The position numbers and the translations under genes were made by a program. Shown piece by piece: positions 1 through 22,156 of a DNA stretch of 22,156 nucleotides. The stretch covers positions 1 through 22,156 of the IMG/VR virus record IMGVR_UViG_3300023179_000558; one strand, given 5' to 3'. This stretch comes from a virus. Each line of letters opens with the position of its first letter. Within the stretch, counting starts at the first letter, position 1. The notes under the pieces are model-generated. The model had not been told where the DNA came from, made no database searches, and saw only the letters and a program-made list of their open reading frames with translations.

Positions 1-586
1 GATCTACATCACCTGGTCGGGCAGCAAACCCGTAATGTGATGCTAAAATTGTCCAAGGTCTCAAAACAAAGTCAATAAACGATGTATTAGTTTCTCTAAA
101 ATCGATTGTCAATACTGGTGGTGCGCTATCCCTACCTCCTGCAATTACACCGGGTAAAAAACCTCTATTATTCTGTATTGTCGCAGTGTTAACTTCATAT
201 TGTTCCGGAGGTAATGTTATTGAATGAGCAAATAAACAACCGGCTACTTTTTGTAAAGGAAAACTTTTTAAAATATTAACTGCAGTAGATATATCATATC
301 CTTTTTTACTACCATCATGTCTTTCGAGTCCCTGAATGACACTAGATCTAATAGCAGGCGGGTATCTATCTATTACAACAATCCATTGAGATGTTTTAGG
401 AATCGCAGTAAACCACGATTCCATTTGTACTAGAAAATAATCTCTAGCGCTAACAATCGGAACACCGGGTATATTAAATCCAAAAAGATTAACCGCTTGA
501 GGTGCTATTAAAGAATTAGTACCAGCACCTAATCCTGCAAAATTATCACCAATGGAATCTAGTGCACTGGTAAATGGGTTATTCAC
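1..586 (-). CDS. Tube-fold tail/baseplate protein (partial, runs off left edge)
   Basis: The reading frame is open from a GTG codon at 586-584 to the left edge, giving about 195 residues with no stop in the window. The codon immediately before GTG is an in-frame TAG, so GTG is the most upstream start possible. A late-promoter-like CTAAATA ends 5 bases before it. The visible part has a Phe/Trp/Pro-rich pattern and, around residues 160-190, a segment (LTIDFRETNTSFIDFVLRPW) that resembles the beta-strand/helix pattern of T4-type tail-tube and tube-initiator proteins. It lies directly downstream of the gp18-gp19 pair. My inference is a baseplate tube-initiator or tube-cap protein in the style of gp48/gp54, but I cannot assign which. 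The start of T4 gp20 (portal), which follows gp19 in T4, is not recognisable here. Confidence 0.55.
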   Translation of the reverse strand, partial: MNNPFTSALDSIGDNFAGLGAGTNSLIAPQAVNLFGFNIPGVPIVSARDYFLVQMESWFTAIPKTSQWIVVIDRYPPAIRSSVIQGLERHDGSKKGYDISTAVNILKSFPLQKVAGCLFAHSITLPPEQYEVNTATIQNNRGFLPGVIAGGRDSAPPVLTIDFRETNTSFIDFVLRPWTILASHYGFAARPGDVD

Positions 587-591
587 CTAAT

Positions 592-598
592 TATTTAG
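592..598 (-). promoter_or_regulatory. Late-promoter-like motif CTAAATA
   Basis: On the minus strand CTAAATA lies 5 bases (ATTAG) before the GTG start of the left-edge tube-like gene. It matches the 3' part of the T4 late promoter TATAAATA, and its spacing matches the other motif copies in the window. If transcription starts 6-7 bases after the motif, the mRNA would be leaderless. Confidence 0.45.
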
Positions 599-611
599 GC
601 TTTTAATTAAA

Positions 612-1160
612 TTAAGAGAGCTTTCTCCAATAGTGAAACGATACAGTAACAGTAAATTCAATAACATTACCAGTACCTTCAGCGATTGTATAGTTTAATG
701 GGCCGACATTTCTTACTGAAACACCGACTAACTGATACTGAGCTACCTTATTTAGCTGGCTATCAAGCTGAACTAAATCAATAATAGCTGTCTGCTTTGG
801 TGAAAAATAATTACCAGTTGAATTAGAATCATCAAAAATATCTGTTGACCATTGTTCAAATTTTTGACGGATTTGCGAATTAGCATCGGCATAAAATGTC
901 ATTTCGTAGCCTTCGCTGCCAGGGTACTCTACTGATCCGGGGACATTAAACTTTAAGCCCATGTAAGGTACTGGAACGTTAGTAATGTTTCTCCCAGGAA
1001 GACTAGCTGTCTTTACATAAACTAGATCGTTTTCATCAAACGTAACGGTGCTTGCACCGCCAGTGTTAATTGAGAGAACTCTAAAATTAAAGTCGCGAGC
1101 AAACTCTCTAGTTGTCGCTACTCTGTAAAAGTCTGTAATTAATTGATTTACGTCTGCCAT
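612..1160 (-). CDS. 19: Tail tube protein (gp19-like)
   Basis: This 182-residue protein would form the inner tube of the contractile tail, stacking as hexameric rings inside the sheath. Its length (T4 gp19 is 163 residues) and pattern match the gp19 family: an N-terminal segment (TDFYRVATTREFARDFNFRV), a central QKFEQW helix like the RQKFVDW of T4, and a C-terminal strand ending FTVTVSFHYWRKLS, comparable to the EVTLALDYWE ending in T4. It follows the sheath gene with a 15-base gap, the order 18-19 known from T4. The ATG at 1160 is preceded by ATAAATA at 5 bases and has no Shine-Dalgarno sequence. Two other tube-like genes lie nearby; this one is assigned as the main tube because of its synteny and best fit to gp19. 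Confidence 0.88.
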   Translation of the reverse strand: MADVNQLITDFYRVATTREFARDFNFRVLSINTGGASTVTFDENDLVYVKTASLPGRNITNVPVPYMGLKFNVPGSVEYPGSEGYEMTFYADANSQIRQKFEQWSTDIFDDSNSTGNYFSPKQTAIIDLVQLDSQLNKVAQYQLVGVSVRNVGPLNYTIAEGTGNVIEFTVTVSFHYWRKLS

Positions 1161-1165
1161 AAAAT

Positions 1166-1172
1166 TATTTAT
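1166..1172 (-). promoter_or_regulatory. Late-promoter-like motif ATAAATA before gp19
   Basis: ATAAATA on the minus strand ends 5 bases before the gp19 ATG. The motif occupies most of the 15-base gap after the gp18 stop, so tail tube could be transcribed separately from sheath. There is no room for a Shine-Dalgarno sequence between motif and start. Confidence 0.55.
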
Positions 1173-1175
1173 CTA

Positions 1176-3467
1176 TTACGATACTATCTCCTGGAAGTTT
1201 GTACCTGTTCTAGTTGCGTAGAAGTTGCAAAGGATATACTCTGCAGCTCTTACTGGCTTAATATAGATATCAATTACAATTGTATTATCATCAATTACTG
1301 CGGGTGTATTGTTTCTTTCGTCGCAAATAATTAGATAATCATATATACCTTGTGTATTTTTAGCATTATCAAATATCGGAGTGATTGTATTGATAATCTG
1401 TGTACGTGTAAACAATGTATTAGGTTCAAATATAAAGTACTTTAATGTATCTCTTGTAGCAGTCTCAAGATTTAAGAACAATCTACGTACATTAATTCTA
1501 TCAAAAGCGCTGGGCTTCTTTTGTAAAGTTTTTTGACCAAAAATTACAAAGCCTTCAGCAGGGAAAAACGCAACAGGGTTTAAATTAATCTTATAAAGCT
1601 GATCGCGCTGTTTTTGCTTAGGATAAAATCCGATATCAGATACTCCTGTTAGAACGCCTCTTGTAAATCCGGCTGGTGCATACCAGGGTTGGAAGTTACT
1701 ATCAGTGCTTGCCATTGTGCCTGCTGCAAAGCCTGAGAAAGGAACCCAAACTTGCTGATTTGAAGCAATATCTGCTACTTTTGCAACATTAGCAAATGCT
1801 GTTGCGTAGCTTGAGTTAATTCCAGAGAATTGATTCTTTAGAGGCCAGTATATATCCTGAGAGAAGGTATGATTAGGGTTATCTAATGTCTTGACATTAG
1901 AGCCTTGTACAAAGATATTTGTTATTGCATCAGCAATAAAGAGATGGTCTTTGCGATTATTAGTCAACCCTATGAATTCATTTGCAACAGCATTGTATGT
2001 TGTTACAACTTCGGGTACTGAGACTGGGTTTTGTACTTTAAGCTGATTTAAAATTTCATCATAAGGTACTGTATCATCAAAATAACCGTTTGTTAGAGGG
2101 TTAAGTGAATTGACATATATTGTACCTAGCCCCGCCTCGACAGTGATATTAATAGGATAGAGATCAACATTATTAAGCTTTTCAAATGCTGTATTGAGCT
2201 TAGCAGGGACATTACCAATGGCTTTAGTAGCTAAATCTTGACTGCTAAAATCACCAAGTGCATATAATGCATTGGTATAGCCTAGATAGTTAGCAGCATC
2301 AAAGACGCTAGCTGAAGGAGCACCCATTCTTGTTTCATATTCTGCTGATGTTTCGCCATCAAGCGGGTTGATTGTAGCTTGAGTAAGGAAACGAACTTTC
2401 TTTGTTGGAACGCCATTTAAATCAAGCCAAGTATTTCCATTTTTATTTGAAATGGCAGGGTTAATTAAAATTGTTACGTTTGTTGATGCTGTGCTTGCTT
2501 GCTCCATAAAGAAGCTTACTGCGGGTCCGCCATTTGTGCTATTAATCTGTCTATTAGCATCAAATGAAGCTGTGTATCCTTCTTGTAAGACATAATCTAG
2601 AGCGATTGTATCGGGAGAAAATACTGATTGGCGAAGTTTAAATACGCCGAGCGTTACTGTATCATCAAATTGATTTGAGGAAATGTCGAAGCTAGGTATA
2701 TTTTCAAGTACCTCGGAAACGCTTCCTTGTACACCGTTAGAAGATGCAGAAAGAGGAAAGTTTAATCTCACATCAGGAACCTGTACGTAATCTGTACCGT
2801 AAATTGCAGTATTATTTGAATTGACTGTGTATACGGCATTAACATCATTAAAAGGTGTAGCGGGGTTTAGATTTGTATTGTCAATTAAACCGAGATATGT
2901 GCCTTCAAATTTTGTATTGATTGTTGATTGTGATTTATTGAGGATAACTAATCCTGCTGCGCTAAGAGAAGCGACGTTTGAAAAATATCTTACGCTGTAA
3001 GTATCTTGACTCCAGTTAAAACCATCACCACGAAGAATTGAAAGGTATTCTTCTTGTGTGAGTTTTAAGTGTGTGGGAGTACCAAAGAAATATGTACTGT
3101 TTGGTTCATTGAGCTGTGAGTCAAGTGAACCGTCAGCATATGTTAAAACAGGATAAACTAGTGCGCTGTAATCATCAGATGTATCAATACCAGCATCAGC
3201 GCCATAAGGTAGTCTATATACTAAAACGTTAGCAGGTGTATTTAAAATAGCTTTAACGGTGTGGTAAAAATATCTTTCTGCAGCATTTGTTGGTGTTCCA
3301 AATATTTGTTCAAATTCTGACAGAGATGTAACACTAATTACTTCAGATGTAGGTCCTTTTGGTGCAAAACCAGGGATTAATACTGTGGTTGAAGGTGTTC
3401 CAGCTGCTCTTAACGAAAGATCTATTTCTTGAATCTCAACTCCGGGACTTTGGATTGTGCGTGCCAT
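1176..3467 (-). CDS. 18: Contractile tail sheath protein (gp18-like)
   Basis: This 763-residue protein is the sheath subunit that contracts to drive the tube through the host envelope. The N terminus (ARTIQSPGVEIQEIDLS) has the SPGV-E-E-D start typical of phage sheaths, followed by the TVLIPGFAPKGP segment. The last ~100 residues carry the conserved sheath C-terminal domain: FEPNTLFTR, then IICDERNN, then YIKPVRAAEYI and a final TRTGTNF. It is longer than T4 gp18 (659 residues), and the extra length lies in the variable middle part. It sits between a tube-like gene and gp19, downstream of terminase, close to the T4 order 17-18-19. The ATG at 3467 has an ATAAATA motif 6 bases upstream and no Shine-Dalgarno sequence. 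Confidence 0.95.
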   Translation of the reverse strand: MARTIQSPGVEIQEIDLSLRAAGTPSTTVLIPGFAPKGPTSEVISVTSLSEFEQIFGTPTNAAERYFYHTVKAILNTPANVLVYRLPYGADAGIDTSDDYSALVYPVLTYADGSLDSQLNEPNSTYFFGTPTHLKLTQEEYLSILRGDGFNWSQDTYSVRYFSNVASLSAAGLVILNKSQSTINTKFEGTYLGLIDNTNLNPATPFNDVNAVYTVNSNNTAIYGTDYVQVPDVRLNFPLSASSNGVQGSVSEVLENIPSFDISSNQFDDTVTLGVFKLRQSVFSPDTIALDYVLQEGYTASFDANRQINSTNGGPAVSFFMEQASTASTNVTILINPAISNKNGNTWLDLNGVPTKKVRFLTQATINPLDGETSAEYETRMGAPSASVFDAANYLGYTNALYALGDFSSQDLATKAIGNVPAKLNTAFEKLNNVDLYPINITVEAGLGTIYVNSLNPLTNGYFDDTVPYDEILNQLKVQNPVSVPEVVTTYNAVANEFIGLTNNRKDHLFIADAITNIFVQGSNVKTLDNPNHTFSQDIYWPLKNQFSGINSSYATAFANVAKVADIASNQQVWVPFSGFAAGTMASTDSNFQPWYAPAGFTRGVLTGVSDIGFYPKQKQRDQLYKINLNPVAFFPAEGFVIFGQKTLQKKPSAFDRINVRRLFLNLETATRDTLKYFIFEPNTLFTRTQIINTITPIFDNAKNTQGIYDYLIICDERNNTPAVIDDNTIVIDIYIKPVRAAEYILCNFYATRTGTNFQEIVS

Positions 3468-3473
3468 ATAAAG

Positions 3474-3480
3474 TATTTAT
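3474..3480 (-). promoter_or_regulatory. Late-promoter-like motif ATAAATA before gp18
   Basis: The minus strand reads ATAAATACTTTAT directly before ATG, so the motif ends 6 bases from the sheath start codon. This is the closest match in the window to a T4 late promoter with its downstream context (TATAAATACT). It lies in a 41-base gap after the tube-like gene. Confidence 0.6.
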
Positions 3481-3508
3481 GTTTTTTTGGATAAAACTTT
3501 TTACTTTT

Positions 3509-4132
3509 TTATAAACTATCTGTCTGGTCTACCATTAAAACTTCTAATTGAGAGTAATTAAAGGAAAAGTTTGTTTCAATCTCACCTGCATCTCTATTAT
3601 TAAAATCTATACCACCTAAAGCTGTTGGAAAGGCGTTAATATATTTAAATTCAATGGTTCTTTTATCATACTCATCTAAAGCAAATATAGAAAAATTAGC
3701 TCTATATTTAAAATAATCAGCATTAGCATTATTTGTTTTGTCGGGTACATTATCTCCTATAAGTTGTTCTTTATCAAAAGTACTGGTCTTTGCATTGTTG
3801 AGAATATCAAGCCATTTGTAGATTATCCAATAATTATTAAATCTATTATCTATTGTAAAGTTAACTGTAACGGTTTCATACGGTTCACGTGAATAGCTTG
3901 AGCTAACTAGTGTTTGGCCGCCATACCTAACATTAACTGGTGATATTTCTATAGTTGGAACAATAATTCCATAAACTGAAAATTGTAGAGAATCGGGAAT
4001 AACTGTTTCATTAGATCTATTAAATTTGGTAGATATATCTTTTAAGCACTTAGGTAGATTTAAAATAAAAAGAAATTTATCTTTTCTACTTTTATTGAAA
4101 GGGCTTTGAGTGTAGTTAACCAAATTGGTCAT
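3509..4132 (-). CDS. Tail-tube-fold protein, gp19 paralogue candidate
   Basis: This 207-residue protein sits between terminase and sheath, a position with no counterpart in T4. Its pattern suggests the tail-tube fold: after a basic N terminus (SPFNKSRKDKFLFIL) there is a beta-rich stretch (YGIIVPTIEISPVNVRYGG), a segment TVNFTIDNRFNNYWIIYKWL with a central helix, and a C-terminal strand (EIETNFSFNYSQLEVL). I see no catalytic motifs. It may be a minor tube, tube-initiator or tail-completion subunit; the family call rests on pattern rather than a match to a named protein. The ATG overlaps none of terminase, whose stop lies 3 bases away. A degenerate ATAAATT motif 5 bases upstream overlaps the terminase stop. 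Confidence 0.6.
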   Translation of the reverse strand: MTNLVNYTQSPFNKSRKDKFLFILNLPKCLKDISTKFNRSNETVIPDSLQFSVYGIIVPTIEISPVNVRYGGQTLVSSSYSREPYETVTVNFTIDNRFNNYWIIYKWLDILNNAKTSTFDKEQLIGDNVPDKTNNANADYFKYRANFSIFALDEYDKRTIEFKYINAFPTALGGIDFNNRDAGEIETNFSFNYSQLEVLMVDQTDSL

Positions 4133-4135
4133 ATA

Positions 4136-5860
4136 TTAATTTATTCTTCTCCACCCCATCGATTCTAGTTCTTGAATATCCTCATTTATATTTTGGTTTG
4201 CATGTCCTTGCATAACCACAGGCATTGGCTTCAATCCTTCATCGCCTAGTTTTTCATTTGTATAAATTGATGATGGGTTTAAGAAATGTTTAACCCCATA
4301 ATCAAGCGATCTAACTTTAAGAGGTTTTTTATTATTGTCAAACTGCTCAATTTCAAAATGCCTTTCAGCGAGTTCATTTTCTAAAATCATTAAAGCCCAT
4401 ATCATGCTCATAACACGATCATCCCATACATCTGACCCTGGCTTAGCAGCCCAAGTACCGTTTGGATATCGTACAAAAGATTTTAATTCGCTAAGTGTCT
4501 TATAATCGCGAAGCTTGACAGCTTTAACCTCATTAACCCAATAACGCATATTCATAACACCTTTATATTTTGAATTTGTATGCGCTAAAACTCCAAGCTT
4601 ATTAAAAACTGAACCTCCTATTTTAGGACCGTAGGAAACAATATTTTCATAAGAGTGAACCTTACGTAGACTATCTACTACTTGCGCTCCACAATTATTT
4701 CTTTCAATTAAAGCTAATGGTGAGCCCCAGTGATTTAAAATTTCATAAAGCTTTGCGGTAAAATTGTAGGGGCTAATAGTTTTGTTGTGATAAGTCGCGA
4801 CTTGTTTTATTTCTCTCAAGTCAGTTAAATCAAATATCTGAATTACGCTTGCAGCTTCACCTACACCTTCACTTATGTCTACCCCTGCTACATAAATGTG
4901 ATCTCTGTTTGGTTCTTCCCATAATAAATAATGCCCTTCATCAAAAACAAATTTTGGTTCAGTGCATTCTGCTTTCATTTCTTCAAATAATTTTTCATCT
5001 ACTGCACTTTCACCTGTCTGTAAAAATACATTTCCAAATTCCTGGTCAAACGCATCTTTACTTCCTAAGGATCTAATTGTATCTTCTTTCCACTTTTCGT
5101 CTCTTCCGGGAAACTCCCACCAGTCTACCTTTTCAGCTTTCCATCCGTTTTGTTTTGTAGCGTCAACTTCCGTTGCTCCCGCATAAAGTTCATAAAAAAG
5201 ATTGTCTGTACCGTTAGGGGTTGACGCAACAAATATTTTTGACTTTTTAGATGATGAAATAATTGGATACACTGATCTCCAAAATTCTTGTACCATATGA
5301 TTGTCAATAAACGCAAGCTCGTCCAAAATTAATACATTACAGCTATCGCCTCTACCAGCGTCACTGCTTGTCGTCGAAATACCAATGCTTGATCCATTAC
5401 CTAACGCCATTGATGTTTTACCATATTCTATAGTTCCTGGTTTGAGGTAGTTAGGTAGTTTCTCATAAGCTAAACGCACTCTCTTAAAAATGTTAATTGC
5501 TGTTTGCTCTTTATTTGCTACAATTAATATTCTTTGATCTTCGAAAAAACATGCAATCCATAATGCATATATTGTCATAAGAGTAGTTTTACCTATTTGA
5601 CGAGAAGCTAATAAGCAAACAAATCGATGATCTCTTAAGCTTCTTAAAATTCTTTTTTGATATGAATGAAGTTTAATTTTTTCTTTACCTCGTTCTAGAT
5701 TAATAATATAAAAGAAATTTTCAGCAAAATATAATATATTTTTTCTGCTTTTTGCTATATCATCTACCCATTCAGGATGGGCTTCATAATCAAATACAGC
5801 ATCAGAAGTAGGAAGGTTTTGATTACCTAAATAAAATTGTTTTTCTTGTTTTTTAGGCAT
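4136..5860 (-). CDS. 17: Terminase large subunit (gp17-like DNA packaging motor)
   Basis: This 574-residue protein is the ATP-driven packaging motor and headful nuclease that docks on the portal. The N-terminal ATPase has a Walker A motif SRQIGKTT at about 86-93, nearly the same as T4 gp17 SRQLGKTT. Walker B is LILDE at 177-181, with a coupling motif ASTPNG near 212-217. The C-terminal RNase H-like nuclease shows its acidic residues in GVDISEG (D328), LIERNNCG (E386) and SDVWDDR (D480/D481). It is slightly shorter than T4 gp17 (610 residues), mainly at the N terminus. It starts only 20 bases from a divergent plus-strand gene. No clear Shine-Dalgarno sequence or ATAAATA motif precedes its ATG, unlike the other virion genes, so its promoter may lie elsewhere. 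Confidence 0.97.
   Translation of the reverse strand: MPKKQEKQFYLGNQNLPTSDAVFDYEAHPEWVDDIAKSRKNILYFAENFFYIINLERGKEKIKLHSYQKRILRSLRDHRFVCLLASRQIGKTTLMTIYALWIACFFEDQRILIVANKEQTAINIFKRVRLAYEKLPNYLKPGTIEYGKTSMALGNGSSIGISTTSSDAGRGDSCNVLILDELAFIDNHMVQEFWRSVYPIISSSKKSKIFVASTPNGTDNLFYELYAGATEVDATKQNGWKAEKVDWWEFPGRDEKWKEDTIRSLGSKDAFDQEFGNVFLQTGESAVDEKLFEEMKAECTEPKFVFDEGHYLLWEEPNRDHIYVAGVDISEGVGEAASVIQIFDLTDLREIKQVATYHNKTISPYNFTAKLYEILNHWGSPLALIERNNCGAQVVDSLRKVHSYENIVSYGPKIGGSVFNKLGVLAHTNSKYKGVMNMRYWVNEVKAVKLRDYKTLSELKSFVRYPNGTWAAKPGSDVWDDRVMSMIWALMILENELAERHFEIEQFDNNKKPLKVRSLDYGVKHFLNPSSIYTNEKLGDEGLKPMPVVMQGHANQNINEDIQELESMGWRRIN
4138..4144 (-). promoter_or_regulatory. Degenerate late-promoter-like motif ATAAATT
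   Basis: On the minus strand ATAAATT ends 5 bases before the ATG at 4132 and overlaps the end of the terminase gene. It deviates from ATAAATA at the last base but keeps the spacing seen at the other virion genes. Confidence 0.35.
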
Positions 5861-5867
5861 ATAGCTA

Positions 5868-5874
5868 TTAAATA
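5868..5874 (+). promoter_or_regulatory. Late-promoter-like motif TTAAATA
   Basis: TTAAATA ends 6 bases (CTTAAT) before the ATG at 5881. The whole divergent region between terminase and the acidic protein is 20 bases, so there is little room for any other promoter. The arrangement TTAAATACTTAAT-ATG closely parallels ATAAATACTTTAT-ATG at the sheath gene. Confidence 0.5.
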
Positions 5875-5880
5875 CTTAAT

Positions 5881-6816
5881 ATGAACCAGTCTAGAACGCT
5901 AGTAGAAATGGGCGACTTTTATGAAAAGAGCGTCATTGAAGAAAAGAAGTCTATATTTCCTCCTAAAGATTCATTTAAGCTAGCAACAGACAAAAAGCCC
6001 GTAGAAGCACAAGCAGATAAAAAGGCTTTTATTAATAAAAACTCCGGTCCTGAGAATGCAGAAGGCGTAAAACCTATTATAGATCCTAAAAATCCTGCTA
6101 CCGTAAAGAAGGCAAATTTCTTTGAACCTCAAAAATTCTCACAAAACCTTGAAAAAACAGAAGTTCAAACAATAAATAATTTTATGAGCAAATCTATTTT
6201 TGACAAACTATATGAGGACGTAATGTCCGGCGCTCCAGAGGATCTGGAAGCCAAGGATGCCGAAGCACTCGGTCTTCCTGGTGAAACAGAAGGTGGAGCC
6301 GATGAAGAAGTTACATTCACCCTACCTCGTGATGTAGCAGAAAAGCTTTGTGATGTTCTTAAGGCCGCTATTGGTGGCGAAGAAGATCATGGCGAAGAAG
6401 AAGTCGGTGGCGAAGAAGAAGGCGCCGGTGACGATATGGGCGCTAGCGATGAAATGAACGAAGAAAAAGATAAGAAGAAGAAAGAAGAAGCCAAAGACGA
6501 AGACGCCGAAGAAAAAGAAGAAGATGACGAAGACGCAGAAGGCGTTGCCAAAGAAGCTACAGAATTAAAAGAGCTTCCCGCTTCAGCCGGCCAGTCCCTA
6601 CAGAAGAAGGATAACAAGGTTGGTGATACAACCAAGAGCCTCGCTTCAAAGGGCCCTGGTGATGGAAAAACAACTGATAAGGTTGGAAACGACGGTGAAA
6701 AAGGTCATGCCCTAGTAGGTGGTGGTGTAAAAGGTGCCTCCACACTACAGAGCAAGAGCAATAAAGTTGCTTCCAATACCTCAAAGGTTGGCCAGTATCT
6801 AGCTGGAATGAAGTAA
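5881..6816 (+). CDS. Acidic low-complexity protein, candidate scaffold/internal head protein
   Basis: This 311-residue protein belongs to no family I can name. Residues 1-100 are mixed and lysine-rich. Residues 105-118 hold SIFDKLYEDVMSGA, which aligns with the N terminus of the 138-residue plus-strand protein (NLFERRFNMVLEA). A short folded-looking segment at about 142-163 (VTFTLPRDVAEKLCDVLKAA) precedes a very acidic Glu/Asp/Lys run at 164-222. The tail (about 235-311) is Gly/Ser/Lys-rich with loose repeats of the form NKV-x-x-x-T/S. Codons are richer in G and C than in neighbouring genes, as in gp32, which hints at high expression. A strong terminator follows. Assembly core/scaffold proteins of T4-like phages are often acidic and helical, so a head role is my inference; an internal or DNA-mimic protein is an alternative. 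Confidence 0.6.
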   Translation: MNQSRTLVEMGDFYEKSVIEEKKSIFPPKDSFKLATDKKPVEAQADKKAFINKNSGPENAEGVKPIIDPKNPATVKKANFFEPQKFSQNLEKTEVQTINNFMSKSIFDKLYEDVMSGAPEDLEAKDAEALGLPGETEGGADEEVTFTLPRDVAEKLCDVLKAAIGGEEDHGEEEVGGEEEGAGDDMGASDEMNEEKDKKKKEEAKDEDAEEKEEDDEDAEGVAKEATELKELPASAGQSLQKKDNKVGDTTKSLASKGPGDGKTTDKVGNDGEKGHALVGGGVKGASTLQSKSNKVASNTSKVGQYLAGMK

Positions 6817-6842
6817 AAACAAAGTCAAAAATAGTAAAAATT

Positions 6843-6873
6843 AGGGCCTAAGTAAAATTAGGCCCTTTTTTTT
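6843..6873 (+). terminator. Rho-independent terminator after the acidic protein gene
   Basis: A perfect 9-bp stem, AGGGCCTAA paired with TTAGGCCCT, encloses a 6-base loop GTAAAA and runs into a tract of eight T. It ends 27 bases after the stop of the acidic gene and just before the motif of the next plus-strand gene. It is the only clear GC-rich hairpin plus T-tract that I found in the window. Confidence 0.92.
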
Positions 6874-6875
6874 GC

Positions 6876-6882
6876 TTAAATA
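6876..6882 (+). promoter_or_regulatory. Late-promoter-like motif TTAAATA before the His-rich gene
   Basis: TTAAATA ends 5 bases (TCTAT) before the ATG at 6888. It follows the terminator within 3 bases, so the 6888-7947 gene pair appears to be an independent transcription unit. Confidence 0.5.
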
Positions 6883-6887
6883 TCTAT

Positions 6888-7229
6888 ATGACGTTCAAAG
6901 ACTATTTTGGCAAAAAATCCGTTACAGGTAATAACATAGAGACTAAAAAACGTCATATGCACCCTGTAGTTAGAGATGCTTCCTCACATCCTAAGCATCC
7001 AGGTAGAACAGTACCTCACATGCATAGAGCTAAAGTAGAAAATTCTAAAGTAGCTAGATTGAAAAAAACTAAAGGTAGATTTACTTTAAATAATCAAGAA
7101 TTAGCAGAAATACAGCAAATGTATAATGTACAGTTAGATAGAGAAAAACCTAAAGCGCTAGGTAATACAGGAATTATTCTTAGATATGATCCTGTTTTAA
7201 ATGCTGCTATATTGGAGAGAAATGAGTAA
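6888..7229 (+). CDS. Small basic His-rich protein upstream of gp14, unknown
   Basis: This 113-residue basic protein belongs to no family I recognise. It begins MTFKDYFGKK, loosely like the N terminus of T4 internal head proteins. Residues 23-46 have six histidines in a His/Pro/Arg segment (HMHPVVRDASSHPKHPGR then HMHRAK), a possible metal or nucleic-acid binding patch. The C-terminal half looks helical (LNNQELAEIQQMYNVQL) and ends with a short hydrophobic strand. It overlaps the gp14-like gene by 8 bases, so the two are probably translated together, and a head-completion or connector role is likely from context alone. Like other virion genes it has the late-type motif and no Shine-Dalgarno sequence. 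Confidence 0.7.
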   Translation: MTFKDYFGKKSVTGNNIETKKRHMHPVVRDASSHPKHPGRTVPHMHRAKVENSKVARLKKTKGRFTLNNQELAEIQQMYNVQLDREKPKALGNTGIILRYDPVLNAAILERNE

Positions 7230-7947
7230 CGAATACTATACAGGTAATCCAGAGCCAAAAGTATATCCTTTTACTTTTGAAGATAATACATGCTTTAGAT
7301 ATTCAGATAAAGCAAATAATTCTTGTGAAAGAAATATTATTTCTAACTATTGGAGAGAACAGATTAATCTTTATGGAATAAAAGTAGGGTATATAGTCAA
7401 TAATTCAACTTTAAGTGGTGCAGATATGCTTTATGGTGAGCACCCAACGCAAGCTTATTCGCCTCCAAAAGATTTAATAATAGCTATTAACTTACAAGAA
7501 AATGCATTAATGTTAAGTAAATTCGGGTTAGTATCAGATGATGAGGTTACTGCATTTGTACACATTAGTGCGTTTTATGAAGCATTTGGATTTGGAGCAG
7601 AACCTAAATCCGGTGATTTATTTCAGATGACTGAGTATGGGAGTGATAGACCGGGTGGTAGAAACGGTAACATATATGAAATAACACAACGTCTAGATCA
7701 AGACATAGCACAAATTAATCCATTAGCAGGGCATTATGTTTGGCTTTTAAAAGCTAAGAGGTTTGAATATTCTTTTGAACCGGGTGTTACACCGGAAGCT
7801 CAAAACCAACAAATATTTGACGATACTAAAAACACAACTGTATCTGGAGCAGATAAAAATTACGATTACAGCGTAGATGAAGCTTCAAAAGAAGTTTTTG
7901 ATTATACTAAAACAGATTATTCTAATGTATATGGTGGTTATCTTTAA
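7222..7947 (+). CDS. 14: Neck protein (gp14-like)
   Basis: This 241-residue protein is a likely member of the T4 gp14 family, which forms the neck joining head and tail (T4 gp14 has 256 residues). Family-like features are SNYWREQINLYGIKVGYIV near the N terminus, a middle MLSKFGLVSDDEVTAFVHISAF segment, then PKSGDLFQM and a C-terminal HYVWLLKAKRFEYSFE followed by an acidic, Tyr-rich tail. The start is set at 7222 (ATGAGTAAC), because a GGAGAG Shine-Dalgarno sequence lies 2 bases upstream. An in-frame ATG at 7201 would begin inside the previous gene without such a site. The gene ends by overlapping the convergent 90-residue gene by 4 bases. In T4, gene 14 lies far from gene 17 and on the same strand, so the placement differs. 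Confidence 0.8.
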   Translation: MSNEYYTGNPEPKVYPFTFEDNTCFRYSDKANNSCERNIISNYWREQINLYGIKVGYIVNNSTLSGADMLYGEHPTQAYSPPKDLIIAINLQENALMLSKFGLVSDDEVTAFVHISAFYEAFGFGAEPKSGDLFQMTEYGSDRPGGRNGNIYEITQRLDQDIAQINPLAGHYVWLLKAKRFEYSFEPGVTPEAQNQQIFDDTKNTTVSGADKNYDYSVDEASKEVFDYTKTDYSNVYGGYL

Positions 7948-8216
7948 TCTTCTAAAATAGGCTCTTCTTTGTAATAATTAGGTAGTATTTCTTTTTTAAT
8001 TTTTGCTATTAAATTATCCGCTTCGTTACAAGAATTAAATTCTATTTCTAGTTTAGTGCGATCATTAACACACGCAAACGTATAAACAAACTTATCTTCT
8101 TTTCTAGAAATACGAAGAAGAGTATAAGTCAATCCAACTTTAAACCTTCTATCTGGGCTTAAATTAGATTTAGCGTTAGGTGCTATGACAAAACTGGTTC
8201 CGGTGATGTAGTGCAT
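7944..8216 (-). CDS. Conserved-looking hypothetical protein, 90 residues
   Basis: I do not recognise this 90-residue protein. It looks like a small beta-rich domain: a strand pattern TSFVIAP, then FKVGLTYTLLRI and KFVYTFACV, followed by a C-terminal helix (EADNLIAKIKKEIL). There are no membrane segments or cysteine clusters. The ATG at 8216 lies inside the end of the upstream gene (34-base overlap) and has a weak AGAAGA purine run before it. The gene is the last of the overlapping cluster starting at 9734, so it may be a late, virion-related gene. It meets gp14 tail-to-tail with a 4-base overlap. Confidence 0.65.
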   Translation of the reverse strand: MHYITGTSFVIAPNAKSNLSPDRRFKVGLTYTLLRISRKEDKFVYTFACVNDRTKLEIEFNSCNEADNLIAKIKKEILPNYYKEEPILED

Positions 8217-8500
8217 TCTTCTTTAAACCTATTTAACGGTATCTTAATATTTAATTCATTTTCTAAAACTTCATCTATCATTGATTCGTATCTCTCTGCA
8301 ACATATTTTTGAAAAGATAATGGCTTAATCCAATCAACATCGTTTTTATTAAGGTCAACCTTGAACCTTTCTGCTCCTCTAGACACTACATCTAAAGCTT
8401 CTAAAAGACACAGCCATCTAGCATATTCACTGCATTTTAGCTTGTGAGCTTTTTGTTTAGTTTCAACCGTTATATATTTTTTTAAGTGTTCCGATGACAT
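8183..8500 (-). CDS. Hypothetical protein, 105 residues, helical
   Basis: This 105-residue protein is not a known family to me. It is predicted by eye to be mostly helical, with a basic N-terminal half (HLKKYITVETKQKAHKLK) and a segment VERYESMIDEVLENEL-like near residues 68-83. The gene overlaps the 150-residue gene upstream by 38 bases and the 90-residue gene downstream by 34 bases, which points to translational coupling. The ATG at 8500 has AGGAT just 3 bases upstream, too close for a good Shine-Dalgarno sequence. Confidence 0.65.
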   Translation of the reverse strand: MSSEHLKKYITVETKQKAHKLKCSEYARWLCLLEALDVVSRGAERFKVDLNKNDVDWIKPLSFQKYVAERYESMIDEVLENELNIKIPLNRFKEECTTSPEPVLS

Positions 8501-8915
8501 ATCCTAGAATAATAAGGGTAATATCTTTGACGTCAAGTAAATTCTTTTCTTTATTTAAAGAAGCAATTAAATTGTATAGATTCTCAAAACAATTACTGTT
8601 ATTTAAAATAATTTGCTTGGTGGAGGCGGCAACTTTATCTCTAACATCACCAGGTATATCGCTTTTAACAATGCTTTGATTAAGAGCTTCATTTATTACA
8701 TTTAAAAATCCTTTTATAATATGTTTATCTGAAGTGGTATTAGCATTAATATAGGCTAAGCCGGTTTCAAAACTAGCTAACTGGGCAATAGATATATTTT
8801 TCTTTACTAGTAAAATAATTTCATCTAAAGGAAGTTCTTGAGTAGCTGGTTTAGTTGAAAGCGATGTAGGTAATACATCGTTAGTTATTGCTTGAATACT
8901 CTCAGGTAGTTGCAT
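8463..8915 (-). CDS. Hypothetical protein, 150 residues, helical
   Basis: I cannot assign a function. The protein looks all-helical, with Leu/Ile-rich helices such as LPLDEIILLVKKNISIAQLASF, and a C-terminal hydrophobic stretch (LIILGYVIGTLKKIYNG) long enough to be a membrane-associated helix. The N-terminal 30 residues are Ser/Thr/Pro-rich and probably flexible. It overlaps the 139-residue gene upstream by 14 bases and the 105-residue gene downstream by 38 bases, so it belongs to the tightly packed cluster 9734-7944. Confidence 0.65.
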   Translation of the reverse strand: MQLPESIQAITNDVLPTSLSTKPATQELPLDEIILLVKKNISIAQLASFETGLAYINANTTSDKHIIKGFLNVINEALNQSIVKSDIPGDVRDKVAASTKQIILNNSNCFENLYNLIASLNKEKNLLDVKDITLIILGYVIGTLKKIYNG

Positions 8916-9321
8916 CGGGAATACTTAGTTTAGGTAATTCTGTAGACACTAGCGGCTCAGTTACAATAGCTGTATCTGCGGTAATAATAACAGATACACT
9001 CTTACCGCAGTCACCGCATTTATAGTAGTTGGATGTGTTAAGCCTGATAGGAACGATATCTAAGTGCTTTTTAAAACAAGGGCATTTAACTTCTAATCCT
9101 TGATAAGAAAATTCTTTAATGCGTTCGTTTTCTAATTTTTTATTTTTTAAAGCGACTACAGCATTTAAAATATTAACAAAACCATAATAAATTCCGTATT
9201 GAATAGCAATACCAGCACCTACACCTAGAAAGAAATTTACCCCAAACGCTGAAAACAATGCGCCTGATAGTAACGCACCAAGAGATAAAGGTATAATCTG
9301 CTTTAAAAGATTCTGTATCAC
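8902..9321 (-). CDS. Membrane protein with C-terminal zinc ribbon, unknown
   Basis: This 139-residue protein has two hydrophobic segments (about 9-26 and 29-56, Gly/Ala-rich), then a charged linker KNKKLENERIKE. A zinc-ribbon-like region follows, with cysteines at 80, 82, 102 and 105 (CPC and CGDCG) and a histidine at 86. The last 30 residues are Thr/Pro-rich. An inner-membrane hairpin with the ribbon on one side is the simplest model. A glycine-rich membrane hairpin in a late cluster could suggest a holin- or lysis-related role, but a zinc ribbon is not typical there, so I leave the function open. The start is GTG at 9321, 14 bases after the upstream stop, with only a weak AAGG before it. 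Confidence 0.7.
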   Translation of the reverse strand: MIQNLLKQIIPLSLGALLSGALFSAFGVNFFLGVGAGIAIQYGIYYGFVNILNAVVALKNKKLENERIKEFSYQGLEVKCPCFKKHLDIVPIRLNTSNYYKCGDCGKSVSVIITADTAIVTEPLVSTELPKLSIPDATT

Positions 9322-9335
9322 CTTATTATTATAAT

Positions 9336-9734
9336 TTATTTCTCTTTTTTATCAACAGGTTTTTTAACAACCGGGACGGAAGTATTCGAATATATACTTT
9401 CTATTATTTTGACTATATGCTGTAGTTTTTTAAGAACTTCTACTACTTTTTGTCTGCCTTCATCGCTTTTTTGAATAAGCGGGTTTTTTAAGGCTAATTT
9501 AAAAATAGTAATAGAATTTGTCGCATTCATGTATAGTTCACCTAATTGCTCAATTACATTAGGAAGCGGATAAGGCATTGGAATACTTGCTTTAGTGTAA
9601 TTCGGGTGTTGACTTGTATTAGTTCTGTCGAATAGGTCTTTTAATGTAACCTTTTGGGCAGCAAGATCTCTAGAAGCAATGCCAGAAACCCATTTATTAT
9701 AATTCATTACATCTTCAAATAACACCTTTTTCAC
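9336..9734 (-). CDS. Hypothetical virion-type protein, 132 residues
   Basis: I do not recognise this 132-residue protein. It starts MKKVLFEDVMNYNKW, and LFE-D fits the (L/I)-x-E cleavage site of T4-type prohead proteases near the N terminus. The middle is helical (VIEQLGELYMNATNSITIFKL), followed by a second helix with regular hydrophobic spacing (VVEVLKKLQHIVKIIESIYS) and a Lys/Pro-rich tail. The start is GTG at 9734 with ATAAATA 5 bases upstream, so it seems to lead a late operon of five genes ending at 7944. Confidence 0.65.
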   Translation of the reverse strand: MKKVLFEDVMNYNKWVSGIASRDLAAQKVTLKDLFDRTNTSQHPNYTKASIPMPYPLPNVIEQLGELYMNATNSITIFKLALKNPLIQKSDEGRQKVVEVLKKLQHIVKIIESIYSNTSVPVVKKPVDKKEK

Positions 9735-9739
9735 TAAAT

Positions 9740-9746
9740 TATTTAT
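9740..9746 (-). promoter_or_regulatory. Late-promoter-like motif ATAAATA before the 9734 operon
   Basis: The minus strand reads ATAAATA, then ATTTA, then the GTG start. A second copy for the opposite strand lies 10 bases away, so the 36-base divergent gap holds two back-to-back motifs. Confidence 0.5.
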
Positions 9747-9756
9747 GCATCCTTTA

Positions 9757-9763
9757 ATAAATA
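9757..9763 (+). promoter_or_regulatory. Late-promoter-like motif ATAAATA before the 138-residue gene
   Basis: On the plus strand ATAAATA is followed by TTAATAT (7 bases) and the ATG at 9771. No Shine-Dalgarno sequence is present. Confidence 0.5.
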
Positions 9764-9770
9764 TTAATAT

Positions 9771-10187
9771 ATGAATTTATTTGAGCGTCGTTTTAATATG
9801 GTCCTTGAAGCCGATGCAGCTCCGGCACCAGCAGCTGATGCGCAAGCCGCTGCTCCTCAATCAGATAAAGAAGCAATGGCACAGACTTTGACCTCAGCTA
9901 AGCCAGAAGATTTTGATATTCAGGGTAGAGAAACAGTTCAAGATCATAGAAAAGTAGAACAAATTACAAAACTTAAAGAATGGGTCGGTCAAATAGATCA
10001 ATTTATTAAGTTTCTAAATGGAACAGAAGCGACATCAGTACAGGTCCAATTACATGCTGCTCCATGCGATTCAATTTTTGAAGATATAGCTAGAAGTGAA
10101 AAGAAAAAGATTTCAAGACTAGCAGCAGAATTAAGCTCCCTTAGTGAATCGTTGAAGGGCTATTTAATTTCAGCTAACGACAGATAA
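9771..10187 (+). CDS. Putative internal head protein with N-terminal targeting peptide
   Basis: This 138-residue protein has no family I can name. Residues 1-14 (MNLFERRFNMVLEA) look like a T4-style capsid-targeting peptide ending in a V-L-E-A prohead-protease-type site. An Ala/Pro/Gln-rich linker (about 14-32) follows, then a helical body (about 50-138) with KLKEWVGQIDQFIKFL and a C-terminal coiled-coil-like helix. In T4, internal proteins with such peptides are packed in the prohead and trimmed by gp21; the role here is inferred. It is a lone plus-strand gene with a late motif, flanked by minus-strand genes. It overlaps the convergent primase gene by 14 bases. Confidence 0.65.
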   Translation: MNLFERRFNMVLEADAAPAPAADAQAAAPQSDKEAMAQTLTSAKPEDFDIQGRETVQDHRKVEQITKLKEWVGQIDQFIKFLNGTEATSVQVQLHAAPCDSIFEDIARSEKKKISRLAAELSSLSESLKGYLISANDR

Positions 10188-11211
10188 TACTCATTAAAAG
10201 ACTAGCTTTTAATCCCTCGTGTGAATTTTCTATAAAAAATTTAGGATCTATACTATCTAGTTTTTTATCAATACAGTAATCATTTATATCTTTATACTTT
10301 TTACCCAGGTTTTCAGGCCATATAAAAACAGTTTCACCGCTTTCTATTAATTTAGAAGTCTTAGCTCTACTAGCACTATCCTTCCACTGACTATCTAGCA
10401 CCCATATTTTTTTATGAAACTTAAAAGATAATAATTGCTGCTCTTGAATAGGCGAAAATGTATTGCTACTATTTTCTTGAATACCTGCTACTGCTGTTCC
10501 ATTTTGTACAAAAAACGAATCAATAGGGCCTTCAAAAATAAAAATATAATCTAAATTAGAAGATATTTTATTTACATTATAAAGAGATTTTTCGCCGTTT
10601 ATTTTACTCAAATATTTTGGATATAGTTTTGCATCACTATCATAAATGAGTCTAGACTGATAGAAGATAATGTCGTTTGATTCATTATAAAAGGGTATAA
10701 TTATCCTGTTTTTATGTGTTTTATCTTTTAATGATACCCAGAGTGTATCGGGCCTATTAATCGCCGTATCAATACGTCTAGACTTAACAAGCTTTAATGC
10801 ATCAGAAATAACTTCATTATTGTTAAAATAATCTTTTTGATTGTTGTCAAAAATATTGATACTATCTAACGGTAGCTTCTCGACCTTAATTGTTTTTACT
10901 GGCTCTTTGTTATTCTCACTAAGAACTTCTAACGGTATAATATCGAATGATTGCGCTTCTTTAAGTATCTCGTTAAAACTAAGACCGGATACTTCTTGTA
11001 TCCACTTAATAGTATCAGAATACCATCCACAATTATGGCAACATATCTTATTATCGTCAACTAAATAGTAGCAGCGCTTTTTCTTGCCCCATGAGTTACC
11101 CTCTCTGCAAACAGGGCAACACGCGACGTATGTATTGCTTAGCTTTTTAAATTTTGGAAAGCCAGCATACTGATAAAATTTTTGCAGAGTATATTCGACA
11201 GGAACTAACAC
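10174..11211 (-). CDS. 61: DNA primase (gp61-like, DnaG-type)
   Basis: This 345-residue protein should make the RNA primers for lagging-strand synthesis together with the gp41-like helicase; T4 gp61 has 342 residues. An N-terminal zinc finger has C32-P-V-C35 and C58-H-N-C61. The C-terminal part holds a TOPRIM-like core, with the acidic FEGPID (E227) and WVLDSQWKD (D273). Its central part (about 140-200) resembles the DnaG-type catalytic domain, with KNRIIIPFYN. The start is GTG at 11211 without a Shine-Dalgarno sequence. It is the last of the replication-type genes in this direction. Confidence 0.92.
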   Translation of the reverse strand: MLVPVEYTLQKFYQYAGFPKFKKLSNTYVACCPVCREGNSWGKKKRCYYLVDDNKICCHNCGWYSDTIKWIQEVSGLSFNEILKEAQSFDIIPLEVLSENNKEPVKTIKVEKLPLDSINIFDNNQKDYFNNNEVISDALKLVKSRRIDTAINRPDTLWVSLKDKTHKNRIIIPFYNESNDIIFYQSRLIYDSDAKLYPKYLSKINGEKSLYNVNKISSNLDYIFIFEGPIDSFFVQNGTAVAGIQENSSNTFSPIQEQQLLSFKFHKKIWVLDSQWKDSASRAKTSKLIESGETVFIWPENLGKKYKDINDYCIDKKLDSIDPKFFIENSHEGLKASLLMSIICR

Positions 11212-11247
11212 AAATTAAGTATAACAAAAAATATAAAAAAAACCAGG

Positions 11248-11442
11248 CTATTCTGCTTTAGGCTCGTTGGGGTTAATGTCTTTGACAGATACTAATCCCT
11301 TTCTAATAAATGTACCGGATGCTGGGTCGATGTAATGTGCTTCCGTAATTTCCTTATTACCTTTAATATAAGTCTTAAGAATAGGACGAACAGGCTGTCC
11401 GCTAATTGGCGATGTAATAGGTCTAGGTGATATAATGTCCAT
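11248..11442 (-). CDS. Small unknown protein, 64 residues, with late-type motif
   Basis: This 64-residue protein is unassigned. It has a Pro-rich N terminus (SPRPITSPISGQPVRPI) and a compact segment EAHYIDPASGTFIRKG that looks like a small beta domain. Its ATG at 11442 is preceded by ATAAATA at 5 bases, the same arrangement as the tail genes, although the gene lies among replication genes. This suggests a late, virion-related role. It ends 36 bases before the primase start, in an A/T-rich gap without a hairpin. Confidence 0.65.
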   Translation of the reverse strand: MDIISPRPITSPISGQPVRPILKTYIKGNKEITEAHYIDPASGTFIRKGLVSVKDINPNEPKAE

Positions 11443-11447
11443 AAAGA

Positions 11448-11454
11448 TATTTAT
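11448..11454 (-). promoter_or_regulatory. Late-promoter-like motif ATAAATA before the 64-residue gene
   Basis: On the minus strand ATAAATA ends 5 bases (TCTTT) before the ATG at 11442 and overlaps the last base of the upstream stop codon. Confidence 0.5.
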
Positions 11455-11714
11455 TAAACTACCTTGTTCTTCAAGTACTGTTTTTTACAGGTTGAATAGA
11501 CATCCGATGGCAGCTTTTCAACAATATCGACTATTTTATTGTTAAGGCCGAATTCAAACTTATCTGTAGGTACTTCTCTAATTATCATGTCTGGTAAAGC
11601 TAGAAAATTAAAATTTTCATTTACTTTTTCCATGTATACAAGAAGCTCTCCTAGGTACTTACCGCCGGTAACCGCGTAAAGATATCTTTTTTTAGGATGC
11701 TTAAACCAACCCAT
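11454..11714 (-). CDS. Hypothetical protein, 86 residues
   Basis: I do not recognise this small protein. It begins MGWFKHPKKRYLYAVTGGKY, with a basic aromatic N terminus. A beta-like segment (GELLVYMEK) and a short Cys-containing C terminus (YSTCKKQYLKNKVV) follow. It overlaps the end of the epimerase-like gene by 14 bases, so the two are likely co-transcribed and perhaps coupled in translation. It gives no further clue to function. Confidence 0.6.
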   Translation of the reverse strand: MGWFKHPKKRYLYAVTGGKYLGELLVYMEKVNENFNFLALPDMIIREVPTDKFEFGLNNKIVDIVEKLPSDVYSTCKKQYLKNKVV

Positions 11715-12606
11715 AACTTGTACTCAATATGTTAGCGCATTTATCTAAAGAAATATTAACATCAGGAAGGCTTAATCCCATAGATGCAATTTTTTCTGTA
11801 GATAAAACGCAATTAGATCTATTGGCTTTAAGATTTAAATTTTCTATGTCTACAAACTTCCAATTCTTGTTTATTAAATTATTTTTAGCTAAAATACTAG
11901 TAATTTCTTCTGCATCTAAAGCACCTGGATTAGTTACGTTATAAATTCCAGGATCAGATTTATATAAATGGCGTTTAATAAATTCATTTATAAAAAAAGA
12001 TAAATCGTCAATTGATGTTAAGCTATTTTTAAATTTAACCAGATTATCATAATTTAAAAGTTTAACTAACAAATTACGAGAAGAGTTGTAGCTACAAAAA
12101 GGCATTCTTATTCTTAAAGTTGTAGTAATATTATTTTGAATTAATTTTTCTGCAATGTGCTTGCATTTAGAATAAAAACTGCTTTGCGAATTAAAGAACC
12201 CAAAGTTAGGTTCATCTTCTTCTGTAAACTCTTTTTCGTACCCCGTATATATGCAGCCGCTGCTTATATTAATTAACCAGCATTTATTTTTGCTACAAAA
12301 ATTACTAAGATATACCGGTAACCCGACATTATATTCAAAGCATTCAGCTTTTTTAAGCTCACACTGATCTACATTAGGTATGCCAGTAAACCCAGAACAA
12401 TTAATAATAATATTTTCAGAATATGTGCCGTCATAAAAATGACCTGTTTCTCTTATAAATTTTTTTAATTTAATTTCATCAAAATAATCTACACGTTCCC
12501 TTGAAATATTGTACAGGTTTATGCTGTTATCTGAATTATGTTCTTTTAAAAAATTATAAAGATGAGTACCTATAAAACCGCGTCCTAAAATAATAATATT
12601 AGTCAC
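11701..12606 (-). CDS. NAD(P)-dependent sugar epimerase/reductase (RmlD-like extended SDR)
   Basis: This 301-residue protein belongs to the extended short-chain dehydrogenase/reductase family. It has the nucleotide-binding GRGFIG at 8-13 and the serine region ISSGCIY at about 114-120. The catalytic YxxxK is Y145/K149 (YSKCK). A length of about 300 and the segment CSGFTGIPNVDQCE resemble dTDP-4-dehydrorhamnose reductases, which make the final sugar nucleotide in rhamnose synthesis. The substrate is not proven. It may supply sugars used by the two glycosyltransferases in the window, or alter host surface sugars. The start is GTG at 12606, and codon use is AT-rich like its neighbours. Confidence 0.85.
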   Translation of the reverse strand: MTNIIILGRGFIGTHLYNFLKEHNSDNSINLYNISRERVDYFDEIKLKKFIRETGHFYDGTYSENIIINCSGFTGIPNVDQCELKKAECFEYNVGLPVYLSNFCSKNKCWLINISSGCIYTGYEKEFTEEDEPNFGFFNSQSSFYSKCKHIAEKLIQNNITTTLRIRMPFCSYNSSRNLLVKLLNYDNLVKFKNSLTSIDDLSFFINEFIKRHLYKSDPGIYNVTNPGALDAEEITSILAKNNLINKNWKFVDIENLNLKANRSNCVLSTEKIASMGLSLPDVNISLDKCANILSTSYGLV

Positions 12607-12632
12607 AACAACTTATTTTAAGATATAAAAGA

Positions 12633-12962
12633 TTAATCTCCAGGCTGATCTTTTTGATTATTAAAAATAAATTTGTTGACTAAAGTGCCAAGCGAATCAG
12701 CTTCTTGCTGATTATGAGCGGAAATCATGCTAATTGGCTCGCCATTAAAATTATAGCCTAGTAAAATAAAACTATTTAAATATTCTAAAATCTGACTATT
12801 AAGAACATCTAAATCTTGTTTATTATTTGCTTTTTCTTTTAACTGCTCTCTAAGAAAAGAAACTAAAGCATTGTGCGTGAGCTCTTTAACTTCCTTATTT
12901 GCATTAGGATCAAAAGAATCTTTAAGCTTGTTGTCCTTGGATGATTTTTTGTCTTTCATCAT
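12633..12962 (-). CDS. Hypothetical protein, 109 residues, charged
   Basis: This 109-residue protein is unassigned. The N-terminal 25 residues are very Lys/Asp-rich and probably disordered, followed by a helical part (LVSFLREQLKEKANNKQDLDVL) and a small hydrophobic segment (YLNSFILLGYNFNG). The ATG at 12962 has AAGGAG 11 bases upstream, one of the few Shine-Dalgarno-like sites here. A second Met follows at once. It overlaps the 129-residue gene by 41 bases and lies downstream of gp45. Confidence 0.6.
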   Translation of the reverse strand: MMKDKKSSKDNKLKDSFDPNANKEVKELTHNALVSFLREQLKEKANNKQDLDVLNSQILEYLNSFILLGYNFNGEPISMISAHNQQEADSLGTLVNKFIFNNQKDQPGD

Positions 12963-13311
12963 TATTATTTAGTCTCCTTGACAGAAATCTATCTCTTCCT
13001 TGGTAGTTGGTATTATTAGAAACACCGTGTCTAATGAGATAATCAATAATAACTTCAATGCTATCTGTTTTAATAAAGAAATTTTTTGGTATCTTCCTAC
13101 CACCGTCGTCAATCTCAAACAATATTTCATTTAAGTTATCTTTATTAGCATAACATGTGATAAAAACAGATGCTTCGCTAGGATTAACCATTACGGTCCA
13201 CTGACGTGGGTCTGCTTTATTGAAAATAGCAAATAGCTTTATAACGATAAACCCGTTATCGCGTAACCTCTTTATAAAGTAACTAGGTGTGCGTAATTTA
13301 TTTTTGCTCAT
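12922..13311 (-). CDS. Hypothetical protein, 129 residues, linked to gp45
   Basis: This 129-residue protein is not recognised. It has an alpha/beta look: strands around FIVIKLFAIF, WTVMVNPSEASVFITCYA and ILFEIDDGG, then a helix (SIEVIIDYLIRHGV) and a basic C-terminal tail (GRDRFLSRRLNN) that could bind nucleic acid. Its ATG shares one base with the gp45 stop (TAATG), so translation is probably coupled to the clamp gene. It lies where T4 has the clamp-loader gene 44, but I see no Walker A motif and the length fits neither gp44 nor gp62. Confidence 0.65.
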   Translation of the reverse strand: MSKNKLRTPSYFIKRLRDNGFIVIKLFAIFNKADPRQWTVMVNPSEASVFITCYANKDNLNEILFEIDDGGRKIPKNFFIKTDSIEVIIDYLIRHGVSNNTNYQGRDRFLSRRLNNNDERQKIIQGQQA

Positions 13312-14042
13312 TAGTTTGCTAATGCTGAAATAACAAATTTAAATGATGTATTGTCTAAGTTGAGATCCAGAGTTACAACACCCATCTTTGTTATTAATTT
13401 AGATTTTAGTTCTTTGCATCTCATAGAAGAAATTATTCTAAATATCTCAAAGTTCAAGGGTATAGCAAGAGCAAACTGAGTACCTTTATAGTCTTGTGCT
13501 ATTTCAATGCCATAAGAATCAATATTAGGTCTTGTTTTGTCGGTCAACTCGCCAAATACTTTGACATCTTTTACACTAAGATAAATTTTGTTTGTCTCTG
13601 TACTTATTGTACTTCCTTTTACTAGACTCAATACAGAGGCGTAAGGTAAAGTAAACTCCCCGTCAAACTGTAGTTCCTTTAATTTATCTAAATTTAGTTT
13701 AGGTGTGGTAAGAATATTATCATCATATAAATGGTATTTAAATCTTAATTGAGATGCGTTATATCCAATAAAATTAGGTCCTATATCAAGCTCTAGCGTG
13801 TCACCCTCAATACAGCTTACAACTCTATGTAGTTTTTTGAGATCAGGTATATTTAAAGTAGCATCACAGTCTACAGCATCATCTTCATAAACGGCATTAA
13901 CAATAATTGTATTATCGCTTGTAGCTAAGAGCGAGGTAATTTTACCTTTAGATACTCTTACAACAGCACTATCTGCTACTTTACTTAATAACGATAAAAA
14001 GTTATTTAAAAATGCATCTTTTTTAGTAATTTTTAGCTGCAT
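13311..14042 (-). CDS. 45: DNA polymerase sliding clamp (gp45-like)
   Basis: This 243-residue protein is a likely processivity clamp, a trimeric ring around DNA that tethers the polymerase; T4 gp45 has 228 residues. It follows the gp45 pattern: MQLKITKKDAFLNNFLSLLS at the N terminus, the strand GKITSLLATSDNTIIV, then DATLNIPDLKKLHRVVSCIE, and a second repeat with similar topology ending in LDNTSFKFVISALAN. In T4-type phages gp45 also activates late transcription with gp33 and gp55, which fits the late-promoter motifs found here. It is co-directional with gp32 and followed by a coupled gene. No Shine-Dalgarno sequence precedes the ATG. Confidence 0.92.
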   Translation of the reverse strand: MQLKITKKDAFLNNFLSLLSKVADSAVVRVSKGKITSLLATSDNTIIVNAVYEDDAVDCDATLNIPDLKKLHRVVSCIEGDTLELDIGPNFIGYNASQLRFKYHLYDDNILTTPKLNLDKLKELQFDGEFTLPYASVLSLVKGSTISTETNKIYLSVKDVKVFGELTDKTRPNIDSYGIEIAQDYKGTQFALAIPLNFEIFRIISSMRCKELKSKLITKMGVVTLDLNLDNTSFKFVISALAN

Positions 14043-14072
14043 TCAATTATATTAACTATAGTTTATTAATAA

Positions 14073-14468
14073 TCAATCTTTAAAAGTAGCTAAAAGCTTA
14101 TCAACTTTTTTATCTAGAGAATCTAGCTTATCAAAAATTAATTTAGCGTAATTACAATTATTAAAATCAAATTCTAATTGATTAGGGTCGTTATAAGGTA
14201 CTTGCTGTGCTGGTTGTTGCACCATTTGCACAGGCTGTTGAGCTCCAACATTAATACCTGCGTTTACTACTGTAGCAACCGGTGGGGTGTTATTCGAAGG
14301 TATCGATTTAACTAGCTGAACCGGATCGATAACCATACCTTTTAAAGAAGCAGATCTAGAAATTAAATTTTGATCTAGTTCTTTAAGATCACCAGTAAGA
14401 TGCTGCCCCATAAACTGCAACAGCGCTAGCCGTTGCTCGTCAGGAGTTAACTGCTTAAATGTTTCCAT
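14073..14468 (-). CDS. Small protein after gp32 with a clamp-binding-like motif
   Basis: This 131-residue protein belongs to no named family known to me. A helical N terminus (LTPDEQRLALLQFMGQHL) is followed by a Gln/Pro/Val-rich flexible middle (about 55-92). The acidic-aromatic motif QLEFDF at 97-102 and a C-terminal short coiled coil (LDSLDKKVDKLLATF) come next. QLEFDF resembles the QL-x-LF-type motifs by which proteins bind sliding clamps. The gene lies between gp32 and gp45, and its ATG overlaps the gp32 stop (TAATG). The clamp-binding idea is inference. Confidence 0.65.
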   Translation of the reverse strand: METFKQLTPDEQRLALLQFMGQHLTGDLKELDQNLISRSASLKGMVIDPVQLVKSIPSNNTPPVATVVNAGINVGAQQPVQMVQQPAQQVPYNDPNQLEFDFNNCNYAKLIFDKLDSLDKKVDKLLATFKD

Positions 14469-15316
14469 TATAGATCTTTGAGAAGTTCATTAATAGAACT
14501 ATCTTCATCGTCTGTCTTGGTAGCTTTAGGTGTTACTTTCTTAGCAACACTGACAGACGGTACTGGAGCGCTTGTCACAGCTTCAGTAGTCTCAACATCA
14601 TTACCCTCAATGCCATGATAATGTGTATCTAAAAGCTCTTTGAGCTCATCGTAAGACTTGACAGTAACATATGACTCTAGATCAAATGCACTCTTATAGA
14701 TCTTATCATAAGAATCCTCATCTAGACCCTCGATTTCCTTCGGTGTAGAGAATTTAGATGAAACGTATGTAGGATAATCACCCTGCTTCTCTACCTTAAT
14801 ACGAAGATTGCAGCCCTTAGGCGACAAATCAAAAATACGAGGACCGAGCTCTGCTGACTCTTCACCCTCTATAGCATCCATAAGGATCTTATGAAGCTGT
14901 CTACCAAATCTTAGAAGCTTAACCTTACCATTGTTATCCTGATTAACGGGGTCGTTAACAACATATACATTTACCAACCAATTTTCACGACGCTTAATAG
15001 CAAGGGCCTTTTCTTTTTCTTTATCAGTACCGTTACGAAGAATGCGATAACGCTCCTCGGCAATAGGATCACGCTGATTCCATGTAGTTGGGCTAATTGC
15101 AGTTACTAGCTGACCGGTAGTAGTACTATTCCAGCCATAAGAATAGTAATGAAAAAACGTCTTAGCCGGGTCTTTAATATTAGGAAGAAGTCTAACAATA
15201 TACGTATTGCCTACTTCACACTTTAAATAGTCCTTAACTTTGTTACTTGTATTTTCGTTATTTTTAGTCAAAGCACCCTTAATGCTTTCAAACATCGATG
15301 TGGTAAATGTACTCAT
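14468..15316 (-). CDS. 32: Single-stranded DNA binding protein (gp32-like)
   Basis: This 282-residue protein coats single-stranded DNA during replication and recombination; T4 gp32 has 301 residues. It has an N-terminal basic oligomerisation arm. Its OB-fold core is alignable with T4 (KRRENWLVNVYVVNDP with KRKTSYWANILVVKDP; GKVKLLRFGRQ with GKVFKYRFGKK). The acidic C-terminal tail ends DDEDSSINELLKDL, like the T4 ending DDTDLDDLLNDL. The three zinc-binding cysteines of T4 gp32 are missing: the matching region (about 56-90) has one His and no Cys. Codons are richer in G and C than in neighbours, consistent with high expression. An AT-rich gap of 31 bases precedes the start. Confidence 0.95.
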   Translation of the reverse strand: MSTFTTSMFESIKGALTKNNENTSNKVKDYLKCEVGNTYIVRLLPNIKDPAKTFFHYYSYGWNSTTTGQLVTAISPTTWNQRDPIAEERYRILRNGTDKEKEKALAIKRRENWLVNVYVVNDPVNQDNNGKVKLLRFGRQLHKILMDAIEGEESAELGPRIFDLSPKGCNLRIKVEKQGDYPTYVSSKFSTPKEIEGLDEDSYDKIYKSAFDLESYVTVKSYDELKELLDTHYHGIEGNDVETTEAVTSAPVPSVSVAKKVTPKATKTDDEDSSINELLKDL

Positions 15317-15347
15317 AGTTAAAATAATAAATGATTATAGAAATTAA

Positions 15348-15998
15348 TCAACTGTTATTTTTATATTTCTCACTTATAAGTTGTAATCCGTTGTTAACTA
15401 ATGCTAAAGCCTTGTTAGAGTTTAATAATTTTGTTTTGAATGTAGAAAGATTATTAAAAAACTCTTCTCCAAGAATAAACTTTATAATTTCTGCGTCTCT
15501 TGCTTTGAAGACTTTTTCAAAATTAACATAGCCTAATAACACGTATATGTTAACTTTATGTTCTTTTAAATGAATAACAAAACTATATTCATTGTTAGTC
15601 TTATGGTAAATGTAATTAATGGGGTCGATGCGTTTTTCTCTGCAAAAATTTAAAATATATCTTAACGACTCTTTAATACTTAAGAGCTGATCATTACTGT
15701 CTGGCTCTGCAAAAATAATTTTTTTATTGTAAAGAGTGTAAGATTTTGTAGCTTTTAAAGATGTATAGTAGTTCAAATCAAAATAAGTTTCGTCAGGGTA
15801 TAATGAATAGGGTGCAAAAAAATAATCTTCCATTTTTATATGAGGAAACTTTTTAAAAAAAATAGCGAGTTTTCTCACTTGCATCATTTTTGTAGCATCA
15901 AAATCTTCAAAGTTCTTCCTATATTTAAAAGGAAGCTTATTTTTAGATCTTGAGACTTTTAAAAATGTATTGTAAATTTGTTTTTCTTGAAAAGTCAT
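15348..15998 (-). CDS. 216-residue protein in the gp59 position, unassigned
   Basis: This 216-residue protein has no motif I can name. It is rich in Lys, Phe and Tyr, and looks helical with an IYNTFLKV start and segments FKKFPHIKMEDYFFAPYSLY and LLSIKESLRYILNFCREKRI. In T4 the gene just upstream of gene 32 is 59, whose helicase-loader product is 217 residues, basic and helical. Position, length and composition therefore agree, but I see no clear residue-level match, so this is a placement-based guess. It starts 3 bases after the bS21 stop, pointing to co-transcription with bS21 and gp32. Confidence 0.7.
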   Translation of the reverse strand: MTFQEKQIYNTFLKVSRSKNKLPFKYRKNFEDFDATKMMQVRKLAIFFKKFPHIKMEDYFFAPYSLYPDETYFDLNYYTSLKATKSYTLYNKKIIFAEPDSNDQLLSIKESLRYILNFCREKRIDPINYIYHKTNNEYSFVIHLKEHKVNIYVLLGYVNFEKVFKARDAEIIKFILGEEFFNNLSTFKTKLLNSNKALALVNNGLQLISEKYKNNS

Positions 15999-16001
15999 TA
16001 A

Positions 16002-16211
16002 TCACAGCAAATGGCGCCATTTATTTCTAGCCATTTCTTTTTTGATCTTCTTTAAAGCGCTTGGTTTATAATACCTTCTCTTTAATCTAACCTCATCTAA
16101 CACTCCTGAGTTTAAAAACTCTCTGTTAAATTTGTTATACATTTTTTCAAAGTACGCTTTATCAGTGCACTTTTTTATATCCAATTTTACTTCTACGTTA
16201 GGTGGTCTCAT
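16002..16211 (-). CDS. rpsU: Ribosomal protein bS21 homologue (phage-encoded)
   Basis: This 69-residue basic protein matches bacterial bS21 (E. coli: 71 residues). The aligned core is F-x-R-x-F-L-x-S-G-V-L-x-E-V-R-x-x-R-x-Y-x-K-P-S, comparable to [23 protein letters not shown] in E. coli. A Lys/Arg-rich helix (LKKIKKEMARNKWR) follows. bS21 binds the 30S platform next to the 3' end of 16S rRNA and helps in initiation. bS21 genes have been reported in several phages, including marine ones. Here it lies in the operon helicase-(93 residues)-bS21-(216 residues)-gp32, between genes 3 bases away on each side, with no Shine-Dalgarno sequence. It could swap into host ribosomes and favour phage mRNA; that part is inferred. 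Confidence 0.9.
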   Translation of the reverse strand: MRPPNVEVKLDIKKCTDKAYFEKMYNKFNREFLNSGVLDEVRLKRRYYKPSALKKIKKEMARNKWRHLL

Positions 16212-16214
16212 AAA

Positions 16215-16496
16215 TTATTTTTTAATGTTGTTTAAGAATTTCATTATATACTTACTTTTATAAAGGCTAGAGTCAAACTGTAAGAAAAATTTTACTGCAG
16301 TAAAATCATTTTTAAGATCACAGTATTCTATAAAAAATTCACGCACAGGCTTTTCCTTTAAAAGGTAAATAAAAACATTGGCTAGATTTAATTTCTTTGT
16401 ATGGATAAGTGTAATAAACGAACAGAATGATAAAAACAGGTGGTTCTGTTCAAAGTCTGTTATTTGTTCGGCGGGGTCAAATCCTTTCACAGTCAT
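16215..16496 (-). CDS. Hypothetical protein, 93 residues, before bS21
   Basis: I do not recognise this 93-residue protein. It is rich in Phe, Leu and Lys and looks helical, with LFLSFCSFITLIHTKKLNL and FFIEYCDLKNDFTAVKFFL. No motif stands out. It lies between the helicase gene and bS21, with gaps of 32 and 3 bases. T4 places gene 33, the late-transcription coactivator of 112 residues, upstream of 59 and 32, so by position it could be a gp33-like protein, but I see no clamp-binding C terminus like that of gp33. Confidence 0.6.
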   Translation of the reverse strand: MTVKGFDPAEQITDFEQNHLFLSFCSFITLIHTKKLNLANVFIYLLKEKPVREFFIEYCDLKNDFTAVKFFLQFDSSLYKSKYIMKFLNNIKK

Positions 16497-16528
16497 GTCT
16501 AATTATTGACTGTTTAATATAAATCCAT

Positions 16529-17854
16529 CTAATTCAATGATAGTTTGGTTAGTGTATTAATTGACGAAGTGCTAGCAGCAGTATCGTTAAAATGCTCATC
16601 TTCTGTTATTGTCAACGTTGTATAATCAATTCTCATACTACAATGGCCAAAATTAGGTCCGAATCTATTCTTCATAAACCCCATTTTAATAACACCAAGC
16701 TCTTTATCGGTATCTTCTTGCCAAATACTTAAAATTACGTCACCTGTCATTGCCAAGCCCATACTTTCAGATATTGTCTTCAATCCTGGATCAGTTATTT
16801 CATAACCATCTCTATTTAACTGAGTAGCAGAAACGATTGGGCAATTAAAGTTATACGACAAAGCTCTTAATTGTTCTGTGCAAACCTTAATACGCTCATA
16901 ACTCGTTTCGCCAGTAGTCGACATTAATAGGTTGACATAATCTAAAACTATTGCGTCTATCTTAATACCTTTTTGTACAAGCTTTTTAATAAACCCCTTT
17001 AAATGACTGACTGTTATTGATGCTGGAGGAAATTCTTTAATAATAATTTTAGCAGAAGGGTTTTCGACGCAATACTCTGTTATTTGATTTTTAAGAGTAT
17101 CAGATTCTATCTTAAGCTGGCTTAAAGGAATTTTAGAAACGCTAGAACAAAGGCGTTTAGCATAAATCATTTCAGGCATTTCTAAAGATACTAGCAATAC
17201 AGTCTTACCTTGACTTGCAAGATTAATAGCGACATTACCTAAAAATATACTCTTTCCAATATTTGTTTCTCCTGCAAACAAATACAAAGCTCTACCATCT
17301 TCTAACAACCCACCGCCAATCTTTTCATCTAACCATTTCCATTTAGTAGAAATATATTTTTCAGTAGCATTGAGATCGGTTATAACTTTATCAATATCTC
17401 CATATAGATCTAGTCCTGTATCAGTTGTAAGGGATATATTACAAGCTTTTTCAAATTTTTCTAAAATTTTCGAAGTATCAACTGAACTCTTATTAATATC
17501 GTCTACCGTTTCCATCATAGTGTAGTAGACGGCTTTTTCTTTTAAGAACTTTTCTGTATTTGTTGTTAGTTCATCGGTATTGAGATTTTTATCTATTCCA
17601 TTAAACAGCGTAACAACATTTTTAAATGAATTTTTTAACTCATCTGTAGTAAGATATGTCTTAACTTCTGTTATGGTTGGTTTAGTGCCGCGCTTATTAT
17701 AAAATTCTGTAATAATTTCAAAAACAACCTTAATATCTTTATTTTTAAAATAAATAGGTTTTATAGAATCTATAATAGATGCAAGGTATATTTCGTCGGT
17801 AAGACTTTTAAAAGCAATTACGGTTTCAAAATAGTCCAGATCTAATTTAGACAT
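16529..17854 (-). CDS. 41: Replicative DNA helicase (gp41-like, DnaB family)
   Basis: This 441-residue protein is a hexameric 5'-3' helicase of the DnaB/gp41 family (T4 gp41 has 475 residues). The N-terminal helical domain spans about 1-150. The RecA-like motor has Walker A GETNIGKS at 195-202, a LVSLEMPE motif at 221-228, Walker B AIVLDY at 301-306 and a sensor-like SATQLNR at 342-348. The C-terminal segment has MKNRFGP, typical of DnaB motif 4. It would act with the primase at the fork. It starts 21 bases after a glycosyltransferase and lacks a Shine-Dalgarno sequence. Confidence 0.95.
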   Translation of the reverse strand: MSKLDLDYFETVIAFKSLTDEIYLASIIDSIKPIYFKNKDIKVVFEIITEFYNKRGTKPTITEVKTYLTTDELKNSFKNVVTLFNGIDKNLNTDELTTNTEKFLKEKAVYYTMMETVDDINKSSVDTSKILEKFEKACNISLTTDTGLDLYGDIDKVITDLNATEKYISTKWKWLDEKIGGGLLEDGRALYLFAGETNIGKSIFLGNVAINLASQGKTVLLVSLEMPEMIYAKRLCSSVSKIPLSQLKIESDTLKNQITEYCVENPSAKIIIKEFPPASITVSHLKGFIKKLVQKGIKIDAIVLDYVNLLMSTTGETSYERIKVCTEQLRALSYNFNCPIVSATQLNRDGYEITDPGLKTISESMGLAMTGDVILSIWQEDTDKELGVIKMGFMKNRFGPNFGHCSMRIDYTTLTITEDEHFNDTAASTSSINTLTKLSLN

Positions 17855-17875
17855 ATTTTAATTATATACTATACT

Positions 17876-18553
17876 TCAGATACTACTACTGTATTCAGAT
17901 AAAAACTTCTCCTGGCTAGATGTAAATCTTTCGTCGTTTACATTTAGCAAACCAGGGGAAGCATGCATTACCCAAATAGGGGCTACACCTAATTTTAATC
18001 GCTTATTGTTAGCGTCTATACTACTCGCTATGTCATAGTGATGAAATTCGTAATTTTCATTAAATCTCCATTTAACTGAGTTAACTTTTCTTACATCGAT
18101 AGATAAAAACAGCCCGTCGAGTATAGCCACTCTTGAGGGAGCTGGACCAAAATTAGTAACCATTATCTGATCTTTACTGCAGGGATGCGCTACTGCTCCT
18201 CTAAGATTACCACTATTAAACCCACCGCACATTAAATGCCATAACGCTGGTGCTTTTATAGTAGGATTAATACCGCCTGCTAGCCCCACTATATCATAAG
18301 CAATGTGAGCTCTTTGAATTTTTTCAGCAATTCTTAAATCATCAAGAAACACATCGTCATGTACAAATATAACATAATCAAAATCTTTCCCTTTTGAATT
18401 TAAAAATTCGTTATAACATTTACTTAACCCTAGTGTATTATTTTCTTTGTAATGAAAAGTAATGGAAGGGTCAAGTAATAACGGCTGAATGCTTTTGTTT
18501 AAAAAAGTAGATCCTATATCTCCTCTAGTTACTGAATATATTGCAATTTTCAT
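17876..18553 (-). CDS. Glycosyltransferase (GT-A fold, family uncertain)
   Basis: This 225-residue protein is a likely nucleotide-sugar transferase. It starts MKIAIYSVTRGD, followed by an acceptor-like helix region LGLSKCYNEFLN. Residues 61-68 (VIFVHDDV) form a HDD metal-binding site like the DxD of GT-A enzymes. Later features are GLFLSID (147-153) and HHYDIASSID (171-180), which look like the catalytic base region. Its ATG overlaps the stop of the amidotransferase gene (ATGA), so the two are coupled. Target options are phage DNA bases, virion proteins or host surface sugars; the sequence does not decide. Confidence 0.8.
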   Translation of the reverse strand: MKIAIYSVTRGDIGSTFLNKSIQPLLLDPSITFHYKENNTLGLSKCYNEFLNSKGKDFDYVIFVHDDVFLDDLRIAEKIQRAHIAYDIVGLAGGINPTIKAPALWHLMCGGFNSGNLRGAVAHPCSKDQIMVTNFGPAPSRVAILDGLFLSIDVRKVNSVKWRFNENYEFHHYDIASSIDANNKRLKLGVAPIWVMHASPGLLNVNDERFTSSQEKFLSEYSSSI

Positions 18554-19227
18554 GTAAAGAATGGTGAGTTTTTCTTAAAACGACCTACACTTGTTATGCC
18601 TTCTTTTGTTAACAAGTACAACAGCCCTTCTTCTAATTCAACGTACCCATCTTCTTTTAGCGAAGAAAACGAATTGTTTAAAAAATCAGCATAAAGAGTA
18701 CTGCCTGATCGCGCTAGGTATATATTATTAGTCTGTTGATGAAAAATCCATAATCCAAATGTACCTTTCAAGGAAGAAAGTGCTTTAACTATAGAAGCTA
18801 TTTCATCATCACTATCTTTATAATATAGTTCAATTAAAGGCGCTATAACTGATGAATCTACAATATTGTAAGTTTTTTTACCTACTAGCTTTTTAAGCTC
18901 TTTATCGTTCGTAAGAACGCCATTATGTGCTATTATCCAGTCTCTGCATTGGAAGGGGTGGGAGGTGTCTTTACTATAAGTTCTTTGAGCAGACGTAGGC
19001 GCTTGTGTGTGTCCAAGATAGTATTGAAAATCGTTTATCTTCTTTTTTTTCTTCTCGTATTCGATTACAAGTGAATTAGATAAAGGTGCTATGCCTTGAC
19101 TCTTTAAAATAGCGTGTAACTTATTGTCAACCAATAGGCCGCCATAAGAAAATGTCCCTCTTTTCTTATTAGACTTGTAGAGCTTCATGTATGATGAAAA
19201 CTCTTTAGAACCAAATATGCCGCAAAT
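18550..19227 (-). CDS. Class II glutamine amidotransferase, start at AUU
   Basis: This 225-residue stand-alone class II glutaminase domain releases ammonia from glutamine with an N-terminal cysteine. Read from ATT at 19227 it begins M-C-G-I-F-G, the classical start with Cys2 as nucleophile. Other family signatures are RGTFSYGG at 23-30, GHTQAPT at 72-78, HPF at 90-92, HNG at 101-103 and ARSGSTLY near 172-179. The next ATG (19188) would lose the nucleophile. Upstream of ATT only GAG-GTA-ATA-ACT separate it from an in-frame TAG, so no ATG, GTG or TTG start is available. AGGAGG lies 8 bases upstream of ATT. There is no synthase domain. It may feed ammonia to the linked queC product or to a sugar aminotransfer step; the acceptor is unknown. 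Confidence 0.85.
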   Translation of the reverse strand: MCGIFGSKEFSSYMKLYKSNKKRGTFSYGGLLVDNKLHAILKSQGIAPLSNSLVIEYEKKKKKINDFQYYLGHTQAPTSAQRTYSKDTSHPFQCRDWIIAHNGVLTNDKELKKLVGKKTYNIVDSSVIAPLIELYYKDSDDEIASIVKALSSLKGTFGLWIFHQQTNNIYLARSGSTLYADFLNNSFSSLKEDGYVELEEGLLYLLTKEGITSVGRFKKNSPFFT

Positions 19228-19234
19228 AGTTATT

Positions 19235-19241
19235 ACCTCCT
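19235..19241 (-). promoter_or_regulatory. Strong Shine-Dalgarno AGGAGGT setting the AUU start
   Basis: On the minus strand AGGAGGT lies before the amidotransferase gene, with the core AGGAGG (19241-19236) 8 bases from ATT. It is the best Shine-Dalgarno sequence in the window. An optimal site placed for an ATT codon, and much too far (47 bases) from the first ATG, is the main support for the AUU start. Confidence 0.85.
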
Positions 19242-19245
19242 ATTT

Positions 19246-19273
19246 ATTATAATAAAAAGAATAAATATTTCAA
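19246..19273 (-). promoter_or_regulatory. Possible sigma70-type promoter TTGAAA-16-TATAAT
   Basis: On the minus strand TTGAAA (19273-19268) and TATAAT (19251-19246) are separated by 16 bases. This resembles a host-type early promoter for the amidotransferase-glycosyltransferase-helicase genes. The expected start, about 7 bases after TATAAT, would fall inside the Shine-Dalgarno sequence, which is a problem unless initiation occurs earlier. The region is AT-rich, so chance is possible. It overlaps the plus-strand late-type motif of the next gene. Confidence 0.35.
19261..19267 (+). promoter_or_regulatory. Late-promoter-like motif ATAAATA before the 305-residue gene
   Basis: ATAAATA is followed by TTTCAAC (7 bases) and the ATG at 19275, with no Shine-Dalgarno sequence. 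It lies back-to-back with the possible early promoter of the divergent amidotransferase gene. Confidence 0.5.
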
Positions 19274-19274
19274 C

Positions 19275-20192
19275 ATGAATAAGGATTGTAAGTATATATT
19301 TGAAGCATATACCTCTAGAAAAAAGATAGTTTCAGAAGCACCTATATACGCTGACGACTTAGGATATACAGGGGATATCGAAAAAGCACCTGGCGGTGGC
19401 TATGGAATTGGCAAAGCTGCAGCAAGGGAAGGTAAATCTAAGACAGAAATTGGTAATAAAATTTTAGAACTAGTAAGAACAAAACTATTTAAACCTGCTG
19501 CTCATACAGTAGATGGTAAAGAATATCAATTATATTACCCGGGTAGTAAGATGAAATTTAGAGCAGAATTAGAAGCGTTAATCAAAAAAGAGCTTAACTT
19601 AGGTGGAACAGAGGCAAGATATACTGCAAGAGTAGTAGATAACTTATTAAATGTATTGAGAGTTGATGTAGAAGGTGGTGCCGCTGCAAACCCTTCGCAA
19701 GTTAAAAAAGCTGTAGCTGCTGGGGTTGAGGGTAAGTCTATTGCTTCTGGTGAACCTGCAGGGCCAGAGGCTGTTCCTGCTACACCAGCAGCTCCTGCTC
19801 CAAATTCATTTGTAAAAACTTTTGCTAAGTTTATTCCTGAATATGCAAGGATTTTTGCAGAGCTTCCAGATGAAGTTACTATTAATCATGGCGAAGATTT
19901 TTATGATTCTAAAGAATTTAAGCAAGAAGTTGTAGATGCTATTACAAAAGTCTATGATGAAAATAAAGCGAAGGATAAGGAGTATGTAACAGATTTTATT
20001 GATTCGGTAAAATATAAAAACGGGTATATACCTTCTGCAGAAGCTAAGGAAAAAGAAGGTGAAGGTACTGGTGAAGCGCCTATAGTAGATGAATATCCTG
20101 AAGATGATGATGTAACAGGAGAGCTGAGATCAATGGGAGCAATTGGTGGGCGACGCGGATATGATGCAGGTGGATTTAGTTACGGAGACTAA
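19275..20192 (+). CDS. Putative virion protein with T4-like capsid-targeting N terminus
   Basis: This 305-residue protein is not a family I know. It begins MNKDCKYIFEAYT, and IFE-A at residues 8-11 fits the (I/L)-x-E cleavage site of T4 prohead protease at the same distance from the N terminus as in T4 IPIII (MKTYQEFIAE-A). Further parts are a Gly-rich loop (39-47), a helical basic domain (about 55-130), an Ala/Pro/Gly linker (157-177), a second domain (178-250), an acidic stretch (260-285) and a Gly-rich tail. It is a single plus-strand gene inside the minus-strand replication region. It overlaps the convergent glycosyltransferase gene by 4 bases. A head-interior protein is inferred from the N terminus and the late motif. 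Confidence 0.65.
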   Translation: MNKDCKYIFEAYTSRKKIVSEAPIYADDLGYTGDIEKAPGGGYGIGKAAAREGKSKTEIGNKILELVRTKLFKPAAHTVDGKEYQLYYPGSKMKFRAELEALIKKELNLGGTEARYTARVVDNLLNVLRVDVEGGAAANPSQVKKAVAAGVEGKSIASGEPAGPEAVPATPAAPAPNSFVKTFAKFIPEYARIFAELPDEVTINHGEDFYDSKEFKQEVVDAITKVYDENKAKDKEYVTDFIDSVKYKNGYIPSAEAKEKEGEGTGEAPIVDEYPEDDDVTGELRSMGAIGGRRGYDAGGFSYGD

Positions 20193-20914
20193 ACATATTT
20201 TTTAAGTTTTTGAAAAAACTGTTCCCAAGGATATAATTTTGGTTCATCTTTAAGTTGAATTCTGCCTAGTTGGTTATCATTAAGTTTATACTTTTTTTCT
20301 CTATATTTCACATTAAAGGCGCTATATTTTTCAGGTGTACCTACGGGGTCAATAAGATCTAATTTAATACTAGATGTTAAGTGTCTAAGAGTTTTAATAT
20401 TAAATGTGGGTACTTTTTTATTCATATTTCTAACATATTTGGAATACATATCATTATCTTCTTCCCCAAACCCTAAAAATCTTTCGTCAAAGTAATTCAT
20501 TTTAAAAGCGAAGCTTTTTTTAATTAAAAAATGAGGCCAGTTGTTATTAATCAAAATTAAATCTTCTAATTGTTTTAATGCTTCTTCAATTTCTATAAAT
20601 ATGTTGCCTGTAAAATCTACATCATCATTCAAAACAAGTAAATTTTCAGTTTTAGAGTGTATTATAAGAGTGTTCCATAATTTAGCGCACCCTCGCATTT
20701 CTGAAAAATAAACTGGAAGAATATTTTTATAACTACTAAAAAAATTAAGCGATTCTACTCTGTATGTTTCATCAAAACTACTGTTATTTGGCCCATTTAC
20801 TGTAACAATAATTTCTGTATCGGTATGCTGTCTAATTTTGCTAATTAGGTTTTTTAAAAGTGAAAATCTCCTATCAAATGTAGTTATACCTATTGTATAT
20901 GGTATAGAGCTCAT
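20189..20914 (-). CDS. Glycosyltransferase (GT2-like, GT-A fold)
   Basis: This 241-residue protein is a family-2-like glycosyltransferase. It starts with the typical strand IPYTIGITTFDR (residues 4-15). It then has TEIIVTVNGPN, a donor-binding strand LLVLNDDVDF (92-101) with the acidic DDVD metal site, and GFGEEDNDMYSK (148-159), the ED acceptor/catalytic motif common in GT2 enzymes. Its ATG overlaps the queC stop by ATGA, so the two are translated together and may serve one pathway, or simply share an operon. No membrane segment is visible, so it is soluble and could act on DNA or nucleotide-linked sugars in the cytoplasm. Confidence 0.82.
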   Translation of the reverse strand: MSSIPYTIGITTFDRRFSLLKNLISKIRQHTDTEIIVTVNGPNNSSFDETYRVESLNFFSSYKNILPVYFSEMRGCAKLWNTLIIHSKTENLLVLNDDVDFTGNIFIEIEEALKQLEDLILINNNWPHFLIKKSFAFKMNYFDERFLGFGEEDNDMYSKYVRNMNKKVPTFNIKTLRHLTSSIKLDLIDPVGTPEKYSAFNVKYREKKYKLNDNQLGRIQLKDEPKLYPWEQFFQKLKKYV

Positions 20915-21657
20915 ATTGATTTACAATGATATTTACTCCATGGTATATCAGTTCTTTTGTATTTAAGCGGGTCAATATAACCTGATTCTAAAAATCCTTG
21001 TATACGCAGTGAACAGGCTGTACATTCACCACAAGCCTGTTCTTCACCTTCGTAGCAGGTCCAAGTCTGACTAAAATTTACCCCGAGTTTAACACCGAGT
21101 TTAATGATTTCTTCTTTAGATTTGTCAATTAGCGGGGCCTGAACGGTAATTCTGTTTCTCCTATTAAGGGCTGATACTTTATTAATTTGCTCAAGAAATT
21201 CTTCACTCCCATCCCAAAACCCTGCAACGCTATCAGCCTGTGCAGCTCCATGAAAAACAGTACTAGCACCGTAGTTTTCTGCTATAGCGAGTGAAATGCT
21301 AAGTAACATTAGGTTTCTGTACGGTACATAGTTTACTGTCTGTGGATCACCCATCACATCTTTTGCTTTAGCAACTGCAATCTTATTATTAAGAAGTGAA
21401 GAGACTTGACAAATATCCCTAAAAAACGGTAATTTTATGTGTAAACTGTCAACCGGCATATCAAGCGATTCAATCTGAAACGCTGCACAGTTTATTTCTT
21501 TATCACGGTGCTTTTGACCATAATCATAGTTAACCGTAATTATTCTATCATATCTGCTTGCAGCTAGGTGTAGTAGTACGGAACTGTCCATCCCCCCTGA
21601 GATAGGGACTACTGCTTTACTCGACAGGTTCTTCTTCTGTTTGCGCTTCATTGACAT
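20911..21657 (-). CDS. queC: 7-cyano-7-deazaguanine (preQ0) synthase QueC
   Basis: This 248-residue protein converts 7-carboxy-7-deazaguanine to preQ0, using ATP and ammonia, in the cytoplasm. It has the PP-loop SGGMDSS at 20-26, the region TVNYVPYRNLMLLS at 107-120, and zinc-binding cysteines at 201, 209, 212 and 215 (C-x7-CGEC-x2-C). The N terminus has a basic extension (MSMKRKQKKNLSSK) before the usual KAVVPISGG start. It overlaps the uvsX-like gene by 41 bases, and a second ATG 6 bases in is equally plausible. Phages use preQ0 for DNA base modification that blocks host restriction. The companion enzymes QueD, QueE, FolE and DpdA are not in this window. Confidence 0.93.
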   Translation of the reverse strand: MSMKRKQKKNLSSKAVVPISGGMDSSVLLHLAASRYDRIITVNYDYGQKHRDKEINCAAFQIESLDMPVDSLHIKLPFFRDICQVSSLLNNKIAVAKAKDVMGDPQTVNYVPYRNLMLLSISLAIAENYGASTVFHGAAQADSVAGFWDGSEEFLEQINKVSALNRRNRITVQAPLIDKSKEEIIKLGVKLGVNFSQTWTCYEGEEQACGECTACSLRIQGFLESGYIDPLKYKRTDIPWSKYHCKSI

Positions 21658-22156
21658 TGTATTTGTATTCCTCTGCTAAGCGCTTGTCGAGTTCTGGAAT
21701 AATAAACTCCTCGTAGAAAGCGGGGTCTTTAGCAAAAGTCTTTGCATAACCCAGTTTATCACCCTTCTTATACTTACCACTAGTAACACCAACAGTATAT
21801 GTAGCTCCATTTTGTTCAACGATGCCTCTCGCTGATGCCATACCAAGAAGTCCGCTGTACTTGTTAAGCCCGGTCTTAAAAGAAAGATACATTTCTGTCT
21901 CTAAAAACGGAGGTAAAAAGCGATTCTTTACAGTTAATGCACGAAGTGTCGTACCACTGTATTTATTAGCTTCTGCAAGCTTCTTGTCTTCAGCATCCAT
22001 AGAATCGCCTTCGCCTTCCTTCTCGTGACGCTTAGCTAGCTGTACTAAAATACTAGCCATATATACCGGTCCAGAACCACCAGCTTGATTCTTTACAAGA
22101 CTAGGAAACATTGCAGCTGGATCATCGTAGGTATGATTAGTAAAGAGAATTGTAAC
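21617..22156 (-). CDS. uvsX: Recombinase UvsX, C-terminal part (runs off right edge)
   Basis: About 180 residues of a RecA/UvsX-type strand-exchange protein are visible, with its N terminus beyond the right edge; the frame stays open to base 22156. The segment VTILFTNHTYDDPAAMFPS, then GGSGPVYMASILVQLAKRHEKEG, parallels the T4 UvsX region with its NHTY-like turn and SGGTGVYYSSD. Next come RALTVKNRFLPPFLE (the equivalent of INVEKSRFV) and GLNKYSGLLGMA (equivalent of ISKWSGLLDVA). The C-terminal tail is acidic. UvsX loads on gp32-coated DNA and drives recombination-dependent replication; gp32 and gp41 are in the same gene series. Codon use is more GC-rich than in the glycosyltransferases. The 41-base overlap with queC suggests coupled expression. 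Confidence 0.9.
   Translation of the reverse strand, partial: VTILFTNHTYDDPAAMFPSLVKNQAGGSGPVYMASILVQLAKRHEKEGEGDSMDAEDKKLAEANKYSGTTLRALTVKNRFLPPFLETEMYLSFKTGLNKYSGLLGMASARGIVEQNGATYTVGVTSGKYKKGDKLGYAKTFAKDPAFYEEFIIPELDKRLAEEYKYNVNEAQTEEEPVE

Follow-up and report, generated by a model that had tools for sequence, protein, structure and literature searches.

The window analysed in this study is a stretch of 22,156 nucleotides of viral DNA (positions 1 to 22,156 of IMG/VR record IMGVR_UViG_3300023179_000558). Its minus strand carries a gene, here called gat, for a predicted class II (Ntn) glutamine amidotransferase (GAT), the frame of which opens with ATT. This raises the question of whether AUU is the true start codon of gat and, if so, whether such a start is an accident of one genome or a signal that these phages maintain.

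Start site and product of gat

The gat gene occupies 18550..19227 on the minus strand and comprises 225 codons including the AUU start at 19225..19227. From 19227, it reads ATT TGC GGC ATA TTT GGT, with the Cys2 codon TGC (19222-19224, minus strand) directly after the AUU. A Shine-Dalgarno (SD) sequence, AGGAGG, is located at 19236..19241 on the same strand, 8 nt (TAATAACT) ahead of the ATT. An in-frame TAG (19240..19242, minus strand) lies five codons 5' of the AUU and excludes an N-terminal extension; the in-frame codons leading into the start are TAG GAG GTA ATA ACT ATT. The first ATG inside the gene (19188-19186) is 47 nt past the SD, and mechanical ORF calling, which starts at this ATG, returns a product of 212 aa (18550..19188) that has lost the Cys. 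An earlier note on this DNA had proposed an AUU-Cys-Gly-Ile-Phe-Gly opening at 19227, the absence of ATG, GTG and TTG between the TAG and the ATT, AGGAGG 8 nt upstream and the cost of the catalytic Cys at the first ATG, and the window sequence bears out all of these readings. The expectation in the same note that gene callers would truncate the protein also holds for the family described below, in which 39 of the 46 full-length AUU members lose at least 30 residues at the first downstream ATG, GTG or TTG.

Class II amidotransferases need their catalytic Cys at the N terminus, and in GAT a Cys directly follows the initiator Met only if AUU is the start. The protein matched the Pfam families GATase_6 (PF13522, 6.5e-9) and GATase_7 (PF13537, 2.8e-7), both above cut-off. 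Its AlphaFold model (pLDDT 94) matched the glutaminase domains of GlmS, PurF and EgtC in a Foldseek search (E = 5.6e-13 to GlmS), and the best match among viral models was the deazaguanine synthase of phage Vid5. C2, N102-G103 and D124 are invariant in an alignment of 74 gat homologues, and the reading frame is open in all family members. By profile, predicted fold and conserved residues, the gat product is a class II (Ntn) glutamine amidotransferase, although glutamine hydrolysis itself is inferred.

The invariant residues, the open frames and the confident structure model also speak against a dead gene. That gat is a pseudogene, that the ATT is a base error or that translation starts elsewhere, at the ATG at 19188 chosen by standard ORF calling or at an ATA two codons upstream of the AUU, can practically be discounted. 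The nearest relative, on an independent contig (L002; 87% amino acid identity), keeps the ATT, the SD and the TAG and has CTA in place of the internal ATG of the window; therefore, the ATT is neither chance nor a base error, and the internal ATG was rejected as the start. The upstream ATA is not conserved. A recoded TAG that would extend the frame upstream was also rejected: no ATG, GTG or TTG is present between the TAG and the previous in-frame TGA, and other members carry TAA or TGA at other positions. The earlier note had named two findings that would refute its reading, and neither materialized: an assembly or base error is ruled out by the many independent contigs with ATT, and the internal Met is not conserved, whereas Cys2 is conserved throughout. 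The comparison of homologues that it recommended, for the same codon and an MCG start, revealed ATT in 47 distinct genes down to approximately 40% protein identity. Because Cys2 is found in all members, an upstream stop in most and AUU in 47 genes, and because the internal Met is unconserved, the support for AUU as the true start of gat is close to the strongest that sequence alone can give.

Start codons and SD sequences in the gat family

Homologues of gat were collected from IMG/VR contigs in two ways. A search of viral contigs with the DNA pattern SD+ATT+TGYGGNATHTTYGG, which inherently favours AUU members, matched 37 contigs, all of which represent gat homologues; further relatives were collected by peptide patterns inside the protein, away from the start. 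In the pooled and deduplicated set of 126 distinct homologues, the codon ahead of Cys2 is ATG in 79 and ATT in 47, and no ATA, ATC, CTG or any other start was found. This 47:79 proportion is influenced by the ATT-favouring search; the test for an association between codon and SD covered every member. The hosts are unidentified, and an ordinary anti-SD and an ordinary IF3 were assumed for them.

A strong SD (anti-SD pairing dG of -8 kcal/mol or below) precedes all 47 ATT genes, in which dG ranges from -8.7 to -13.7 kcal/mol, but only 2 of the 79 ATG genes (Fisher p about 1e-32). The median anti-SD energy is -11.6 kcal/mol for the ATT genes versus 0.8 kcal/mol for the ATG genes. Neither the raw Fisher nor the raw Mann-Whitney p-values account for shared ancestry, and they do not measure how strong the evidence is. 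The two ATG exceptions (L165 and L172) have moderately strong SDs at long spacing, 58 of the 79 ATG genes lack an SD of 3 nt or more, and 19 distinct members added by two later scans all start with ATG, none of them behind a strong SD. The Ile4 codon of the 47 ATT genes varies (ATA in 38 and ATT in 9), unlike their invariant ATT start triplet; therefore, ATT is not merely the preferred Ile codon. The end of GGAGG lies 8-10 nt from the ATT in 43 of these 47 genes, a typical SD spacing. Both sequence features of starts of the infC, pcnB and sigR type, namely a conserved non-canonical codon and a strong SD at normal spacing, are present.

In the window, gat is separated by an intergenic space of only 47 bp from a divergent gene of unknown function (305 aa; 19275..20192, plus strand), which is next to gat in most loci and has no Pfam or PHROG match. 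A T4-type late-promoter-like motif of this gene, GAATAAATA, is located at 19259..19267 on the plus strand, 7 nt before its ATG at 19275. On the gat side, we read a TATAAT -10-like box (19246..19251, minus strand) and infer a TTGAAA -35-like hexamer (19268..19273, minus strand) 16 nt from it; the transcription start has not been mapped. The position of the -10 box would set the 5' end of the gat mRNA at or within the SD and leave a very short leader. Since both promoters fall inside this small space, the ATT/AGGAGG block could be conceived of as an operator or as part of the divergent promoter. We consider such a DNA-level constraint very improbable, because the block is missing from AUG relatives that share the divergent gene and its late-promoter motif, because the codons around the ATT vary and because the distance between GGAGG and ATT is that expected of an SD.

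Similar -10 boxes are found across the family. In 69 of the 79 ATG genes, the end of an exact TATAAT is located 3-10 nt ahead of the ATG, and the transcripts of these relatives are therefore inferred, without RNA data, to have no leader or almost none. In 26 of the 47 AUU members, the box ends 18-23 nt ahead of the ATT, and their transcripts would therefore begin at about the SD. In each of the 42 AUU loci with sufficient flanking sequence, the upstream gene is divergent; gat thus heads its transcript, and the idea that AUU is an operon-internal feature was rejected.

Outside the gat family, strong SDs are seldom found in these loci: an SD of at least 5 nt precedes only 20 of the 570 other unambiguous ATG genes, and no other gene there has an ATT start behind a strong SD. 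The T4-type late-promoter motif NATAAATA is located 5-11 nt before the ATG in 75 of 103 promoter-proximal non-GAT genes; given this placement, leaderless late transcripts may be the rule in these phages. Because leaderless-like starts are common in these phages, the leaderless AUG represents the background and AUU with an SD the special, repeatedly evolved state. The same fact is a caveat: SD-less, leaderless-like AUG starts are so widespread that the AUG members of the gat family need not be under special selection.

Two further explanations of the AUU were rejected. A constraint common to all amidotransferases is not supported, since other amidotransferase families in viral contigs use ATG with strong SDs. 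A special tRNA is not supported either: some AUU phages have a tRNA(CAU), and several AUU records, which are partial contigs, have no tRNA at all. By eye, the tRNA(CAU) genes of L324 (1500-1576), L315 (1500-1572) and L310 (1341-1415) are initiator-like, with a mismatched first acceptor pair, and those of L307 and L309 resemble elongator Met or Ile2 tRNAs. A search of 84,980 cellular genomes with the SD+ATT pattern yielded seven matches, including one plausible amidotransferase start. A glmS-like gene in a Daviesbacteria MAG (L297, at about 5444) has an ATT behind AAGGAGG; this start is uncertain, as an in-frame ATG is present 42 codons upstream.

On a protein tree of gat (125 rows, N terminus left out), the start-codon state changes 11 times, and at least 8 of the changes are on supported branches. 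Among 8 independent ATG/ATT pairs, the strong SD accompanies the ATT in six, two are equal and none shows the reverse (sign test, 0.03). The leaderless-like ATG member L152 and the ATT member L170 share 94% of the 60-nt upstream region, in which L170 has a GGAGG leader inserted relative to L152; L237 (ATT) has a stronger SD than L238 and L239 (ATG). Gains or losses of the arrangement of AUU with an SD have thus occurred several times, a pattern which suggests that the phages deliberately throttle gat translation.

A GIY-YIG-like ORF of the homing-endonuclease type is present between gat and its divergent neighbour in L013, L162, L164, L166, L171 and L174. The 60-nt leaders of these loci, including the SD, are 92-100% identical, and yet their gat genes belong to different clades and, from group to group, mostly share only about 61-65% identity in coding DNA, which suggests leader exchange by homing-type conversion. 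Near-identical leaders over divergent genes beside such an ORF could mean that the AUU leader has merely spread by recombination or homing-endonuclease conversion, without any benefit of AUU itself. This explanation appears improbable, because at least 8 state changes are found on the tree, because the leaders of the main AUU clade differ and a GIY-YIG-like ORF is absent there and because AUU has been kept to about 40% identity although one mutation gives AUG. The best reading of the sequences is that selection maintains AUU with a strong SD as an initiation signal specific to gat, as indicated by the association of SD and ATT, the repeated switching, the rarity of SDs elsewhere and the absence of another gene with ATT and a strong SD.

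Initiation at AUU and the possible role of IF3

In this reading, the strong AGGAGG would hold the 30S subunit on the very short gat leader, and the initiator fMet-tRNA would be set on the AUU despite the third-position mismatch. Removal of fMet would place the catalytic Cys at the N terminus of GAT. Selection would keep initiation weak, with IF3 discrimination against AUU as the likeliest agent, and gat output would depend on the balance of IF3/IF2 to ribosomes. The relatives would arrive at a similar state with an AUG placed directly at, or close to, the 5' end of a leaderless mRNA, an arrangement that IF3 also represses.

Excess IF3 in E. coli inhibits non-canonical starts, leaderless mRNAs and SD-less re-initiation (PMC2268962), and leaderless mRNA works only with AUG, AUU being IF3-repressed (PMC4611024). 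A leaderless AUU was not seen in the gat family, and the combination of a strong SD with AUG is, as described above, almost absent. These precedents explain the distribution over the four combinations of codon and leader: a leaderless AUU would not work, an SD with AUG would escape IF3 and the other two combinations, both of which occur, are of the IF3-sensitive kind. Initiation of gat is therefore probably attenuated and, by analogy with infC, probably IF3-repressed, in alternation with the leaderless AUG. IF3 control or low-level initiation, as suggested in the earlier note, is consistent with all of the findings and is strengthened by the switching to leaderless AUG, but it remains an inference without an experiment.

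Among known systems, infC (under IF3 autoregulation) and pcnB of E. coli have an AUU behind a strong SD, as gat has; these AUU codons are conserved, lower initiation and are discriminated against by IF3 (PMC5472188, PMC4611024, PMC13009471). However, both genes are cellular and infC is autoregulatory, whereas gat is a viral enzyme gene of phages in which no IF3 gene was found (20 related records), and gat relatives alternate with leaderless AUG, unlike infC and pcnB. Among non-infC genes with demonstrated IF3 control, the closest analogue is sigR of Streptomyces, which resembles gat in its rare start, extensive SD and conservation across species, and the GUC start of which, with a AGGAGGTG SD, is IF3-repressed (PMC5472188). 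It differs from gat in its codon (GUC, or GUU in two species) and in being a cellular regulator, and no leaderless alternative is described in the text consulted (PMC5472188). In S. aureus, cvfC1 (AUU) and ccpN (AUA) also combine a conserved non-canonical start with an extended SD, and their output is about 10% of that with AUG in most conditions tested (PMC13009471). These genes are likewise cellular, in an SD-rich organism, whereas the gat phages rarely use SDs. Both sigR and cvfC1 provide experimental precedents for a weak start codon behind a strong SD.

At the same time, pcnB and cvfC1 are precedents for an AUU that simply keeps expression low (PMC13009471). Accordingly, AUU with an SD and SD-less AUG could be interchangeable weak starts for small amounts of GAT, with IF3 acting only as general machinery, the level of which is no signal. 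The same compensation would be expected, namely a strong SD with the weak codon and no SD with the strong one. On the other hand, GTG, TTG, ATA, ATC or a weaker SD would also do, yet none of the 126 members uses another codon; this restriction points, though only weakly, to a property particular to AUU. Although we regard this alternative as doubtful, low output without an IF3 signal fits nearly as well as IF3 control, and the two cannot be separated on these data.

The further idea that gat senses the host IF3 balance (or the IF3:IF2:ribosome balance) by using IF3-repressed modes and avoiding the insensitive one can be offered only tentatively. No IF3 homologue was found in 20 related phage records, and a phage-encoded IF3 was rejected on this basis; any IF3 signal would therefore come from the host.

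Linkage to queC and a probable role in 7-deazaguanine modification

The gat stop codon overlaps the ATG of a glycosyltransferase-like gene (PF13712; 17876..18553, minus strand) in an ATGA sequence, and the translation of this gene may be coupled to that of gat. Because of this overlap, we infer that the weak start of gat may also set the level of the downstream gene, which would perhaps likewise be tied to the balance of IF3/IF2 to ribosomes. On the other side of the divergent gene, queC (20911..21657, minus strand) encodes a 7-cyano-7-deazaguanine synthase (PF06508, 5.9e-56; TIGR00364 above its cut-off). The conserved order of the locus is uvsX, queC, divergent gene, gat, glycosyltransferase-like gene and dnaB; queC is upstream of gat in 95 loci, and a glycosyltransferase-like cluster is downstream in 118 loci. 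The phages are T4-like (terminase, tail sheath, gp19-type tube, UvsX and DnaB), and no isolated phage with a close relative was found in INPHARED.

In about six relatives, such as L292, queC is directly adjacent to gat on the same strand. The clade of L286, L289, L292, L293, L294 and L295 has the gene upstream of gat on the same strand instead of divergent; this gene, queC in several of them, ends 3-7 nt before gat, without an SD. The SD-less AUG right after an upstream stop in the clade with adjacent queC and gat may be a third IF3-sensitive mode.

Among the genes of the preQ0 pathway, only queC lies inside the window. In 20 larger related records, QueC was found in 20, a QueD-type PTPS in 16 and FolE in 13; a TGT/DpdA was found in none of the 20 by PF01702 or by the DpdA of phage 9g, although a divergent DpdA2-type enzyme could be missed. 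In the family of the Gat-QueC of phage 9g (PHROG_10428), the N-terminal half matches the window GAT and the C-terminal half the window QueC, and residues 1-220 of the 9g protein could be aligned with the gat family by hhalign. The Gat-QueC archaeosine synthases of 9g and Vid5 are fused in one polypeptide, whereas the window encodes GAT and QueC in two genes. GlmS-type profiles match GAT as well as or better than Gat-QueC does by sequence; the link to Gat-QueC therefore depends on gene neighbourhood and fold no less than on sequence. Because of the conserved queC locus and the likeness to the Gat half of Gat-QueC, GAT and QueC most likely act together in a 7-deazaguanine (archaeosine-type) DNA modification to which GAT contributes the ammonia; this enzyme role is inferred. 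A gene for an RmlD/epimerase-like nucleotide-sugar enzyme is located at 11701-12606 on the minus strand of the window, between the replication genes for primase and SSB; together with two glycosyltransferase-like genes, it hints at a sugar modification of DNA or of the surface.

Taken as a whole, the explanation that gat starts at AUU, is initiated weakly through IF3 discrimination and serves deazaguanine modification is reasonably likely. The family-wide pattern, the inferred leaderless relatives and the queC linkage go beyond the earlier note. The documented cases of conserved AUU starts are confined to a few cellular genes, and our search of the literature on AUU/ATT starts in phages found no viral case; the AUU of gat, the translation of which is itself inferred, thus represents a known kind of start, the IF3-discriminated rare codon, but both its setting and its pattern are new. 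Gene callers limited to ATG, GTG and TTG remove the catalytic Cys, and consequently an enzyme family beside queC is annotated as truncated or missed. With its repeated switching between AUU behind a strong SD and an apparently leaderless AUG, near-isogenic pairs included, the gat family is a natural series in which to test whether IF3 sensitivity or merely low output is under selection. If IF3 is indeed sensed, translation of a DNA-modification amidotransferase would be tied to the growth state or to the stage of infection.
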